Shown: positions 1 to 64,000 of the stretch, piece after piece
Layout of the letters: every line of letters starts with the position of its first letter
Position numbering within the stretch: position 1 is the stretch's first letter
NCBI GenBank assembly: GCA_902805615.1
Contig: CADCTQ010000001.1
Location: forward strand, 26,598-90,597
Source of the DNA: an uncultured Cytophagales bacterium
GTDB lineage: Bacteria > Bacteroidota > Bacteroidia > Cytophagales > 172606-1
Direction: 5' to 3'
Length of the DNA: 64,000 nucleotides
Program-made: the position numbers and the translations under genes
The notes under the pieces: generated by a model
The model's database searches: none
The model's input: the letters and a program-made list of their open reading frames with translations, nothing else
Told to the model about the DNA's origin: nothing

Positions 1-423
1 GACGCGCGGCCATGAATTGAGAGGTTAGCAGATATACAGGTAATACGCACTTTGTTGCACTTAAAAAGGAAACGCCCGGGATGATCTACCGGTAGTTTGT
101 TGGCATTAAGTAAACTCCAGGGTCAAATATACCCATTATTAGGTATTGATACGAAGTGAATGCCAGTCAGGTTGTGGCAAGCCGGTTCACGGGCCGGTCC
201 CATCCGTACGGCCGGCCGCAGCGTTACGGGTCACGTGACCCTCTAGCGGTTGGCTGATGCGTGGCTGCCTCCGGGGCGGAGTGGGTTGGTAAAATCGCGT
301 TTGCCGGTGCATCGGTGCAGAATTTCCTAATTTGCGAATCGGGATGTTTACTCCAGGCGGCATCGCGGACTTTTTTTGCCTTGATCGATTCGCTTAAAAT
401 TTTGACCACCAACAGCTTACCGC

Positions 424-1938
424 ATGAAAGATCAATACGCTACCCTTACGCCCGGACACCCTCTTTTATGGATACTGCTGGTGGTTGCCTCGTTTACGCA
501 GCCCATTGAGGCCGACGTTCCGTCTTTTCGTTTGCATCCGGGCTCAACGGCCGGTACTGCTTCTTTTTTTGCCGGGCCGGTGCGCATCATGCCGCTCGGC
601 AATTCGATCACCCAGGCCTATGCCGGCCGAAACAGCTACCGGCGGCCTTTGTGGCACCGGCTTACCGGAGCGGGTTACAGCGTGGATTTCGTGGGTTCTC
701 AGAAAAGTAATCATAACGGACTGCCGGCCAAGCCAGACTTTGACCTAGACCACGAAGGGCACTGGGGCTGGCGGGCGGATCAGTTGCTGGCTTCTATGAG
801 TACATGGGCCAGTACTTACCGACCCAATGTGGTACTGATGCACGCCGGCTCCAATGACATGTTTCAGGGGCAGGATGTAACTGCTACGATCAATGAATTG
901 AGCCTGTTGATTGATCGTATCCGGGCCGCTAATCCCTACGTGAAAATTCTACTGGCCAGGCTGATTCCCCCAACCGAATGGAATGGACGACTGACCCGGA
1001 TCAAAGCATTAAACAGTGCCATACCAGGACTGGTTTCGCGTAAGCATACGACCCAGTCCCCGGTAATTCTGGTAGATCAAACCGTTGGTTTCAATGCCTA
1101 TACCGATACGTACGACGGGGTTCATCCCAACGAGGCCGGCGAACGAAAAATGGCTGACCGCTGGTATGAGGCTTTGGTGCGTCTATTGCCCTGGGCACCT
1201 ATGATTTTTACGGGTTATTACAATGTTCTGGCCAAACACAGCAATAAAGCGCTTGATGTATACAAGGCCTCCCTGAGCAACGGAACTAAGGTTCAGCAAT
1301 GGACCAACTACTCTGCAACCAACCAGCAGTGGTCAATCCAAAGCTTGGAGAATGGATACTATAAGCTCATTGCCCGTCACAGCGGAAAAGCCTTGACGGT
1401 AAGTGCTACCAGCTGGGCGGTCCAGCAAAACGACTACCAAGGCAGAGACGCTCAAAAATGGAAGATAGAGTCAGTTGGAGGAGGCTATTACAAACTTTCC
1501 AACAAGGCTAGTGGTCGTGTACTCGATGTAGCTGGTACTGACACCCATGACGGAGCCAGTATTCTCGTATGGACTTACAGTGGGAATGCCAATCAACTCT
1601 GGCGGCTTCAAAAAGTGCGTTCAACTGGCCGAACCGCTATGATTGGAACAGAGCCAACTGGCCAAACACGAGAGGAAGAAAGGACAGAAAAAATCCTGGT
1701 ATCACCTAATCCTACCAAGGGTAAAACCAGCCTGTATTTCGAAGTAGTCAATCCTCAGGAGGTTACTGTAACTTTAATTAGTGCTAAAGGGCAAGTCCTT
1801 AGAACGTTTACCCAATCCGTTGCTGCCGGGAATAATCAGGCAGAACTGGACCTGACTACCCTACCCGCCGGGTTGTACACCTTGCAATTGTGGAAGGATA
1901 AGCAGTTGTTCTTCCACAAGCTTGTGCTTGCCCGCTAG
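424..1938 (+). CDS. SGNH/GDSL-type hydrolase with ricin-B-like lectin domain and T9SS C-terminal sorting domain
   Basis: GNSITQ and DGVHPNEAG SGNH blocks; YYNVLAKHSNKALDV...QQWTNYSATNQQW ricin-like repeats; C-terminus VSPNPTKGKTSLYF...LPAGLYTLQLW is T9SS type A-like. Confidence 0.85.
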   Translation: MKDQYATLTPGHPLLWILLVVASFTQPIEADVPSFRLHPGSTAGTASFFAGPVRIMPLGNSITQAYAGRNSYRRPLWHRLTGAGYSVDFVGSQKSNHNGLPAKPDFDLDHEGHWGWRADQLLASMSTWASTYRPNVVLMHAGSNDMFQGQDVTATINELSLLIDRIRAANPYVKILLARLIPPTEWNGRLTRIKALNSAIPGLVSRKHTTQSPVILVDQTVGFNAYTDTYDGVHPNEAGERKMADRWYEALVRLLPWAPMIFTGYYNVLAKHSNKALDVYKASLSNGTKVQQWTNYSATNQQWSIQSLENGYYKLIARHSGKALTVSATSWAVQQNDYQGRDAQKWKIESVGGGYYKLSNKASGRVLDVAGTDTHDGASILVWTYSGNANQLWRLQKVRSTGRTAMIGTEPTGQTREEERTEKILVSPNPTKGKTSLYFEVVNPQEVTVTLISAKGQVLRTFTQSVAAGNNQAELDLTTLPAGLYTLQLWKDKQLFFHKLVLAR

Positions 1939-2203
1939 TTGTTTCGTTAACACTTGGGTCATCGGCACCTTGTAAAATGGCGGTTTTGCAGCAAGCGTTT
2001 GGTCGTGCAGCCCTACCGAGTTCAGAGATAAGAGAACAACCAACGCGGTCAGAGGTAGCGGGACACTCTCTACTGGCTTGCATTGTACCAACGTTGCTTG
2101 TGATTAAAACTGACAGAAAAAGGAGCAGGGTAGGTCTGGACTTGCTACCTTTGACTGGAGGCAAAAAGCCAGGCAGATTTGATAATCTGTTAACTTAAGC
2201 CTT

Positions 2204-2500
2204 ATGAAGAAACAAGTATTTGACCAGGCGTTCAAGCAGATGGCCGTAGAGCTATCTTATGCGAAGGGATCGGTAAAAACAGCGGCCGCCGAGTTGGGGA
2301 TCGATCCGGGTAGAATCAGTAAATGGCGGCAGCATCAGAATGGTAGTGTAGCTGCTGTTGAGAAGCCAAGCCTTTCAGTCGAACAAATCGAAATCAGACG
2401 TTTTCAAAAAGAGTTGAAGGAGGCTCTGTTAGAGCGTGATATACAGAAAAAGGCGGTCAGCATCTTTTCCAGCAGCGACGGGAAATATTCCGGTTTATAG
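2204..2500 (+). CDS. IS3-family transposase OrfA (HTH)
   Basis: MKKQVFDQAFKQMAVELSYAKGSVKTAAAELGIDPGRISKWRQ helix-turn-helix; slippery-type GAAAAAG at 2446-2452. Confidence 0.88.
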   Translation: MKKQVFDQAFKQMAVELSYAKGSVKTAAAELGIDPGRISKWRQHQNGSVAAVEKPSLSVEQIEIRRFQKELKEALLERDIQKKAVSIFSSSDGKYSGL

Positions 2501-2532
2501 AGGAGAACAGGGAGATATTTCCGGTTGAAAAG

Positions 2533-3363
2533 ATGTGCAAGGTGATGAAAGTAAGCGTTAGTGGCTACTATTACTGGCTAAAACACCCTGTAGGTTCCCG
2601 TACAGTAAAAGAACAGGAGTTACTGGTTGACATTCACAGAATACATGAGGACAGCAAAAAGCGTTATGGCAGTCCCAGGATCGCCAGTGAGTTGAGAGAA
2701 CAGGGAATCAGTGTTTCACGTCCACGACTAGCCAGGCTGATGAAGAAAGCCAGTATCAAAAGTATCATTCGGAAGAAATACCGGGTGCAGACTACTGATT
2801 CTGATCATGAATATGCTATTGCGGAAAACCACCTCAACCGGGATTTTTCAGCACAGGCAAATGGGCAGAAGTGGGTATCAGATCTGACTTATATCAGAAC
2901 TGGAGAAGGGTGGCTATACCTGACAGCCATCTTAGATCTGGCTGACAGAAAGGTAGTTGGCTGGGCAATGAGTGACACGATGAGAGCTGGTGATACTACG
3001 ATAGCGGCCTGGAAGATGGCCATCAGAAACAGGCCCGTAAAGCAGCAACTGTTGTTTCATTCTGACAGAGGGGTGCAGTATGCCTGTACCGATTTTAAGG
3101 AGCAACTGAAAGGACTACCCGTGCTGCAAAGCATGAGCAGAAAAGGGAATTGTTGGGATAATGCAGTAGCGGAAAGCTTCTTTAAAACGCTGAAAACAGA
3201 GCTGATTTATCATGAACATTATTCGACAAAGCAGCAGGCAAAACTCTCCGTCTTCGAATATATTGAGGGCTGGTATAACAAAAGAAGACGCCATTCCGCA
3301 TTAGCCAACCGAAGTCCCCAACAGTACCAGTTTTATTTAGAAGAAATAAGAATAGCTGCCTGA
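2533..3363 (+). CDS. IS3-family transposase OrfB (DDE integrase core), probably made by -1 frameshift from OrfA
   Basis: KWVSDLTYIRTGEGWLYLTAILDLADRKVVGW, HSDRGVQYA, SRKGNCWDNAVAESFF; its frame is open back to 2449 in the -1 frame of OrfA. Confidence 0.92.
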   Translation: MCKVMKVSVSGYYYWLKHPVGSRTVKEQELLVDIHRIHEDSKKRYGSPRIASELREQGISVSRPRLARLMKKASIKSIIRKKYRVQTTDSDHEYAIAENHLNRDFSAQANGQKWVSDLTYIRTGEGWLYLTAILDLADRKVVGWAMSDTMRAGDTTIAAWKMAIRNRPVKQQLLFHSDRGVQYACTDFKEQLKGLPVLQSMSRKGNCWDNAVAESFFKTLKTELIYHEHYSTKQQAKLSVFEYIEGWYNKRRRHSALANRSPQQYQFYLEEIRIAA

Positions 3364-3469
3364 AAAATTCATCCAGTAAACTGTTGCAATTCCAATCCAC
3401 TACTGCTCACTTTGAATACCTGCTAATGCCCGTGCTTTCCCTTAACTTCGCCTTCCTAAACCGACAACG

Positions 3470-4687
3470 ATGCAACTGGAGGAAAGTCTCTTACAAAAAT
3501 ACGCCCAGGTAATGGTGCACTATGCCCTCAACAACGGCCAGGGAATCAATAAAGGGGATACCGTATTTCTTGTCGGGCAAGAGGTAACAAAAGGTCTTTT
3601 CCTTGCCATTGCCCGGGAAATCTACCGTGCAGGCGGCAATCTCATCTCCAACTACCTGCCCGACAACGTGCGTGAGCAAAGCCTGGTCCGTTTCCTGTTG
3701 CAGGAAGGTACCGATGAGCAGGTAGGCTTTTTTGCCAAACCTTACTGGCAGGGCATTGTGGATGCTACCGATCATATCCTGTTTATTGTTTCGGAACCCG
3801 ATGTACATTACCTGGAAGGCATTCCGGCCTCCCGGATCAGCAGAATGAATAGTGCCCGTGCCCCCTACATGAAAATGCGGGAGTTGAAGGAGCAGGCCGG
3901 TAAACTTTCCTGGACCCTTTGTCTTTACGGAACACAGTCCATGGCCGATGAAGCAGGCTTATCCCTGGAAGAATACTGGCAGCAGATCATCGAAGCCTGC
4001 TACCTGCGCGAAGAGGACCCGGTGAGCCGCTGGAAACAGGTGCAACAGGAGATCGAGGCGATAAAGAACCAGCTGGATGCCCTCCAAATTGAGCGCCTGC
4101 ACCTGAAGGGTGATGATGTGGACCTGACGCTACAGATTGGTCCCAACCGCAAATGGCTGAGCGGCGGCGGCAAGAATATCCCTTCGTTCGAGATCTTCAC
4201 CTCGCCCGACTGGCGGGGCACCAACGGCACCATCCGCTTCAACCAGCCGCTGTATTATTCCGGAAAACGCATTGCCGGAATATCGCTCCGGTTTGAAAAC
4301 GGCGTGGTGGTTGCCGCATCAGCTACCGAAAACGAAGAAGCCCTCCAAGAAATGATTGCCCAGGAAAACGCCGACAAGGTTGGCGAGTTTTCTCTCACCG
4401 ACAAGCGCCATTCGAAGATCACCCGGTTCATGGCCACTACCCTCTATGATGAAAATATGGGCGGCACCTTTGGCAACACCCACATTGCCCTGGGCAATGC
4501 CTATAAGGATACCTTTCCGGGCGATCTGGCGGCCGTAACCGAGGAGGAATGGGCGCAGATGGGATATAACAGTTGCCCCAAGGTACATACCGATATCATC
4601 AGCACCAGCGACCGGACGGTTACGGCACGGCTGCGCAACGGCACGGAAAGAGTGATATACCAGGACGGCCAGTTCAGGTTGGATTAA
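3470..4687 (+). CDS. Aminopeptidase, M29 family
   Basis: 405 aa; GDTVFLVGQEVTKGLFLAIAREIYRAGGN, HLKGDDVDLTLQIGPNRKWLSGGGKNIPSFEIFTSPDWRGTNGTI, MGGTFGNTHIALGNAY. Confidence 0.88.
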   Translation: MQLEESLLQKYAQVMVHYALNNGQGINKGDTVFLVGQEVTKGLFLAIAREIYRAGGNLISNYLPDNVREQSLVRFLLQEGTDEQVGFFAKPYWQGIVDATDHILFIVSEPDVHYLEGIPASRISRMNSARAPYMKMRELKEQAGKLSWTLCLYGTQSMADEAGLSLEEYWQQIIEACYLREEDPVSRWKQVQQEIEAIKNQLDALQIERLHLKGDDVDLTLQIGPNRKWLSGGGKNIPSFEIFTSPDWRGTNGTIRFNQPLYYSGKRIAGISLRFENGVVVAASATENEEALQEMIAQENADKVGEFSLTDKRHSKITRFMATTLYDENMGGTFGNTHIALGNAYKDTFPGDLAAVTEEEWAQMGYNSCPKVHTDIISTSDRTVTARLRNGTERVIYQDGQFRLD

Positions 4688-4955
4688 GCGCTGAACCTGC
4701 GGAACCCGAAAGAGGCCAGGGCGAACGAACCACAACGCTACCTTGCTTGCTGTGTCCACCGTGGTTTATTTACTTCTGCACCAAAGGGTATCCAAACCAC
4801 TGCGGGCACAGCGAGCGTGTCAAATGAACTGTGTCAAGGAAGCGTCTTGTCCTGATATAGCTTTACAATATCAACCGCGGTTCGCTTTCGGGAAGTACCG
4901 ACGGGAGCTTTGCCCGGCGGGTGCTTTTTTTCCCTCTCAGGGCAGGCGCTCCGGA

Positions 4956-7900
4956 TCAGAATCCTACCAGCACTCTTTTGGTGAACACGCCCGTTGACGT
5001 AGTCACGCGGAGCAGGTACACTTGCTTTTCCCTTACCTGGCTCAGCAGATGCAGCTCTCCGTTCACTAAAGCCCGCTCGGGGAAGCCTTCCATCTTCTGC
5101 CCGCTCAGCGAATACAGTTCAGCCGAAGCCCACTTCGAGGAAGCATCCGGGAAACGAACGTAAATGTGCTGGCCAATCGCAAAGATCCGAACCGTCTCTT
5201 TCGCTGCGGATGCGGGTTCTGCCCGCGTAGCGGGAATCTGGCCCGGGGCGCCTGCCACCGGGGTGGCAGGCGTTGAAGCCGGGCGGGTAAAGTGCAGCAC
5301 GAAACGGGCCGGATCGCTTCCCGCCTCCAGGTTTAAGCCGATGCTTGCCTGCTTGCGCAAGTCGTAATACGTACCCGTCTTTTTGTCTTCCAGCAGGATG
5401 CCGAACGTTTCGTCTACTCTTTCCAGCGCGTTGACCCTGAAGGTATACGCTCCCGCTTTGCTTGCCTGTACCCCCAAGGCGAGGGTTCTCTCCCGGGCCA
5501 GCAGGGGCAGGGCCTGGATGGCGTAATCGCCGTCCGTATTGCGGGAGCAGACCGAAAGGTCGGCATTGCCTTTCAGCTTGAGGGCATCGTACCAGCGGTC
5601 CTGTCCTTCGGTGGCATCGGCCAGGAAAGCAATGAGGGTTTCGTTGTACTTACCCGCTCCGCTCAGCGAGAGTTTTAGCCGCTGGGTCTGGTCGGCCTGC
5701 TGCCGGAAGAATTTGGTATTTGCCGTACCCGTGCGCATGGCATTGGTAAAGGTGATGCTGCCCACCGCATTGGCTTCTACGAAAAATCCCTGGTGAGAGG
5801 CAATCTCATCGTCGGCCAGCGTGCCGGTATTGGGGCCGGATACGGTTCCCGCGGCGGTTTTTACCGCGTAGTCCGAATTGGCGTAGCCACTGCCGCCGGT
5901 GTTGTCGTCGTCCCAGAAGTAGACGGCCCCGTTGATGGAAGGATTGGCACGGATGAGGGCACTGTAACTGATGGGTCCCGGGTAAGGGTTGCCCACCAGG
6001 TTGAAGCCTCTTTCTCCCGCTACATGGGCCGCCGTGTAGGAGAGCGGCAGGGCAATGGTGCCGTTGTTGGCCGTACCCGTGAAGGAGGGACTGCCCGCCC
6101 CGTAGGCAAAATACCCTTTCCCAGGTTGCAACCCTCCCGTAGCGGCCGCAATCCAGCGCTGGTGATTGGCGTAGGGACGCGCCTCATCGTAGCGGTACAC
6201 GGTGCTGCCCAGTACGCTTGCGTTCACGCCGGCTACCGGAGCCGACCAGCCGTTGTAGGCCCCGCCCGTTTTGCCACTGCGCTGAGTAGTGATGTTGCCC
6301 ACTACACTGCCCCCGCCGTTGACCGTACCAATGCCGTGCAGGAGAATGGCGCCTGATGCCAGCGTGAGGTGATCATTGGTGTTAAGCGTGGTACCGGAAA
6401 GGACCTGCACTGTGCCGCCCACCAGCAGGGCTCCCGTCAGGCTGGCCGTACCGGCTTTGGCAAACTGCACGCTGCCCGTTCCGGTAATGCTGCCGCCGTT
6501 ATTAGCCAGGTCACCCCAGATCACCAGGCTTTGCCCGGCGGGTATTTCTAACCGGGCGCCGTTCCGGATGGTCAGGTTCCGCACGCGGGCCGTGCCGGCA
6601 ATGGTGGTCACCCCGCTGGCGATCACGGCATCCGAGTTGTTGCCCGGCGTGCTCTTGTAGCTCCAGTTACCGGTAGTAGTCCAGGCCCCGATCCCGTTCC
6701 AGGTATTGGTCCCGGTGGCAGTCACGACCAGATGCTGCGCCACGTCATCTGCCGCCTGGTACGTCTCATCGCCGGGCTGGGAAGCGGTAATGGTGGTTGT
6801 ACCCACGCCCACCAGGGTGACGGTGCTACCCGAAACAGTAGCCACCGCCGGGTTGGAACTCGTATAGCTTACGCTTAGTCCGGAAGAAGCCGTAGCCGTC
6901 AGCGTGAAAGGCGAATCACCAATCGTCCGGGCGGGCAGGGTGTTGAAGGTGATGAGTTGGGAGCGTTTGGCAATGCTGAGCGAATAGGTAACCGAACCGG
7001 AACAAGCGCCGTCGGTGGCCGACACGGTTACCGTGGCCGGGGAAGCAGTAGCTACGGCAGGCGTACCGGAGATAACCCCGGTGGGGCTGATGACCAGGCC
7101 GGCCGGCAAACCGGTGGCCGAGTAGACATAGCCGGCAGGAGCACCGCTGACCGCCTGGAAATAGGCCCGCCCTACTGTGCCGCCGGTCAGGGCAGAGGGG
7201 CTAAAGGCAAGCGCAGGGCAAGGAGAAAAAACCTGGACCCGGTAATTGTTTGCATCGGCTACATACACATCGCCGGCACCATTTACGGCTACGCCAGCAG
7301 GATACTGGAACTCTCCGTCTCCTGCTCCTCCAGCGCCGAACATAGTCAGCAACTGCCCCGAGGCGCTGAATTTCTGGACCCGGTTATTGGATTGGTCGGT
7401 TACGTAAACGTTGCCGGCCGTATCGACCGCCAGGCCGTAAGGATATTGAAATTGTCCGTCTCCTGCGCCAAAAGAGCCGAACTTGAGGAGGAATTGCCCC
7501 GACGCGTCGAACTTCTGGACCCGGTTGTTGTTTGCGTCGGCTACGTACACATGGCCGGCGCCATCGACGGCTACACCAGTAGGATAATAAAACTGGCCAT
7601 CCCTTGATCCAACAGTGCCGAACTTGAGGAGAAACTGCCCCGACGCGTCGAACTTCTGGACCCGGTTGTTGGAGAAGTCGGCTACGTACACATTGCCTGA
7701 GCCATCGACGGCTACTCCCTGGGGATCCAGAAACTGTCCGTCTCCGCCGCCTCCAGCGCCGAACTTAGCCAGCAACTGCCCGGCGGCGTTGAACTTCTGG
7801 ATGCGGTTATTGTTTTTATCAACTACGTACACATTGCCGGCGGCGTCAACCGCCAGGCCGTCAGGAGACCGAAATTGTCCATCCCCGGTTCCAAAAGAAC

Positions 7901-8996
7901 CGAACTTGAGGAGGAATTGCCCGGCGGCGTTGAACTTCTGCACCCGGTGATTGTTCTGATCGGCTACGTACACATTGCCGGCGGCATCAACTGCCAGGCC
8001 GTCAGGAGACCGAAATTGTCCATCTCCTGTTCCGGAAGAGCCGAACTTGAGGAGAAACTGGCCCGAGGCGTCGAACTTCTGAATCCGGTGATTGTTTTGA
8101 TCGGCTACGTACACATTGCCTGAGCCATCGAGGGCTACGCCGGCAGGATTTACAAACTGTCCGTCCCCTGATCCGAGAGCGCCGAACTTGGTCAGAAACT
8201 GGCCCGACGCGTTGAACTTCTGGACCCGGTTGTTGGAGTAGTCGGCCACGTACACATTGCCTAAGTCATCAACGGTTACGCCGATAGGATTTATAAACTT
8301 TCCATCCGTTGTTCCCCGGGAGCCGAACTTGGCGAGAAACTGCCCCGAAGCGTTGAACTTCTGGATCCGGTCATTGGATAAGTCGGCTACGTACACATTG
8401 CCTGAGCCATCGAGGGCTACGCCGGCAGGATACTGAAATTGTCCATCCTCTGTTCCGGAAGAGCCGAACTTGAGGAGAAACTGGCCCGACGCGTTGAACT
8501 TCTGAATCCGGTGATTGTTTTGATCGGCTACGTACACATTGCCTAAGCCATCAACGGCTACGCTGGCAGGATTTATAAACTGTCCGTCCCCTGATCCGAG
8601 AGCGCCGAACTTAGCCAGAAACTGCCCGGAAGCGTTGAACTTCTGGATCCGGTAATTGCTGCGATCGGTTACGTACACATTGCCCGTTCCATCTGCGAAC
8701 ACGGCAACCGGACCCCGAAACTGTCCGTCCCCTGATCCAAGAGCGCCGAACTTGAGGAGAAACTGCCCCGAGGCGTCGAACTTCTGGACCCGGTTGTTGG
8801 AGAAGTCGGCTACGTACACATTGCCTGAGCCATCGACGGCTACTTCCGAAGGATTATGGAACTGAACCAAGCCAAATGCTTCAGAACCGATCTGACCCTG
8901 GTACTGGTACTGGTGCTGGGCCCGCAGGGAAAGGGAGGAAAAAAGGCCCATCAGCAGGACCAGCCAATGGAGAAAGCGTAGACGTGTTTGCTGCAT
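4956..8996 (-). CDS. Secreted NHL-repeat protein with putative Ig-like segments and T9SS C-terminal domain
   Basis: Signal peptide; 12 repeats of GDGQF..P.GVAVDGSGNVYVAD..NNRVQKF; C-terminal Y(S)LSGQKMEGF...VYLLRVTTSTGVFTKRVLVGF. Confidence 0.88.
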   Translation of the reverse strand: MQQTRLRFLHWLVLLMGLFSSLSLRAQHQYQYQGQIGSEAFGLVQFHNPSEVAVDGSGNVYVADFSNNRVQKFDASGQFLLKFGALGSGDGQFRGPVAVFADGTGNVYVTDRSNYRIQKFNASGQFLAKFGALGSGDGQFINPASVAVDGLGNVYVADQNNHRIQKFNASGQFLLKFGSSGTEDGQFQYPAGVALDGSGNVYVADLSNDRIQKFNASGQFLAKFGSRGTTDGKFINPIGVTVDDLGNVYVADYSNNRVQKFNASGQFLTKFGALGSGDGQFVNPAGVALDGSGNVYVADQNNHRIQKFDASGQFLLKFGSSGTGDGQFRSPDGLAVDAAGNVYVADQNNHRVQKFNAAGQFLLKFGSFGTGDGQFRSPDGLAVDAAGNVYVVDKNNNRIQKFNAAGQLLAKFGAGGGGDGQFLDPQGVAVDGSGNVYVADFSNNRVQKFDASGQFLLKFGTVGSRDGQFYYPTGVAVDGAGHVYVADANNNRVQKFDASGQFLLKFGSFGAGDGQFQYPYGLAVDTAGNVYVTDQSNNRVQKFSASGQLLTMFGAGGAGDGEFQYPAGVAVNGAGDVYVADANNYRVQVFSPCPALAFSPSALTGGTVGRAYFQAVSGAPAGYVYSATGLPAGLVISPTGVISGTPAVATASPATVTVSATDGACSGSVTYSLSIAKRSQLITFNTLPARTIGDSPFTLTATASSGLSVSYTSSNPAVATVSGSTVTLVGVGTTTITASQPGDETYQAADDVAQHLVVTATGTNTWNGIGAWTTTGNWSYKSTPGNNSDAVIASGVTTIAGTARVRNLTIRNGARLEIPAGQSLVIWGDLANNGGSITGTGSVQFAKAGTASLTGALLVGGTVQVLSGTTLNTNDHLTLASGAILLHGIGTVNGGGSVVGNITTQRSGKTGGAYNGWSAPVAGVNASVLGSTVYRYDEARPYANHQRWIAAATGGLQPGKGYFAYGAGSPSFTGTANNGTIALPLSYTAAHVAGERGFNLVGNPYPGPISYSALIRANPSINGAVYFWDDDNTGGSGYANSDYAVKTAAGTVSGPNTGTLADDEIASHQGFFVEANAVGSITFTNAMRTGTANTKFFRQQADQTQRLKLSLSGAGKYNETLIAFLADATEGQDRWYDALKLKGNADLSVCSRNTDGDYAIQALPLLARERTLALGVQASKAGAYTFRVNALERVDETFGILLEDKKTGTYYDLRKQASIGLNLEAGSDPARFVLHFTRPASTPATPVAGAPGQIPATRAEPASAAKETVRIFAIGQHIYVRFPDASSKWASAELYSLSGQKMEGFPERALVNGELHLLSQVREKQVYLLRVTTSTGVFTKRVLVGF
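7200..8880 (-). repeat. Tandem ~141-bp coding repeat array (about 12 NHL units)
   Basis: Recurring CGAACTT.AGGAGAAACTG...GTTGAACTTCTGGA.CCGGT.ATTG...TCGGCTACGTACACATTGCC in the nucleotide sequence. Confidence 0.9.
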
Positions 8997-9563
8997 GCAG
9001 GATAGAAAAAAACAGTAACCGGCAGTAATGTAATATTTTTGCTAGTTACTCCATTGGCGACACCCGCCGGTTGTTGGCCCGGGCCGGGAGGGGCCTGCGG
9101 CAGGTAAGAAAAGCCACCGGAAAAGCCTTTTGCGGTAGAGAGGCGCCGGGGTTAAGGGGGAACTTACCAGGCCCGTGCTTTCTGAAGAAAAGCCGGCGGT
9201 TACCTTCCGGCAGCCGGGCGTTTGCCCGCTACAGCCAGACTTCCGTCCGGCTGCGGGCTGAAAGTACTCCCGCGGCGCCAGGCTCCGCTTCCCGCCGGCG
9301 GGGATGGGCTTGCGGCGGGGTGCAGGCAGGCGGAAAAAGGGCCGCCGGCTCACATCTGTAATAAATTAAGAGGAAGAAGACTAACCGGCACCGGCAGAAC
9401 CTTACCAATGGAATCAACTTCAGCCCACCGGCAAGGCTTTACCAGTCTTTTGCACCCAGTACTACAGCCGCATTTAAGGAGGAGAATCATTGGTGAAGGT
9501 GCACAAGATCCGCTACACTTTCCCGATTTTGAAAATTCTTAGCTAGATACTATTCTTCCTGCC

Positions 9564-9794
9564 TTATCCGACCCAGAACCTGTCCCTCTTGAATGAAAAG
9601 GCATTCAAGAGGGAACAGGCGGGAGAATGTCCCTGGTGAGGCCGCTTGTAGTTGTACCCGTACTCCCAGAGTTTGAGACAGCACTTGCGTTCCTCAGAAG
9701 AGCAGAAGCGGAATCGGTTGAAGAGTTTTTCCTTATCCGTGCGGTTGGAACGTTCAATGCAGCCGTTTTGCCAGGGTGGAGGCGCTACCGGCAT
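9564..9794 (-). pseudogene. Transposase remnant (C-terminal part of integrase core)
   Basis: WQNGCIERSNRTDKEKLFNRF...LWEYGYNYKRPHQGHSP; catalytic N-terminal part absent. Confidence 0.75.
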
Positions 9795-9801
9795 AGAATC
9801 C

Positions 9802-10353
9802 CTACGCTCCTTTGACGAGTTGTACCTCAGCGTGCAGCCGAATCTCGTCGCTGACTACCACACTGCCGGCCTCGGTCACTGCATCCCAGGTTAGGCCGAA
9901 TGCCTTGCGGCTGATCTTGCCATCGATGGTAAAGCCCGCTTTGGTCTGCCCGTACGGGTCCACCACCGTGCCTGCGTAATCCACCCGCACCGTCACCGGC
10001 CGGGTGACGTCGCGGATGGTGAGGTCGCCGTGCAGCTGATAGTCGTCACCCGACTTTTCGAATTTTCGGCCCGTGAACGTGAGTTGGGCGTGGGTGGCTG
10101 CATCGAAGAAGTCGGGCGACTTGAGGTGGGTATCCCTTTGCGCGTTATTGGTGTTGACTGAGTCAATGTCGGCCGTGAACCGAATGTGAGAAGCCTTCGT
10201 AAAGTCCTCCCCTTCTGTTTCCACTTCAAGGCTGTAGCGGGTAAAATAGCCGGTCACCGTAGTAATCATCAGGTGTTTTACTTTGAATTGAATTTCACTG
10301 TGGGCCGGGTCAACGGTCCACTTGCTGGTGGTCATTTTTTCTGTAGTGATCAT
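9802..10353 (-). CDS. YceI family protein
   Basis: WTVDPAHSEIQFKVKHLMITTVTGYFTRY...SGDDYQLHGDLTIRDVTRPVTVRVDYAG. Confidence 0.88.
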   Translation of the reverse strand: MITTEKMTTSKWTVDPAHSEIQFKVKHLMITTVTGYFTRYSLEVETEGEDFTKASHIRFTADIDSVNTNNAQRDTHLKSPDFFDAATHAQLTFTGRKFEKSGDDYQLHGDLTIRDVTRPVTVRVDYAGTVVDPYGQTKAGFTIDGKISRKAFGLTWDAVTEAGSVVVSDEIRLHAEVQLVKGA

Positions 10354-10987
10354 GTTGATTGGGTGAATTGGGTTAAAACATTGTAAAATGTAAAGTACAG
10401 GCGGGTACAGCCGGCATTCGCAGCGGGCCGCAGGGCAGTGGCAATCTCCCCGCAGGAGCAGGCATCGGCGTTTCCCGCGAGGGCCAGGTCTACCTGCGTG
10501 AAGTCCCGGAGGGCTTGCGGCGGATCAGATTGTAGCGTTGTCATGGCCAAAGAAGTAAGGAGAGCGATTAGAAAGCGGCTGTGGAAAAACCGGGGCAGCA
10601 GCCTTACGGGTCTACTGCAACGGTGCCTGGCGGGGTGTATTCAAACGCCGTACTTGCGGAGTGCCCGGTACATCATTATTTCTAAAAAGGGCAGCAGGGC
10701 AAAAAAAATGCACTTTTGCAGGTAACGCCATCCTGGCATCAACCTCGTCGTCGATTCGGATGTACTACGCGGGCGCGGAGTTTATCCGACTCAATGGAGG
10801 TCATTCCGGGTTTTGGTACAATTGCGTTGATTAACAGGCCGGCAGGTTGGCAGTTCAGACCCGCAGGGCACGGGTTGCAAGAATGAACCTCTAGCCGCAC
10901 GGTCACAGGTTAGCTGACCTATTGTTGAGAGTCAGCCGGCTTGCAAAAGGGCAGCGCGACCCCCGGGAAAATGTATGCTGATCACAT

Positions 10988-11045
10988 AAAAAGAGTGTCC
11001 GTCTGAAGGATAGTCTTTGGGTTAACTTCCTTACAAACGGACACC
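10988..11045 (-). terminator. Rho-independent terminator downstream of the amidase gene
   Basis: On minus strand GTGTCCGTTTGTAAGGA...TCCTTCAGACGGACAC followed by CTTTTTATG. Confidence 0.6.
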
Positions 11046-11088
11046 GTGCACGGGAGCATATCCGGATGGAAACCGGCCGGCCTTCGCC

Positions 11089-12657
11089 TTACGTGCCCAG
11101 GGGCCGCTCGCGGCACGCCTGGTAGCTGTCGCGCCACGGCCGCAGCCGCTCAAAGGCGGCGCTTGCCGCCAGCACCTCGGCGTCGGCGTAGCGCCGGCCA
11201 ATGATCTGCATGCCCACCGGTAGTCCTTCCGGCGAGAGGCCCGCCGGAATCGAGGCGGCCGGGTGGCCCGAGAAGTTGAGGAAATACGTCAGGCACCAGC
11301 CGATCAGCGGGTCGATCTCCTCGCCATTGATACTGCGCGGCCCCACCGTGTTGCCGTCGGCGGCATTGTCCACCGGCAGGCAGGCAAGCGTGGGCGAGAT
11401 CAGCAGATCGTACGAATTGAGTACGCCCTGGATGGCGTCGTAGACCTCCGTACGCACGTCCTGGTCGCGGTAGAAATCCAACGCCGACATGCGGCGGCCC
11501 TGCTCAACCCAGTACAGGTACTCGGGCGGGAAGTCGTCGCGGTGGTCGCCCAGCAGGTCCAGCCCGCCCCGCTTGAAGTTGTCTAACGCGTGCAGGTTGA
11601 TGAGCATGTAGAGCCGCGACCACACGTCGCTGATTTCCCTGCCCGGACGGGTGATGCCCAGTTTGACCTCCTCCACGTGCGCGCCGGCCTCCTCGAAGGC
11701 CCGCACCGCCCGGCTTACCACCTCCGACACGCCGCGCTCGACGGGGAACACGTCGAAGCCGGGGCTGTAGGCGATGCGCAGGCCGCGGACCGGGCGGCGC
11801 GTAGCCGCCAGGTAATCAGTGGTCGGATTCTGCAGGCTGAAGGGGTCGCGCGGGTCGTAGCCGGCCAGGGCGGTGAGCGCCAGGGCGGCGTCCTCCACGG
11901 TGCGGGTGATGGGCCCCTCAAAGAGGAATGGGGAGTCGGCGTTGCCGAAGGCATTGGGACGCGTCAGGAAGGGCACCCGCCCGAAGGAGGCTTTGTAGCC
12001 GTACACACCGCACCAGGAAGAGGGGATACGAATGGAACCGCCCGCATCGGTACCCTCGGCCAGCGGCAAAAGGCCGTCGGCCACTGCCGCCGCACTGCCA
12101 CCCGAGGAGCCGCCCGAGTTCTTGGCCAGGTTGAACGGGTTGCGCGTGGCCCCGAACAGGTAGTTGTCGCAGGTGCCGCGGAAGCCCATGAGCGAACTGT
12201 TGGTTTTGCCCAAAAGGATGGCCCCGGCGCGCTCCATGCGTTCGGCGTAGGGGCAGTAGGAGTTGGCAAGGTTGTTTTTGAGCGCGCGGATGCCCCCCAG
12301 CGTAGAGGGCCAGCCCGGTTTGAAGTCGAACAGGTCTTTGATGGCCGTGGGCACGCCGTGCAGCGGTCCCAGGTCGGTCCCGCGCATGAGGGCATCTTCG
12401 GCGGCTTTGGCCGCGCGGCGGGCGTCGTCTAAGCCCAGGTAGACCAGGGCGTTGAGGCTCGGGTTGCGGGCCTCGATGCGGGCGATGAATGCCTCGACGA
12501 CCTCTACCGGTGAGAGGTCGCGCCGGCGGATGCGGGCGGCCAGTTCGTAGGCCGACGCGTAGGCGAGTTCGTCCGAAAGGGCGGACGGCCCCGGTACGAG
12601 TTCAATTTGATCGGACTCACGTTTGCCGCCGAATCCTTGGTTGATGGGTGTTGCCAT
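11089..12657 (-). CDS. Amidase (amidase signature family)
   Basis: GPLHGVPTAIKDLF, NSGGSSGGSAAAVADGLLPLAEGTDAGGSIRIPSSWCGVYGYKAS; start chosen at MATPINQ. Confidence 0.9.
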   Translation of the reverse strand: MATPINQGFGGKRESDQIELVPGPSALSDELAYASAYELAARIRRRDLSPVEVVEAFIARIEARNPSLNALVYLGLDDARRAAKAAEDALMRGTDLGPLHGVPTAIKDLFDFKPGWPSTLGGIRALKNNLANSYCPYAERMERAGAILLGKTNSSLMGFRGTCDNYLFGATRNPFNLAKNSGGSSGGSAAAVADGLLPLAEGTDAGGSIRIPSSWCGVYGYKASFGRVPFLTRPNAFGNADSPFLFEGPITRTVEDAALALTALAGYDPRDPFSLQNPTTDYLAATRRPVRGLRIAYSPGFDVFPVERGVSEVVSRAVRAFEEAGAHVEEVKLGITRPGREISDVWSRLYMLINLHALDNFKRGGLDLLGDHRDDFPPEYLYWVEQGRRMSALDFYRDQDVRTEVYDAIQGVLNSYDLLISPTLACLPVDNAADGNTVGPRSINGEEIDPLIGWCLTYFLNFSGHPAASIPAGLSPEGLPVGMQIIGRRYADAEVLAASAAFERLRPWRDSYQACRERPLGT

Positions 12658-13017
12658 GCGTAGTAGGGGAAAAGAGTGAATAAAGCAGTACCTGCCGGGG
12701 GTTGGGGGCCAAATAGGGTACCAAGCCGGGGGCAAGCCCGGCAAAGAGGATGATATTCGGATAAATTATTTATAGACAGGCCGTTAGGGAGGAATGCAGG
12801 CACGTACGCAACCCAAAAACAACCGGAAGTTGCTCCAACGCGGCGGAGTTTTCGTCATGCCACTCCACCAGGCAGTGCAAGCCCCCGACCCATCGGACCG
12901 GTTGGGGGGGCAGGAAAAACGTACGGGGTTGCGCCCGGTGCGGAGGCCAGCACAATCAAGTGGCCTCCGGAAGGAGTAGCAGGAACTGGTGCGCAGAGCA
13001 GGGGGAGGCAGACGGGA

Positions 13018-13395
13018 CTACCCGGCCTGGGCCACCGGGGCCAAGACCGGGTTGAGTTGTTCCGCTTCGAACACCAGGGAAATGGACAGGCCGGGCGGAC
13101 TGGTGATGACCAGTTCGCCGCCCAACTGCCCGCTGAAGCCGTGCAGGAGCGTCATGCCCCGCGAACGGCTCCGGGAAGGATCGTAGTTAGCCGGCAGGCC
13201 CACGCCGTTGTCGGCAATGGTGAGTTGGCAAGTCCTTGCCGCCGGCCGGCGCAGGCTCAAACACACCGTGCCGGGGCGGCCGTCGGGGAAGGCGTACTTG
13301 AAGGCGTTGCTGAGGGCTTCGTTGATGATGCGCCCCGGCGGAACGGCCTGGGAGTTGAGCAAACTCATGACCACTTGCAGGTTGTGCCCGCCCTT
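13018..13395 (-). pseudogene. Sensor histidine kinase remnant, N-truncated and internally deleted
   Basis: [13 protein letters not shown] joins directly to [26 protein letters not shown]...; the paralogue at 16199-17320 has ~80 aa between these blocks. Confidence 0.8.
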
Positions 13396-13415
13396 GCGCC
13401 CGGACCGGGTGGCGG

Positions 13416-13853
13416 CTAGTCGAAGAAGGCCTTGCTTACCGCCCAGGTGTCTTCGTACAGATCCAGTTTAACGATCCGGTCGCCGTCCACGGCCAGGTGC
13501 ATGGCCACCGGGGTGGTGAAGGACCGGCCGGTGCTGGCGACCGTATGGGTGAAAGTGCCCAGCATGACGGCGTCGTTGCCCGACACGATCAGCTTTTCGA
13601 CGCTGGCCGTGCTCTTGCCCGGTACGAAATGGGGCCACATGGTGCGGAAATAACCCGCTACTTCACTGCGGCGCGAACGGCGGCCGATCCAGGGCAGGGC
13701 CGTATCCCCGGGCACGTACCAGTCAATCGCTTCGGCGAAGTGTTCGGCCATGCCGTCGGGGTCGCCGGCGGCCAGCCGTTCGAAAAAGCCCGTTACAATC
13801 TCTTCGGTGCGCGCCGATGCTTTAGCCAGGGCAGGCAAGGTGTTTTGTTCCAT
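13416..13853 (-). CDS. Nuclear transport factor 2 (SnoaL-like) family protein
   Basis: [50 protein letters not shown]. Confidence 0.75.
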
Positions 13854-13912
13854 GATTTGGACGGTTTTGTTTTTTCTGGTGATAATCACTGGTTGCAAAA
13901 GGAGGCGGCCCG

Positions 13913-14380
13913 TCAGGCCGGTACCTGCCCGGCAGGCCAGGGCGTATAATCGAGTTTGAGGCGTTCCAGCCGGTACCCGGTGATGCGCCACTCCCCGGCG
14001 GTGGTTTTTCGGTAATGTTCATGGTAATAGCCAAAGCCGTGGATGACGGCCGAGGGCGAATGCACCGGGTCGGAAAAGGTGACGATGTCCTCCACCGCCC
14101 AGATGGCCCGCGCCGTGGTGGGCGTCAGCAGTTCAATCTCGTGGTGCTTGACCTGGTGCACCGACTGGGCCGGGTCGAAGTAGGCCGGCAGTTGGCGCAT
14201 GAGTTCGTCGCGGCCTTCTACTTTCATCTGCAACTTGCCCGCCGTGTCGTAAAACGCTACCACCACGTCTTCCGACAGCAACCGGCCGAAAGCCTCCCAC
14301 TGCTTGGTGTCCAGGAAACGGCAATAACGCGCCTTCAGGGTCCGGATCTTTTCGATGTCAGCCTGCACTTGATCAGTCAT
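13913..14380 (-). CDS. Nuclear transport factor 2 (SnoaL-like) family protein
   Basis: IRTLKARYCRFLDTKQWEAFGRLLSEDVVVAFYDTAGKL...WRITGYRLERL. Confidence 0.8.
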   Translation of the reverse strand: MTDQVQADIEKIRTLKARYCRFLDTKQWEAFGRLLSEDVVVAFYDTAGKLQMKVEGRDELMRQLPAYFDPAQSVHQVKHHEIELLTPTTARAIWAVEDIVTFSDPVHSPSAVIHGFGYYHEHYRKTTAGEWRITGYRLERLKLDYTPWPAGQVPA

Positions 14381-14394
14381 AACGGTTCGTTGGG

Positions 14395-15252
14395 TTAAGC
14401 GGTGTATTTGGCCAGCCACCGGGCCTTGATCTCGGCGCGGGCGTTGATGAACTCCACGTCGGTGCCTTCGGCCACTGCATCGAGCGGGTAGCGCAGCGGG
14501 CGGGTGCCGTCGGGCAGGTTCACCAGGGCCAGTACGCCGTCGGCAACCGTCTGCGGGTTCATGTTGAAGGACGCGATTTTGCCGAACAGGCCCGCCCCGA
14601 AGGCCTGGAACTTCTCGGTTGCCGCACTGCCGTACTCGGCGGCAACGTCATCCCGGTCGGCATTGGCGCCGGTTTTACTTCCGTTGGTTCCCTCGGTAGG
14701 ATATACCCCCGACTGGATGGTTACATTCTCAATGTTGTAGTCGCGCAACTCCTCCTGGATGCCTTCGGTAATGGTTTCCACGGAGAACTTGGAGGCCAGG
14801 TAGGGCGCCATGAAGGGCAATGCGTGCCCGGAGGCGCCGGTGGAAAGGTTGATGATGAGGCCCTTTCCGGCTTTGCGCATGGCCGGCAGCACCGCCTGGT
14901 AGGTGCGCAGCACCCCGTAGAAGTTCACCTCGAAGAGCTGGCGTACCTGCTCCAGCGAGTAGGCTTCCACCAGGCCGAAACCTGATATGCCGGCGTTGTT
15001 GACCAGTACGTCAATGCGCCCGTGCTTTTGCAGGACCTGGTCCACGGCCCCCTGCACCGACTCGTCGCTGGTGACGTCCAGCTCGGCTACTTCCACATTG
15101 GGCAGGGCGGCCAGTTCGCGGGCTACGGCGGCGTTCTTGCCCGTCGTGCCCCGCATGGCGGCAACGACCGTGTTGCCGGCGGCCGATAGGGTGATGGTCA
15201 TCAGTTTGCCGAAGCCGGTGCTGGTGCCCGTAATGAAAATGATCTTAGACAT
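14395..15252 (-). CDS. SDR family oxidoreductase
   Basis: IIFITGTSTGFGKLMTITLSAAGNTVVAAMRGT, VLVNNAGISGFG, PYLASKFSVE. Confidence 0.9.
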   Translation of the reverse strand: MSKIIFITGTSTGFGKLMTITLSAAGNTVVAAMRGTTGKNAAVARELAALPNVEVAELDVTSDESVQGAVDQVLQKHGRIDVLVNNAGISGFGLVEAYSLEQVRQLFEVNFYGVLRTYQAVLPAMRKAGKGLIINLSTGASGHALPFMAPYLASKFSVETITEGIQEELRDYNIENVTIQSGVYPTEGTNGSKTGANADRDDVAAEYGSAATEKFQAFGAGLFGKIASFNMNPQTVADGVLALVNLPDGTRPLRYPLDAVAEGTDVEFINARAEIKARWLAKYTA

Positions 15253-15343
15253 GGTTTTACTCGGTTTTACTCATTATTGATTGTCAAATGACGGATGAAT
15301 CAGATTTTACTTCGGGATGGGCTTTTTCGTAGGTCAGCCCTTT

Positions 15344-15492
15344 GGTAGTGGTAAAATCGGAACTGGTCACCTAACATGACACCTTTGGGCAAAACTGGTA
15401 GACAAGCTATGATTGCAGTGATCAGGACCTGCCATCCGGCTTTTAATCGTCCGCTACAATCCTGCCGTATCAGTTCGGTTTTTACCACTACC
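15344..15492. repeat. ~149-bp repeat with inverted ends (copy 1)
   Basis: Ends GGTAGTGGTAAAATCGGAACT ... AGTTCGGTTTTTACCACTACC; ~94% identical to the reverse complement of 29711-29858. Confidence 0.8.
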
Positions 15493-15654
15493 CGGGGGCC
15501 ATTCTGATGCCAGCGGGCACCTTGCTTCATTTTTTGTCGCAGTCAACTGGATAACAGGCGCTTGTGATTGTGCCGGCCCGGCGGAGGCTGGCCTACCCCT
15601 CCGTGCGGCAGTAGTTTTCCCCGAACCTCCGTTCCGGCGGAGGCCATTGCCGGC

Positions 15655-15820
15655 TCAGGCCGGCTGGGGAAAAACCACGGGGCCGGGGATCGTTTTGCTG
15701 CCCGTGACGGGCAAACCGACGGGGGCCAGTGCCGGGTAATCGGTATACCCGTTTTCGTCGCCCGTAAAGCCCTCCCAGTTGCACAGGCTGGAGCAACGGT
15801 TGGTTCGTTTGCATGGTCAT
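15655..15820 (-). pseudogene. Old Yellow Enzyme-like alkene reductase stub (start and end only)
   Basis: N-frame MQTNQPLLQPVQLG; shifted frame NWEGFTGDENGYTDYPALAPVGLPVTGSKTIPGPVVFPQPA*. Confidence 0.6.
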
Positions 15821-16198
15821 TGGCTTTTGATTGATCGGAAAAACGAGCACTTTCACTTGCGAATTACAAGTACAAAGGTATCTCATTTAACTTGCATCAT
15901 GCAAGCATATTTCCGATTATTTTTATAAACCTGACACCATACCGGTCAGGCTGCCCGGTCAACTTTACACCGGACGTATTGGGGGATACATGGAGCTTGT
16001 TCACTCTCAGGGACGTGCCGTGCAATGTCACGACTTCCTGCGGCGCGTTTCCGGGATCGGAGGAAAAGATTGCCACCAATAGCCTGGCCGGACGGACGGG
16101 CCGGAAGCACAGAAATGGGTATCAAAGGAAGTGGCAGAATCAAAAAATACCGGCAGATCGCCCGGGAAACGGTGGGGCAACGGGCAGCAGCCAGCCAG

Positions 16199-17320
16199 TT
16201 ACCGGGCGTAGACCGGGCTCAGTTGCTCCTCGGCAAACACTAAGCTGAAGTTTAATCCCTGCCGGCTGGTGATGGTGAGTTCGCCGCCCAACTGGCCGGA
16301 AAAGCCGTGCAAAAGCGTCATGCCCAGGGAGGGACTCTGCGAGGGGTCGTAATGGGCCGGTAAGCCTACCCCGTTGTCGGCAATGGTAAGCTGGTAAGTC
16401 GTTTTCGCCAGCCGGTGCAGCGAGAGGCGTACCGTGCCGGGGCGGCCATCCGGGAAGGCGTACTTGAAGGCGTTGGTGATGACCTCGTTGATGATGAGCC
16501 CTAAGGGCAGGGCTTGGGTAACGTCCAGTTCGATGGGTTCTACCTGCAGCTCAAAACGCACCGTGTGGTGCAGGCAGTAGGACTGGTGCAGGTAGGCCAC
16601 TACTTCTTCGATGTAGTCACGCATGGGGATGCGGGCCACCCCTTCTGACTGGTAGAGCTTCTGGTGAATGAGTGAGATGGCCCGTACCCGGTGCTGACTC
16701 TCCCGGATGGCAGAAAGGGCCACCTTATCCTCCAGGAAATCAGCCTGCGAGTTCAAAAGGCTCATCACTACCTGCAGGTTGTTTTTCACCCGGTGGTGAA
16801 TCTCTTTCAGCATGCACTCTTTCTCGGTCAGCAATTGCTGCAAGACCTGGTTCTTCTGCATGACCTCTTCGTACCTTTCCTGCAGTTTTTCGTAGGCAAC
16901 CGGTAATTCAAGTTGCTGAGCATCACCTGTTCGTGACTGCTCTTTCAATGATTGTTTATTGTGCCATGCGGAAACAAAGCGAACGTAGAGAAAACGCAGG
17001 AAAACGACCAGGAAGACGGGGCTGCCGATGCCCGTAATGCTTAACATTTTTTCTGTAAGTGACCCACCCATCTGTAACGCACCAGGGTAAAACTGCCCAA
17101 GCATGGGTGGTTCGTGCGTGGTTATACTTTGCAATCCGGATGGGTCAATTTGCAGGTTTTTCAAACTTGTGGGGAAAGAACTATTGTACGCATTGACGGC
17201 AGGCGCCATATCCTCACTCATCCGCACCTGGGTTACGTCGGGATTGGCGCCATGAATGCAATACTGCCGTGCAGATGAGTTCGGTTTGCAAGTTGTCATA
17301 ACTGTGGTAGAAATAGCCAA
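16199..17320 (-). CDS. Sensor histidine kinase (HisKA_2/HWE-like with HATPase)
   Basis: [28 protein letters not shown]...[18 protein letters not shown]...[11 protein letters not shown]. Confidence 0.85.
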
Positions 17321-17825
17321 TTACTTTACGTTATTGCTTCGATCATCTAAAGTCCGGATGCGTCCAACAAACCGACAGGCATTCGTCAGGTTTCATTTAC
17401 TCAATCGTTTCGTCAATTGATCAGTGCGTTGGCAAAGGCAAAAAAATTTTGCAGCCAGCACCCTAACCTTTTGAACCTCCGATTGAATACACAGTGGGTA
17501 TATAACTAAAAATGTGCCACCGGCCAAGGAGCTAACGGGCAGGTACTTACCCGGGGCAAGCCGCAAAAAAGGTCGCGATATTCCGCTGATTCGCAACGGG
17601 CTGGCGAAATATCGCGACACGGCATGTATAACTTCCCGTTGCTTGCCGGGAGCTTGAATTAAGTTCATTTAACCTCCCATAAACATCAATTTACAGGAGG
17701 CAAGTACACTGCCGGCAAATACTGACAACAGCCCGCAGCCTTGCTGGAAGTGTACGAGGTTAATAGAATTTTCCCGGCAACCCATACCGGGTTTGCAGCA
17801 GGCGTTGTAAAAATGACTACCTGAC

Positions 17826-20800
17826 TCAGGCAATATGTTCCCGCTTGATTCCCAGTCGTTTCATGCGGGAGTTTAGCGTGGATGGCGGGATGCCGAGTAA
17901 TTCAGCAGCCCCCCTTGCTCCCGAAATCCTGCCTTTGCAGTACTTCAATACTTTCAGGATGTAATCCCGCTCATTTTCATCAATGGTCTTGATGATCAGT
18001 TCTTCCGCAGCCGCCGGATTATTTTCGGCAATAGATTGTTTCTGGAGGGGAAGGTGAATTTCCGTTATAATTTCGCCGGGTGAGAGCAGTATACTGCGTT
18101 CAATCAAATGCTCCAGTTCACGTATATTGCCCGGCCAGTGGTAGTGCATCAGTTCTTTCAAAGCCTCGTTGTTCAGGTTTTTGATTCTTCGTCCGGACTT
18201 TTTAGCGAAACGGAATATAAAATGATTGGCCAGCAAAGGAATGTCTTCCCGGCGTTCGCGAAGGGGTGGCAAATGGATGGGAAAAATGTGCAACCGGTAG
18301 TATAGATCTATTCTGAATTTTCCCTCTTCCACCAGTTTCTCCAGATCACGGTTGGTCGCAGCGATGATACGGACGTCCGTTTTAATGGTGATCTTCCCGC
18401 CAACCCGCTCTATTTCTTTTTCCTGCAGCGCCCTCAGCAATTTTACCTGCAGTTCCAAAGGCATTTCTCCAATTTCATCCAGGAATAACGTACCGTGATG
18501 GGCCAGTTCAAATTTGCCGATCCGGCGCTCAATGGCGCCGGTAAAGCTTCCTTTCTCGTGTCCGAACAACTCGCTTTCAATCAGGTTAGGGGGTAAGGCT
18601 GCGCAGTTGATCTTGATCATCAGCTTGTTCTTCCGGGGCGACGAATTATGGATTGCCCTGGCAATCAATTCTTTCCCGGTACCGGTTTCTCCCAGCAACA
18701 AAACAGTGCTTTCCGAAGAGGCAACCAGTTTCACCAATTGAAAAACTTTCCTGATCGCCGGGCTTTCACCGATAATTTCCGAATAGTTATGCGAGGTTTC
18801 TATTTCTTCCTGAAGGTACGTTTTTTCTTCTTCCAGCCGCTGCCGGTATTGCTCAATCTGATAGAGCTGGTTCTCAATTTTTTCATTGGCTATGATATTG
18901 GAAACGGCAATGGCTAACTGCGAACAGATACTCTTGAAAAGGGGCTTTTTGGTGGCGAATTGGTTTGAAGCATCTTGTTTGAAATTCATGACCGCTATGG
19001 CTTCCTTTCCCAACCTGATGGACACGCCGGCCATTGTCGTCATTTGGATGTCTTTGGCAGCTTTGGCGTACGTAGGGGGACTTGCGGAATTCAACCAATC
19101 CGATACATTAAAAATCACCGGCTCTTCGGAATCGATTACCGTATTGAACACCCCATCATTCACATCGGTTTCGATTCCTATCATTTTTTTAAAGTCAGGG
19201 TGCAAAGCAAAGTCGGCATCGGGATCGAACAACACCGGTCTGTGCGTTTTTTTGTCTTTGCTGATCGCGTGAATCGCGTAATCTTCGATCCCGAACAGTT
19301 GTTTCAATTGTTTCTTCAATACTTTCGCCAGTACATCCTTTTCTCTCACGGAGGCAATTGCATTACTGAATTCCAACAAGCTGGTTTTTTCCTGTTCCTT
19401 TGCTTTGGTTTCGTTTTTGGCGATCAGATTCGAAACGGTAAATGCGATTTGAGCGCAAATGCTTTTCAGGAGCTGATACTGGGTCGGAGTCAGGTCAAAG
19501 TTTTCGTGCCTCAAGTTCAGCACGGCAATGTCTTCCTCACCCAGGCGGATGCGCACACCGGTCATTTTCTTCAGGCCGATTGCTTTGGCGGTGCTTTCAT
19601 AGGCCGGCGGCTTTTTCCAGCCTGACCACTCTGCTGCACTGAATGTTACCGGCTCGTCGGCGTTTAAAATTTTATCGAAGACCCCATCCTGAACATTCAT
19701 TGGCGTGTTCAACAGTACCTGAAAGGAAGGATCTTTGACAAAGTCGGCATCCGGATCGTACAGAAGCGGGATAAAGCTTTTTTTGTCGTTGACCAGTTGA
19801 TTGATCAGAAAGTCTTCTGCCGAGAACAAATCCTTTAGTTGTTGTTTGAGCACTTTTGCCAGTACATCTTTTTCTTTTACGGCAGCAATGACATTGCTGA
19901 ATTTCAACAGCAGGGACTTTTCTTCCTCCCGGTGCTGGATTTCCTTGTTGGCCGTTATGTTTTGGATGGCAATGGCAATCTGGTAACATAACCCATCAAT
20001 CAGGCTTACCAGCCTGGACTCCGGGGGCGTAATGCCATCGAACAAAATTATCCAGACGCCGAAGACCTCTCTCCCTTTGGTAAACTTAACCATCACGGCG
20101 AAGTTGATGCCCGATTCAAAATCCGTTTTGAAGTATGCCGGCAGCTTACCCTGCTCGTTCAACTGGTGCAGATCAAAGACAAGGGGCGCCGGCGCGGCGA
20201 ATACCTTGACAAGGATCTCATCATTCCGGGCATAATCCGGATGGCCTTTACTGCTTGATTGGGAATCCGACAGAAATTCGCTCAGCGTGGACTGATCTTC
20301 ATTGACGGTGGCGATCAGCGTACGGGTAAATCCGATCAGGCTCTTTAGTTTTCGGGTCATTACACCGGACAGGTCATCCCGGTTGCGGACGGCGGAAATA
20401 TCTATGTTCAGCGATAACAACAATTCCCGTTCACGTTCCCTCCTGGCTATTTCTTCATTGCCCCTTATGTTTGAAACGGCAACGGACAGTTGGGCACATA
20501 CCCCTTTGATCAAATTCACGTTCAGCGCATGCGCCGATCTTTCATTCATGTGAATGAAAGCGCAGCCGATATTGGTTCCACCCACCCTGAGCGCCACACC
20601 CAAAACGTGTTGAAGACCTACATTCTGCCAAAAATGGACGTATGCCGGCACCCCGGCTTCTTCGGCCAGCGCACGCACATCAAATAACACGGGCTCCGCC
20701 GACTGCATGACCTTACTGAATACCGGGTCCGTGACACTGTATTTATCGGAAGTTACCTTGTTGTAAGCGGTGTGGTTCGTTATCGGTTCTTCGAGGTCCA

Positions 20801-21596
20801 GCACGAAAGCCCGGTACGTTTTGTTATCCGGATCTACGTAGGCAATGCCAAACTCGGAAATAGCGAACAGCTGTTTCAACTTGGTATTCACTACGTGAAA
20901 CAAATCATTCCTGTTTTTTAATGCGGCGATTTCGTTGGACAACAAGAGCAGTGTTGTTTTTTCTTCCTCTCTTCGTACGATGTCCTCATTTGCAATAATA
21001 TTTGAAACCGCTACTGAAATCTGGGCGCTGACCGTTTTTAATAAGTCAATCCGGATTGCAGCTGAACGATGAGAGTCCAGAAGCAAGATGAGGCATCCCA
21101 GCGGCTTATCTGCCACGTGCAGGGTAATGCCCAGGACCTGGACAATGTTCATCTTCTTCCAGAAATCCACGTAAGCCGCTTTCTTCACTTCCAGCGCTTC
21201 CACATCCAATAGTAAAGGTTCGTCAGCCCGCAGGATTTTATTGAAAACACCGTCTTCGGTGCTATACTGAAGCCCGGTTACCCTTTTAAAGTCTGCATCA
21301 TTTCTGATCCGGTCCTCGGAGTCAACCACGAAAGGGCTATGTGATTTTCCATCTTCATTCAACAATGTGATGCCAAATCCGACAATGGGAAATAACGCTT
21401 GCAATTGGGTTTTGAGGAGCTGCAACAAATCTTTTTTATCCCTGACTTTCGCAATATTTATGCTTAATGCCAGTAATACGAACTGTTCGTGCTCTTTTTT
21501 CGCGGCATCCGTAGCAGATGCAGTTCCGGAGATCCCGGCAGAACCTGCCACAGAGGAATCCTTAATAGATTTGCGATTTTTGTTTGTATTTGCCAA
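17826..21596 (-). CDS. Sigma-54-dependent transcriptional activator with five tandem GAF-like domains, AAA+ and Fis-type HTH
   Basis: [53 protein letters not shown]; terminal [26 protein letters not shown]; five diverged ~170-190 aa repeats upstream. Confidence 0.92.
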
Positions 21597-21735
21597 AATT
21601 CGTTTTGTTTACGAAGGGTCCAGTCCCGTGAAGGAGCAAAAGTTTAAAAATGCGATCAACTAAAAAAACCAATAGAACTGGTCTTGCTCTGCGCGTAATC
21701 CTGAGAAAGTGAGAGGCACCCCGTACGTTGGCGTG

Positions 21736-22056
21736 TCAGCGCTCCCCCGTTTGGTCACCGGCCTTCATCCGCTGCGCTCCCCCTGCGTCCACGGTGCCGG
21801 TGTGGCCGTGGCCGTCGCAGGGCTCCGGCGACCCGGCCGGCAAGCAGGTGAAGGTGGCAATGCCGCGGTGCGGATGGGCAAAGGCCCCGGTGGGCACCCC
21901 GGGCGTGTTGGGGCGGTGCTCCGAAGGGTACCCGTGGTCCGGGAACGCGGAGGGGCCGGCGGCCGGGCGGTAGCGGTTGGGCAGCAAACGGTTGACGAGC
22001 AGGTCGCCCACGTTGGCATGCACGCCGCCGTAGCTGGTTATGGTGGTCTTTTCCAT
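21736..22056 (-). pseudogene. Truncated pirin-family protein
   Basis: VGDLLVNRLLPNRY...FPDHGYPSEHRPNTPGVPTGAFAHPHRGIATFT...HGHTGTVDAGGAQRMKAGD then early stop. Confidence 0.75.
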
Positions 22057-22205
22057 GGTTGTATCTCCGCTTAAGGCAGTGAATGGGTTCACTGCGTTGA
22101 CGAAACAAAAATGGCACCGTGGGAGGCCCCTTACCATTGACCGAACCGGGGAAATTTCCTTGACAAAAGTCAAGACGCCGGCCGGGCAAAGCGCCGCTGC
22201 ACCTC

Positions 22206-22790
22206 TCAGGGTTTGTGCAGCACTTTGTGGCGCACCCGGCTGAGCGTTTCGGGTGAAATGCCCAGGTAAGAAGCAATCATGTGTTGGGGAAACCGTTGCA
22301 GGTAGTCGGGATGCCTTTTGACCAGTTGCTCGTAGCGTTCTTCGGCACAGTGGCCGATGGAGGCGTACAGCCGCTTCTGGGTGGCAATGGAGTTTCGCTC
22401 ATCCATCTCCCGCACCATCAAGGCAAAGGCGGGCACTGCCTGGAGCAAATCGTGCAACCCGGCGTTGGTGATCAGCAGGAGCTGGCAATCTTCCAGCGCA
22501 TCAATGTGGTATTGGGAGGGAGTCAGCATCACGAAGCTTTCGCGGTCGCCCGCCCACCAGTTTTCGACGGCAAAGTTGAGGATGTGCTCGGAGCCCTTCT
22601 CGTCCACGCTGTACTGGCGCAGCGCCCCCTCCACGACGAAGGCGAAATGCTTGCACACCTCACCAGCCTGCAGGAAGTATTGCCGGCGGCGCAGTTTCCG
22701 GGGCCTGAACACACTCTTTACCACCGCAAAATCGGCGTCCGAAATGGTGCCCGCGGTGTATCGGTCAATGTAATTACGTAAGGCTTGCAT
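22206..22790 (-). CDS. Crp/Fnr family transcriptional regulator
   Basis: RRQYFLQAGEVCKHFAFVVEGALRQYSVDEKGSEHIL...QHMIASYLGISPETLSRVRHKV. Confidence 0.88.
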   Translation of the reverse strand: MQALRNYIDRYTAGTISDADFAVVKSVFRPRKLRRRQYFLQAGEVCKHFAFVVEGALRQYSVDEKGSEHILNFAVENWWAGDRESFVMLTPSQYHIDALEDCQLLLITNAGLHDLLQAVPAFALMVREMDERNSIATQKRLYASIGHCAEERYEQLVKRHPDYLQRFPQHMIASYLGISPETLSRVRHKVLHKP

Positions 22791-23197
22791 AGGCAGTGAC
22801 GGCGAATGGTAAGCTTGATAAGACAAAACAGGGGCCGGCACCGGGAAACGGTGCTACCCTTTGCATCGGTTGAACGATAGGTGAAGACCGGCGGCTAAAG
22901 ATAAAACCATTTCAGCCAGTTGTGCTAATCCGCAGGCGGGCTTTTCTCCACGATTGCGCGAAGGGCTCCTCCGCGCTGGCGGAGGAAGATGCGTAGCAAA
23001 CTCGGAAGGCTCGGAGGCTGGCAAAGCCGCCTGCCCTGCCCCTTCCCCGGGAACCCGCTCGCAAATATCCCTTTTTGCGCTCCCCGCCCCCTTTTTTTGA
23101 TTTCTCCGGCGGGCAGCAGGGCCTTCTGGCACTTTTTTGTCAAGTAGGGTTGGCACGCCCCTTACGTAGCGTTGCTTTTCCACCACCACCTCCACCC

Positions 23198-23469
23198 ATG
23201 CATAAGCTCAAAATCATCACTACCAGCACCCGCACACCCGCCAGTGGAGCGCCACCCTCAAGATGGTGCCGCTCCCGGAAACGGTGGCTACGCCCTTCTT
23301 CGACCAGTTCATCAACGGGCAGGGCGAATTTGTACCCAACGCCGTTTCCGGGAAGGCCGCCCACGACATGCTCAGTGAACTGCTGCGCTGGACAACGGCC
23401 CTCCAGCCCCTGCGCAGCCCCCAAGCGACAACCAAGCCCGCCGCTGGCCTTACGCCGGCGGTCGCCTAG
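23198..23469 (+). pseudogene. NADPH-dependent FMN reductase stub (start and C-terminal third, frameshifted)
   Basis: MHKLKIITTSTR start; other frame LKMVPLPETVATPFFDQFINGQGEFVPNAVSGKAAHDMLSELLRWTTALQPLR. Confidence 0.7.
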
Positions 23470-23520
23470 CTCAACCCCGGAAACCCCACCCATTCCCCTT
23501 ACCCTTCAACCCCCTCATTT

Positions 23521-24279
23521 ATGGATCGCCTCAAAGACAAAGTAGCCATCATCACCGGTGGCGGCAGCGGCATTGGTGCCGCCACCTCGGTCCTCTTTGC
23601 CCGGAACGGAGCCAAAGTCATGATTACCGGCAACAAGGAAGAAGAAATCAAGCGCGTCGCCGGGCAGATCGAGCAAACGTACGGAGCCGGGGCAGTCGGC
23701 TACGCCGTCCACGACATCTCCAAAGAAGCAGACTGGAAGACGGTGGCCGAAAAAACGCTTTCCCGGTTCGGCAAGATTGACATTCTGGTCAACAATGCCG
23801 GCATGTCGGGCAACCTGTTCATCCCCCTCCAGGAGCGCACCCAGGAAGAGTTTGCCCTGGTGCTGGCGGTGAACCTTACGGGCACTTTCCTGGGCATCAA
23901 AACGGTGGTGCCGCACCTGAAAAGGGGCGGCTCGATTGTCAACACCTCCTCGATTGCCGGCATCACGGGCAACGCCGGTGGTTTTGCCTACACGGCTTCC
24001 AAGGGCGGCCAGCGGCTGCTCACCAAGGGGGCCGCCATCGAACTGGCCGAGGGCGGCATCCGCGTCAACTCGGTGCACCCGGGCTACGTGGACACGCCCA
24101 TGGTGCGGGACCTGAAAGAGGCCCAGGCCTTCAAAGAAGAGTCCATTGCCAGCACGCCCATGAAAAGAGGGGCCGCTCCCGAAGAAATCGCGCAGGGCAT
24201 CCTCTTCCTGGCCAGTGACGAAGCCTCTTTCGTGACCGGGGCCGAACTCATCATGGACGGCGGCTTTACCGCTTATTGA
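23521..24279 (+). CDS. SDR family oxidoreductase (glucose 1-dehydrogenase-like)
   Basis: VAIITGGGSGIGAATSVLFARNGAKV, ILVNNAGMSG, YTASKGGQRLLTKGAAIELAEGGIRVNSVHPGYVDTPM. Confidence 0.92.
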   Translation: MDRLKDKVAIITGGGSGIGAATSVLFARNGAKVMITGNKEEEIKRVAGQIEQTYGAGAVGYAVHDISKEADWKTVAEKTLSRFGKIDILVNNAGMSGNLFIPLQERTQEEFALVLAVNLTGTFLGIKTVVPHLKRGGSIVNTSSIAGITGNAGGFAYTASKGGQRLLTKGAAIELAEGGIRVNSVHPGYVDTPMVRDLKEAQAFKEESIASTPMKRGAAPEEIAQGILFLASDEASFVTGAELIMDGGFTAY

Positions 24280-24429
24280 AACCCACAGTTTGGTAACCGC
24301 TGGTTAGTAACCGCCGGTCCGGAAATGTCAGCCTTACGGGAGACTGCTCGGGTCTGCCGGGCACAAACGCCCCGGCAAGCGGGCCATCCCAGTCCTACCC
24401 TGCATCTCTTTACGTATACCCAGATACCG

Positions 24430-25185
24430 ATGGAAACGACAAATCCGAACAGCCCATCCCGGACCCGCAAACCGCCTCCAATGGAAACGGCATGTTCTGA
24501 TCGTTCGATGATGGCCATGAGATCTGTATCCGTGATGTGTTTTCTGTTTTTGCTCACTGAAGCAATCGCTCAGGGGCAAGACCAGGCGCCGGCAGCCCCC
24601 GTACCGGTTGAACCGATACCAGTCGAATTGATGGTGGGCCATAACCGTTTCGGTTTCCAGTTCGTGATGAACAAAAAGTTTTCGCCCTCGAGCAGGTTCT
24701 CCTTCCTGAACGTAAACATCTTTACGAGTGATTACAACAACAGCCGTGACAATCTTGACCTGGTAGCAGTCGCGCAGATCGGGTATGATCTCCACAAGGG
24801 TTTTGGCCCCACCGTGGGGCTGAGCGTCAATTCGGTGGCCGGATTGGCGCCAACGGCAGGGGTGCAATACGTATTCGTAAACAGAGAAATTCTCCTGGTA
24901 TTGACGCCGACGATCGAGTTTTCAGAAACCAACAACCTTCAGGGGCTCATCATCGGGGAGTACCGGCCGCCGCTGTCAAGCAAGGTTGACCTGTTCACCC
25001 GGGTGCAGGCGCTGTACAATTACGATACCGACAATGCGTTTCACCAACGCAGCTACGTTCAATTGCGGCTGGGTGCCGGCATTGGAAAGTATCAGTTCGG
25101 TCCGGCCGTGAACCTGGATTATTACGGGCCCGAAAAAGTTTTCAAAGGGAATTACGGGGCTTTCGTAAGGTTTAATTTTCACTAA
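24430..25185 (+). CDS. Hypothetical secreted/outer-membrane protein
   Basis: Signal-like MRSVSVMCFLFLLTEAIAQ; beta-rich C-terminus ending in FVRFNFH; start uncertain. Confidence 0.6.
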   Translation: METTNPNSPSRTRKPPPMETACSDRSMMAMRSVSVMCFLFLLTEAIAQGQDQAPAAPVPVEPIPVELMVGHNRFGFQFVMNKKFSPSSRFSFLNVNIFTSDYNNSRDNLDLVAVAQIGYDLHKGFGPTVGLSVNSVAGLAPTAGVQYVFVNREILLVLTPTIEFSETNNLQGLIIGEYRPPLSSKVDLFTRVQALYNYDTDNAFHQRSYVQLRLGAGIGKYQFGPAVNLDYYGPEKVFKGNYGAFVRFNFH

Positions 25186-25466
25186 GCCACGGGGTGCATC
25201 TGCTGCGGAATGCTGCTCCTTTCCCGTTGCTGAGGGATATTTCCTTCCCTTCCTTTCGATCTTTACCGTTCGCCCAACCGCTGCCCCCGGGCGGGTTGTC
25301 TCCCAGGAGCCTGCCGGTACTGCCGGTGCCCGTACGCGCCGGGCAATAACGCGTCAGGTTCTTCCAGGGTGAAATCTACGCGTGGCGGGTCACCAAGCAC
25401 CCGATCGTGTCCTTTACGCTGCCGATGGGCTAAACCCTTTCATTTCCCCGTTTCAAACCCATTTCC

Positions 25467-26789
25467 ATGAAAGAACAACTGCAAGGCAAAAAAATCCTCT
25501 TTGCGACGTTGCCCGCCGACGGCCATTTTAATCCACTGACGGGCCTCGCCAGGTACCTGCAGGCGGCAGGGGTTGACGTCCGCTGGTATACCTCCCCGGT
25601 GTTCAAGGAAAAACTGGAAAAGTTGGCCATCCGCCACTCCCCCTTCGTGGAGGCATTGGACACCAACGGGCAGAACCTGGACGCACTCTTTCCCGGGCGC
25701 AAGTCAATTACCGACCCGGTAGCGAAGCTCAATCTCGACATGATCAACGGGCTGGTGGACCGCGCCCCCGAGTACTACGCCGACATCCGGGCGATCTACG
25801 ATTCTTTCCCGTTTGACCTGGTGGTGGCCGACAGCCTGTTTCCGGCCATTCCCTTCGTGAAACGGAAGCTGGGCGTGCCGGTGGTGGCCGTGGGGGTGGT
25901 GCCGCTGGCCGAAACGTCAATAGACCTGGCCCCGTACGGCATGGCCCGACTCCCCCCGGCCGACGAGGCGCAACGGTCTGAATACGCCACATTGCGGGAT
26001 TTTGCCCAAGATGTCCTGTTCAAGCCCAGCATTGATGCGTTTGACGCCACGCTGAAGGAGCACGGGATCGAGGTGCCCGGGTCCGCTCCCTTCAACCTGC
26101 TCATCAAAGAAGCCGACCTGTACCTGCAGATCGGCACGCCGGGCTTTGAGTACCACCGCACCGACCTGGGCGAAAATGTCCGGTTCGTGGGGGCGCTGCT
26201 GCCGTATGCTTCCCAGGGCGGGCAGCCGGCCTGGTTTGACGAACGCCTGCGGAAGTACAACAAAGTAGTGCTGGTCACGCAGGGGACAATCGAAAAAGAC
26301 ACCCGGAAAATCCTGGAACCTACGCTGACGGCTTTCCGCGACACTGACGTGCTGGTGGTTGCGGCAACCGGGGGCAGCGGCACGGGCGAACTGCGGGCGA
26401 AATACGCGGCGGAAAATGTGATCATTGAGGACTTCATTCCTTTTGACCAGATCATGCCCTACGCGGGCGTATTCGTGACCAACGGCGGGTACGGCGGCAC
26501 CTTGCTGAGCATCAAACACCGCTTGCCCCTGGTGGCGGCCGGCGTGCACGAGGGTAAAAATGAAGTATGCGCCCGGATTGGCTATTTCAGGATCGGCGTT
26601 GACCTGGGCACCGAAACCCCTACGCCCGAAGCCATCCGTGGCGGGGTCGAAGCCGTGCTTGCGGACGCGGCCTACCGGGAGAACATTACCCGGCTGGCCG
26701 ATGAATTTGCCACTTACCAGGCTGAAGAACAGTGCGCCGGCTACATCGCCGGACTCCTGCAAGCGAAGGCTGGCCGGGCGAACCGGTAA
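25467..26789 (+). CDS. Glycosyltransferase, GT1/UGT-like
   Basis: KILFATLPADGHFNPLTGLARYLQAAGVDVRWYT; VFVTNGGYGGTLLSIKHRLPLVAAGVHEGKNEVCARI. Confidence 0.88.
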   Translation: MKEQLQGKKILFATLPADGHFNPLTGLARYLQAAGVDVRWYTSPVFKEKLEKLAIRHSPFVEALDTNGQNLDALFPGRKSITDPVAKLNLDMINGLVDRAPEYYADIRAIYDSFPFDLVVADSLFPAIPFVKRKLGVPVVAVGVVPLAETSIDLAPYGMARLPPADEAQRSEYATLRDFAQDVLFKPSIDAFDATLKEHGIEVPGSAPFNLLIKEADLYLQIGTPGFEYHRTDLGENVRFVGALLPYASQGGQPAWFDERLRKYNKVVLVTQGTIEKDTRKILEPTLTAFRDTDVLVVAATGGSGTGELRAKYAAENVIIEDFIPFDQIMPYAGVFVTNGGYGGTLLSIKHRLPLVAAGVHEGKNEVCARIGYFRIGVDLGTETPTPEAIRGGVEAVLADAAYRENITRLADEFATYQAEEQCAGYIAGLLQAKAGRANR

Positions 26790-26841
26790 AGTCCCATCTC
26801 TCAAAACGCACTTAAAACCATTTCACGTAACCCCTACCCGT

Positions 26842-27861
26842 ATGCACCACAAGTCAACCGGTCTGCTCCTTGCCGCGACCCTCCTGCTGGCCGCCAGTTG
26901 CCGGGAAATCGACAAATTCTTCGACGAAGCAAAACCACCCAAGCTAACGGCCAAGGAGTTTGCTTCCGGGCTAACCGCCCCGCTGGGCCTGGCCATTGAT
27001 CCCAAAGGGCAAATATGGGTCACCGAAGCCGGCACCGGTACCAAGAGCGACGGCCGGGTTTCGGTGATTACCCCCAACGGCAAAGTACATCCCGTCATCA
27101 CGGGGTTTGCCTCCGCCATCAGTCCGGAAGGAATTGCGGCCGGCCTCAACCACCTCGTTTACCAGGAGGGTATACTCTACATTTTGAACGGGGTAGATGG
27201 CAAACTCTACCAGGCCGACGTCACTTCATTCAAACCCGGCGACAAGCCCATTCCGGTGGCCGAACTAGCCAGTGAGGACATTGCCAGGTTCGTACTCGAC
27301 TACAAGTTCGAGGTGGATACCGAGTTCTCCAACATCTACAACCTGACCTTCGGCCCGGATGGTGCCCTGTACATTGCCGATGCCGGGGCCAACGCAATCA
27401 TCCGCCGCTCGAAAACGGGCCAACTGAGTGTGTTTGCCGCCATTCCGGGGATTTCCAACCCGACTGCCGAAGGGCCGCCCACCATCGACGGGGTGCCCAC
27501 CGGCATTGTGTACGACGGCGAGCAGTTCCTGGTATCTACCCTGACCGGCTTTCCCTTCCCGGCCGGCAAAGCCCGCATCTACGGGATTGACCGGGCCGGT
27601 AATGTTTCCGTGTATCGGGACGGGCTGACGAGCCTGGTGGACATTACCTTGGGTCCCGACAATCGCCCACTGGTGCTGCAGATCGCTGATTTCGGTCCGC
27701 AGGGCTTTGCCCCTCGTACGGGCAAGATCATCCGCTCCACGGCTGAACAGAGCACTGTTGTGCTGGAAGGACTCAACCTGCCCAGTGACCTTGAGCGCCG
27801 GGGACTGAAGACCTACTACGTGACCAGCCTGGCCGATGGCAAGGTCCTGAAGGTAGATTAG
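26842..27861 (+). CDS. ScyD/ScyE family lipoprotein
   Basis: Lipobox LLAASC; FASGLTAPLGLAIDPKGQIWVTEAGTGTKSDGRVSVITPNGKVHPVITGF. Confidence 0.8.
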   Translation: MHHKSTGLLLAATLLLAASCREIDKFFDEAKPPKLTAKEFASGLTAPLGLAIDPKGQIWVTEAGTGTKSDGRVSVITPNGKVHPVITGFASAISPEGIAAGLNHLVYQEGILYILNGVDGKLYQADVTSFKPGDKPIPVAELASEDIARFVLDYKFEVDTEFSNIYNLTFGPDGALYIADAGANAIIRRSKTGQLSVFAAIPGISNPTAEGPPTIDGVPTGIVYDGEQFLVSTLTGFPFPAGKARIYGIDRAGNVSVYRDGLTSLVDITLGPDNRPLVLQIADFGPQGFAPRTGKIIRSTAEQSTVVLEGLNLPSDLERRGLKTYYVTSLADGKVLKVD

Positions 27862-28349
27862 CAGCACAGTATACCGCGTGCCCAGCCGTACCAGCACCAT
27901 TGCCGGGTTGAACCCCGTTACCCTTGGACAGTAGCCGGGGCAATGACGCCTTCCACGGGAGGGCGGTCGAAGAGACGCTCAAAGCCCTAAGGAGCGTGCT
28001 GGCAGAAGCCCGGCCCCCGCGTCGGTTAAAGCGCCGCATCCGCAAGCCCTCCAACGAGGTGACTTGCGGGTGCGGCATTATGCGTTTGCCTTGATCTTCT
28101 GGAGTGCCTGCGCCATCAAAGCCAATGATGGCAGGCAGGTGTCAATCGCTTGCGTAATGTTTACCGCTTGCCCGTCCTTTATCAAAATCATGAATTGCGG
28201 CAGCTTTGACGTCAATAAAAGTTGCTCGTCACTTTGAATGTTTGGTTTCAAAAAAATTGGTGCGCCTTATGGATGTGAAACGGCGGCTTTCAGTATGCGA
28301 TAGACAGCGTCTTGGCCTCCCGGAAAAACCTTTCGGGTTTTCAAAACCC

Positions 28350-28713
28350 GTATGTGCTTAGCGTATATGGGTGGAGATAGGATGGTTTGTAATGGGATGG
28401 GGATTGGTTTATGATCTGTAAGTGGAGTTTGTTCTTTTTGGCATTGCCCCAAAAAGAACCAAAAAGGTCTAGGCCCAATGATGCTTCCCCCCGCCAGTCA
28501 ACCCGCCCCTCGCCATTGGGCCGGGCCCACGCGCCGCGAAACCATCAGTGCCGAAACAACGATAGTAACGCGTAAGGAAAGAACGATACCAGCGTGTAAG
28601 GAAGGGGATCTGCTCACTGACGGCGCCTGCTCACTGCATATCCACACACTGCCTGGCTACTCACTGCCTGGCTACGCACTGCGTATCCACCAGGCAGGGC
28701 GCGAAGCACATAC
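28350..28713 (+). mobile_element. MITE-like element, copy A (364 bp)
   Basis: Terminal GTATGTGCTTAGCG ... GCGAAGCACATAC; 8-bp direct duplication CAAAACCC at 28342-28349 and 28714-28721; core shared with three other copies. Confidence 0.88.
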
Positions 28714-28860
28714 CAAAACCCGAAAGGTGTACGAGGCAGACGTTTTTCCGACAAGTTGTGACGTGCTCTATATGATTGTTTGGAGCTTATCCCGACTTTC
28801 GCATTATGCTGCCCAAGGTAGCGCGTAAGCCAGGATAAGCAGGTGTTAGAAATGTTAATT

Positions 28861-29352
28861 TTACAAATACGTTCCGAATCGCTCAAAATGGCAGGTGTAC
28901 CCGTTCGGGCGTTTTACCAAATAGTCTTGATGTTCTACTTCCGCTGGCCAGAACTGGGTATAAGGTTCTAAAGTTGTGACCACTTTACCAGGCCAACGAC
29001 CCGATTCGTTCACGATTCTGATGACCTCCTCAGCGATTTCTTTCTCTTCCTGATTTTGAAAAAATATCGCCGAGCGATAACTGGACCCTATGTCATTGCC
29101 TTGTCTATCCACTGTCGTTGGATCGTGAACTCTAAAAAAGTAGTCCAGTATTTCATTAAATGAAGTTTTGTTTAAGTCATAGGTAATTTCTATGCCTTCG
29201 GCGTGACCCGGGTGGTTCCGATAGGTAGGCTTTTCGTTGTGCCCACCTACATACCCTACTTCTGTGTCTTGTACGCCGGGACGAATGCGAAAGAGGTCTT
29301 CCATTCCCCAGAAACAGCCACCTGCCAGATAAGCTTTTTTTAAATTTTCCAT
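28861..29352 (-). CDS. msrA: Peptide-methionine (S)-S-oxide reductase MsrA
   Basis: [31 protein letters not shown]...[11 protein letters not shown]...SSYRSAIFF. Confidence 0.95.
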
Positions 29353-29710
29353 GGTATTTTGGTTACAGTTCAACGCTAGATTTTCTTCAAAAAAGTGCAA
29401 CAGCAGTAATGCAGTCTCATACCCAACCCATTGAAGCATTTACAGCCAGGGGCACCCTGTGTAGTGCTCTCGACCATCGTGTACCTTTCAGAATTCCGTG
29501 CGTACATTTTTGCGGTTACTCTATCCATGACCGATTCAATTTAAGCCAGTAATTGGTTCTGCTTCTTCTTAAGTTCCGCTTCTTCTTAAGGTATACACGC
29601 AAGAGTGCCCCCTTCCGGATCAGATCACTGCTTTATTTTTAAGGAAAGGGAATAAAACGCGATTATCGAAAACTGACCAGTAGTCTGTATCCTTAGTTAT
29701 TGAAAGGGAG

Positions 29711-29858
29711 GGTAGTGGTAAAAACCGAACTGATACAGCAGGATTGTAGCGGACGATAAAAAACCGGATGGTAGGTCCCGATAACTGCAATCATAGCTCG
29801 TTTACCAGTTTTGCCCAAAGGTGTCATGTTAGGTGACCAGTTCCGATTTTACCACTAC
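29711..29858. repeat. ~149-bp repeat with inverted ends (copy 2, opposite orientation)
   Basis: GGTAGTGGTAAAAACCGAACT ... AGTTCCGATTTTACCACTACC. Confidence 0.8.
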
Positions 29859-29890
29859 CCGGGCCGGCTCAACCGGTACCATACGGCTGC

Positions 29891-32800
29891 TTACCGGTTG
29901 ATCACTACTGTCCGGGTCACGGCACTGTGACCGGTGAAAAAGGTAAGGGTATACACACCCGCTCGTAAACCTGACGTGTTGAGGATGATCCGCCGGGAAG
30001 TACGCTGCTGGTAGACGGGGGCAAACACCCTGCCTTTTACGTCGGCAATCCGTACCGACGGGTGCCAGTCCGTTTCCCAGTCAATGGTCAGAAGGTCAGC
30101 AGCGGGCACCGGGGAAAGGGTAATGGTTTCGGCAGGATTCGTTCCCTGGCGGGTAGCGGAGGGCAGGCTTCCGCCCGTACCCGACGTTACGACCAGGTGG
30201 TCAACGTTGGGGCCACTGTTGCCGATGGCGGTTGCCCGGATGGCATTGTTTCCCGCATTCAAACCCGCCGTAATGCGGACGGTCTGCCAGTTGGTCCAGG
30301 TGGAAGTGGACGGGAAAGCCATGCTCGCTTGTGCCACGCTGCCATTGATGCTGATGGCCAGCGGCCGGCCGGCGGGTGTGCCCAGCCCGTAGCGGAAAGC
30401 CAGCGTGTAGGTTCCCGCCACGGGTACGTTGGCCGTCCACTCCAGGTAATCACCGCTGGCATTGATGTAATCGCCAAAGCCCGTCCCCGTGTAGCCGGCG
30501 TGCACGGTCGAAGCTTGTACCCCCGACTTGACGGCATCTTCGGCTTCCAGTTGCAGGGAAACGGGCGCAGCGGCACTATTTTGGAAAAGCTTGCCGGCAG
30601 GAATTACCTGTTTGGCAATGCCCGGGCCGTCGTAACTCACCGTAAGTACCTCACCGCCATCCCGTTCGAAAAAAGCAACGGTAATGGCGTGCTTGCCGGC
30701 CTTCAGCCCAATGGCACCGCCCCGTTCCTGCGAGCCGTGCAGCCCGTCATTTTCCACGACCAGGGCCGGTCCGATGTACAACCGGCTGCCATCATCGGAG
30801 TCCGTGTAGAACGTGTAGATCCCATCGGTGGGAATGTCCACGTATCCCCGGTAGCGGAAGCCGAAGTTGTCGCTCTGGTTGCGGGGACTCAGGTCGAAAG
30901 CAGGAGTCGTGCCCGTTTTAACGGGTGGCAAGGCGTTGAAATCGGGCAAGTTGCTCCAGGCCCCTTCGTAATATTCGTATTGCAAGCCGCTCACGGGGGT
31001 TGCCGGGTTCTCGGGGTTACGCAGAAAGGAGGCGGTGTACGTGGTGTTCCCTGCCGGCGTTGCGACGTTGTGACTGGCCGCCCCGCCATCAGACCAGGCC
31101 CCCCACTGGTAGGAAGTTTCCCCGACGGTTTGCGGGGTAACCGCTTCAATGTTACGCACAATGCCGACGACTCCCGTAAAGGTGTAGGGGGTGGTAACCG
31201 CCTGGCCATCGAGTTTCACCTGCAGGCCCGCCGGGGTGGTAGCCAGGGTTACCGTCACTTTGCGGGGGAATATCTCCCGGTACACCGTTGTGGCTTGCCC
31301 CTGGCTGTCGGTTACCCGCAGGTAAATGCGGTACCAGATGTTATCGTCCGTCTCGTTGGTGGCGGGAATGGCAAAGGTGCCGCCCTTGCTGCCGCCCGCA
31401 GCATCCAGGGCCGGGTGAGTATGCTCGTCGTGGTGCAGGTCAATCCACCAGGTAAAGGCACTGGCCGGCAATTCGCCGTCTTCCGGGTCCGTCCCCGTAC
31501 CCGAGAAAGTAATCGTCTCGCCGGCGCTGAAGAGGTTGCCCCCGGCCGGGGAAGCAATGACGGCGGCGGGAAGCTGATTGCTGGTCACGGTGAGGGTGGC
31601 TTCGGTACTGGTCGCAGTGCCCGCCGCATTGGAAACGACTGCCCGGAACCGGGCCCCGTTGTCGGCCGCGGTGACACTGGCCAGGGTGTACGTGGCGGCG
31701 GTGGCGCCGGCAACATTGACGCCGTTGCGCTGCCACTGGTAAGTAAGCGGCGCGGCACCCGTGGCGCTGACGGAAAACGTGACGGAGCTGCCCGCGGACA
31801 CCGTTCTGCTGGCGGGTTGGGAAGAGATGTTGGGGGCATTGCTGCCCGTATAATTGACCCGCCACAGCTGGCCGTTATTGCTCGACGTATTGTCGCCTAC
31901 CGATCCGCCGCCCTGGCCGGCCCGGGCCAGGTAGTACAAACTGCCATCGGGTCCCACCTTTACGTCTACCGGACGGTTGATGCCCGTAGCAAAGGTTTCC
32001 GTGACGGTACGGCTGTTCACGTCCAGTACTTTGATGTAGCCGTTGCAGTAGTCGGCAAAGAAGTATTTACCTACGTAGCCGGCGGGAAATTGCGCCGTAC
32101 CCGGATTGTAGAACGTGCCGCCCGTAATGGAGCAGCCCTGGCTACGGCCGTAGGCATAGAGCGGGTCCTGGTAGTTGGCGGGGGGCGTTTGGGTGGTACG
32201 AAAGCCTTCAATGCCCGGCCAGCCGTAATTTTTACCCGCCAGGCCGTCGTTGATCTCCTCGAAGCTGCCGCCCCCCACGTCGTTGATGAAAATGCGGCCG
32301 GTCCCCGGCTGGGCGGCCACTTTGAATGGATTGCGCAACCCCAGGGCCCAGATGGCCCGGTTCTTACCCGTGGCCGAGGCATAGAAGGGATTATCGGCCG
32401 GAATGCTGCCATCCGGGTTGATGCGCAGGACTTTGCCCAGCAGGTTGGCAGTGGATTGGGAATTACCGGGCACGGCGTTCTCGCCCGTGGTGATGAACAG
32501 TTTACCGTCCCTGAACAACAACCCGCCCCCGTTGTGGTTTCCCGCCGAGAGGGCATCCATCTCGAGCAGGATCAGTTCGCTGCCGGGCACGGCCGCATCG
32601 CCACTGGCCGTAAAGCGGCTGACCCGGTTGTGTACCGGAACGGAACCGGTGCCGGGTACGGTGTAGTAGACGTACACGTAGCCGTTGCCCGCGAAATCAG
32701 GATCAAAAATCAGGCTCATGAGCCCCCGCTCGTTGAAATTATCCACGGTCAGACTCAGAAAAGGTACGGCAAGCAAAGCACCGTTCTTGATGATGCGTAC

Positions 32801-33031
32801 TTTGCCGTTTTTCTCCGTGACGAATACCCGCCCGTCGGGAGCCACTTCCACGCCGGTGGGATCTAACCCGGTAGCCAACTGGGTTTCGGTAAAGCCGGCC
32901 GGCAACGTACTGGCCCGCCCTGGCAACGGCAGGTACAGCAGCAGCACCAGCCACGTCAGCAACAGGGCGCCAAACAAGCTTACTCGTCCGCCGGAAACGG
33001 GGCGATGTAACTGTACGTGATTCATTCCCAT
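29891..33031 (-). CDS. Secreted PQQ-type sugar dehydrogenase with Ig-like, PA14 and CBM6-like domains and T9SS signal
   Basis: GLDPTGVEVAPDGRVFVTEKNGKVRII...GLRNPFKVA; VSGLQYEYYEGAWSNLPDF...GYVDIPTDGIYTFYTDSDDGSRLYI; C-terminal sorting motif. Confidence 0.88.
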   Translation of the reverse strand: MGMNHVQLHRPVSGGRVSLFGALLLTWLVLLLYLPLPGRASTLPAGFTETQLATGLDPTGVEVAPDGRVFVTEKNGKVRIIKNGALLAVPFLSLTVDNFNERGLMSLIFDPDFAGNGYVYVYYTVPGTGSVPVHNRVSRFTASGDAAVPGSELILLEMDALSAGNHNGGGLLFRDGKLFITTGENAVPGNSQSTANLLGKVLRINPDGSIPADNPFYASATGKNRAIWALGLRNPFKVAAQPGTGRIFINDVGGGSFEEINDGLAGKNYGWPGIEGFRTTQTPPANYQDPLYAYGRSQGCSITGGTFYNPGTAQFPAGYVGKYFFADYCNGYIKVLDVNSRTVTETFATGINRPVDVKVGPDGSLYYLARAGQGGGSVGDNTSSNNGQLWRVNYTGSNAPNISSQPASRTVSAGSSVTFSVSATGAAPLTYQWQRNGVNVAGATAATYTLASVTAADNGARFRAVVSNAAGTATSTEATLTVTSNQLPAAVIASPAGGNLFSAGETITFSGTGTDPEDGELPASAFTWWIDLHHDEHTHPALDAAGGSKGGTFAIPATNETDDNIWYRIYLRVTDSQGQATTVYREIFPRKVTVTLATTPAGLQVKLDGQAVTTPYTFTGVVGIVRNIEAVTPQTVGETSYQWGAWSDGGAASHNVATPAGNTTYTASFLRNPENPATPVSGLQYEYYEGAWSNLPDFNALPPVKTGTTPAFDLSPRNQSDNFGFRYRGYVDIPTDGIYTFYTDSDDGSRLYIGPALVVENDGLHGSQERGGAIGLKAGKHAITVAFFERDGGEVLTVSYDGPGIAKQVIPAGKLFQNSAAAPVSLQLEAEDAVKSGVQASTVHAGYTGTGFGDYINASGDYLEWTANVPVAGTYTLAFRYGLGTPAGRPLAISINGSVAQASMAFPSTSTWTNWQTVRITAGLNAGNNAIRATAIGNSGPNVDHLVVTSGTGGSLPSATRQGTNPAETITLSPVPAADLLTIDWETDWHPSVRIADVKGRVFAPVYQQRTSRRIILNTSGLRAGVYTLTFFTGHSAVTRTVVINR

Positions 33032-33488
33032 GGCGTTAAATTTAAGTGGTTGAAGGCATGCATGTAATTTATGAAAACGGCCAGAGGGTTGCGCACCAGG
33101 TTAAAAAAATGAACAAAAAACCGGGCGGTATCAAAAAAGAGGGGAAGGGCAGGGCGAAGACAAATGGGGGCTAAACAAAAATTTCACGGGAAGCAGCAGA
33201 ATTTACCCACCGGTTGCCTCCTGATGGCGCTATGGCGGTCGAAGCCGGGCAGGCAGCGCAGTTGCGGCTGATTGCCGTACCGTTCCTGAAAAAATGAGCC
33301 GGTGCCCAAAGACGCCGCAAACCATTTACCCGCCCAACGGCACCGGCAACGTGCCTGCGGCCACATCCGCTTTGAACCTCTTTTTCTCTCCGCAATCGTA
33401 GTGCCTGGTAAAGCAAACCGATGGGAATGACCGCGGGGGGTGCTCACCCGAAACAACAGCTTAGCTACTTTACGAGGTACCTGGAGTT

Positions 33489-34118
33489 CTAGAAGCGACG
33501 CCAGAACAGGCTCAGTCCGACGACCAGCACAAGGCCAATCTGGATGGTAGTCAGCACGTAGATGTAGTTGGTTTGGCCCCTCGACTCGTTGAGCAGTTGC
33601 TCGCCCACCGTTAACTGCAGGGTTGACAGATCGGTCAGCGTTTGGGCCACCTGACCAAAAGCGGTACGGCCAGTACCCGCAAAAACCACCCGCTGCGCCT
33701 CCGGTTGGTCAACCAGCTTCGTGGTGATCTCCGCTTCCAACTGGTTGTACGCAGCCAGCCGCTTTTTCAACAAAGTCAACTGGTCCGCTTCTTCGGGCGT
33801 CAGCGTGGTCAGGGCGAATTCGGTCAGCAAAGAGTCTACCCGGCGGTTCAGCCGGTCAAGCGTTGAAAGGTTTGTACCCGGCTTGGTGCCACCCAGCACG
33901 TGGGGTTCGAGCAGCAGCCGTTTCTGGTAGATGTTCGAGGTCAGGCTGGCAATGATCGCGGTCGGCACCAGGCGGTCCTTGTAGATGGAGGCCGATGCCT
34001 GCTGAATCTGGTGAACGGTGCGACGACTCAAAAAAATGCTTGTCAGGCTTAGCCCTAACAGGCTAACGATTAACAAGGTGAGCCGCAGGGGTGAACGGGT
34101 CTTGGGGGTTTGTTCCAT
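33489..34118 (-). CDS. MCP four-helix-bundle-type membrane sensor domain protein (stand-alone)
   Basis: N- and C-terminal TM helices around ASIYKDRLVPTAIIASLTSNIYQKRLLL; no output domain. Confidence 0.65.
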   Translation of the reverse strand: MEQTPKTRSPLRLTLLIVSLLGLSLTSIFLSRRTVHQIQQASASIYKDRLVPTAIIASLTSNIYQKRLLLEPHVLGGTKPGTNLSTLDRLNRRVDSLLTEFALTTLTPEEADQLTLLKKRLAAYNQLEAEITTKLVDQPEAQRVVFAGTGRTAFGQVAQTLTDLSTLQLTVGEQLLNESRGQTNYIYVLTTIQIGLVLVVGLSLFWRRF

Positions 34119-34242
34119 GGAATAAACGGGGTACTACCTATTTCTTTTTCTGCAAGGGGAAGGTAGTTATAAATTAACGCATTGCTTCCGATGCAGCCAA
34201 ATCCTCCGCTACTTTGTCACCTTCGCTGCAAGAAGCGATCCT

Positions 34243-35814
34243 TTATTGAAGCTCCAGCACCACTACGGAAAAAGGCGGCAGTTGCAGCGTGAGCTTTTCG
34301 CCCCGCAGCGTTGCCCCTTTGAATATGGCGGGTTTGATGCGGTCCGGTGTTTCAAATGTGTTATGGTCCTGGAGCCTGGCGGCGGTCAAGATGCGGCCCG
34401 TAACGGTTTTCAGTTTACTGGCGGGCAGGGCAAGGGCAACCGGGTGCGCACGCGCAGCGTCAATATTGACCAGCGAAACGTGCAGCCGGCCGTTTCGGTC
34501 CCGGGAAGCGGAAGCCGACACGGCCGGCAATTTTTCGTTTCCGACCCCGTAAGCCGGCGTCTGTACCTCTACGGGCAACAACACGGCTCCCTGGTGCACC
34601 TTATACATTTCCATCACGTGGTACGTAGGGGTAAGCATCATCTTCTCCTCCTGCGTAAGAATGACGGCCTGCAGCACGTTGACGGCCTGGGCCAGGTTCG
34701 CCATCCGGACCCGGTCGCAGTGGTTGTGGAAGATGTTGAGCGTGGTGCCGGCAATCATGGCATCGCGCATCGTGTTCTGCTGGAACAGAAATCCCGGGTT
34801 GGTGCCCGGCTCCACCTCGTACCAGCCGCCCCATTCATCCACGACCAGGGCCACTTTTTTGGCGGGGTCATATTTGTCCATCACGGCCGAATGCTTCCGG
34901 ATCAGTTCCTCCATGCGCAAGGCGCGCTGCATGGTGGTGAAGTATTGCGATTCGGAGAAGGTGGTGGACGGGCCTTTTTTCTCCCAGTCAATCACCGCGT
35001 AGTGATGCAGGGCAACCCCTTCCAGCAAGCTTTTGGGAATGTTCTTCATCAATACTTCCGTCCAGTTGTAGTCGTCCGAACTGGCCCCGGAAGCAATCCG
35101 GAAAATGCCGCCCTTGTTGTTGGTCCAGTCCCTGACGAAGGTGGCGTACTTGCGGTATTCGTTGGCGTAGTAATCGGCCGTCATGTTGCCTCCGCACCCC
35201 CAGGCTTCGTTGCCGATGCCCCAGTATTTCACGTTCCAGGGCTGGTCGCGTCCATTTTCCTTACGGAGGGCAGACATGGGACTCTCCCCGCCAAAGTTTA
35301 CGTATTGCACCCAATCGGCCAGCTCCTGCACCTGTCCGCTGCCGATGTTGCCGGCCAGGTAGGGCTCCGTACCCAGCAGTTCGCACAGGTTGAGGAAGTC
35401 GTGCGTGCCGAAGCTGTTGTTTTCGGTAACCCCGCCCCACCAGGTGTTGACAATGCTGGGTCGCTGCTGTTTCGGGCCGATGCCGTCTTTCCAGTGATAG
35501 GTATCGGCAAAGCAACCGCCGGGCCAGCGCAGGTTGGGAATCTGCAATTGCCGGAGCGCTTCCACGACGTCGTTGCGTACGCCGTTGGTATGCGGGATTT
35601 TGCGGTTATCCTCGCCCACGTAAAAGCCCCCGTAGATACAGCGGCCCAAATGCTCGGCAAAATGGCCGTAAATGTGTTTGCTGATCGTATCCCTGGCCTG
35701 GTCGAGGCGAACCGTGATGGTGGTTGCCGGCGGTTGGGCAAACGCGTGACCGGTCAGTAGCGTGGCGATAAGGGCCGCATAAAACGCAGCCCGGGTTCGT
35801 GGCAAGTGCTTCAT
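34243..35814 (-). CDS. Alpha-N-arabinofuranosidase (GH51-like), secreted
   Basis: IYGHFAEHLGRCIYGGFYVGEDN...LRWPGGCFADTYHWKDGIG...WGIGNEAWGCGG. Confidence 0.92.
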   Translation of the reverse strand: MKHLPRTRAAFYAALIATLLTGHAFAQPPATTITVRLDQARDTISKHIYGHFAEHLGRCIYGGFYVGEDNRKIPHTNGVRNDVVEALRQLQIPNLRWPGGCFADTYHWKDGIGPKQQRPSIVNTWWGGVTENNSFGTHDFLNLCELLGTEPYLAGNIGSGQVQELADWVQYVNFGGESPMSALRKENGRDQPWNVKYWGIGNEAWGCGGNMTADYYANEYRKYATFVRDWTNNKGGIFRIASGASSDDYNWTEVLMKNIPKSLLEGVALHHYAVIDWEKKGPSTTFSESQYFTTMQRALRMEELIRKHSAVMDKYDPAKKVALVVDEWGGWYEVEPGTNPGFLFQQNTMRDAMIAGTTLNIFHNHCDRVRMANLAQAVNVLQAVILTQEEKMMLTPTYHVMEMYKVHQGAVLLPVEVQTPAYGVGNEKLPAVSASASRDRNGRLHVSLVNIDAARAHPVALALPASKLKTVTGRILTAARLQDHNTFETPDRIKPAIFKGATLRGEKLTLQLPPFSVVVLELQ

Positions 35815-35927
35815 TGGGTGGTGAGTTCTCTCCAAAAGTACTGAAAACAGGAACCTTGTCCGGCAGCATTCCAGCCGAACGCAGCAGGAGAACAGCGCTT
35901 TTCCAGCTCACGCCAACGTTTACCGTT

Positions 35928-36340
35928 GTATGTGATTAGCGTATGAGCGTATTGGAGGCAGTTAGGGTGAGTGATGGGTCGGTTGTGATGGGTGGTAATG
36001 TGAGGGGTTGGGTGGTTACAGGATGGTTTGTAATGGGTTGGTGAATGGTTTATGATCTGTAAGTGGGGTTTGTTCTTTTTGGCATTGCCCCAAAAAGAAC
36101 CAAAAAGGTCTAGGCCCAATGATGCTTCCCCCCGCCAGTCAACCCGCCCCTCGCCATTGGGCCGGGCCTGCCCGCCGCGATCCCACCGGTGCCGAAACAA
36201 CGATACCACCGCGTAAGGGCGTATGGAAGGGGGCCGCCCATCGCAACGCCACAAGAACGATACGAACGCGTAATGAACGGTGCCCGCTCACTGCCTGGCT
36301 GCTCACCGCGTATTCACAAGGCAGGGCGCTAATCAAGCAC
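35928..36340 (+). mobile_element. MITE-like element, copy B (413 bp)
   Basis: GTATGTGATTAGCG ... CGCTAATCAAGCAC; 8-bp duplication TTACCGTT at 35920-35927 and 36341-36348. Confidence 0.88.
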
Positions 36341-36409
36341 TTACCGTTGGCATCGGCGCAATGTCACTCAAACAAGCATTGCCATAATGGATACGCAGTT
36401 GGGCATGGG

Positions 36410-38113
36410 TCAATGCACCGGCTGCGCCAGAAACTGCTTCGCCAGGGTGAGTTCGGGTCTGGGGGAAGCAGCAGGCCGGACCAATTCGAGCAACTGCTGG
36501 TAATACGCCCGGGCTTTTTGCCGGTCGCCGGCTTTTTCAGCCGCCAGCCCTGCCCCGTATAAGCCATTGAATCGGTTGGGATGACTCTCCAAGGCTGCCT
36601 CGTAGGCCACCAGGGCTGCTGCCGGTTGGTGAAGCTGCAAGAGCAAGTCGGCCAGCAACTCCCGGGCCGGCAGCACCTCCCCCGGGGTTACCGGGTGTTT
36701 TTCGGTTTGCGCTTCCAGTTCGGCTGCCCGTTGCATGCGTTGCAGCGCCTGCGCGTGGTTTCCCTGCTTGAATTGTATCCAGGCCTGGCCCGCATGGACC
36801 TGGATGCGGACCAGGTTGGCTTTGTAGGCGTCTTTTTGCTCGGTGAGCAGCGCTTCCAGCCGGCCCAGTTCGGCCACCTCCGCCTGCGCCTCCCGCAGGT
36901 TGCCCAAGTGAACATGGCCCATCAGGCGCGTAAAGTGGACAATGGCTTTCTGCCAGGGGAACCTGGCCCAGGGAAAGCCGGCCGGCTGTAGCGGCAGTAC
37001 AGCCGCTTGTTGCCAAAGTTTGTTTTCCAGCACGTACCGGGCAGGCACGGCAGCAAATGCATAAGCTACTTTGAAATTGACCGGACTTACCTCTTTGATC
37101 GTTTTCAGGTATTGCCACTGCGCGAGTGCCCGCTGATTGTTCCCCGCTTGCAGGTAAGCGTACATGAGGTAGTCCAGCCCGTGCAATTCCTCATCCCAGT
37201 GCCCCTTGATGCCTGCGGCCTGGGCGTAGCACTGGGCCGAAGAAATCGAGGCCTGGTTCGACTGGATGCATTCGGCCCATAGCCCCAGGCGGGTAAAGAT
37301 GTGCGAGGGCATGTGCAAGGCGTGCGCCGAAGAGGGAGCAACCGAAGCGTATTTGCGGGCGGCGGGCAGGGCCAGGGCGGCTAGTTGGGGGAAGTCGTAG
37401 GTATGGATCAGGTAGTGGATGATACCGGGGTGGTCCGGCTGGGCAGGATACAGTGAATTTAAGATTGCCCCGGCTTTTTTTTGCCGGCTGTACGTCTTAT
37501 CGGCCGGGTCGGCGGCGGCAGTAAGGGCCAAAGCATAAAAGATCGCGGCATCTTTATCCGTTGGGTAATCAGCCGCCAGTTTTTCCATTGCCTTTTCAAA
37601 CCGCAGGCACCGGGTACGGTGGTCCGCCTCATTCCATTGCTGATAAAAGGCAGCAATGGCGGCAAGATAACCGGCTTCCCGGTCTGATTGCTCCGGAAGG
37701 TCCCGGGCCAGCCGGATGGCGCCGTGGCCCTTTCGTAATTCCGCCTCCGAAGGAGGTGTCCACAGGGGGTGAAAATTACTCATGGCAACGCCCCAGTAGG
37801 CCATGGCACAACCGGGGTTTGCGTCAATGATGCGGGCGAACACTTTTTCGGCCTCTTCGTATTCAAAGGAATGCAGCAGGGCCAGGGCCAGGTTAAAATC
37901 AGCCGCCGCGCCCGGGCAGGAGGTGGCAAAGGCGACCTTGCCAAGCACCTGGTCAGGCGGTCCGCACGTAATTACGGCTCCCCGCTTCAATGCCAGGGCC
38001 TCCAGGGCTGACTGGCGGCTGGCACTGGATTGCTCCGTGGCTTTTTCCCGGCAGGAGAACAACGTTCCCAGCAGGAAGACCGAAATCACCCCTTGCAATG
38101 CGCGTAGGTTCAT
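36410..38113 (-). CDS. Tetratricopeptide repeat lipoprotein
   Basis: Lipobox LGTLFSC; FEYEEAEKVFARIIDANPGCAMAYWGVAMSNFHPLW and TPR-like repeats. Confidence 0.8.
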   Translation of the reverse strand: MNLRALQGVISVFLLGTLFSCREKATEQSSASRQSALEALALKRGAVITCGPPDQVLGKVAFATSCPGAAADFNLALALLHSFEYEEAEKVFARIIDANPGCAMAYWGVAMSNFHPLWTPPSEAELRKGHGAIRLARDLPEQSDREAGYLAAIAAFYQQWNEADHRTRCLRFEKAMEKLAADYPTDKDAAIFYALALTAAADPADKTYSRQKKAGAILNSLYPAQPDHPGIIHYLIHTYDFPQLAALALPAARKYASVAPSSAHALHMPSHIFTRLGLWAECIQSNQASISSAQCYAQAAGIKGHWDEELHGLDYLMYAYLQAGNNQRALAQWQYLKTIKEVSPVNFKVAYAFAAVPARYVLENKLWQQAAVLPLQPAGFPWARFPWQKAIVHFTRLMGHVHLGNLREAQAEVAELGRLEALLTEQKDAYKANLVRIQVHAGQAWIQFKQGNHAQALQRMQRAAELEAQTEKHPVTPGEVLPARELLADLLLQLHQPAAALVAYEAALESHPNRFNGLYGAGLAAEKAGDRQKARAYYQQLLELVRPAASPRPELTLAKQFLAQPVH

Positions 38114-38488
38114 AGGTTGACGTTGGAAGGATACGCTTCGGCAATCTTTGGCAAAGCCGCCCATCAGCAGCACAGCGGCTTACGGGAGAAAGGGCCGGCG
38201 ACAGTTCGCCATCACTGGTTTTAGTGTACCGGCTCCGGGTCCGTTGCGGGGAGGCAGGGCGCGGTGAAAAATGCTACAAGCAGGACAGCAGGGCGTGTCT
38301 CCTGCGAATACGGGCCGGATGTATTGCCCCACGCAGGACGACTCCCCTTCCGGCGGGCTGCCAGCAATAGTGTCCCCATCACCTGGGTCAATCGTTGATC
38401 AGCATACGCTATTTATCGTAAAAAAACCTTAAAGTCAACCCGTTGCTCCATGGGCCGAAGAATATTTGCCATTTCTCGAAAAGCCTGT

Positions 38489-38956
38489 TTACCGGCGTTT
38501 GCCAACAAACGTACCGTTGGCCATTACGGCCAGGGGAATGCCCATGCAAAGGACCAGAATGGCGACATTGATTAACGCGTTGCCCAGGGCAAAGGGCTGC
38601 GGAGGAACGTTGGACAAGGGAACCACCACCAGGTTCATTACCGCCCAGACAAAGAGGCCATAGCCCACGCCAAGCCAGATTGTATTTCTCAGGTAGCGTC
38701 TGAGCGTGCCAAACCGCCAGTAGAAAAAAGCAGTGAAGGCAAAGGCAATGCAGTAGTGTAAAAGAAGTCCGGCCATGGGCATTGCAATTCCTCCCCGGAA
38801 CGCCTCCGGGCCGAAAATACCACTGGCAATGAATTGCAGCACTGGCCAGGGTGGCTTTCCACCCGTTCGCAGGGTGTAATGCAGGCTGGCGGCGGCAATG
38901 TCTGCGGTTCCCACCAGCAGGCCGGCCTTGAGCACGTTGACGGTGAAAGGATTCAT
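38489..38956 (-). CDS. Conserved hypothetical membrane protein
   Basis: MNPFTVNVLKAGLLVGTADIAAASLHYTL with four predicted TM stretches; start set at 38956 because the longer ORF overlaps tRNAs. Confidence 0.7.
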   Translation of the reverse strand: MNPFTVNVLKAGLLVGTADIAAASLHYTLRTGGKPPWPVLQFIASGIFGPEAFRGGIAMPMAGLLLHYCIAFAFTAFFYWRFGTLRRYLRNTIWLGVGYGLFVWAVMNLVVVPLSNVPPQPFALGNALINVAILVLCMGIPLAVMANGTFVGKRR

Positions 38957-39235
38957 GCGATGGGTACTTGTAAGGGGTGGACAAAGTGAAGAGGCACCGT
39001 TGCGGCCGGTGCCTTTGCCGGGTTGCGGGTTTGCCGGCACAATTAACACAATTCGCGCACTTTCGACGTAAATAATGTTTTGACAGGCCGCTGCTGCACC
39101 CGAACTGTATGCATCCGTGCCGGTGAACCCTATGGTGAACGTACTTTTTTTATTCACCAACGGCTTCCGCAGCACGAGCACTTGCCCTTTTCGTCCGACT
39201 CCATTACCCTCCGCAAGATGCCTCCCATCGCGCGC

Positions 39236-39267
39236 AAAAAAGCCCCGGATCGCAGGATTCCGGGGCT
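39236..39267 (-). terminator. Terminator of the minus-strand tRNA cluster
   Basis: AGCCCCGGAATCCTGCGATCCGGGGCT followed by T-run on minus strand. Confidence 0.75.
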
Positions 39268-39294
39268 GTCCATGCCAGTCCTGGAGAGCAAAAG

Positions 39295-39376
39295 TGCGCC
39301 CGGGGGGATTCGAACCCCCACGCCCAAGGGCGACAGCGTTTAAGTCTGTCCTGTCTACCAGTTCCACCACAGGCGC
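39295..39376 (-). tRNA. tRNA-Leu(UAA)
   Basis: GCGCCTGTGGTGGAACTGGTAGACAGGACAGACTTAAACGC... long variable arm, T-loop TTCGAAT. Confidence 0.95.
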
Positions 39377-39381
39377 AAAAG

Positions 39382-39468
39382 TGTCCACGGAAGGAGTCGA
39401 ACCTTCACTTTCCCCTCGCGGAGAAGCCGTGTTTGAGACGGCTGCGTCTGCCATTCCGCCACGTGGAC
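39382..39468 (-). tRNA. tRNA-Leu(CAA)
   Basis: GTCCACGTGGCGGAATGGCAGACGCAGCCGTCTCAAACACGG... long variable arm. Confidence 0.95.
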
Positions 39469-39480
39469 TGTTGATAAGGG

Positions 39481-39554
39481 TGCCCCCGGTGCGATTCGAA
39501 CGCACACCCGCTGGTTTCTAAGACCAGTGCCTCTGCCAGTTGGGCTACGGGGGC
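39481..39554 (-). tRNA. tRNA with apparent UAG anticodon and short (class I) variable loop
   Basis: GCCCCCGTAGCCCAACTGGCAGAGGCACTGGTCTTAGAAACCAGCGGGTGTGCGTTCGAATCGCACCGGGGGCA; anticodon loop CTTAGAA. Confidence 0.8.
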
Positions 39555-39566
39555 AAATACATAAAG

Positions 39567-39638
39567 GATGCGCTGAGCAGGCGTCGCACCTGCAAGACTG
39601 CGCTTCCCAGACGCTGGCTGTCTGCCGGTTGCATCATC
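39567..39638 (-). ncRNA. tRNA-like sequence, degenerate (Pro GGG-like anticodon loop)
   Basis: Anticodon-like GCGT-CTGGGAA-GCGC and T-arm GCAGG-TGCGACG-CCTGC; imperfect acceptor pairing; sits between tRNAs. Confidence 0.4.
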
Positions 39639-39644
39639 GGGACA

Positions 39645-39680
39645 TAAAAAAAGCCTCTGCTGGTCTAGCGGAGGCTTTTT
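39645..39680. terminator. Bidirectional-type terminator hairpin inside the tRNA cluster
   Basis: AAAAAGCCTCTGC...GCGGAGGCTTTTT. Confidence 0.7.
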
Positions 39681-39796
39681 CCCTTTCGAGCAGGCAAAAG
39701 CTATCCGCCACCTTCTTGCAGGCAGTGTAACAGGCCGGGCAGTAAGACGGCTTTCATCGGGATGGACATGGGTCTATACAGTTTCGCGTTTGTTTG

Positions 39797-39868
39797 AGTA
39801 GGCAGGTGGAGTCGAACCACCGGACGCCCTTTTGCAGAGGGCTACCTTCACCGCTTGGTTATGCCTAC
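39797..39868 (-). tRNA. tRNA-Cys(GCA)
   Basis: GTAGGCATAACCAAGCGGTGAAGGTAGCCCTCTGCAAAAGGGCGTCCGGTGGTTCGACTCCACCTGCCTACT. Confidence 0.93.
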
Positions 39869-40344
39869 CGGGTTACTGCTTGATGGCTCTGCATGCGTTG
39901 CGCCGGCTTTTTGCTGCCTTTCCGGGTTCAGAGCCTCACCGGCAGGCAATAAAAAAGCCCCAACTTTCGGTTGAGGCTTGTATGTCTTTGGATTGCTTTT
40001 CAGTTCAATGCCGACAATACCGTTTTGCCCCAACCCGAGTCGGTTCCAGCAAGCAGAGGCATAACAGTTGATTGTTTTTCACGGCGCAAAATTAATACGA
40101 GAACCGATACGAGTCAAGTACTATTTTTGCATATTTTTCATCCGGTCCGTCGTCATCTGCTCCGCGTAAAGACATTGGTCTGCTGTTGCACAAAAACGGC
40201 CCGACGGGTGGCCGGGCCGTTTCGCAAAGAACAGTGGTGGCTGCCACCTTGCGTTTGACCCGGCTCTTTGTCAGCAGCTTATTCCCTGCAACACGGTTGA
40301 TGATGCCCCCCTGATCAGGAAAGACAAAGGGGCAGCGCGTTGCC

Positions 40345-41028
40345 CTTCATACCCCCGCCGGGTACGCCGACCCACTCGCCGTGCACGTCAACCACCTCGA
40401 CAAGGTACTCAAGGAAACTACCGGCAAAACCACCGTATGTGATTAGCGTCCTCCCTTGTGGATACGCAGTGTACATAAATACGCAGTGAGTAGCTACGCA
40501 GCGGGCGGGCACCGTTCCTTACGCGCTGGTATCGTTCCTGCGGCGTTGAGATGGGCACGGTTCGTTACGCGCTGGTAACGTTGTATCGGCACCGATGGTG
40601 TCGCGGCGCGTGGGCCCGGCCCAATGGCGAGGGGCGGGTTGCTTGGCGGGGGGAAGCATCATTGGGCCTAGACTTTTTTGGTTCTTTTTGGGGCAATGCC
40701 AAAAAGAACAAACGCCACTTACGCTTCATCAACCATTCCCCATCCCATCACAACCCACCCATCACAACCAACCCCTCACTAACCCTAACCCCCTCACTAA
40801 TCCCATCCGCCTCTAACCCCCACCTGCGCCAATCACATACAAACCACCTCGGGCCTGATTGCCGAACGCATTGCGCAAGAAGCACGCGCCTTGCTCAAAC
40901 ACACGGATTGGACGATCAGCGAAATTGCCTGGCGCCTGGGCTTCGATGAACTCCCCCACTTCATCAACTTCTGTAAAAAACACGTACGGCTCACGCCCAG
41001 GACGTACCGGCGCAACGACGCGGGTTGA
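40345..41028 (+). pseudogene. AraC-family regulator C-terminal remnant, interrupted by MITE copy C
   Basis: ALHTPAGYADPLAVHVNHLDKVLKETTGKTT | SGLIAERIAQEARALLKHTDWTISEIAWRLGFDELPHFINFCKKHVRLTPRTYRR. Confidence 0.85.
40435..40840 (-). mobile_element. MITE-like element, copy C (406 bp)
   Basis: GTATGTGATTAGCG ... CCAATCACATAC; 8-bp duplication AAACCACC at 40427-40434 and 40841-40848. Confidence 0.9.
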
Positions 41029-41034
41029 TTTGTT

Positions 41035-41841
41035 CTACTCTTTTGCCAGTTCATCTACCGCATTGCCCTTCTCGTGGACAATGATTTTTGAAACCTTGCG
41101 GCGGGGGTCCGTCGAAAATTCAAACTGCAAATCCCGCTCTTTGCTGAAAAAGAAATCCGGCCGCTCTGCGAACAAGCTCATCTTAGCCCCTCCACCTTCC
41201 ATCTCCAGATAGCTGCCATTGGATTTGACGGTAAAGGAGCCGAACTGTTTGTTCGTATAGGTGCCTTCGTATTGTTTCAAAGCGTTGGCTGGTAAAACCA
41301 TTTCTTTCCGGGTAGTCGCAAACGGAGCCTCGCGATGGTTGTAGCTCAGCACGTTAGCCATCCTCCACGCATTGTTCTCCAGGAGCCACAGGTGCGTAAA
41401 ACTGGCTACCCCCTCCCTTTTTTCCGGCTTTCCATCGTAGCTGATGTAGAAATAATGCTCTCCTGAAAGAATGGCTCCGTACATCTTGTCCCCATCCCGC
41501 ATCGGGTGCACGTTTACACTGCCCGCTACCGCCTCACGCCTGACCTTCTGATGCGGGTTGCCGCAAATATTGTTTTTCAGGGCGTTGTTCAGCGCCTCAA
41601 CCCCTTTGGTCACTCCCCCTTTGTCGTGATAAAAAGAGACATCTTCTTTCAAATACCGGGCATTCGCTTCGATGTTGCATTCATTATAGGTTTGCCAGAA
41701 AAGACTGTCCAGGTGCAGAATCGTTGCCGTCAACTGCTTGTTTTCTTCCAGCGCTTTAGCCGTTTGGGCATGAGCGGGGGAGTAGAGCCAACAAAAGACG
41801 ACTGCAAGCGTTTTTAATAGATGGTCGGGTGTAAACTTCAT
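41035..41841 (-). CDS. NTF2/DUF4440-like secreted protein
   Basis: LDSLFWQTYNECNIEANARYLKEDVSFYHDKGGVTKG...HLWLLENNAWRMANVLSYNH. Confidence 0.8.
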   Translation of the reverse strand: MKFTPDHLLKTLAVVFCWLYSPAHAQTAKALEENKQLTATILHLDSLFWQTYNECNIEANARYLKEDVSFYHDKGGVTKGVEALNNALKNNICGNPHQKVRREAVAGSVNVHPMRDGDKMYGAILSGEHYFYISYDGKPEKREGVASFTHLWLLENNAWRMANVLSYNHREAPFATTRKEMVLPANALKQYEGTYTNKQFGSFTVKSNGSYLEMEGGGAKMSLFAERPDFFFSKERDLQFEFSTDPRRKVSKIIVHEKGNAVDELAKE

Positions 41842-41845
41842 GTTC

Positions 41846-42190
41846 TTATTGTTTTTTAGATTGTGATTTTTCTATCCCGTAACTGATGACAAGGCTGATG
41901 CCCCCAAAAAGCAACATCATGGCAATGAACGCGCCTTGCCTGGGTACGTCCCAGTGCAGTGCCACGCGGTTGCCCAGCAATATGCCAACCGCTACCCCGA
42001 TCATCAGTAGCCCGAATCGCAGGGAGGCCGAGATCATGGCCGGATTGTTATTGAATTCTTTGGGGGATAGTCCCTTACTCATCAATGCCATCCGTTCGCG
42101 GTGACGGGTCATGAGGATGACGTAGAGTATGCCAAAAAGGGCTGCAATGGCAACAAATGAAACCAGAAAGTCCCTGAGTATTTCATCCAT
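41846..42190 (-). CDS. DUF6249-like small membrane protein
   Basis: MTRHRERMALMSKGLSPKEF...two or three TM segments. Confidence 0.65.
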   Translation of the reverse strand: MDEILRDFLVSFVAIAALFGILYVILMTRHRERMALMSKGLSPKEFNNNPAMISASLRFGLLMIGVAVGILLGNRVALHWDVPRQGAFIAMMLLFGGISLVISYGIEKSQSKKQ

Positions 42191-42303
42191 GTGTAGCGTT
42201 GATTTGTATCAGCCATATGACAACCGGACGTTGGGTTGGTTACAACTTTATTTCATAAAAATGTTTGTAACCAACCCAATGCCCGGTTGTCTAACGCTTA
42301 GCG

Positions 42304-42858
42304 ATGAAAGCCCTGCAAGACGAATACTACATCGGATGCGTACTGAACGGAGAGGTCTCCGCCTATCGTTTTCTGGTGGAGCGGTATCAGAAAATGGTGT
42401 ATTCGATCGCATTGAAGATTCTGGGCAACGCCCGGGATGCCGAAGATGCGGCTCAGGACAGTTTCATCAAAGCGTATGAGCATCTGCATACCTTCGGGGA
42501 GAAATCCAAGTTTTCCACCTGGTTATACAGCCTCACCTACCGGCTTTGCCTCAATCGATTAAAGGAGACCAAACGGGAGCTGACTTTTCTGGCCGACGCG
42601 TTGCCGGAGCAGGAACCAGAAGACGTCGTACTGCTGCCAGGCCGGTTTACTGAAAAGGAACGGGAGCGGATGATCAAAGAGGCAATTGATGCATTGCCGC
42701 AGCAGGAAGGTTTGTTGGTTTTATTGTATTATTATGAAGAGAAGTCGGTCCGGGAGATTGAGCAGATCACGGGTCTGGGGGCTTCAAACATCAAAATAAA
42801 ACTATTCAGGGCAAGAAAGGTACTGGAAAGTAAACTCAGTTATTTACTGGAAGAATGA
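42304..42858 (+). CDS. RNA polymerase sigma-70 factor, ECF subfamily
   Basis: FLVERYQKMVYSIALKILGNARDAEDAAQDSFIKAYEHLHTFGEKSKFSTWLYSLTYRLCLNRLK...YYEEKSVREIEQITGLGASNIKIKLFRARKVL. Confidence 0.93.
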   Translation: MKALQDEYYIGCVLNGEVSAYRFLVERYQKMVYSIALKILGNARDAEDAAQDSFIKAYEHLHTFGEKSKFSTWLYSLTYRLCLNRLKETKRELTFLADALPEQEPEDVVLLPGRFTEKERERMIKEAIDALPQQEGLLVLLYYYEEKSVREIEQITGLGASNIKIKLFRARKVLESKLSYLLEE

Positions 42859-43322
42859 TGAGAAGCAAAAAGTTAAAAAAGGCAATCCGGCAACTAGCGC
42901 TGGATGAACCCACTGACTCCTTTGCAGCCCGTGTCATATCACAGATTGAAGCAAGCGAAGAACTCAGTCTGAAGCCAGCTTTGACGGAGATGTTGAAAAA
43001 CAACCTGGCTGCTGACCCTTCCGATTTCTTCACCGCCCGGGTAATGGGTCAGCTTACCCCGAAAACCCAACCGGCAGCAATGCCGGTCATCTCCCGAAAG
43101 GCGTGGTATTGGGTAGCAGGCGTCGTGACAATCATGCTTGCCATTGCGCTGTTTTCATCCACCGGGAGGGCAATGGAATTGACCAACCGGCGTTACTGGC
43201 CCGATTCCGTCGTACCGGTCATTGGTGCATTCAGTCAGCAAATGATTCCCTACCTGGTTGCGGTAAGCAGTTTGTTCCTGCTCGACTATTTTCTGGGCCG
43301 GAGACGCTATCTCCCCTCCTGA
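42855..43322 (+). CDS. Membrane protein co-encoded with the ECF sigma factor (putative anti-sigma-like)
   Basis: Starts inside the end of the sigma gene; soluble N-terminus plus two TM segments. Confidence 0.6.
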   Translation: MMRSKKLKKAIRQLALDEPTDSFAARVISQIEASEELSLKPALTEMLKNNLAADPSDFFTARVMGQLTPKTQPAAMPVISRKAWYWVAGVVTIMLAIALFSSTGRAMELTNRRYWPDSVVPVIGAFSQQMIPYLVAVSSLFLLDYFLGRRRYLPS

Positions 43323-43695
43323 AAATGGCTCCGGATGGTGTAACAATGGGCACCGATGGCCATTCTCCCTTTGCCTCAATCTCCTGCGCGACCCAATCAA
43401 CCCCGTACGCGCGACAGCCGTACCCACCAAACGCGTAACCACCGGGCTCCCGCGCGAGGGCCGGGCCTGCCGCCTGGCTGCCGACACCATCCCTTCCCGG
43501 CATTCTCCGGGCGGCCCCATCCGGCAGTCGCCGCCCCTACCGGGGATTTGTACAACACTTGCCACGGTTTGTCAATTGATGCCGCCCCCCGGACGGGCTA
43601 TTTTTGCGCTTCAAAGGATCACGCACCGTTCACGCCCAATCGCTTACCCCCGCGCCGTGCTTCCCCGAAACAGTCTTCATTCACTGCTGATATTG

Positions 43696-44094
43696 ATGCA
43701 CATGGAACGCAAAGCAAAAGAAACGCAAAGCCTGGGCATGCCCTGGGAAACGGAATACGGCTACGCCCAGGCGGTAAGAGCCGGAAACACGGTGTGGCTC
43801 TCGGGGCAGTTGGGCCACGACGACAAAGGGGTGCTGGCCGAAGGAATGGAAGCCCAAATGCGGCAGACGTACGCCAATGCCGAAAAACTACTCAAAGGCT
43901 TCGGAATGACCATGAACGACGTAGTGGAAGAAGTGGTGTACGTGCTGGATACGCAGGCCGCCTTTCTGGCCCGCAAAAAGCTCGGCCGCGCGGTGTACCC
44001 CGATCCCATGCAGGTCGCCAGTACCCTCATCGGGGTGGTGGGACTGGCCATCCCGGGCCAGTTGGTGGAAATCAAGATCGTAGCCCAACAATAA
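43696..44094 (+). CDS. RidA family protein
   Basis: YGYAQAVRAGNTVWLSGQLGHDDKG...QMRQTYANAEKLLKGFGMTMNDVVEEVVYV. Confidence 0.88.
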   Translation: MHMERKAKETQSLGMPWETEYGYAQAVRAGNTVWLSGQLGHDDKGVLAEGMEAQMRQTYANAEKLLKGFGMTMNDVVEEVVYVLDTQAAFLARKKLGRAVYPDPMQVASTLIGVVGLAIPGQLVEIKIVAQQ

Positions 44095-44155
44095 GACCAA
44101 GATTCCCCCGATGGAACGGATGAATCGGAGGATACACCTTGATGCAATGATTTTA

Positions 44156-45076
44156 TTATGCGGGGTTGAAGGGAGAATGATCAATGAATGTCCAGGCCAT
44201 GTCCCTGAGGTTTTCCAGGAGCACCCATTCTTCCAGCGTGAACGTCCAGGCGAGGCCCGTTGCACCGCCGTGCGTGGCCGGGAAGGCGCCGGATTCAACC
44301 ACGCGGGCCGTCCCGGTAAGTTGCAGGGTGCGGTGCCCCTCAAAATCAATGAACAGCAGGCCGGCCGCCGGATGCACGCGGAAATTGCCCAGGGTATTGT
44401 ACATGCTGTTGCCTTCGTAGTCAGGCACGCGCAGGGTCATCCCGTCGGGCACTTCCACAAAACCCGGGTTGCCACCCCGGTGGGAGGCATCCAGGTCGCC
44501 GGCTCCGTTGCTGCTGCCCACGAAAAAGGCATCTGCCGTCCTGATCCATTGCACGAATTCGTCCGTAAGGGCTTTTCCCCGGGCAAAACCGCTGCCGTAC
44601 CCCGGCTTCCCGCCGCGGGTCAGGGTGCGGCGCGAAATGTACTTGGGACAGTTGACGTAGGCTTGCCTGACCGAAACCAGTACTTTGCCGGGCACCTCCC
44701 TGACCGGTCCGTTCACGCGGTACCGGCGGCGGGTTGCCAGATCAATGAAGAGCATTCCGGTGAACGGGTGGTGCCCGATGTTGCCCCAAAAGCGGTCTTC
44801 CGGGTTGGAATACACCAGATCCCGGTCCAGGGCAATGGTCTTTTCGTCGGTCACTTTTACGTACCCATCCGCTCCGGCCAGCACGGACGTCCAAAGCCGG
44901 CCCTGCCCATCCTGGCTGCTGACGATCACGAAAGGGTGCGCCTCGAGGTACCCGGCGGCACCGGCCGCGAGGTACGGCGTGATGATGCGCGCATTCCGGT
45001 AGGCCGGAACCTCTTCGCCCATTTTTTGCTGCATTTCCAGTTCGCCCGGGTGGTAAGGAGAAGTACGCTTGTTCAT
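44156..45076 (-). CDS. Pyridoxamine 5'-phosphate oxidase family protein
   Basis: PFVIVSSQDGQGRLWTSVLAGADGYVKVTDEKTIAL; NTLGNFRVHPAAGLLFIDFEGHRTLQLTGTARV. Confidence 0.85.
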   Translation of the reverse strand: MNKRTSPYHPGELEMQQKMGEEVPAYRNARIITPYLAAGAAGYLEAHPFVIVSSQDGQGRLWTSVLAGADGYVKVTDEKTIALDRDLVYSNPEDRFWGNIGHHPFTGMLFIDLATRRRYRVNGPVREVPGKVLVSVRQAYVNCPKYISRRTLTRGGKPGYGSGFARGKALTDEFVQWIRTADAFFVGSSNGAGDLDASHRGGNPGFVEVPDGMTLRVPDYEGNSMYNTLGNFRVHPAAGLLFIDFEGHRTLQLTGTARVVESGAFPATHGGATGLAWTFTLEEWVLLENLRDMAWTFIDHSPFNPA

Positions 45077-45104
45077 TTTGGTCTTATTTTGATGATGCGG
45101 CCAT

Positions 45105-46022
45105 TCAGACGGCCGGTGCGTTCAGCCGGGTGCTATCCTTCCGGAAATCGGTAAAGCGCACGCCGGCCGTATTCTTGAACAACTTGCTGAAGTGGGCAAT
45201 GTCCTCGAAACCGAGGGAATAAGCAACTTCCTTCATGTTGGCACCCGAATACAACGCTTTGCGTTTGGCCTCCAGCACGATGCGTTGCCGGATCAGGTGG
45301 CCGGCCGGGTAGCCGAACGCCCCCTTGACGGCTTCGTTGAGGTAGCCCGGCGACACGGACAACTGCCGGGCGTACTCGGCCACCCGCTTCTTTTCCCGGA
45401 AGTGCTTTTCCACCAGGGCAACGAATTGCTGCACCAGCACGGGCTGCCGTCCCGGGCCGGCAACGGCCCCGGCCGGCTCCAGGTGACGCCGGAGGTGAAT
45501 GAGGAGGATCTTGACGTACCGCCGGAGCATCTCGCTGCGGAACGGGAAAAAGTTGTTGTACTCCATGAGCATCTTGCCGGCAATGTCCCCGATCTCGCCG
45601 GCCAGTTCTTCGCTGATGCCCGTGACGGGGCATTGCCGGAACTGGTTGACCAGGCCGGCGTACGCGCCCGGCCCAAACCCGGTTTCCTCTTCGCCCAGAA
45701 ACGATTCGGTAAACGAAATGACGTACCCTTCCGCCTGGGCGGCCGTCTGCCACTGCCGGACCTGCCCGGGGGCCACGCAGCACAACGTATTTTCCCGGAC
45801 GGGGTGCCGGGTCAGGTCCACGAGGAGATGCCCCCCACCCTTCCGGACCCAGGTGATTTCAAACGCCTCGGTCCGGCCGGGTCCGGGCGGCCGTTCCCCG
45901 GCGGGTTGCGCTTTGCCCGCCAGCGGGCGGATCTGGAAGGAGACGGACGGAAGATCCCGTCCCGCGGGCGGTGTATTGGGGTGACCGATCATACGGCTGG
46001 ATATAAGCATGTAGCGAAGCAT
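45105..46022 (-). CDS. AraC family transcriptional regulator
   Basis: KKRVAEYARQLSVSPGYLNEAVKGAFGYPAGHLIRQRIVLEAKRKALYSGANMKEVAYSLGFEDIAHFSKLFKNTAGV; start uncertain. Confidence 0.88.
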   Translation of the reverse strand: MLRYMLISSRMIGHPNTPPAGRDLPSVSFQIRPLAGKAQPAGERPPGPGRTEAFEITWVRKGGGHLLVDLTRHPVRENTLCCVAPGQVRQWQTAAQAEGYVISFTESFLGEEETGFGPGAYAGLVNQFRQCPVTGISEELAGEIGDIAGKMLMEYNNFFPFRSEMLRRYVKILLIHLRRHLEPAGAVAGPGRQPVLVQQFVALVEKHFREKKRVAEYARQLSVSPGYLNEAVKGAFGYPAGHLIRQRIVLEAKRKALYSGANMKEVAYSLGFEDIAHFSKLFKNTAGVRFTDFRKDSTRLNAPAV

Positions 46023-46099
46023 ACGAAAGCAGCATTGCCTTCCTCCGCGGAAAAGCGGGCCGGCAGTACGCACTTTGCGCACTTTACCGGGTAAGGCCG

Positions 46100-46735
46100 C
46101 TTGCCCACGCAACCGCCTTTCGCTTTCGGGTACGTGATTAGGGCCCTGCCTAGTGGATACGCAGTGAGTAGCCAGGCAGTAAGCAGTCCCCCTTAGGCGC
46201 TGGTATCGTTACGCGCTGGTATCGTTGTTTCGGCACCGGTGGTATCGCGGTGCGTGGGCCCGGCCCAATGGCGAGGGGCGGGTTGCCTGGCGGGGGGAAG
46301 CATCATTGGGCCTAGACCTTTTTGGTTCTTTTTGGGGCAATGCCAAAAAGAACAAACTCCACTTCCCGCAGCATCAACCAATCCCCATCCCCTCACAACC
46401 CACCCATCACAACCAACCCCTCACTCACCCCGTCCGCCCCAAATACGCTCATCACATACGCTTTCGGAGATGGCGGCATCGTTGATGGAAGCGCAACGTT
46501 CCCACACCAGGCCGTTCTCATTGATGTCCCACAACTCATTGCCGTACAAGCGGCACCCCTGGCCGCTCGTAGGTAGCCGTGCAGCAGCACCAGGGTGGGG
46601 CATCGGCCGGACCGGCTTCCCGGTGGAAGACGTCCGGGCCGTTGCTTTTGGCGAAGCGATGACGGGCCTCTTTTTTCACCGGAAGAATGTTTGGCAGGTT
46701 GGCATGAAACAATGACGGAGGGGTTGCCCGCGGGG
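46100..46735 (-). pseudogene. Chimeric remnant: alpha/beta hydrolase N-terminus joined to DUF1348/NTF2-like C-terminus, interrupted by MITE copy D
   Basis: SNGPDVFHREAGPADAP(frameshift)TLVLLHGY, then CRLYGNELWDINENGLVWERCASINDAAISES|ERRLRG across the insertion. Confidence 0.75.
46130..46459 (-). mobile_element. MITE-like element, copy D (330 bp)
   Basis: GTACGTGATTAGGG ... CGCTCATCACATAC; 8-bp duplication GCTTTCGG at 46122-46129 and 46460-46467. Confidence 0.9.
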
Positions 46736-46780
46736 GTAAGCGGGGCGAATGCGGATTCAGGTGGACCAGCGGGGATCGGG

Positions 46781-47704
46781 TCATTCATTCCCGGTGACTG
46801 CCGCTTTTGGTTGTGCGGTCGCCTGCCCGGCGGCCTGGAGGATGAAAGCAGCTACTTTGTCGGGCTCGGACAGCATCGGGGCGTGGCCGCTTTTCACCTC
46901 GATGGTGGTGGCTTTCATGCGCCTGGCCTGGAACCGTTGCTGGTCCGGGTGGATCATGTGGTCATCGGCAGCCACAATGTTCCAGGAGGGCTTGGTTTTC
47001 CAGGCAACTCTGGAAACTTTGGTTTCGAAGTTCTTGGCGGCCCAGGGGCCTTGGGTGGCGTACACCAGTTCGCGGTCCCCGGGGGGCAGGTCCTGCACGA
47101 AATGCTGGTGCATTCCCTGCCGCGAGAGGGTGAGGAATCCCGCGCCGTCCGGCCGGAATTCGGGGCCGGCCGGCGACGGTGGATAATCTTTGGCCAGGTC
47201 CTTCATGGTTTGCCCCTCGTCGGGCACCCATGCCGCCACGTACACCAGGCCGGCTACCTTGGGATCGTCGCCGGCCTGGGTGATCACCACGCCGCCCCAG
47301 GAGTGGCCCACCAGCAGCACCGGGCCGTCCAGGCGGGCAATGGCCTGCCGGGTGGCCGCCACGTCGTCTTCCAGGGAAGTCAGCGGATTTTGCACGGCCA
47401 CCACGTGGTAGCCTTTGGCTTGCAGGGAAGGAATGATTCTGGCCCAACTGGAGCCGTCGGCCCAGGCGCCGTGTACAAGTACAATGTTTTTCCGGGCAAG
47501 CGCGTCGTCCTGCGGAAGTACGGTGGTGAGTGTCATCAGGAGGAGGGTTGGAAGGGTTGACAGGAAGGTTTTTTTGGGGTAGACCGGGCTTTGCCCCGCG
47601 GGCCGTTGCCCGGCAACCGGCCGGCAGGATGGGGCAGGTGCGTACATCAGCCCATCAGGGTCAGGGGTTGGCGCCATGGAAAGACGGTGGGTGCGGCGGT
47701 TCAA
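46781..47704 (-). CDS. Alpha/beta hydrolase
   Basis: NIVLVHGAWADGSSWARIIPSLQAKGYHVVAVQNPLTSL...LLVGHSWGGVVITQAG. Confidence 0.9.
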   Translation of the reverse strand: MNRRTHRLSMAPTPDPDGLMYAPAPSCRPVAGQRPAGQSPVYPKKTFLSTLPTLLLMTLTTVLPQDDALARKNIVLVHGAWADGSSWARIIPSLQAKGYHVVAVQNPLTSLEDDVAATRQAIARLDGPVLLVGHSWGGVVITQAGDDPKVAGLVYVAAWVPDEGQTMKDLAKDYPPSPAGPEFRPDGAGFLTLSRQGMHQHFVQDLPPGDRELVYATQGPWAAKNFETKVSRVAWKTKPSWNIVAADDHMIHPDQQRFQARRMKATTIEVKSGHAPMLSEPDKVAAFILQAAGQATAQPKAAVTGNE

Positions 47705-47725
47705 CCGGAAGTTGCCTCGTACCGC

Positions 47726-48538
47726 TTACTTGTTGCCGGTGGCTACGGCTTTCGGCCCGGCCGGCAGCTTTTGGGCCGCCGCGACGATAAAGGCCACCAC
47801 TTTGCCGGGCTGCGACAGCATGGGTACGTGGCCGCTTTTGAGTTCAAGGGTGGTCGCTTTGGTCATTGCGGCCTGGGCCCGTTGCAGCGCCGGCTGGATC
47901 ATCTGGTCTTCGGTGTCAATGATGTTCCAGCAGGGCCTGGTTTTCCAGGCAGCCGTGGACACCTTGTCGCTCAGGGCTTTTTTGGCCCAGGGTCCCTGGG
48001 TGGCGTAGGTCACCTTCCGTTCAGTGGGCGTGGCGTCGGGCACGAAAAACGTTTCCATGCCCCGCACGGACAGCGTCAGAAATCCCGCGGCGTCTTCCCG
48101 GAATTCGGCGCCGCCCGGGGCCGGCGGGTAGTCTTTGCCCAGGTCAGCGACGGCCTGCCCGTCGTTGGGCACCAGGGCCGATACGTAGAGGAGCCCGGCT
48201 ACCTTGGGATCATTGCCCGCCTCGGTGATCACCACGCCGCCCCAGGAGTGGCCCACCAGCAGCACCGGGCCGTTCATGCGGGCAACCGCCCGCCGGGTCA
48301 CGGCCACGTCGTCGCCCAGGGAGGTGAGTGGAAGCTGCACGGCCGTGACGGCAAGCCCCCTGGCTTGCAGTTGTAGAATGACCTTGCCCCAACTGGAGCC
48401 GTCGGCAAAGGCGCCGTGGACCAGCACTACGTTTTTTACCCCCACCGGGGCCGATTGGGCCCTTGCCGGGAGGGTGCCGGCAACGGCAAGCAGGAAAGAC
48501 GCCAGTGCAATGAGCACCAGCCGTTTGGAAGGAAACAT
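47726..48538 (-). CDS. Alpha/beta hydrolase (tandem paralogue), secreted
   Basis: Signal peptide; NVVLVHGAFADGSSWGKVILQLQARGLAVTAVQLPLTSLGDDVAVTRRAVARMNGPVLLVGHSWGGVVITEAG. Confidence 0.9.
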   Translation of the reverse strand: MFPSKRLVLIALASFLLAVAGTLPARAQSAPVGVKNVVLVHGAFADGSSWGKVILQLQARGLAVTAVQLPLTSLGDDVAVTRRAVARMNGPVLLVGHSWGGVVITEAGNDPKVAGLLYVSALVPNDGQAVADLGKDYPPAPGGAEFREDAAGFLTLSVRGMETFFVPDATPTERKVTYATQGPWAKKALSDKVSTAAWKTRPCWNIIDTEDQMIQPALQRAQAAMTKATTLELKSGHVPMLSQPGKVVAFIVAAAQKLPAGPKAVATGNK

Positions 48539-48690
48539 GGCTGAAATGGTTTGGTGAAGTGGGCGTAAAACATCAATCGGAGTGATTTGGTCAGCGTTCT
48601 CCGGCGGGACAACGGCCCCGGCACTTGCTGCCTGTATCTGCGCCGGGTAAGCCCAATTGCATGCCAACCACTCTTGCTCACCGTGCCAAC

Positions 48691-48736
48691 GCGGGTAAAA
48701 ACGGCTCTTGCGCGCGAAAAAGCCGTTTTTACCCGC
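48691..48736. repeat. Perfect 16-bp inverted repeat (hairpin)
   Basis: GCGGGTAAAAACGGCT cttgcgcgcgaaaa AGCCGTTTTTACCCGC. Confidence 0.9.
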
Positions 48737-48986
48737 GTACAACACCCTGGGAAAAGGAAGGGGTTGCCTCCGCCCCCGTAGAGACTCGGAGCAGCCCCTC
48801 CGTTCAATCGGAGCTACACCAGCGTTCCGTCAGCGGCTTGGCAGCCGGGCCCCCGGCAGGTGCCGCGAACGGCTTCTCACGGGGGTGGACCGGGTAATTC
48901 GACCGAAGGGGCAATGAAAACGGTAAAATATAATTTTCGTGCGGGATAGGTTTTTACAAAATACTTTATACCTTCACGTTACCCAA

Positions 48987-49010
48987 CTCTACTCTACTGT
49001 ACTATTATAC
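48987..49010. promoter_or_regulatory. Putative GntR-type operator upstream of the first GntR gene
   Basis: CTCTACTCTACTGTACTATTATAC; shares TACTCTACTGTA with 51714-51741. Confidence 0.45.
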
Positions 49011-49087
49011 GTTTTGCCACTCGGGCGAACGTTAAGCACAGCCATGCTTTGATTCATTCACCTTCTCCATCAAACCCTATATGGAAT

Positions 49088-50110
49088 ATGGACCCTTCCT
49101 TCAGCATCCGGTGTAACACCAGGCAGCCTAAGTACCAGCAGGTCGTCAATTCGGTCATTGCCCACATTGAAGCAGGCAAACTGAAACGGGGGGAGCGCAT
49201 CCCTTCCATCAATGAATTGAGCGAGGCGTTTTACCTGTCGCGGGACACGGTGGAGAAAGCCTACAAAGAACTGCGGGTACGCGGCATTGTATCCGCCTAC
49301 GGCAAACGGGGCTACTTTATCTCGCAAACCGAAGGGGTCGGGTCCGGCATCCGGGTGCTCCTGCTCCTCAACCGCATCAACGCCCACCGCGAACTGCTCT
49401 GCAATGCCTTTTCGCAAGCCCTGGGCGAACGGGCCGTCGTGGACCTGCAACTGCACCACGGCGATGCCGGTGCGTGTGCCAACCTGTTGACCAACCACCT
49501 CGACAGTTACCACTATTACGCGGTGATGCCCCACTTCACGGGCTGCCCCCGGCGCGCCCTCGAAGCCCTGCAAAGCATTCCCCGCGAGAAGTTGCTCATC
49601 CTCGACAAAGCCGTGCCCGAACTGCGGGGGGCGTACGCCGCCGTATGCCAGCACTTTGAGCAGGACATTTACCAGGGGTTGGCGGCGGGACTGGATTTGC
49701 TGGGAAAGTACCGCTGGTTGCGCCTGGTAGTACCCGCCGATGGACGCTACCCGGCCGAAATGCAGCAGGGTTTCCGGCGCTTCTGCCGGGCCCACGGGTT
49801 TGCCGGCGACGTGGTGGCGGGCCTGCCGGAAAGTACGCCCCCGCGGGCGGGCGAAGCCTACCTGGTGCTCGAAGACAACGACCTGGTCACCCTGCTGAAA
49901 AGTTGCACGGCCCGTTCCCTGGCGGTAGGCAAAGAGGTGGGGATTATCTCCTACAACGATACGCCCTTCAAGGAAATCCTGGCCGGCGGCATTACGGTGC
50001 TCACTACCGACTTCGAGGCCATGGGCCGCACGGCCGCCTCGCTGCTGCTGCAAAAGAAAACGGACCAGGTCAAAAACCCCTTCGGCCTGCTGCGGAGAAA
50101 CTCCCTGTAA
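49088..50110 (+). CDS. GntR family regulator with LacI-type ligand-binding domain
   Basis: YQQVVNSVIAHIEAGKLKRGERIPSINELSEAFYLSRDTVEKAYKELRVRGIVSAYGKRGYF. Confidence 0.9.
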   Translation: MDPSFSIRCNTRQPKYQQVVNSVIAHIEAGKLKRGERIPSINELSEAFYLSRDTVEKAYKELRVRGIVSAYGKRGYFISQTEGVGSGIRVLLLLNRINAHRELLCNAFSQALGERAVVDLQLHHGDAGACANLLTNHLDSYHYYAVMPHFTGCPRRALEALQSIPREKLLILDKAVPELRGAYAAVCQHFEQDIYQGLAAGLDLLGKYRWLRLVVPADGRYPAEMQQGFRRFCRAHGFAGDVVAGLPESTPPRAGEAYLVLEDNDLVTLLKSCTARSLAVGKEVGIISYNDTPFKEILAGGITVLTTDFEAMGRTAASLLLQKKTDQVKNPFGLLRRNSL

Positions 50111-50415
50111 AAAACCGCAATGAAAGGCAATGCGATTTTCCGTGCTCCGGGCAAGAATGGTTTACACCTTTTTTTAACAAAAACGGACGATCAGCAGGAT
50201 AAACCAGGATAAACGCGGCGGTGTTCTGCGCCATCTTTGACGCACATTCCGGTGAGAATGCGCTGGTGAGAATGCGCTTTGGTTCCTCTTTTCACTGCTT
50301 AACCCACCCCCTATGCCATAAAACTACTTCCCTTGCCCTCTGGCGGTTGCTTCCAGGAAGCACCGCCTGCTGCTCCCAATTCAAAAAAGTGATCCTCCTT
50401 AAACCGCAAAATCAA

Positions 50416-51399
50416 ATGAAGCGATTGAAGTTATTCTCTTTTACCCTGCTGGGGTTGTTGTTGATTGCCTCCCTTTCTTTCTTCACCAGCGCCTGCCAGC
50501 AGGAAGAGGCCGTCGGAGCAAGGACCAGTTCGCTGGACGAAGCGCTGCTGGCCGACCTGGCCGGGCGTTATTACCAGCCGGCAACGGTTGAGCAACTGAA
50601 AGCAGACGGGGAGATGAGAATCAAATTAACGCGGGTGCAGTCGGATCGGTTACTTGACAAACTGCACGAAGAACGAGTTGGAAAAATGCGGGAGTGGAGA
50701 GATGCTCAAGTAAAAGAGTGGTCAGCAAAACCAGTGGAAGGGAATGATGCTGATAAAAGAGCCCCCCTTACGGATAACGAGTTTGCAGAGGTACTTGAAG
50801 AAGCCGGTGCGGCGCATAACCGAAAGAAACAAGCCAATAAAGAAGCCTTTGAAAAGTTTAACCGTAACTTTTTTTCCCTCACAGAAAATGAAAAGTTGCA
50901 GTTAGGCAGTTTTCAAAGTTTAGGGCTGAAGCCCATTGCTGAGGCATCGGCCAGAACAGCTTGCAACGCGTACTGTACCAAAGCTACCTGCCCTACGTTG
51001 CCGGGCTCTAGCCAGTATGCTACAATTTATTCCGCTGGAATAACAGCGATCATCAGCGGCACCACACCTTCGACTGTTTATGGCAATGACTGGAAACAAG
51101 CCGTTGACTATTGTGCCGGGGATTGCGATTTTGTAAGCCTAGCGCCTTATTTTAGTAGTTCTGATACTTACGTCTGCGGAAAAACCCAGCCCGGTGGCGA
51201 GCTTTTAGGATTATTTGGCGGACCAGGCGCCCGGCTCGCTTATGGTTACTTAAATTATACACAGTGCGGAGCTTATACTTCGCCAAACAACGTAGTGCTA
51301 GGTGCCAGACGCTGTAAAATTTACTATGCGACTACGAACGTGAATTTCATTGCCACCCAATTACGTATTGATATTGGGTATTTTTATCGCTTCAAATAA
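50416..51399 (+). CDS. Hypothetical lipoprotein with Cys-rich C-terminal half
   Basis: Lipobox SFFTSAC; NAYCTKATCPTL...YCAGDCDF...YVCGK. Confidence 0.7.
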   Translation: MKRLKLFSFTLLGLLLIASLSFFTSACQQEEAVGARTSSLDEALLADLAGRYYQPATVEQLKADGEMRIKLTRVQSDRLLDKLHEERVGKMREWRDAQVKEWSAKPVEGNDADKRAPLTDNEFAEVLEEAGAAHNRKKQANKEAFEKFNRNFFSLTENEKLQLGSFQSLGLKPIAEASARTACNAYCTKATCPTLPGSSQYATIYSAGITAIISGTTPSTVYGNDWKQAVDYCAGDCDFVSLAPYFSSSDTYVCGKTQPGGELLGLFGGPGARLAYGYLNYTQCGAYTSPNNVVLGARRCKIYYATTNVNFIATQLRIDIGYFYRFK

Positions 51400-51430
51400 G
51401 AAGTAGTGCGTGGCATAAGCATTTAAAGTA

Positions 51431-51475
51431 GTTGCGCCGTACTCCGCGATCCTATCGTGCGGGGTACGGCGCAAC
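51431..51475. repeat. 17-bp inverted repeat hairpin, intergenic
   Basis: GTTGCGCCGTACTCCGC gatcctatcgt GCGGGGTACGGCGCAAC. Confidence 0.85.
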
Positions 51476-51547
51476 GGCTGGTTGAGGAGTGGCCGTAATC
51501 GGAAAAGGCACTTTACAGCGATTATAGCAGGGTTAAGCGGTTAAGAC

Positions 51548-51628
51548 ACCAGTATTCAAGCCACCAAGGGGCACGGAGGCTTGTACCGGAACGGAAGTCC
51601 TGGTGCCTTTGTGGCTTGAATACCGGTA
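51548..51628. repeat. ~24-bp imperfect inverted repeat, intergenic
   Basis: CCAGTATTCAAGCCACCAAGGGGCAC ... GGTGCCTTTGTGGCTTGAATACCGG. Confidence 0.8.
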
Positions 51629-51713
51629 CCATTGCCCCGCTGCGGTTGGTTTGGTACGCAAGACAAAGTTTCCGGTTCTTCCCGGGTGCGTTCTCAGAGA
51701 AATGGTATATTTG

Positions 51714-51741
51714 CTCTACTATACTCTACTGTAGCATAGTA
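51714..51741. promoter_or_regulatory. Putative GntR-type operator upstream of the second GntR gene
   Basis: CTCTACTATACTCTACTGTAGCATAGTA just upstream of ATG 51753. Confidence 0.45.
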
Positions 51742-51752
51742 ACCGCTGCGCC

Positions 51753-52766
51753 ATGCAACACTTGATCCGGATTGATCCCACTTCGAGCATGCCCAAGTAC
51801 CGGCAGATCCTGGAAGGCGTGGTTGGGTCCATCGAAAGCGGCCGGTTGGTGCAGGGCCAGCAACTGCCCTCCATCAGCGAGTTGTCGGAGTGGCAGCGGG
51901 TGGCAAAAGTGACCGTGGCAAAAGCCTACGAAGAACTGCGCCAGCGGGGCGTTATTTCCTCCCGGCACGGCAAAGGGTTTTACGTGGCCTCCGGGGAAGC
52001 CCGCAATGCGCTGAACGTGCTCCTGCTGTTCGATACGCTGAACGCCTACAAGGAGACGCTCTTTTACGCGTTGAAGGGGACGTTGCCGGCCGACACCCGG
52101 CTGAGCCTGTTTTTCTACCATTACGACAAAGCGTTGTTCGAAAGCCACATCGCCAACAGCATGGGCAAGTACAATTACTACGTCGTGATGCCCCACTTCA
52201 ACGAGGATGTCTCCCGGTTGCTTGGCCGCATTCCCCCGGAAAAGCTCATCATCATTGACAAAGACGTGCCGCAACTGGCAGGCGATTACGGCGCCGTGTT
52301 CCAGGACTTTGCAGCCGATATATCCGCGGCCCTGCAATCGGCCTTGCACCTGCTCGGGCGTTACCGGAAGCTCACGCTGCTGTTGTCGAGCAACCGCTTT
52401 CAGTTCATTCCCGAAGGCACCTTGCAGGGCTTCCGGCAGTTTTGCGGGGCGGCGGGGATAGAATGCGCCATCGTGGAAAAATTTTCGGCCGACATCGTCC
52501 GGCCGGGGGAAGCCTACCTGCTGTTCGCCGACCAGGACCTGGTCAACTTCGTCAAGCACCTGCACACCACCGGGCTTGCCGCCGGCAAAGACGTCGGCCT
52601 GATCTCCTACGACGATACGCCCCTCAAGGAAATCCTGGAAGGCGGGATTACGGTCATTTCCACCGACTTTGAGGAGATGGGCCGCCTGGCCGGAAACATG
52701 ATGCTGCAAAAGACGCGGGAAAAGATCGCCAACCGGAGCCGGCTCATCCTGCGCAAAAGTCTTTAG
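51753..52766 (+). CDS. GntR family regulator with LacI-type ligand-binding domain (paralogue)
   Basis: YRQILEGVVGSIESGRLVQGQQLPSISELSEWQRVAKVTVAKAYEELRQRGVISSRHGKGFYV. Confidence 0.9.
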   Translation: MQHLIRIDPTSSMPKYRQILEGVVGSIESGRLVQGQQLPSISELSEWQRVAKVTVAKAYEELRQRGVISSRHGKGFYVASGEARNALNVLLLFDTLNAYKETLFYALKGTLPADTRLSLFFYHYDKALFESHIANSMGKYNYYVVMPHFNEDVSRLLGRIPPEKLIIIDKDVPQLAGDYGAVFQDFAADISAALQSALHLLGRYRKLTLLLSSNRFQFIPEGTLQGFRQFCGAAGIECAIVEKFSADIVRPGEAYLLFADQDLVNFVKHLHTTGLAAGKDVGLISYDDTPLKEILEGGITVISTDFEEMGRLAGNMMLQKTREKIANRSRLILRKSL

Positions 52767-52796
52767 CTTTTTTTACCCAAATCCTTTACAAGCCTT

Positions 52797-53627
52797 ATGA
52801 CTAAAATTACCGTAGTAGGTGCGGGCGGCAAGATGGGCTGCCGCCTGATGGACAACTTCGTGAAAACCCCCTACCAGGTGGCCTGCCTGGAAGTAAGCCC
52901 CCGGGGCATCGAAAACCTGCGCACGCGCAACCTGAGTGTTGCCAAACAGGAAGAGGTCATCCCCGAGTCCGACGTGGTGATCCTGGGCGTGCCCGACGTG
53001 GCCATCGAAAAGGTGTCGGCCGAACTGATTCCGATGATGAAGCCCGGCGCGCTGGTGATGACCCTCGACCCGGCCGCCCCGCTGGACGGCAAGGTACTGC
53101 TGCGCCAGGACCTGGGCTACGTGATCGCCCACCCCTGCCACCCCTCCGTGTTCAACTGGGAACCCAGCGAAGGGGCCACGCGCGACTTCTACGGCGGCAT
53201 CTCGGCCAGGCAGTCCATCGTGGTGGCCCTCATGCAGGGCTCGGAGGACGACTACCGGCTCGGCGCCCAGGTGGCCGCCGACATGTACGCCCCCATTGAC
53301 AAGGTGCACCGCATCACGCTCGAACAGATGGCCATCCTCGAGCCGGCCCTGGTGGAAACGCTGGCCCAGACGTGCATGGAGATCGTCAAGGAAGGCTACG
53401 ACCGGGTGGTGGAGCTGGGCGTGCCCGAGGCGGCCGCCCGCGACTTCGTGCTGGGCCACCTGCGCATCCAGATTGCCGTCTTGTTCAAAGAAGTCAACGG
53501 CACCTTCTCCGACGCGGCCTACAAGATCAGCAAGCGGGCCAGGCCCGTACTCTTCAAAGACGACTGGAAGAAGATCTTCGAAATGAGTGACATCCGCGAG
53601 CAGGTCAAGGACATTACCATGAAGTAG
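52797..53627 (+). CDS. apnO: NAD(P)-binding phosphogluconate-dehydrogenase-C-like protein, probable D-apionate oxidoisomerase
   Basis: ITVVGAGGKMGCRLMDNFVKTPYQVACLEVSPRGIENLRTRNL...HPCHPSVFNWEPSEGATRDFYGGISARQSIVVALMQG; adjacent to ApnL-like gene. Confidence 0.65.
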   Translation: MTKITVVGAGGKMGCRLMDNFVKTPYQVACLEVSPRGIENLRTRNLSVAKQEEVIPESDVVILGVPDVAIEKVSAELIPMMKPGALVMTLDPAAPLDGKVLLRQDLGYVIAHPCHPSVFNWEPSEGATRDFYGGISARQSIVVALMQGSEDDYRLGAQVAADMYAPIDKVHRITLEQMAILEPALVETLAQTCMEIVKEGYDRVVELGVPEAAARDFVLGHLRIQIAVLFKEVNGTFSDAAYKISKRARPVLFKDDWKKIFEMSDIREQVKDITMK

Positions 53628-53641
53628 GGATACTACCCACT

Positions 53642-55567
53642 ATGCACCCATTACTGCACGGTACAGACGAGGGGTTGCCGGAACGGGTGGCCCTGCGGGC
53701 GGGTCCGCTGACGATGTGGTACGAGGCGGGAAACCTGCGGTACGTCCGGGCCGCCGGCCGGGAAGTGGTGCGCATGGTGTACGCGGCCGTGCGCGACCAC
53801 AACTGGCTCACCGTGCCCGGCCGCATCGAAAACGAGTCCCGGGAGGTCCGGCCCGACGGCTTCCGGATCGCGTACGACTGCCGGTACGAGGACGGCCCCG
53901 TGCGCTTCCGGGCCCGGTACGTGCTCGAAGGCTTCCCCGACGGCCGCCTCTCCTGCCGGATGGAAGGCCAGGCCCTGTCCCCCTTCCGCAAGAACCGCAT
54001 CGGCTTCTGCGTGCACCACCCCGTGCGCGAAATGATGGACGTCGCCTGCACGATCACGCACCCCGACGGCACCGCCACCGAGGCCGTTTTTCCCGGACCG
54101 GTCAGCCCGCACCAGCCCTTCAGGCACATCCGCGAGATGGCCTGGCCCGTGGCGGAGGGTTGCCGCGCCCGGCTGGCGTTTGCCGGCGACGTGTTCGAAA
54201 CCGAAGACCAGCGCAACTGGACGGACAGTTCGTACAAAACCTACTGCACGCCGCTCGAACGGCCGTTCCCGGTCACCGTGGCGGCCGGGGAAAGCGTACG
54301 CCAGGAGGTCACCCTCACGCTCGAAGGCACTTGCATTGGCACCGGGGAGGCAGCCGGACCGCCGGTATTCGCGTTGCGGCCCGGCGCCGGCACGCCCTTT
54401 CCGGCGGTGGGGATCGGCCACGCGGCCGAAGGGCCCGCCCTGGGACCGCCGGAAGTGGCCTGGCTGCAAGCGTTGTCCCTGCACCACTACCGGGTGGACG
54501 TGCCCCTGCACGCCCCGGGCTGGGAGGCAGGCTTTGCGGTCGCCGTTGCCGAAGCCGAAAAGCTCCGGTTGCCCCTGGAAGCCGCCCTGTTTTTCGGCCC
54601 CGACCCGGCCGCCGAAGCCGATGCCTTTGCCCGGGCTTGCCGGCAGCGGGCCGTCTCCCTCCACGCGCTGATCGTGCTCCACCGCGACCACAAGGCCACG
54701 CCCCCGGGTCTGCCCGCCACCGTGGCTGCGCGGCTGCGAAACGCCCTGGGCACCGGTGTGCGGATCGGCGGGGGCACCGACGCCTTTTTTGCCGAACTGA
54801 ACCGGGCCCGGCCGGCGGCGCCCGAACTCGATTTCCTGGGCTTTTCGATCAACCCGCAGGTGCACGCCACGGATGGCCTTTCGCTGGTGGAAAACCTGGA
54901 GGCCCAGGCCTTTGTGGTGGAAACGGCCCGTACGTTTGCCGGCGGCAAGCCCGTGGTGGTGACGCCCGTGACCCTCAAGCGCCGCTACAACCCCGACGCC
55001 ACCGGCGAACCCGCCGCCACGCCGCCGGGCGAGTTGCCCTGGAACGTGGATGCGCGGCAGCCTTCCCTCTTTGCCGCCGCCTGGACGCTGGGGAGCCTGG
55101 CGTACCTGGCCGGCAGCGGCGCCGCCCGCCTTACGTACTACGAAACCACGGGGATGCGCGGCGTGCTGTTGGGCGCCTCCTCCCCTCCCCTGCCGGCCGG
55201 CTTCCGGGCGACGCCCGGCACGGTGTACCCGGTGTACCTGGTGCTGCGCGAAGTGCTGGGCTTCGGACCGGTGCGCAGCTTGCCCGCCGCCAGCAGCCAG
55301 CCGCTCTCCTGCGCGGGGATGGTGCTGGAAAACGGGCAGGGCAAACGCAAACTGCTCCTCACCAACCTCACGGACGACGTGCTGCGCATCCGCAACGGGG
55401 TGTCCGGCAACTGGACCCGGCAGAAAGTGCTGGACGTTCACGCGTACGGGCAATGTGCGGGCAACCCGGAAGGCTTTGACGCTCCGGGAGCCTGGCAGCC
55501 CGTTGGGGAAGCCGGGGCGGCGTGGCTGGAAATGGCCCCGCTGGCTACGGTGGTGCTGGAGGAATAG
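53642..55567 (+). CDS. apnL: Probable D-apionate lactonase
   Basis: LLHGTDEGLPERVALRAGPLTMWYEAGNLRYVRAAGREVVRMVYAAVRDHNWLTVPGRIENE; 641 aa; next to ApnO-like gene. Confidence 0.65.
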   Translation: MHPLLHGTDEGLPERVALRAGPLTMWYEAGNLRYVRAAGREVVRMVYAAVRDHNWLTVPGRIENESREVRPDGFRIAYDCRYEDGPVRFRARYVLEGFPDGRLSCRMEGQALSPFRKNRIGFCVHHPVREMMDVACTITHPDGTATEAVFPGPVSPHQPFRHIREMAWPVAEGCRARLAFAGDVFETEDQRNWTDSSYKTYCTPLERPFPVTVAAGESVRQEVTLTLEGTCIGTGEAAGPPVFALRPGAGTPFPAVGIGHAAEGPALGPPEVAWLQALSLHHYRVDVPLHAPGWEAGFAVAVAEAEKLRLPLEAALFFGPDPAAEADAFARACRQRAVSLHALIVLHRDHKATPPGLPATVAARLRNALGTGVRIGGGTDAFFAELNRARPAAPELDFLGFSINPQVHATDGLSLVENLEAQAFVVETARTFAGGKPVVVTPVTLKRRYNPDATGEPAATPPGELPWNVDARQPSLFAAAWTLGSLAYLAGSGAARLTYYETTGMRGVLLGASSPPLPAGFRATPGTVYPVYLVLREVLGFGPVRSLPAASSQPLSCAGMVLENGQGKRKLLLTNLTDDVLRIRNGVSGNWTRQKVLDVHAYGQCAGNPEGFDAPGAWQPVGEAGAAWLEMAPLATVVLEE

Positions 55568-55589
55568 ACCCTGATGAACAGGATGCAAC

Positions 55590-55620
55590 AAAAAAGCCGC
55601 CTCGGGAGGGCGGCTTTTTT
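55590..55620. terminator. Bidirectional terminator between convergent apnL and susD
   Basis: AAAAAAGCCGCC tcgggag GGCGGCTTTTTT. Confidence 0.9.
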
Positions 55621-55644
55621 GTGGGGTAGTATACCGGTACCGGG

Positions 55645-57258
55645 TTAGTTCCAGTCGCCGGTCACTTCAGCCGCTACCCTCGGGTTTGACTCTTTCTCCA
55701 ATTGGGGAATGGGCAGCAGCGCGTGCTTGTCCTGGAATGGCTGCCTGCCGAGCTGGGCCTGCTTTTCAGCGTTCAGCACCTGCTTGGCAATGCCCCAGCG
55801 GTTTAAGTCGAACCAGCGCACCTGCTCGCCAGCCAGTTCGAGCTGCCTTTCGCGGCGCAAAATCGCGAGGGCACTCTGCTGGTCTCCCAGGGAAGTATAG
55901 GCAAACGCCCCTGATCTGGTCCGCACCTCGTTGATTTGCGTGAGGGCCTCCGCCGGTTTGTTCTGGTAGATCAGCGCTTCGGCCAGCATCAGCTTCACGT
56001 CCGCCAGGCGGATGATGATGGTATTGATGTCGCTTTGGGGAATGTTGCTTTTCTCTGCCACTTCGTAAATGCCGTATTTCCGCCAGTTATAGCGCACCGT
56101 GCCGGTAGGCGTGAAGGGAAAAGGCTTGGGGCCTCCGCTGCATTTGTCACAGTACGTAACATCACCGCCGCTGGGTGCGTCCCCGTAAAAGGTAAGTGCA
56201 GCCCGGGGGTCAATGTAATCCTGCCCGGCCTCATTCTTGTATTTGAACGCTTGCACCAGCGCATTGGAAACAACTACGTTGTTCCAGTCATTCCAGCCGT
56301 ACTCCTGGGCCCTGCCGGAATGGGTGGCTTTGCCGCCCCAGGCTTCCTGGCCCCCGAACATGTAGAAAGCATTGCCGGTGCCCCATCCTTCCCACTTGCC
56401 GTGCGGCACGTTGAATATGACTTCCGGCTCCCGGCCGTTGTTGGAAGTGGGCACGTCGGCGTTTTCAAAGTTTTTGGCCAGGCCGGAAGGGGTAAACAGG
56501 GCGTCGAGGCTTTTGCTCAGCGAATAGGCATAGGGTGCCGTCAGGAGCTTTTTGAATTGCTCCTCAGCCTGTGCGTATTTCTTCTGGTAGAGGTACGATT
56601 TGCCGAGCATGGCTACGGCGGCCCCCTGGGTAACCCGGCCCAGGTTGGAGGCATTATGGGCAACCGGCAACCCCGCAATTGCATCGGTAAAGTCCTGCTC
56701 TACCGCCGCCCACACTTCTTCTACCGAAGCCCGCGGGGCGTCCACGGCGGCGGTTTCGTAGTCACGTTTCAGGGGAACTCTTCCCCACAGGCTCACCAGC
56801 ATGAAATTGGCGTATCCCCTCAGGAATTGCGCCTCGGCCAGGTACTGCATCTTGCTCCGCTGCTCCGATTCCAGCGTGGGGTTCCACTGTTTACTTTTGT
56901 CGAGCAGTACGTTGGCCCGGAGCACCATCCGGTACAGGTTTTTCCACAGGTCCTGAATCTGGGGCTGCGCCGAGCCGTAGCTGTAATCCTCCAGTACGGC
57001 GATCTCCGAAGGCAGGAAAATGTTTTTGGAGGCATCGTTCCCCAGCAGGTCAAACGTGAAATACGCATCGCGGCTGTAGAGCCCCGGCATCAAAAGACCG
57101 GAATAAATGGCGATGACGCCTTCATTGAAAGTAGGTGCCGACGTGAAGTAGGTCGCCTCATCGTACGCACTTTGGTTTTTGGTATCCAGAATATCGTCGT
57201 TGCAGCCACCGATTGCCATTGCGGAGACCGTAAGGAGGGCTAAGATTCTTTTTTTCAT
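55645..57258 (-). CDS. RagB/SusD family nutrient-uptake outer membrane lipoprotein
   Basis: Lipobox AIGGC; NLYRMVLRANVLLDK, YLAEAQFLRGYANFMLVSLWG, IRLADVKLMLAEALIYQNKPAEALTQINEVRTR. Confidence 0.93.
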   Translation of the reverse strand: MKKRILALLTVSAMAIGGCNDDILDTKNQSAYDEATYFTSAPTFNEGVIAIYSGLLMPGLYSRDAYFTFDLLGNDASKNIFLPSEIAVLEDYSYGSAQPQIQDLWKNLYRMVLRANVLLDKSKQWNPTLESEQRSKMQYLAEAQFLRGYANFMLVSLWGRVPLKRDYETAAVDAPRASVEEVWAAVEQDFTDAIAGLPVAHNASNLGRVTQGAAVAMLGKSYLYQKKYAQAEEQFKKLLTAPYAYSLSKSLDALFTPSGLAKNFENADVPTSNNGREPEVIFNVPHGKWEGWGTGNAFYMFGGQEAWGGKATHSGRAQEYGWNDWNNVVVSNALVQAFKYKNEAGQDYIDPRAALTFYGDAPSGGDVTYCDKCSGGPKPFPFTPTGTVRYNWRKYGIYEVAEKSNIPQSDINTIIIRLADVKLMLAEALIYQNKPAEALTQINEVRTRSGAFAYTSLGDQQSALAILRRERQLELAGEQVRWFDLNRWGIAKQVLNAEKQAQLGRQPFQDKHALLPIPQLEKESNPRVAAEVTGDWN

Positions 57259-57352
57259 GGTATTGCTTTTAGATCGGTACGACACAATTTATTTAGCTGA
57301 TGGATTCCGGTACCCCGCCTCCCGGGTTGGTGCAAGAGGCGGGGACCATGCA

Positions 57353-60300
57353 TCAGAAGCCTACCTGTACGCCGAACAGGAAAGACCGGGGCTGGGGAAA
57401 CTGCCCCTGGTCAATGCCCCGCTCGAATATGGCGTTGCGGGCATCCACCGAATTGCCCTTTCTGGGGTCCTGGTTGAGACCGCTCACTTCGGGGTCATAG
57501 CCACTGTACCGGGTGAAGGTGAACGGGTTCTGCGTGGTCACGTACACCCTGAAGCTGGAGAACGTATTGTTGGTCAGGCCCAGGATGGACGGGGGAATGG
57601 TATAGCCGAGGGTAATGTTCCTGAACCGCAGGTACGAGCCGTCTTCCACGAACCGGTCGGAGGCCCGCAGGTTGAGGTTTGCCGTTGCATTCTGACCGGC
57701 CCGGGGAAACTCCGATACGTCTCCTTCCTGCCGCCAGCGGTTCACCAGGGCGGCGCTGGAGTTGAACGGACGGGAAGTGCCCTCCAGCCAGTAATTCAGG
57801 TCATTCCAGAGCTTTACGCCCGCCACGCCGTAAATGCTTGCCATCAGGTCGAAGTTTTTGAAGCCGAGGCTGACGTTGCCACCGTAGTTCCACGCAGGCA
57901 GGGCGCTTCCCAGGAACGTCCGGTCCTTCTCGGTAACCTGTCCATCCCCATTCAAATCCTGGAAGATGATGTCGCCCGGCAGCAGACTGCCCTGGTACAC
58001 GGCTTCCGCATCCCCGGTTCTTTCCCGGGCAATCTGGTTAAGATCATCCACATCCTGCCGGGTAGAAGCGACGCGGTCTACTTTGTAGCCGTAGAAAGAG
58101 GCAATCGGGTGGCCCTCCTCGGTGCGGGTGGCCAGGTATTGTCCGTTGGTGGAACCGGCGCCAAAAGGATCACCGGCGCCGAGGGCCACTACCTGGTTGC
58201 GGTTATAGGCCACGTTGGCGCCCAGGTTGTACTGGAGCCCGCCGATCTCGCCCCGGAAGCCGGCGGAGGCTTCAAACCCTTTGTTGTAGGCAGTGGCTGC
58301 ATTCCGCACTACGGCGCCGACCTCATCGTAGGGGTCGCCGAAGCCGGAAGAAAGCGACAGGGGCACTTCCACCAGCAAGTCGCGGTTGTCGCGGTTGTAA
58401 TAGTCAAAACTGAAATTCAGCCGGTCGTTGAACAATCCTACGTCGAGACCAATGTCCGTCTGCACGGTCGTTTCCCACTTGGTAGTCGGATCAATGGGCT
58501 GGTTGATGGTAGCGCCGCCCGCCATGGTTTCACCTTCCCCGATTGCGTACACAATGTTGGTGGGGGAGCCTTTGAAGATTACGGCGCGCTGAAGCGGTAT
58601 TCTGTCGTTGCCCGTCACGCCGTAACTGGCCCGTACCTTCAGTTCGGAAATGAAGGGGATGCTCTTCAGGAAGGGCTCCTCGCTGATCTTCCAGGCTACC
58701 CCTACTGCCGGAAAATTGGCAAACCGGTTTCCGGCGGGAAATACCGGGCTGCCGTCCCGGCGGAAGCTGGCAGTCAGGAGGTACTTATCCATCAGGCCAT
58801 ACTGGACGCGGGTGAAGTACGAAAGCCCTTCCCCCTGGGGCACACCGCCTCTGCCACCCGACACGGTGGTCTGGCTGGCAAAAGCCACGTTCTTCAGTTC
58901 GTCGCTCTGGAAGCCGCCCCCGTTGATGTCAAGCCGGCGCTCCACAAAACCATTCCGGTAGGTGTTCCCGACCAGTACGTTCAGGCTGTGTACCCCGAAT
59001 TGCCGGTTGAACGTGAAATAGTTTTCCAGGATCGGGTTTACGCTGAACCCGTAATACTCTTCGATGCTGTTGCCCTGCGTGAGGTTGCCGTTGGCCCTGG
59101 CCTGCCGGTAATTGTAGCCGTTGTAGTTGCTGAAGCTGAGTCCCAGCTGGGAGCGGAACTGGAGCCAGTCGAATATTTTGGCTTCGCCGAACAATTGGGC
59201 GAAGAAGAACATGTCCCGCTCTCTCCGGTCGCTGAGGAATACATCCGTCAGGGGGTTGGCCGCATCATTGAGGTCTATGTTGGAAGTAACCCGGGAGTAC
59301 CCGCCCAGGTTGGTCGGGTCCAGGATGGGGGCGTAAGGCGGCATCCGGAGCGCCTCGGTGAAGCTCGGGGTGTTGCCCCGGTTCACCGTGTACCGGAACA
59401 CCGCCTGCTGGCCCAGTTTGAACCGTTTGCCCGCGTTTTCTTCCAGGTTGACGCGCAAGGTATTGCGCTGGAAATTAAAGTTTTGCACAATGGCGTCCTG
59501 GTAGGTGTACGTGTTGGAGATCAGGTAGGTCACCTTGTCGGTGCCGCCGGAAAGGCCGATGTTGTGTTCCGTCAGCCTGGCCGTCCTGAAGATGGCATCC
59601 TGCCAGTCGGTCCGGTCCTCGAGGACTTCGGGGCTTTTCAGCTTGTCGGTCAGTTCGTTGTCGGTGCTGTTGGCAATGTCGGTTACCAGGTCCAGGTACT
59701 GCGCGGCATTCATCAGGTCGAGTTTCTTCCAACGGTTGGCAAAGCCGTAATACCCGTTGTAAGTAACCTTGGGAGCGCCGGTCTTGGCCCGCTTGGTGGT
59801 TACGATCACTACGCCGTTGGCGCCTCTCGCGCCGTAAATGGCTACCGAAGAAGCATCCTTCAGTACCGATATGCTCTCGATGTCGTAGGCGGGTATGGCG
59901 TTGAACTCATTGGCGCCGCCCTGGATGCCATCAATTACGTACAGCGCTTCGGAGTTGGTAAAAGAACCGATCCCGCGCACGACAATGTTCACGTTGGAGC
60001 CCGGCAATCCGTTGCTGTTCACCACCTGCACCCCGGCGATCTTGCCCTGGATGAGTTGCTGGGCATTGCTTACGTTCACGTCGCCGAAATCCTTGGACGT
60101 GGCCACCCCGACGGCGCCCACCAGGTCTTTCCGCTGCTGGGTACCGTACCCGATCACCACCACCTCGTTGAGTGCCTGCACGTCGGACGCCAGTTTGACG
60201 TTCAGCGTGGTGCGTCCCCCCAGGGGTACTTCCTGGGCCACGTAGCCGATGAAGCTGAACACCAGCACGGCGTTGTTGTCAGGCACGCTGAGGGTATAGT

Positions 60301-60910
60301 TGCCGCTGGCGTCGGTGGTGGTGCCGGTGCTGGAGCCTTTGATGAGCACGTTCACCCCGGGCAATCCCTGGCCGTCGTCGCCCGTAACCCGGCCGGTCAC
60401 GGTAACGTCCCGGGCGGGCAGGTACTGCGCAACCGAACCCAGGCGGGCAAACACCATCTGCGCCGGCACCGGGGAGAGGCCGCTGCCGGCGTCGGGGCTG
60501 CCGGTTTCGATGGACCGGCGTTCCAGTTCGCGGAAGTTGATGCGGTCGTCGTCGGCGTAGATGACGTAGATGTTGTCAATCTTGCGGTATTTGAGTTGCT
60601 GCCTGGCCAGCAGGGAGGCCAGGGCGGGTTCTACCTGCTTCCAGGAGGTATTGCCGGCCAGCAGCCGGTCTTCCACCTGCACGATCTTGTCTTGCAGGGC
60701 GGCATTCTTGTAGGTAAAAAAGATGCCAAAACGGGTTTCCAGGTCTTTGAGCAGGTGCTTCAGCGACCGGGAATTGCTCTGTACCGTCTGGTTGCCGGCA
60801 TCGGGCGGGTTATAGGCCACGGCCAGGTCTTGGGCGTAGGCCGGCGCCTGCGCCAGGCAGGCGAGCAGCAATACGCGCTTGGTCCAGGAGTAGTAAACGG
60901 GATTCTCCAT
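57353..60910 (-). CDS. SusC/RagA family TonB-linked outer membrane protein with STN domain
   Basis: VTGRVTGDDGQGLPGVNVLIKGSSTGTTTDASGNYTL; STN-like SNSRSLKHLLKDLETRFGIFFTYK; VVIGYGTQQRKDLVGAV. Confidence 0.95.
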   Translation of the reverse strand: MENPVYYSWTKRVLLLACLAQAPAYAQDLAVAYNPPDAGNQTVQSNSRSLKHLLKDLETRFGIFFTYKNAALQDKIVQVEDRLLAGNTSWKQVEPALASLLARQQLKYRKIDNIYVIYADDDRINFRELERRSIETGSPDAGSGLSPVPAQMVFARLGSVAQYLPARDVTVTGRVTGDDGQGLPGVNVLIKGSSTGTTTDASGNYTLSVPDNNAVLVFSFIGYVAQEVPLGGRTTLNVKLASDVQALNEVVVIGYGTQQRKDLVGAVGVATSKDFGDVNVSNAQQLIQGKIAGVQVVNSNGLPGSNVNIVVRGIGSFTNSEALYVIDGIQGGANEFNAIPAYDIESISVLKDASSVAIYGARGANGVVIVTTKRAKTGAPKVTYNGYYGFANRWKKLDLMNAAQYLDLVTDIANSTDNELTDKLKSPEVLEDRTDWQDAIFRTARLTEHNIGLSGGTDKVTYLISNTYTYQDAIVQNFNFQRNTLRVNLEENAGKRFKLGQQAVFRYTVNRGNTPSFTEALRMPPYAPILDPTNLGGYSRVTSNIDLNDAANPLTDVFLSDRRERDMFFFAQLFGEAKIFDWLQFRSQLGLSFSNYNGYNYRQARANGNLTQGNSIEEYYGFSVNPILENYFTFNRQFGVHSLNVLVGNTYRNGFVERRLDINGGGFQSDELKNVAFASQTTVSGGRGGVPQGEGLSYFTRVQYGLMDKYLLTASFRRDGSPVFPAGNRFANFPAVGVAWKISEEPFLKSIPFISELKVRASYGVTGNDRIPLQRAVIFKGSPTNIVYAIGEGETMAGGATINQPIDPTTKWETTVQTDIGLDVGLFNDRLNFSFDYYNRDNRDLLVEVPLSLSSGFGDPYDEVGAVVRNAATAYNKGFEASAGFRGEIGGLQYNLGANVAYNRNQVVALGAGDPFGAGSTNGQYLATRTEEGHPIASFYGYKVDRVASTRQDVDDLNQIARERTGDAEAVYQGSLLPGDIIFQDLNGDGQVTEKDRTFLGSALPAWNYGGNVSLGFKNFDLMASIYGVAGVKLWNDLNYWLEGTSRPFNSSAALVNRWRQEGDVSEFPRAGQNATANLNLRASDRFVEDGSYLRFRNITLGYTIPPSILGLTNNTFSSFRVYVTTQNPFTFTRYSGYDPEVSGLNQDPRKGNSVDARNAIFERGIDQGQFPQPRSFLFGVQVGF

Positions 60911-60962
60911 ATTGGTTTTAAGTGAGTTGACGAAAGGTTAGCGGGATAGCAGTTCGGGGATT

Positions 60963-61039
60963 GGGTACTGGGTATTGGGGATTGAGTATTGGGTATTGCC
61001 TACTGGGTATTGGTGATTGCCTACTGGATATTGGTTATT
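60963..61039. repeat. Degenerate heptanucleotide tandem repeat (11 x 7 bp, GGGTATT-type)
   Basis: GGGTACT GGGTATT GGGGATT GAGTATT GGGTATT GCCTACT GGGTATT GGTGATT GCCTACT GGATATT GGTTATT. Confidence 0.9.
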
Positions 61040-62069
61040 TGGTGAGGGTGAGCCGGTCTTCCTGCCGTTGCACCCGGATGCCGTACGTAGCCGACAGCAC
61101 GCTGAGCAGTTTGTCGAGGTTTTCGGTGGGCAGCACGCCGGTCATGGGTTCGCGGGCGAGCCGCGGGTCGGGAATGTGCACGGGCAGGCCGTAGGTCTCT
61201 TCGATGCGGTCGGCTACCTGCCGCAGGGTGACGTCTTCGAGCACCCACCGGTGGCTTTTCCAGGAGTGGTACACCTCGGCATTTACCGTCCGGTGGTCTA
61301 CCGCCCCGTTGGCTTCCTGGTAATCCACCAGTTCACCGGGCTTCATCAGGATGGTGGCCGTGCCCTTGGCGGCGGGTACGGCGAGCCGCACGCTGCCTTC
61401 ACTGAGCACCACGCGGGTGCGGTCGTCGCGGCCCGTTACGGTAAACTCGGTGCCCAGCACTTCCACCGTCAGGCTGCCCGAATGCACCGTGAACGGGGCG
61501 GGAACCCGGCCGAGCTTCCGTTTGCGGACCTTGAAAAAGGCTTCGCCCTGCAACCATACCTGCCGGTCGCCCGGTTGCCAGCCGGCCGGGTGGCGGAGTT
61601 CGGAGTTGGCGTTGAGCACCACTTGCGAGCCGTCGGGCAGGGCAATGGTCCGGGTCTGGCCGTAGCCGGTCGCGTATTTCATCTGCCGGTACGGCCCGTA
61701 CAGGTACGCCCACAGCACCACGCCGGCGGCCAGCAGCAGGGCCACGGCGGCGGCCACCCGGTACGCAACCCCCGTTCCCAGGCGGCGCAGGGGCTTCCGG
61801 CCGGCCGGGCGCTGCGCCGCCTCGTGGGCCTGCACGGCGCCCATGATGTGGTTGAGCATCCGCAATTGCCTTTCGGGCGCCAGGTCGTCGGACCGGAAGT
61901 GCAGCGCGTGCAGGGTACGTTTTGCCTCCAGGACGGCGGGTACGCGCTGGGGGTGCTCCCGCATCCACGCCTCCCAGAACGCGTTTGCCCCGGGGCTGTT
62001 TCCCTTCACCCACTGCTGAAAATATTCGTCCAGTACGAAGTCTTCCGCGGTGTACAGCCGGTAGTCCAT
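61035..62069 (-). CDS. FecR family anti-sigma regulator
   Basis: GYGQTRTIALPDGSQVVLNANSELRHPAGWQPGDRQVWLQGEAFFKV; HRWVLEDVTLRQVADRIEETYGLPV. Confidence 0.93.
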   Translation of the reverse strand: MDYRLYTAEDFVLDEYFQQWVKGNSPGANAFWEAWMREHPQRVPAVLEAKRTLHALHFRSDDLAPERQLRMLNHIMGAVQAHEAAQRPAGRKPLRRLGTGVAYRVAAAVALLLAAGVVLWAYLYGPYRQMKYATGYGQTRTIALPDGSQVVLNANSELRHPAGWQPGDRQVWLQGEAFFKVRKRKLGRVPAPFTVHSGSLTVEVLGTEFTVTGRDDRTRVVLSEGSVRLAVPAAKGTATILMKPGELVDYQEANGAVDHRTVNAEVYHSWKSHRWVLEDVTLRQVADRIEETYGLPVHIPDPRLAREPMTGVLPTENLDKLLSVLSATYGIRVQRQEDRLTLTK

Positions 62070-62231
62070 GGGGGTGCTGGGTTGAAATGGTTGGGGTGAA
62101 TGGAGAATGGCAACCCAAAGCCCGGCCACGGAAAGCCGGCTGCAGGACCTTGTATATAGTAAATACAAGACCCGTTAGGACTTCACCATTTTTTCTTAAA
62201 AAATCTTGAGAAAAAAATGGACAAAGAAGGA

Positions 62232-62520
62232 ACGGAGACGGCAGACCGGACATAAAGGAGACGGGAGACCGCAGGAAGGGAGACCGGAGGAGGCGTGCCC
62301 AGGCAACGCGGAAAATAGTGGGCAGTGCGAATGGATCGGGGTAAAGGAGAAGGAAAAAAGGGGGCTGGTGTACTTACGCATTCTGCTCTCTCTCTTTTCC
62401 CGTTTCGTCACGAGCCCGTACCGCATCCCCGCCCGGGTTCCGGTACGCCTCCTCCGGTCTCCGGTCTCCCGTCTCCGTTCGTTCCGGTCTGCCGTCTCCT
62501 TTATTTATTTTCCCAGCAGC
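62232..62520. repeat. Degenerate GGAGACC-type heptamer repeats in inverted arrangement
   Basis: GGAGACGGCAGACC...GGAGACGGGAGACC...GGGAGACCGGAGGAGG at 62234-62293 and CTCCTCCGGTCTCCGGTCTCCCGTCTCC...GGTCTGCCGTCTCC at 62449-62500. Confidence 0.75.
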
Positions 62521-63104
62521 AGCAGGAGCAGTGCGGTGAGGACTTTGGGGGCGTTGTGCTTGAGGGTTTCGAGGGCTTTGGACACCAGGTTGTACACCGA
62601 GCGGAGTTCCAGTTGCATGACGCGGGCCACTTCGTCGTAGGAGAGGCATTCGAAGAATTTGAGGTAGACGGCTTCCCGCTGCCGGCGGGAGAGTTTGCCG
62701 ATGGCCTGTTCCAGGTACTGCTGCTGCTCCCGCGAGGTCTGGTCGTTGATCAGGCACGTTTCGGGGGAAAGGCTGATTTCGAATTCGTATTCTTCGGGAA
62801 ACGTTTCGGCGGGCCGCCGGGCGGCCGTCTGCCGGAGGCGGATGATGCGGTTGCGCAGGGCCGCAAAGAGGTAATACTTGGGCGAATCGGTCGGGCCAAG
62901 CCCTTCCCGCTTTTTCCACAGGTCCACGAACAAGTCCTGGATGCAGTCTTCCACCTGGTCGGCGTCGGGCGTGAATTTGCGGCCGTAGCCGTACAGGGCA
63001 CGCACGTGGGCATTGTACAATGCCGTGAATGCCTCCAGGCTGCCGGCCCGGAATTCGTCCCACAGTGCGGCTTCTGTTGCCCCTTGCCGAACCACTTTTT
63101 TCAT
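62505..63104 (-). CDS. RNA polymerase sigma-70 factor, ECF subfamily (SusC/FecR-associated type)
   Basis: FTALYNAHVRALYGYGRKFTPDADQVEDCIQDLFVDLWKKREGLG...LSRRQREAVYLKFFECLSYDEVARVMQLELRSVYNLVSKALETLK. Confidence 0.93.
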   Translation of the reverse strand: MKKVVRQGATEAALWDEFRAGSLEAFTALYNAHVRALYGYGRKFTPDADQVEDCIQDLFVDLWKKREGLGPTDSPKYYLFAALRNRIIRLRQTAARRPAETFPEEYEFEISLSPETCLINDQTSREQQQYLEQAIGKLSRRQREAVYLKFFECLSYDEVARVMQLELRSVYNLVSKALETLKHNAPKVLTALLLLLLGK

Positions 63105-63311
63105 TCGGTATAACCAGTAATCATCCTGTACGCTGCCAAAAGGGTATTAGTATAATTATACAAAATATTTCGATTATATAAGATTTTTATTTTACCGCCA
63201 AGCCCCTGGATTGTCATAAAAATATTATCCCGAAAATAGTCCCCGTCCATTGCCTGCTTCGGGGGAAGTGTGTATAATCCGTTTTCAAACCGCTTATCCA
63301 TCCGAGTGACC

Positions 63312-63770
63312 ATGCCCACATTCCGCGTTCTTTTCGCATCCGCCCTGCTGCTGTCGGCTGCCGTTGCCGCAAGCGCCCAGCCGCCGCGGGGCCGCCAGGT
63401 CATCAAAACCGACGGGGCCCCCGTACCCACGGCCCCGTACAGCCAGGCCGTACGGGCCAACGGCTTCGTGTTCGTGGCCGGCCAGGTGGGTCTCGACCCC
63501 AAGACCCGCCAACTCGTGCCGGGCGGCTTCGAGCCGGAGGCCGTGCAGGTGATGAAAAACATCGAGGCCATCCTGGCGGCGGCCGGCCTGGGCTTTGCCG
63601 ACGTGGTCAACACCACCATTTACCTCAAAGATGTAGCCAACTTCGCGAAGGTGAACGAGATTTACGGCCGCTACTTCACCGGCGACTTCCCGGCCCGCAC
63701 CACCGTGGGCGTGGCCGCCCTGCCCGGCAACGCCAGCGTGGAGATTGCCGTGGTGGCCGCGGCCCGGTAA
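63312..63770 (+). CDS. RidA family protein, secreted
   Basis: Signal peptide; APVPTAPYSQAVRANGFVFVAGQVGLDPKT...VQVMKNIEAILAAAGLGFADVVNTTIYLKD. Confidence 0.93.
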   Translation: MPTFRVLFASALLLSAAVAASAQPPRGRQVIKTDGAPVPTAPYSQAVRANGFVFVAGQVGLDPKTRQLVPGGFEPEAVQVMKNIEAILAAAGLGFADVVNTTIYLKDVANFAKVNEIYGRYFTGDFPARTTVGVAALPGNASVEIAVVAAAR

Positions 63771-63877
63771 TCGGCTTTTCTGCGTTTATTGCAAATCTTT
63801 TCGGCCGATAACGTGTTCTCCAAGGGGAATCACCCGCTTTATTGCCATTATCTTTGCCCGGCACTGCCAACCTGTCC

Positions 63878-64000
63878 ATGCTTACCGACCACCTCCGTAC
63901 CCTGGCTTCGCAACTGAAAGGCGAACTGCACTTCGACTCCACCATGCGTACCCTGTACGCCACGGATGCCTCGGCCTACCGGGAAATGCCCCTGGCCGTA
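63878..64000 (+). CDS. FAD-binding oxidoreductase N-terminus (truncated by window end)
   Basis: MLTDHLRTLASQLKGELHFDSTMRTLYATDASAYREMPLAV resembles the start of FAD-linked oxidases. Confidence 0.55.
   Translation, partial: MLTDHLRTLASQLKGELHFDSTMRTLYATDASAYREMPLAV

Follow-up and report, generated by a model that had tools for sequence, protein, structure and literature searches.

A widespread bacterial repeat with a mirror-image linker, predicted to fold into a triple-helical pseudoknot and carried here by a miniature transposon

The four repeats in the window (the whole stretch of 64,000 nucleotides that was analysed) share a near-identical core belonging to a widespread bacterial repeat, a single strand of which is predicted to form an H-type pseudoknot containing a triple helix. 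We tentatively favour the explanation that the core acts as an RNA, made from the strand opposite to the one on which it was first read, and that it slows the decay of transcripts. The sequences directly show the two stems, the pairing of the loop, a linker that obeys the mirror rule and a wide distribution, and the triple helix itself is predicted from them; the RNA nature, the strand and the role we infer in turn.

The first-pass annotation had described four near-identical centres with variable outer parts, and this is what was observed: four copies are present in the window, and within the source genome identity is 88-99% in the core as against 22-46% in the outer parts. Hairpin 1 (GTTCTTTTTGG, a 7-nt loop and CCAAAAAGAAC), already recognised there as an 11-bp stem with a 7-nt loop, occurs four times in the window, where shuffles give an expectation of 0.00, and 117 times across the assembly, where a reversed control pattern was found 0 times; the 9-bp stem GGCCCAATG/CATTGGGCC was present in all four window copies. 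Among 45 copies from the source genome, which are not independent of each other (one vote per genome was used in only some of the tests), mean pairwise identity was 0.995 for hairpin 1, while the second stem had 0.94 in its arms and 0.88 in its loop, and the outermost parts only 0.22-0.46. The rates of core and flank are thus far apart in these copies, and the equal divergence that the annotation had named as speaking against its own reading was not seen. The interval proposed for the core, 36080-36230, starts about 13 bases late and overruns by about 55 bases into the more variable 3' part (Table 1).

Table 1. Positions in the window of the core, of its parts in the copy first annotated, and of the carrier miniature elements (MITEs). 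Target duplications are written on the window + strand.
Feature	Positions	Strand	Length	Remarks
Hairpin 1 occurrences	28431+, 36072+, 40681-, 46325-			Pattern search
Core (candidate triplex-pseudoknot element), copy first annotated	36067..36173	- (strand judged functional)	107 nt	Covariance model 109.4 bits
P1 pyrimidine-rich + strand arm	36072..36082			GTTCTTTTTGG
P1 loop	36083..36089			CATTGCC, one side of the pseudoknot
P1 purine-rich + strand arm	36090..36100			CCAAAAAGAAC
A-rich linker	36101..36108			CAAAAAGG, mirrors the P1 purine arm; proposed third strand
Second side of the pseudoknot	36107..36113			GGTCTAG; loop match imperfect in the source genome, exact in most other species
P2 first arm	36113..36121			GGCCCAATG
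P2 loop	36122..36154			Ends ATGCTTCCCC and CGC kept across genera
P2 second arm	36155..36163			CATTGGGCC
Tail	36164..36173			Conserved GGCC
Carrier MITE, copy first annotated	35928..36340	+	413 bp	Target duplication TTACCGTT
Carrier MITE	28350..28713	+	364 bp	Target duplication CAAAACCC; core 28426-28532
Carrier MITE	40435..40840	-	406 bp	Target duplication AAACCACC; core 40608-40714
Carrier MITE	46130..46459	-	330 bp	Target duplication GCTTTCGG; core 46252-46358

Parsing of about 100 Bacteroidia copies gave a constant plan on the strand on which the core was first read (the reading strand), consisting of P1, its loop, the linker, a loop complement, P2 and a GGCC tail. P1 has about 9-13 bp, with a T/C-rich 5' arm, an A/G-rich 3' arm and a loop of 6-7 nt, and is followed by a short A-rich linker, a segment of 4-6 nt complementary to the loop and, directly, the 9-bp P2, the loop of which mostly starts with ATGCTTCC and ends with CCCGC. 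The two hairpins of the first-pass annotation are present in this plan, but the description was incomplete, as the main features are the pseudoknot and the mirror-image third strand. Covariation, which the annotation had proposed as a check, was found in P2: in 57 distinct arm pairs 88.3% of the pairs are Watson-Crick, compared to 42.8% (maximum 48.3%) after shuffling of columns, and all four pair types occur at nearly every position, the pairing being kept while the sequence changes. For the pseudoknot, the longest match of the loop to the complement of the segment that follows was 4.56 in Bacteroidia compared to 3.76 in permutations (maximum 4.15), and in a multi-phylum set of 80 loci the mean loop complement was 3.70 compared to 1.58 (permutation maximum 2.25). 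The loop complement thus exceeds all 1000 permutations in two independent sets, as expected of an H-type pseudoknot; in the source genome the pairing of CATTGCC with GGTCTAG is imperfect.

The Rfam search that had also been proposed gave no family, with no match in the window at the gathering score and none over the core in 16 sources at E values up to 1, and a known Rfam RNA was therefore rejected. A protein-coding core was likewise rejected: a reading frame across P1 and the linker does not seem to be kept, because the copies differ there by single bases. Open frames do cross the core in the window, at 35811-36254 (-), 40551-40949 (+), 46225-46485 (+) and 46239-46715 (+), for example with ...GLDLFGSFWGNAKKNK...; these are likely annotation artefacts which could be miscalled as small proteins.

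The linker is the mirror image of the P1 purine strand. A scan for the hairpin only (TTACTTTCTTTTG-N5..8-CAAAAGAAAGTAA), which was blind to the linker and used an asymmetric query tract on one genome collection, returned 80 loci, most of them in Bacteroidota and in Beta- and Gammaproteobacteria, with isolated records elsewhere, for example in Spirochaetes. The mirror AAAGAAAA follows in 68 of these 80 hairpins and the direct copy AAAAGAAA in 0, which is the pattern of a triplex repeat; all DNA collected gave 125 mirror cases, 6 fitting both and 0 direct, some hairpins being counted repeatedly. As a triplex needs a mirror copy, the linker may be read as the code for an intrastrand triple helix. 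Strand exchange, in which the linker would compete with the purine arm for pairing to the U-rich arm, requires a direct copy and was rejected, since none was observed.

Outside the source genome, the core was found in different flanks in two congeneric genomes and in one from a second genus of the family, and P2 is altered there on both sides (GGCCCAATG/CATTGGGCC, GGCAAAATG/CATTTTGCC, GAAAAAATA/TATTTTTTC, GAAAATTTG/CAAATTTTC). A covariance model made from seven copies (the first model was hand-built from few sequences) detected the core in 75 Bacteroidia genomes, belonging to 52 genera, among the 392 searched, and a Fusobacterium (Ilyobacter) copy obeys the same linker and loop rules. By these searches the family spans Bacteroidota, Proteobacteria and Fusobacteria, and it probably also occurs in Spirochaetes. 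A separate conserved region follows the P1 module in Proteobacteria, with motifs such as GAGTAGCGCAGGGAA and GTTTGAGCG..GCGAGTT (loci L232, L241, L246, L251, L253, L288, L291 and L297 in Methylobacter and relatives; L220-L298 in Betaproteobacteria). Homology between this region and the Bacteroidia P2 could not be shown, and what the two groups certainly have in common is the P1-linker-pseudoknot module only. The proteobacterial version matched 5 of 72,556 plasmid records and 0 of 50,697 phage records, and phage or plasmid cargo was rejected on this absence and near absence. A partner gene was rejected as well, as no ORF family recurred at more than 6 of 150 loci.

The functional strand is probably the one opposite to the reading strand. 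On the reading strand, P1 has A-C mispairs in nine genomes as opposed to G-T mispairs in one (p 0.02), and P1 and P2 together, P2 being less cleanly parsed, have A-C to G-T mispairs in a ratio of 14 to 3 (p 0.01), which favours the opposite strand because an A-C mispair corresponds to G-U on the complementary strand. The first P1 parser preferred G-T over A-C, a bias against this conclusion, while the mispair count treats both alike. The predicted strand is co-directional with the upstream gene in 28 Bacteroidia genomes versus 8 (p 0.001), and judging from its position the core is often downstream of genes in this group, although it tends to lie far from the upstream gene (median about 270 bases, from crude ORF calls). 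The multi-phylum set, in which the ORF calls are crude, has no such orientation bias (23 versus 20). The opposite strand would give a triplex of the pyrimidine type, which forms in RNA while the purine type does not (PMC4666352). The window copy, in contrast, folds better on the + strand (z -2.3 versus -0.7), partly through two G-U pairs that lengthen its P2 on that strand.

Read on the opposite strand, the element would start with the GGCC tail, P2 (9 bp, with a G-rich loop), the first pseudoknot strand and a pyrimidine-rich linker, and continue with the U-rich P1 5' arm, the second pseudoknot strand (the P1 loop) and the A-rich P1 3' arm, which is the last conserved part on this strand. The linker would occupy the P1 major groove and run parallel to the A-rich arm, making U.A-U triples and, where P1 has a C-G pair, C.G-C triples, which require protonation, and the loop pairing would lock this third strand in place. 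Such a structure in the 3'-UTR or in intergenic RNA could seal the A-rich end of the transcript in a triple helix and slow its decay in the 3'-to-5' direction. In the source genome, one version of the core is carried by a transposon with inverted ends, which has amplified it.

Telomerase RNA and the SAM-II riboswitch contain H-type pseudoknots in which a U.A-U triple helix forms in the major groove. The SAM-V riboswitch is described as such a pseudoknot (PMC6061858). In all of these, as in the core, a pyrimidine-rich first loop is positioned so that it can follow an A-U-rich second stem; the core differs in being dispersed in multiple copies and in its stem of 9-13 bp, and a ligand, a template or control of a downstream gene is not indicated. 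Viral ENE elements form a triple helix at the 3' end of the RNA. The same is known from the 3' end of MALAT1 (PMC11411715), and the core resembles both in the order of a U-rich, a second U-rich and an A-rich strand, the A-rich one being last. Unlike them, the core is bacterial and held by a pseudoknot, and there is no homology; a role in stability is suggested by analogy. As the closest functional parallel, these 3'-end triplexes are the reason why slowing of exonuclease decay is our first choice of role. A bolder and at present doubtful possibility is that the repeats constitute an undescribed, bacteria-wide family of RNAs (Bacteroidota, Proteobacteria, Fusobacteriota and probably Spirochaetota) with triplex-sealed A-rich 3' ends, which would be a bacterial counterpart of MALAT1 and ENE amplified as a genomic repeat and, here, as transposon cargo.

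The main rival explanation is a role as DNA, in which an intrastrand triplex of the BoxC/PIT kind would fold upon strand separation, cause replication to stall and favour rearrangement, RNA having no part in it. Repeats forming intrastrand triplexes are known from E. coli as BoxC, the PIT element or TM_ECO (Holder et al. 2015, PMC4666352). Like BoxC/PIT, the core has a hairpin with one pyrimidine and one purine arm, after which the purine arm is repeated in mirror image, and it is multi-copy, intergenic and chromosomal, with no partner gene; the shared mirror principle speaks for a DNA role, as BoxC folds as DNA in vitro and is tied to genome instability (PMC4666352), and so does the near absence from plasmids and absence from the phages searched, in which BoxC is alike. 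However, the strand asymmetry of the P1 mispairs and the co-directionality with genes in Bacteroidia are against it, the asymmetry only mildly because single-stranded DNA would also prefer G-T. We regard a role as DNA alone as possible but somewhat unlikely. The principle is common to both repeats, the sequence is not: the BoxC consensus is G/C-rich with a 3-nt linker (CCCTCNCCC..GGGNGAGGG..N3..GGGNGAGGG; PMC4666352), whereas the core is A/T-rich, does not fit this consensus, and adds the pseudoknot and, in Bacteroidia, the covarying 9-bp P2. Five E. coli BoxC copies, taken from five other strains as the coordinates of the paper's primers contain no BoxC in the current MG1655 record, had the mirror third strand and neither a loop complement just after it nor a P2. 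Bacterial A/T-rich triplex motifs were given less weight in that work because they are commoner in scrambled genomes (PMC4666352). No earlier description of the core was found in the open-access literature, motif strings included; an earlier mention elsewhere, as in subscription journals or preprints, may exist. Mirror linker, paired loop and stem covariation together define a searchable multi-phylum family absent from Rfam. Because the sequence rules name each strand and contact, they also open the long-standing question of the function of BoxC-like triplex repeats to testing.

The next rival, mobilisation in trans of a REP-like element by a Y1 transposase (RAYT or IS200-type) that recognises the folded single strand, seems unlikely to us. 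Di Nocera et al. (2013, PMC3733652) describe REPs as palindromes of 20-40 bp, one end of which bears a tetranucleotide tag, and the words triplex and pseudoknot are absent from that paper. The core shares with the GTAG- and CGTC-tagged REP/RAYT repeats that it is small, intergenic, palindromic and found in many phyla; mobilisation by Y1 would fit its multiple intergenic copies with species-specific versions and its arrangement in one genome, where it recurs together with other palindromes in units of about 300 bp. Matches to Y1_Tnp are also commoner in genomes with the core (61 of 75 versus 200 of 317, p 0.003), but 14 core-positive genomes, including one with at least nine copies (G227), have no Y1_Tnp match at all, and the core carries neither a GTAG nor a CGTC tag. 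It lies near only 2 of 28 Y1_Tnp loci, one of these being a MITE copy beside the Y1 gene of the source genome, and that gene is flanked by a different palindrome, GTCCCGTAGGGAC; on these two grounds the core was rejected as the REP of a RAYT.

Returning to the favoured reading, in which the core is carried by a transposon, this carrier is a MITE that ends in the terminal inverted repeats GTATGTGATTAGCG / CGCTAATCACATAC and is flanked by target duplications of 8 bp. Among the source-genome loci examined, 26 elements have matching 8-bp duplications (at least 7 of 8 identical), as expected of a MITE; 15 of these bear the core (306-453 bp) and 11 do not, so that the core is cargo of an ordinary MITE family. 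On the evidence of these copies, a small transposon took up the core and spread it to more than 100 sites in the source genome, and the core is, by its distribution, older and wider than its carrier. It is very improbable that the core is merely the inner part of the MITE, alike through recent amplification and with chance hairpins: the source-genome copies do lie inside genuine elements with inverted repeats and target duplications, but the occurrence of the core in unrelated Bacteroidia flanks and of the P1-linker module in other phyla, the P2 covariation and the far faster divergence of the flanks contradict this. The suggestion of the first-pass annotation that the MITE holds a conserved structured cargo has therefore stood, with strong covariation, faster-diverging flanks, coreless elements with the same ends and the core elsewhere without the MITE. 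No autonomous relative with the carrier ends was seen in a search confined to the IS66 family, and IS66 was rejected as the source of the transposase, the only IS66-type gene found having different ends.

Several of the coreless GTATGTGATTAGCG-ended elements with 8-bp duplications (L104-L110 and L119, source genome) are long fold-backs with nearly complementary halves. Elsewhere in the source genome (C519; L127, 1200-2200), a Y1_Tnp gene with GTCCCGTAGGGAC on both sides apparently forms a REP/RAYT pair, and a core MITE lies about 0.7 kb off. The units of about 300 bp at L185, 11500-15000 (G164) join the core to the palindromes AAAGCTCCGTAGGAGC, CCCGGGTTTTAACCCGGG and CCCCAGCGCTGGCGC in a composite repeat array. 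In the window, three consecutive tRNA genes (39295-39554, -) are located between two core-bearing MITEs, and two adjacent look-alike ORFs (46781-48745, -), the first of which is an alpha/beta hydrolase by Pfam, are probably a tandem duplication, as judged from their similarity.
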